Shown here: positions 1 through 5,216 of the stretch, piece after piece | How positions within the stretch are numbered: the stretch's first letter is position 1 | How the letters are laid out: each line of letters begins with the position of its first letter | Assembly (NCBI GenBank): GCA_013812985.1 | Contig: JACCSN010000541.1 | Span: forward strand, 1 to 5,216 | DNA length: 5,216 nt | Source of the DNA: Hyphomicrobiales bacterium | Lineage (GTDB): Bacteria; Pseudomonadota; Alphaproteobacteria; Rhizobiales; Afifellaceae | Reading direction: 5' to 3' | Position numbers and translations under genes: made by a program | Notes under the pieces: generated by a model | What the model was told of the DNA's origin: nothing | Databases searched by the model: none | What the model saw: the letters and a program-made list of their open reading frames with translations, nothing else

Positions 1-783
1 GTCGAGATCACTGTGGAAGCCCATGCTCAGGTAGTGCGTCGGGGTTTCGGCGCGCGGTAATTCCAGCAGGCGCCCGCTCTTGGACTTGTGCAGGACGATC
101 GTGAAGGTTCCGGTCAGCGCCGTTTCCAGCGCCGTGACGCAGACCTCACCATCCCCCTGAACGCCATGGCCATCGCCCACGGAGAAAAGCGCTCCGTCCG
201 CCCAGACCGGCAGATAAAGGATGCTGCCCGCCGTCAGCTGCTTGTTGTCGAGGTTGCCGCCATGAATGCGGGGCTCGCGCGACGAAACTTCTCCGTATTC
301 CGGCGGCGGCGCGACGCCCATCACGCCGAAGAAGGGTTTCAGCTTCAGTTCGGTCCCCCAGGGCAGCCGCGCGACACCGCGCTCCAGGTCGATTGGGATG
401 TGGGTGAGCACGCGGGTCGGCATGACGAAGTCCTCGGGCAGCGTGCCGTCGAAAGGCTCGATGGCGTTGAAGCCCCAGTTCGCCCCGAACTCGACCGCTT
501 CGATCCGCACCTCCAGCATGTCGCCCGGCGCCGCCCCCGTGATGGCGATCGGGCCGGTGAGAAGATGGCCCCAACGCACCGGCAGCTTTGCCTCATGGAT
601 GGCTCTCAGCCGCGGCGAAACTATCATCCCCGAGTTTTCCGGAGGCATCAGATCGGCGCCGCCCGACAAAGTTTCGATGACGACCGTATCACCGGATGCG
701 ATCTCGATGGCTGGGCTCGATGCCGAGCTGAACCGTCCCCAATGCACCGTATAAGGTGTGGCGTCGACCCGATGAGCGACCAT
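1..783 (-). CDS. Acetamidase/formamidase family amide hydrolase (C-terminus cut off by window edge)
   Basis: Members of the FmdA/AmdA family hydrolyse short-chain amides such as formamide or acetamide to ammonia and the carboxylic acid in the cytoplasm. The frame is open from an ATG whose complement is 781-783 to base 1 (261 codons, no stop). Family hallmarks are visible: HWGRFS near residue 14, a GDTVVIET stretch near 30-40, GPIAITGAAPGDMLEV around 75-90, NWGFN, PFFGVMGVAPPP, HGGNLDN at 174-180, and GDGHGVQGDGEV at 203-214. The last two are probably the metal-binding and active-site segments. Relatives run to roughly 300 residues or slightly more, so about 40-60 C-terminal residues lie outside the window. 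The start is supported by GGGGAG (complement of 792-797) eight bases upstream. There is no signal peptide. The gene is divergent from the regulator-led operon and shares its control region, so it may be co-regulated; this is inference. The family call is secure, the exact substrate is not. Confidence 0.93.
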   Translation of the reverse strand, partial: MVAHRVDATPYTVHWGRFSSASSPAIEIASGDTVVIETLSGGADLMPPENSGMIVSPRLRAIHEAKLPVRWGHLLTGPIAITGAAPGDMLEVRIEAVEFGANWGFNAIEPFDGTLPEDFVMPTRVLTHIPIDLERGVARLPWGTELKLKPFFGVMGVAPPPEYGEVSSREPRIHGGNLDNKQLTAGSILYLPVWADGALFSVGDGHGVQGDGEVCVTALETALTGTFTIVLHKSKSGRLLELPRAETPTHYLSMGFHSDLD

Positions 784-789
784 GCCCCT

Positions 790-797
790 CTCTCCCC
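790..797 (-). promoter_or_regulatory. Ribosome binding site of the amidase gene
   Basis: Read on the minus strand this is GGGGAGAG. Its GGGGAG part ends eight bases before the ATG at 783. It is purine-rich and decides the start of the amidase gene. Confidence 0.6.
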
Positions 798-866
798 GCG
801 AACGCAACGCCGCACTTTGATGTGCGGAAGCGGACGGCAACTTCGAACAATCGCACTTTAGATGCA

Positions 867-881
867 AGAGGTCTGACCTCT
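867..881. promoter_or_regulatory. Candidate GntR-family operator (perfect 15-bp palindrome)
   Basis: AGAGGTC-T-GACCTCT is a perfect inverted repeat with 7-base arms and a 1-base centre. Its GGTC...GACC core resembles GntR-superfamily operators: FadR-type sites have GGTCnGACC and DasR/NagR (HutC-type) sites have GGTCTAGACC. It ends one base before a TTGACG hexamer at 883-888 and lies just ahead of a GntR-family gene. A bound regulator there would hinder RNA polymerase at that promoter and could also affect the divergent amidase promoter. Sequence and position are seen directly; regulator identity and autoregulation are inferred. Confidence 0.6.
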
Positions 882-882
882 G

Positions 883-888
883 TTGACG
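883..888 (+). promoter_or_regulatory. Possible -35 element of the regulator-led operon
   Basis: TTGACG matches five of six bases of the sigma-70 -35 consensus and sits directly beside the palindrome, as expected for a repressed promoter. No good -10 hexamer is seen 16-18 bases downstream, where the sequence reads roughly CCAAGCTG. The same TTG could instead be a start codon for a longer form of the regulator, so the two readings compete. Confidence 0.35.
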
Positions 889-939
889 CGGTTCGCTGGA
901 GGTGCCAAGCTGGCTGTCGAACTATGCGGCGAGAACAAC

Positions 940-1725
940 TTGGACGACGGGCTGATCCCAGAACTGAACGAAAAGATCTGGCCCTCCGGTGCCCGCCGCG
1001 ATGACCTTGTCCAGCGCGTCACCAACGCGCTTCGCGAGCAGATCCTTTCCGGCCGGCTCGCCCCGGGTGCGAGGCTGGCCCCCGAAACGGAACTGGCTCG
1101 TTGGCTGGGCATCAGCCGCCCCACCTTGCGGGAAGCCATTCGGGTCTTGGCACGAGAATCCCTCGTCGCCGTGAAGCACGGCGTGGGCAGCTTCGTTGCA
1201 AGAGAGCCGAAGCCTATGCTGATCTCGCTCGAGGTCATGCGCTCCATGACCGACTTTATCCGGGCATCGGGAAGCGAGCCGGGGGTGCGCGACCTGTCGA
1301 TGCAATTGGTCGATGCTCCGGCGGATGCGGCAAAGCTGTTGGAGATCGAGGCTGGGTCGCCTGTAGCCAGGATTTCGCGCGTGCGCCTAGCCGGCGGCGC
1401 ACCGTTCGCCATCGCCAACGAATACTTGAAGCTAGACAGTCCGGAGCGGGATCTTAGCCGGATCGAAGCGTTCGAGGGTGGCTCGCTGTTCGAATTTCTC
1501 CGCGTGCATTGCGGCAAGCCTATCTCCCATAGCCGGCTCTGGATGTCGGCGACATCGGCCGATGGAGCGATGGCCAAGGTGCTGGGCCTCAAGCCCCACG
1601 CGCCTCTGCTGCTGATGCGCGAAATCCATTTCGATTTCCAGCACCGGCCGATGCTCTACTCGGTCAACTTCCACAACACCGATGTGCTCGAGTGCACGTC
1701 CGTGCGTTCCGGCCTGCCGAGATGA
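940..1725 (+). CDS. GntR-family transcriptional regulator, HutC subfamily (UTRA ligand domain)
   Basis: A cytoplasmic DNA-binding regulator of 261 residues from a TTG at 940. The N-terminal winged helix-turn-helix spans about residues 23-87. It contains LREQILSGRLAPGARLAPET, then ELARWLGISRPTLREAIRVLARE, a typical GntR recognition region, and a wing reading HGVGSFVA. The C-terminal part, about 115-256, is UTRA-like, with VARISRVRLAGGAPFAIANEYL and a terminal PMLYSVNFHNTDVLE segment. UTRA domains of this subfamily usually bind small metabolites, often phosphosugars or amino-sugar phosphates, which relieve repression. The frame is also open from a TTG at 883 (280 residues). I prefer 940 because the palindrome and -35-like hexamer then stay upstream, and GGCGAG lies nearby; this is not certain. 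The stop overlaps the kinase start by four bases (ATGA), so the regulator is the first gene of the operon and is probably autoregulated. Confidence 0.9.
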   Translation: MDDGLIPELNEKIWPSGARRDDLVQRVTNALREQILSGRLAPGARLAPETELARWLGISRPTLREAIRVLARESLVAVKHGVGSFVAREPKPMLISLEVMRSMTDFIRASGSEPGVRDLSMQLVDAPADAAKLLEIEAGSPVARISRVRLAGGAPFAIANEYLKLDSPERDLSRIEAFEGGSLFEFLRVHCGKPISHSRLWMSATSADGAMAKVLGLKPHAPLLLMREIHFDFQHRPMLYSVNFHNTDVLECTSVRSGLPR

Positions 1726-2636
1726 GCGGGTCGCAATACTGCACGGTCGGAAACATCAGCATCGATGACCTGGTATTCCCCGACGGCACGACGATGTGGT
1801 GCGTGCCGGGCGGTAACGCGATCTATTCGGCGCTTGGGATCGCGATCTGGCGCGAGCGGCCGGACGTCATCGCGCCAATGGGCCCCGAATACCCCAAGGA
1901 CGTCCTGGGCGACAGGATCGACCTCTCGCATGTTCGCCTGCTCGAGCGGAACATGCGCAACTGGGGTCTTTACGAAGAGGACGGCACGCGGACCTTCACG
2001 TTCCGCACCAAGACGCGCAATTGGATCGAGTTCTGCCCCACCGTCGCCGACGTGCATGGATCGCGCTACCTCTACGCGCATCTCGCGCCGCTGCCCTGGC
2101 CGCGGCAGATCGAGATCTCCGAGCAGCTCCGCCAGAACGGGGCGCGCGTCGTGTCGGTGGATCCGGACGACCGCTACGTGCACGAGCTCGACTCGGGGGC
2201 AATCATACGGCTGTTGCGCGCCGTCGACCTTTTCCTGCCGAGCCAGCAGGACGCCGAGGCGATGTTGCCGGGCAGGACGCCGCTGGATTCGCTGCGGGCG
2301 CTGCGCGACATGGCGCCTGAGCTGCCCGTCGTGGCGGTGAAATGCGGCGCCGACGGCGTTCTGATGCACCAAGCCGGCGCGGACGACTTCATTCGCCTGC
2401 CGACGGCGGCCGCATCGGTGGTCGACGCGACGGGGGCAGGCGACGCATTTTCCGGCGGTGCGCTCGCCGGCTATTCGAAGACGTCGAGCGCGGTCGAAGC
2501 CGTGCTGTGGGGAAGCGTTTCGGCCTCCTTCGCCGTCGCCGCGACCGGTCCAGCCGCCCTCGTCAGCGCCGGATACGAGGAAGCGCAAGCCAGGCTCGGC
2601 ATGCTGAGAAGCCGTATCGAGACCTACCGGATTTGA
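1722..2636 (+). CDS. PfkB-family carbohydrate kinase
   Basis: A complete ribokinase-like kinase of 304 residues, a normal length for the family, expected to transfer phosphate from ATP to a sugar or sugar-containing substrate in the cytoplasm. The N-terminal substrate-binding signature is VPGGNAIYSALG (about 28-39), with DPDDRY near 147-152, LPSQQDAEAM after it, and VKCGADGVL before the C-terminal signature. That signature, VVDATGAGDAF at 233-243, carries the anion hole and the catalytic base D241. The ATG at 1722 overlaps the regulator stop as ATGA and has no clear Shine-Dalgarno, which points to translational coupling. A longer frame reaches back to 1692, but that start would lie inside the regulator and add residues before the natural beta-strand start CTVGNISID. 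Next to a SIS-domain gene this resembles the fructoselysine 6-kinase (FrlD) arrangement, but PfkB substrates cannot be read from motifs, so no symbol is given. Confidence 0.93.
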   Translation: MSGSQYCTVGNISIDDLVFPDGTTMWCVPGGNAIYSALGIAIWRERPDVIAPMGPEYPKDVLGDRIDLSHVRLLERNMRNWGLYEEDGTRTFTFRTKTRNWIEFCPTVADVHGSRYLYAHLAPLPWPRQIEISEQLRQNGARVVSVDPDDRYVHELDSGAIIRLLRAVDLFLPSQQDAEAMLPGRTPLDSLRALRDMAPELPVVAVKCGADGVLMHQAGADDFIRLPTAAASVVDATGAGDAFSGGALAGYSKTSSAVEAVLWGSVSASFAVAATGPAALVSAGYEEAQARLGMLRSRIETYRI

Positions 2637-2672
2637 GATCAGGCCGCACGCAGGGACTGCGCCGGCGAACAT

Positions 2673-3845
2673 GTGGAGAGCGAGTTGGAGAACGAGAAAA
2701 CAGTTATGCTGCGCGAGATCGCCATGCAGCCGGCCTTCGTCAGGGACAACATCGACGGCATGCTCGCCTACATGCGCGAGGTCATGGCCTCGCGTGAGCC
2801 CGGGACGCTTCGGCACGGCTTCATGATCGGCTGCGGCGACAGCTACTGTGCCGCGCTTGCCGCGCGCCAATACATGATGAAGGCGACGGGCCGGTTCATC
2901 GAACCGGTGGAGGCGCTCGAGTTCTCCAGATACCTGGTGGCCGATCTGCCGGACGATTCCTTCGTGTTCGGCGTATCCAATTCGGGCACGGTCTCGCGCA
3001 CCATCGAGGGGGTCCGCCTTGCCCGGGAGAAGGGCGCGTGGACGTTCGCCGTCACGGTGAGCGCCGACAACACGCTTGCCCACACCGCCGAAACCCTGAT
3101 TAAGGTGAACGCGACGCCGAACATCAAGGAGCTGCCGGACGGCACCCGGGTGGTAACGCCGGGAAGCATCACCTACACGGCAAGCATGCTCGGCCTGTTT
3201 GCCTCGGCCATCGCAATCGGCGAGCGGATTGGCAACCTGGACCGCAGCCGCTCGGCAGAAATGGTCGCTGAACTGCACGAGGTCGCGGTCGCCATGGACA
3301 AGGCCGACGCGCCGGTGCGCAAGCTGGCCGAGGAATGCGCCGCGACCTTCACGCCCGACCGCCGCACCGTGTTCCTGGGCGGCGGGCCCAACTACGCGAC
3401 CGCCTACTTCGCCATGGCGAAGTGGTTCGAAGGCCTGACCCGGCCGGCCCACACCTCGGAGCTGGAAGAGTGGGCGCACGAGCAGTACTTCATCACCGAC
3501 GAGACCACGGACACTTTCATCATCCTGCCGCCCGGCGCCGGTCGCGACCGCGGCCTGGAGCAGGCGCAGGCGGCGCGCGACATGGGCTCGCGCGTCATCA
3601 TCATCGGCGATAAAAGGGACGCCGCCGCACAAGCGGCAGCCAACATCTACTTCGGCATGCCCTCCGGCGTTCCCGAGTCGCTGACGCCCTTCGTCTACAA
3701 GCTGCCCTTCGAATATCTGTCATGCGCGATATCGCGGCAGCAGAACATCGCCTTCCTGGGCTTCAACAACCGCAGGCGGCAGGAGGTGAACTTCCGCCAA
3801 ATCTTCAATTCGGCACAGGCGCAAGCGCCGAAAGAAGTCGCCTGA
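2673..3845 (+). CDS. Double SIS-domain protein, phosphosugar isomerase/deglycase-like (AgaS/FrlB/GlmS-type)
   Basis: A cytoplasmic protein of 390 residues with two sugar-isomerase (SIS) domains. It opens with MLREIAMQPAFVRDNI, the style seen at the start of GlmS-isomerase, AgaS and FrlB proteins. SIS domain 1 (about 48-180) has IGCGDSYCAALAA at 52-64 and the phosphosugar-binding SNSGT at 102-106. SIS domain 2 (about 232-340) has VFLGGGPNYATAYFA at 233-247 and ELEEWAHEQYF at 263-273, in the place where relatives carry catalytic Glu and His residues. The end, YKLPFEYLSCAIS, also resembles FrlB. Relatives isomerise or deaminate amino-sugar phosphates or cleave sugar-phosphate/amine adducts. The likely substrate is the product of the upstream kinase. 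The longest start is GTG at 2673; ATG at 2706 (379 residues) is an equal alternative, and neither has a strong Shine-Dalgarno. The gap to the kinase is 36 bases in the same frame, closed by one TGA. Confidence 0.9.
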   Translation: MESELENEKTVMLREIAMQPAFVRDNIDGMLAYMREVMASREPGTLRHGFMIGCGDSYCAALAARQYMMKATGRFIEPVEALEFSRYLVADLPDDSFVFGVSNSGTVSRTIEGVRLAREKGAWTFAVTVSADNTLAHTAETLIKVNATPNIKELPDGTRVVTPGSITYTASMLGLFASAIAIGERIGNLDRSRSAEMVAELHEVAVAMDKADAPVRKLAEECAATFTPDRRTVFLGGGPNYATAYFAMAKWFEGLTRPAHTSELEEWAHEQYFITDETTDTFIILPPGAGRDRGLEQAQAARDMGSRVIIIGDKRDAAAQAAANIYFGMPSGVPESLTPFVYKLPFEYLSCAISRQQNIAFLGFNNRRRQEVNFRQIFNSAQAQAPKEVA

Positions 3846-4657
3846 TGAGCCAGCTGCTGTCCCTGATCCGCGCCCATCGCAAGCCGGTCATCGGGATGGT
3901 TCAGCTCGGCCCATTGCCGGGCGGCTGCCGCTATCGCGGCGGCAAGATCGGAGCGGTTCTCGACGCCGCGCTGTCGGAGGCCGAGATCCTGAGCCGCAAC
4001 GGCGTCGACGCCATGATGGTGCAGAATCTCGGCGACCTGCCCGTCGCAATGCGCGCCACCGCGGCGCAGGTTGCCTGGATGACCCGGGTGGCGAGCGAGA
4101 TCGCCAGCCGCTTCGGCATCCCCACGGGACTCAATCTCCTGGAGAACGATGCCGAGGCGATGTTCGCCATCGCATCCGCCTCCGGCGCCGATTTCGTCCG
4201 CATCAAGATCTATGTCGGGGCGATGATGACGCCGTTCGGCATGGAAACAGCGCAGGCGCATGCAGCTATCAAGGCGCGCACCAGCTGGAATGCGGAGAAC
4301 GTCGCGATCTTCGCCGACGTCCACGACAGGACAGGCACGCCGATCGGCACCGGGGGGTTCGAGGAGGATGTCGAGTTCGCCATCCGCCTGGGCGGCGCGG
4401 ACGGCCTCGTTCTGACCGGCAAGACCTACGATCAGACCCTTGAATTCATCATGGCCGCCCGGCGCAAATATCCCGACGTCCCGATCCTTGTCGGGGGCGG
4501 GGTCACGGTCGACAATATCGGCGACGTCGCGGCTGTCGCGGACGGCGCCATCGTCAGTACGTCCCTGAAGGGTTCGGGAAGCGCCGTGGGCGCGTTCGTG
4601 CCCGAGAAAGTCCAGGAATTCATGGCCGCTGCCGCCAAGGTACGACAACTGGCCTGA
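3845..4657 (+). CDS. BtpA/SgcQ-family TIM-barrel protein
   Basis: A protein of 270 residues, the usual size for the BtpA family (COG0434 type). These are predicted TIM-barrel enzymes, including E. coli SgcQ of the sgc sugar cluster and cyanobacterial BtpA, which was linked to photosystem I; no reaction is generally assigned. Visible motifs are VIGMVQLGPLPG at 15-26, GVDAMMVQNLGDLP at 53-66, GADFVRI at 114-120, ADVHDRTGTPIG at 157-168, and a C-terminal phosphate-binding-like pair, ILVGGGVTVDNI at 214-225 and ADGAIVSTSLK at 232-242. The ATG at 3845 shares its A with the SIS stop (TGATG), and a weak GAAAGAAG lies 7 bases upstream, so translation is probably coupled. A longer frame from 3722 is open but lies inside the SIS gene and adds an unrelated 41-residue leader. 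In this operon the protein probably works on a phosphorylated sugar intermediate; that is inference. Confidence 0.9.
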   Translation: MSQLLSLIRAHRKPVIGMVQLGPLPGGCRYRGGKIGAVLDAALSEAEILSRNGVDAMMVQNLGDLPVAMRATAAQVAWMTRVASEIASRFGIPTGLNLLENDAEAMFAIASASGADFVRIKIYVGAMMTPFGMETAQAHAAIKARTSWNAENVAIFADVHDRTGTPIGTGGFEEDVEFAIRLGGADGLVLTGKTYDQTLEFIMAARRKYPDVPILVGGGVTVDNIGDVAAVADGAIVSTSLKGSGSAVGAFVPEKVQEFMAAAAKVRQLA

Positions 4658-4719
4658 ACCGACCCGCGATCGCATGCTCATCAAGAAGCCAGCGCGGTAA
4701 ACCGAAGAAGGAGGTAAGC
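4658..4719. other. Intergenic gap before the binding-protein gene
   Basis: This 62-base gap is the longest between the plus-strand genes. It contains a GCGATCGC palindrome at 4666-4673 and a purine-rich end. I see no convincing terminator, because there is no stable stem followed by T residues, and no clear promoter. The binding-protein gene is therefore most simply read as part of the same transcript, with stronger translation from its own ribosome binding site. Confidence 0.4.
4708..4715 (+). promoter_or_regulatory. Strong Shine-Dalgarno of the binding-protein gene
   Basis: AAGGAGGT is a near-perfect match to the anti-Shine-Dalgarno of 16S rRNA and sits four bases before the ATG at 4720. 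It fixes the start. It is much stronger than the sites of the upstream genes, as expected when a periplasmic binding protein must be made in excess over the enzymes. Confidence 0.85.
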
Positions 4720-5216
4720 ATGTTGAAGTCAATTCTACGCTACGGGACTGCAGCGCTCGTCGCTTTCGGATTTGTTTCCGGAGCCGCTGCCCAGGACAAG
4801 CTCCGGGTGGCCATGGTCACCTCGGAATCCGGCCTAGGCGACCGCTCGTTCAACGACATGATGGTCGAGGGAATGAAACGAGCCGAGACGGACCTCAACG
4901 CCGAATACGTGATCATACAGCCGCGCGCCGTGTCCGAGTTCCAGTCAGCCCTCGCCCGCGCGGCCGGCCAGGATTTTGATATCATCATCGGCTCCTCGTT
5001 CGACATGATCAAGCCGATGCAGGAGGTCGCGAAGGCATTTTCCGACCAGAAATTCGGGCTCGTCGACGTCGGCCCCGAACCGCTCGGGCCCAATGTCGTC
5101 AGCACGGTGACGAAGGACTGGGAAGGCTCGTTCCTGGTCGGCTGGATCGCGGCGAAGACCACCAAGACCGGTACGATCGGCTTTGTCGGCGGCAAGGACA
5201 TCCCGATCATCCACCG
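4720..5216 (+). CDS. BMP/PnrA-family ABC-transporter substrate-binding protein (C-terminus cut off by window edge)
   Basis: This is the first 165 codons of a periplasmic binding protein of the basic membrane protein (BMP/PnrA/TmpC) family, which delivers ligand to an ABC importer. Characterised members bind purine nucleosides or related compounds. Residues 1-24 form a Sec signal peptide: basic MLKSILR, a hydrophobic core, then GAAA before QDK, with likely cleavage after A24. No lipobox cysteine is present, so it should be a soluble periplasmic protein rather than a lipoprotein. Family motifs are GLGDRSFNDMMVEGM at 38-52, a FDIIIGSSFDM stretch near 87-97, and DWEGSFLVGWIAAK followed by TGTIGFVGGKDIPII near the cut end. 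Family members are usually 320-360 residues, so about half is missing. The ATPase and permease genes are expected just downstream. Its place after the catabolic genes suggests that it imports the pathway substrate. Confidence 0.93.
   Translation, partial: MLKSILRYGTAALVAFGFVSGAAAQDKLRVAMVTSESGLGDRSFNDMMVEGMKRAETDLNAEYVIIQPRAVSEFQSALARAAGQDFDIIIGSSFDMIKPMQEVAKAFSDQKFGLVDVGPEPLGPNVVSTVTKDWEGSFLVGWIAAKTTKTGTIGFVGGKDIPIIH

Follow-up and report, generated by a model that had tools for sequence, protein, structure and literature searches.

Fructosamine pathways of the FrlD/FrlB and FraD/FraB types combine a PfkB-type kinase and a double-SIS deglycase in one catabolic operon. In the oxidative pyrimidine pathway (barbiturase, ureidomalonase), a ring-opening hydrolase of the AtzD/barbiturase family is followed by an amidase (in part PMC3758960). 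The window analyzed in this study, a stretch of 5,216 nucleotides, carries an operon with the same pairing of PfkB-type kinase and double-SIS protein as the Frl and Fra systems. Its candidate regulon differs in also having a BtpA barrel, a BMP importer and, under a shared motif, a putative arm for opening the base; the Frl equivalog cut-offs were missed. The likeness to the Atz cyanuric acid pathway and AtzT lies in an AtzD-family ring-opening hydrolase, an amidase and a BMP-type binding protein, to which the regulon adds an FAD monooxygenase, the kinase, the SIS protein and BtpA.

Gene layout and conservation

The features of the window are as follows.

783..1, minus strand: divergent acetamidase/formamidase gene of the FmdA/AmdA type, truncated at the start of the window (PF03069, 98.8 bits, cut-off 27)
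867..881: palindrome AGAGGTCTGACCTCT, perfect 7+1+7, between the amidase gene and gntR, candidate GntR operator
940..1725, plus strand: gntR, GntR with UTRA sensor domain, HutC/PhnF-like (PF00392, 64.2 bits; PF07702, 97.0 bits)
1722..2636, plus strand: pfkB, PfkB-family kinase (PF00294, 66.1 bits)
2685..3845 (longest ORF from 2673), plus strand: double-SIS phosphosugar protein gene (PF01380, 64.5 bits)
3845..4657, plus strand: btpA, BtpA/SgcQ-family TIM barrel (PF03437, 195.9 bits)
4720..5216, plus strand: bmp, periplasmic binding protein of the BMP family, truncated at the end of the window (PF02608, 80.1 bits)

The divergent amidase gene and the palindrome at 867-881 had both been absent from the sequence-only reading. 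The five genes that it named, from gntR to bmp, were all recovered at their positions as open reading frames, and each exceeded its Pfam cut-off in the profile search. All five are real; the candidate regulon is about twice the size of the operon then described and reaches outside the window. The gntR gene starts at TTG 940, the pfkB ATG at 1722 overlaps the gntR stop (ATGA), the btpA ATG at 3845 overlaps the SIS stop (TGATG), and bmp starts at ATG 4720. The SIS gene starts at GTG 2673 or, judging from its relatives, which begin at the corresponding position, at TTG 2685.

The order GntR-PfkB-SIS-BtpA-BMP was kept in all seven loci of the first set of relatives and in 12/12 genomes or plasmids examined, counts that are not independent events because several carriers are close kin (five in the family of G004); the 12 include G316, in which the run spans two contigs with the break inside btpA. 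Genes for an ABC ATPase and two permeases lay 3' of bmp in 11/11 cases where the DNA extends far enough, G003 being left out since its contig stops inside bmp. Of 397 Hyphomicrobiales genomes, six carried a close relative of the SIS protein, and the same six carried one of BtpA. The gene-neighborhood check suggested earlier thus showed the SIS and BtpA genes and the BMP importer to be one co-conserved unit, and the separation of SIS and BtpA from the transporter that would have spoken against a common pathway was not seen in these genomes.

The encoded proteins

The GAGD motif of the PfkB kinase was present in every row of the aligned relatives, and its best solved relative was 3kd6 (E 3.4e-15). 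The nearest solved relatives of the SIS protein, both by sequence and by fold, were the isomerase domains of GlmS. Residues K250, E253 and H269 (numbered from 2673) aligned with the K, E and H of the GlmS isomerase site, which we take to be the active-site residues K485, E488 and H504, and these three were unchanged in 12/12 SIS sequences. A complete GlmS (glucosamine-6-phosphate synthase) was considered and rejected, as the 390-aa SIS protein matches the isomerase part only (residues 9-358 on model positions 250-591, 77.6 bits against a cut-off of 418) and is without the N-terminal glutaminase domain.

BtpA belongs to the BtpA/SgcQ family (TIGR00259, 195.6 over 153.4 bits; PF03437, against a cut-off of 30 bits). 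Cyanobacterial BtpA is a member of the same family, but the equivalog for photosystem I biogenesis was not reached by the window protein (NF045918, 170.6 bits, cut-off 400). E. coli SgcQ is 26% identical and, unlike the window gene, is set among PTS genes; its annotation as a "putative nucleoside triphosphatase" is a different guess from the one made here, and the literature found by family name assigned no reaction to the family. The best Foldseek matches of the predicted BtpA model (pLDDT 87.7) included N-(5'-phosphoribosyl)anthranilate isomerase, thiamin phosphate synthase and ribulose-phosphate epimerase, and VIA-align ranked dihydropteroate synthases and KDPG aldolases first. The predicted BtpA fold is a TIM barrel of the phosphosugar type, with no close relative among solved structures.

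The whole BMP relative in L005 scored 211.7 bits with PF02608, and the solved sequences closest to the full-length relative from L004 included TmpC (TmpC/PnrA), BmpA and BmpD. These BMP/PnrA nucleoside binding proteins belong to the same family as the window protein. AtzT (PDB 6pi5) is also a sequence relative, although Lbp, BmpA, BmpD and TmpC/PnrA score well above it, and it binds guanine and 2-hydroxyatrazine (PMC6834077). The earlier statement that BMP importers typically take nucleosides is too narrow, given these ligands of AtzT.

A common motif and the candidate base-side genes

The palindrome motif was found upstream of gntR in 13/13 cases, the window included, and upstream of an AtzD-family ring-opening gene in 10/11 genomes, G316 having no site in front of AtzD. 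It also lies 5' of the formamidase-like (FmdA) gene of G327, which sits away from gntR in that genome, and upstream of a nucleoside hydrolase gene in at least three of the 11 carrier genomes scanned (G004, G006 and G327), where only part of the pattern matches was followed. The hydrolase sites of G006 and G327 lie on a different contig or at a distance of about 200 kb; the hydrolases of G004 and G006, which are close kin, are 95.5% identical. A matrix trained on the 13 gntR sites only recovered a site upstream of AtzD in 9/9 regions holding the AtzD operon. In G003, the pattern scan led to an unlinked AtzD operon with a site scoring 18.1. Best scores per site were 14.9-23.5, with a chance expectation of 1.5 matches per 400 kb for scores of at least 14. 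Four further AtzD copies (one each in G299 and G007, two in G072) had no site scoring 11 or more. In 9/12 genomes, a genome-wide scan gave no excess of the two-mismatch pattern over its reversed control, so that the argument is carried by position and gene identity only. The GntR protein itself stayed below the cut-off in all 25 NCBIfam matches listed. Judged by these sequences, the genes seem to form one regulon under a single GntR-type regulator, which would bind the motif.

AtzD-family (cyanuric-acid-hydrolase family) and FAD monooxygenase genes were present in 11/12 carriers, the AtzD gene being accompanied by that of the urate-hydroxylase-like monooxygenase; plasmid pMHb of M. huakuii has the five genes, and within the 51 kb seen no AtzD or FAD gene was annotated. 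The monooxygenase subfamily occurred in the six genomes with SIS and BtpA and in one of the other 391, with scores of 90.1 and 90.2 bits against the cut-off of 500 for the HpxO (FAD-dependent urate hydroxylase) equivalog NF033623, which was not reached. The AtzD protein of G057 exceeded the cut-off of the cyanuric acid amidohydrolase model NF052395 (432.7 over 360 bits); from the other carriers, fragments were scored. According to PMC3758960, the specificity residues of AtzD are Arg195, Thr321, Arg325, Gly345 and Gly346, and the Bar-type signature is Asn195, His321, Lys325, Val345 and Ser/Ala346. At these positions, counted by hand on the alignment, the G057 protein has Arg195, Gln321, Arg325, Gly345 and Gly346, keeping 4/5 AtzD residues with Gln rather than Thr at 321. 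The Bar-type signature is absent there; the likeness to the oxidative pyrimidine pathway lies in the hydrolase family and the amidase.

An FmdA homologue was found in 5/11 regions overall. In L003, L004, L006 and G299 it adjoins gntR in divergent orientation, and in G327 about 5 kb separate the two genes; the window copy scored 68.2 bits with the NCBIfam formamidase equivalog (cut-off 500, not reached). No amidase was called in the stretches of G316 that were read, and the amidase of G299 is separated from AtzD by about 10 kb and stands next to another BMP transporter.

Proposed pathway and alternatives

Considering the conserved order, the restriction to the same genomes, the common motif and the retained GlmS-type residues, we propose, with a probability of about 0.5, a single regulon by which a nucleoside-like N-glycoside is taken up and degraded. 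A nucleoside-like substrate was already proposed in the sequence-only reading, and it is kept as the best guess, now drawn not from the transporter alone but from the motif shared by the nucleoside hydrolase and ring-opening genes. We infer the substrate, all reactions and the order of steps from sequence; the succession suggested earlier, from the kinase to opening of the sugar-nitrogen bond by SIS and on to the barrel, is likewise putative. The GntR/UTRA protein, a putative repressor, would bind AGAGGTCWGACCTCT and be released by the substrate or a phosphorylated intermediate, and the compound would enter through the BMP-type ABC importer. Treatment of the sugar would begin with phosphorylation of the compound by the PfkB kinase, after which BtpA and the GlmS-like SIS protein may open the sugar ring and detach the sugar from nitrogen, either by an Amadori-type rearrangement and then deglycation or by isomerization. 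On the base side, the ring would be oxidized by the FAD monooxygenase and opened by the AtzD-family hydrolase, and the amidase and FmdA-type amidase would dismantle the pieces; some species may add a nucleoside hydrolase. For the BtpA/SgcQ family, which extends from E. coli SgcQ to these rhizobium-like bacteria, the regulon would supply a definite metabolic setting with kinase, GlmS-like SIS protein, BMP-type importer, ring-opening enzymes and candidate operator, and would be a natural setting for cyanuric-acid-hydrolase-family enzymes besides herbicide breakdown.

A more specific and rather speculative version is that the regulon serves damaged or modified nucleosides, such as urate-type or cyanuric-acid-type N-ribosides from guanine oxidation, with the base oxidized and opened while or after it is sugar-attached and the remaining phosphoribosyl-nitrogen bond broken by a new enzyme pair, BtpA as Amadori-type isomerase and SIS as deglycase. 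If true, the BtpA/SgcQ family would gain a defined reaction.

A possible but clearly less probable alternative to the uptake and breakdown of an intact N-glycoside is that a nucleoside hydrolase acts first, yielding free base and free sugar, so that PfkB, SIS and BtpA would only phosphorylate, isomerize and rearrange an unusual free sugar, and breakdown of the base would fall to the FAD monooxygenase, AtzD and the amidase. This agrees with the motif before the hydrolase in G004, G006 and G327, with DeoC beside the cluster in 4/11 regions and aldehyde dehydrogenase in three, with the GlmS-type residues of SIS and with the epimerases among the BtpA fold matches. However, such a site-bearing hydrolase is known in 3/11 carriers scanned, and plain ribose would presumably require ribokinase and general metabolism only, without SIS and BtpA.

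It is unlikely that the importer carries a free heterocycle (a purine, triazine or similar) for the AtzD arm, as the ligands of AtzT and the cyanuric acid amidohydrolase score of G057 might suggest, with kinase, SIS and BtpA serving a second compound and only the regulator in common. Another BMP transporter does stand beside an AtzD gene in G072 and G299, but in 11/11 carriers read that far the importer genes form one run with those of kinase, SIS and BtpA, which they follow, AtzT is outscored by Lbp, BmpA, BmpD and TmpC/PnrA, and the motif is shared with the nucleoside hydrolase in three genomes.

Use of a fructosamine-like Amadori compound, with the kinase phosphorylating the Amadori product and SIS deglycating it as in the FrlB/FrlD or FraB/FraD type, is very unlikely. 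The kinase gene adjoins the double-SIS gene, and 3eua, a "putative fructose-aminoacid-6-phosphate deglycase", is among the solved SIS relatives; weak family matches were obtained to fructoselysine 6-kinase FrlD (NF007321, 29.7 bits) and fructoselysine-6-phosphate deglycase FrlB (NF008481, 23.3 bits), but both are far below the curated cut-offs of 247 and 430. To our knowledge, a fructosamine pathway has no place for a BMP importer, BtpA, AtzD, FAD monooxygenase or nucleoside hydrolase.

Pseudouridine catabolism with BtpA or SIS replacing PsuG would suit the PfkB kinase and BMP-type importer, and the Pfam profile search gave no PsuG among the window genes, but this role is highly improbable because the PsuG family (PF04227) is encoded elsewhere in 10/10 carriers searched (G003 and M. 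huakuii left out), at 395.6-440.8 bits.

The conserved five-gene unit

Five plus-strand genes with two overlaps were predicted by the sequence-only reading, and this arrangement was confirmed, with an amidase gene and a palindrome in front of gntR.

Features of the window (coordinates, strand, description)
783 to 1, minus: FmdA/AmdA-type amidase gene, upstream of and divergent from gntR
867-881: perfect palindrome AGAGGTCTGACCTCT, between the amidase gene and gntR
940-1725, plus: GntR/UTRA regulator
1722-2636, plus: PfkB kinase
2685 (or 2673)-3845, plus: SIS protein
3845-4657, plus: BtpA
4720 to window end, plus: BMP binding protein

A scan of genome contigs found a close BtpA relative at seven loci, all seven with the five genes in identical order. 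Together with Mesorhizobium huakuii plasmid pMHb and genomes G057, G299, G327 and G316 (the last with its run split over two contigs), these make 12 carriers, and the order was kept in 12/12. Genes for an ATPase and two permeases come next in all 11 carriers whose DNA reaches that far. Among 397 evenly drawn Hyphomicrobiales genomes, the six with a BtpA match (E up to 1e-60) were also the six with an SIS match at that threshold; misses are possible because only the best few candidates per genome were scored (BtpA 6, SIS 4). The earlier expectation that SIS and BtpA are conserved together with the BMP importer was not refuted. The BtpA subfamily was present in 5/136 genomes of the family of G004 (Devosia) and 3/28 of that of G005; as several carriers are close kin, carrier counts are not independent. 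No paper describing this gene set was found in searches of one open-licence library.

A candidate operator and a putative ring-opening arm

Nine of the 11 compared regions carry genes for a ring-opening hydrolase of the AtzD family, FAD monooxygenase, amidase and SDR (in G299, amidase and SDR lie some 10 kb from AtzD), and all 11 have an NAD-dependent epimerase-family gene. The two regions without this second arm were G003, which meets a contig end, and M. huakuii. The four genes of G003 lie on another contig, and G316 has AtzD, FAD monooxygenase and SDR, with no called amidase in the sequence covered; this brings the carriers known to have AtzD and FAD monooxygenase to 11/12. On pMHb neither was annotated within 51 kb, where the gene table is incomplete. 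At E up to 1e-50, members of the FAD monooxygenase subfamily were found in all six carriers of the draw and in 1/391 others, G072, which has AtzD, FAD monooxygenase and amidase genes, with relatives of GntR-PfkB-SIS-BtpA absent from 33 kb. Less constant neighbours were FmdA, CoA transferase, crotonase and class V aminotransferase (5/11 regions each), DeoC and a second SIS (4/11 each), aldehyde dehydrogenase and a PuuE-like gene (3/11 each), and ureidoglycolate lyase (G005). At locus L005 (15596-17060), beyond the importer genes, lie genes for a PuuE-like allantoinase (400.8 of 424.6 bits) and a member of the ureidoglycolate lyase family.

The new element is a candidate operator motif that would link the window genes to this arm. 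AGAGGTC[A/T]GAC was common to the 13 stretches in front of gntR, one from the window and 12 from the carriers, and a matrix trained solely on these sites was run over the 11 regions (399,736 bases). Sites scoring at least 14 lay upstream of AtzD in all nine regions holding it (overlapping the end of the preceding gene in G057), and also in front of the FmdA gene of G327 and a nucleoside hydrolase gene of G004; among the matches listed, no others of that score lay outside gntR promoters in these regions. Three more matches scored 11 to 14, all within genes, one being the gene of the importer ATPase in G299. From a Markov control, 4.9, 1.5 and 0.65 matches were expected at scores 11, 14 and 17. 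The unlinked AtzD operon of G003 also has a site in front, and none was found before AtzD in G316, giving AtzD sites in 10/11 genomes. From a genome-wide pattern scan, 12 further stretches were inspected, nine of them uninformative and three informative: G003 AtzD and two nucleoside hydrolases, in G006 on another contig and in G327 about 200 kb away. Since the scan alone did not exceed its backwards control in 9/12 genomes, the operator argument is carried only by position and gene identity.

Four additional AtzD copies (G299, G007, G072) had no site of 11 or more. In the G299 region (32724-40868) and at loci L062/L063 of G072, a separate BMP transporter, AtzD copy and amidase set lacks the motif, and its regulator appears IclR-like by eye.

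Proteins of the unit

The nearest solved relatives of the SIS protein were GlmS isomerase domains (profile, E 1.6e-33), and its predicted model (pLDDT 91.1) best matched GlmS/GFAT proteins. K250, E253 and H269, numbered from the GTG at 2673 and invariant across 12 SIS sequences, align by eye with GlmS K485, E488 and H504, which we take to be proton-transfer and ring-opening residues. The PfkB kinase has a GAGD motif. A second SIS and PfkB pair adjoins the cluster at L005 (4846-6965) and has homologous genes in the regions of G299 and G327; the L005 SIS scored 139 bits against GlmS, and that of the window 82.

For BtpA, no close solved relative was found, the best being LBCATS-a (E 9.2e-6). Its predicted model (pLDDT 87.7) is a TIM barrel, for which the Foldseek list was headed by N-(5'-phosphoribosyl)anthranilate isomerase (TM 0.57 on query) and included thiamin phosphate synthase and ribulose-phosphate epimerase; VIA-align put other barrels first. 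The modelled barrel fits a phosphorylated ligand, and the fold leaves the reaction unassigned. Q20, N61, N97, E100, R119, K121, D158, H160, D186 and K242 were invariant in 41 BtpA sequences, the window included, and N61, R119, D186 and K242 were also kept in an alignment of seven with distant BtpA proteins. E. coli SgcQ (L044, 6112-6918, among PTS genes) is annotated as a 'putative nucleoside triphosphatase', a guess hard to reconcile with a phosphosugar barrel whose target would be a sugar-nitrogen bond. A distant BtpA gene, on a plasmid of Mesorhizobium sp. L-2-11 (L010, 1-10774), is close to several annotated genes (beta-ribofuranosylaminobenzene 5'-phosphate synthase family, PurH, PurC-type, phosphoribosylanthranilate isomerase, Rieske protein), a set reminiscent of C-nucleoside (formycin-type) biosynthesis. 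At L009 (8052-13325) and L011 (7111-11432), distant BtpA genes belong to another sugar-type ABC operon with annotated ribokinase, phosphotriesterase and TenA-family genes, so that kinase and BtpA recur with no SIS annotated.

The full-length binding protein of L004 was nearest to Lbp and BmpA among solved structures, then to 4pev, BmpD and TmpC, and more weakly to AtzT. Adenosine and inosine are reported as BmpD ligands (PMC7093131), and guanine and 2-hydroxyatrazine as AtzT ligands (PMC6834077).

A plausible pathway

Considering these results, the most likely reading is a single regulon that would import a nucleoside-like N-glycoside, phosphorylate its sugar, separate sugar from nitrogen by BtpA and SIS, and oxidise and open the base by FAD monooxygenase and AtzD. 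In the alternative, the sugar-nitrogen bond would be cleaved at the outset, leaving the free sugar to kinase, SIS and BtpA; this route draws on the nucleoside hydrolase that shares the motif in three genomes (G004, G006, G327). The catabolic pathway proposed from sequence alone is upheld in part: the unit is conserved, and a nucleoside-like N-glycoside is the likeliest substrate. Pseudouridine is an unlikely substrate, a PsuG-family protein being encoded elsewhere in the genome in all ten carriers searched. The mix of urate-hydroxylase-like and cyanuric-acid-hydrolase-like genes, joined in places by allantoinase-like and ureidoglycolate lyase genes, suggests that the base may be an oxidised purine or a ring of that sort. 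The AtzD homologue of G057 scored 432.7 bits, over the cyanuric acid amidohydrolase equivalog cut-off of 360, and retained four of the five specificity residues listed in PMC3758960, with Gln replacing Thr321 (positions counted by eye in the alignment). An ECF-type transporter (PF09819, CbiQ parts) adjoins the AtzD operon at L030 (8361-11765), with homologues in G007, G057 and G316, and its ligand may show which base is involved.
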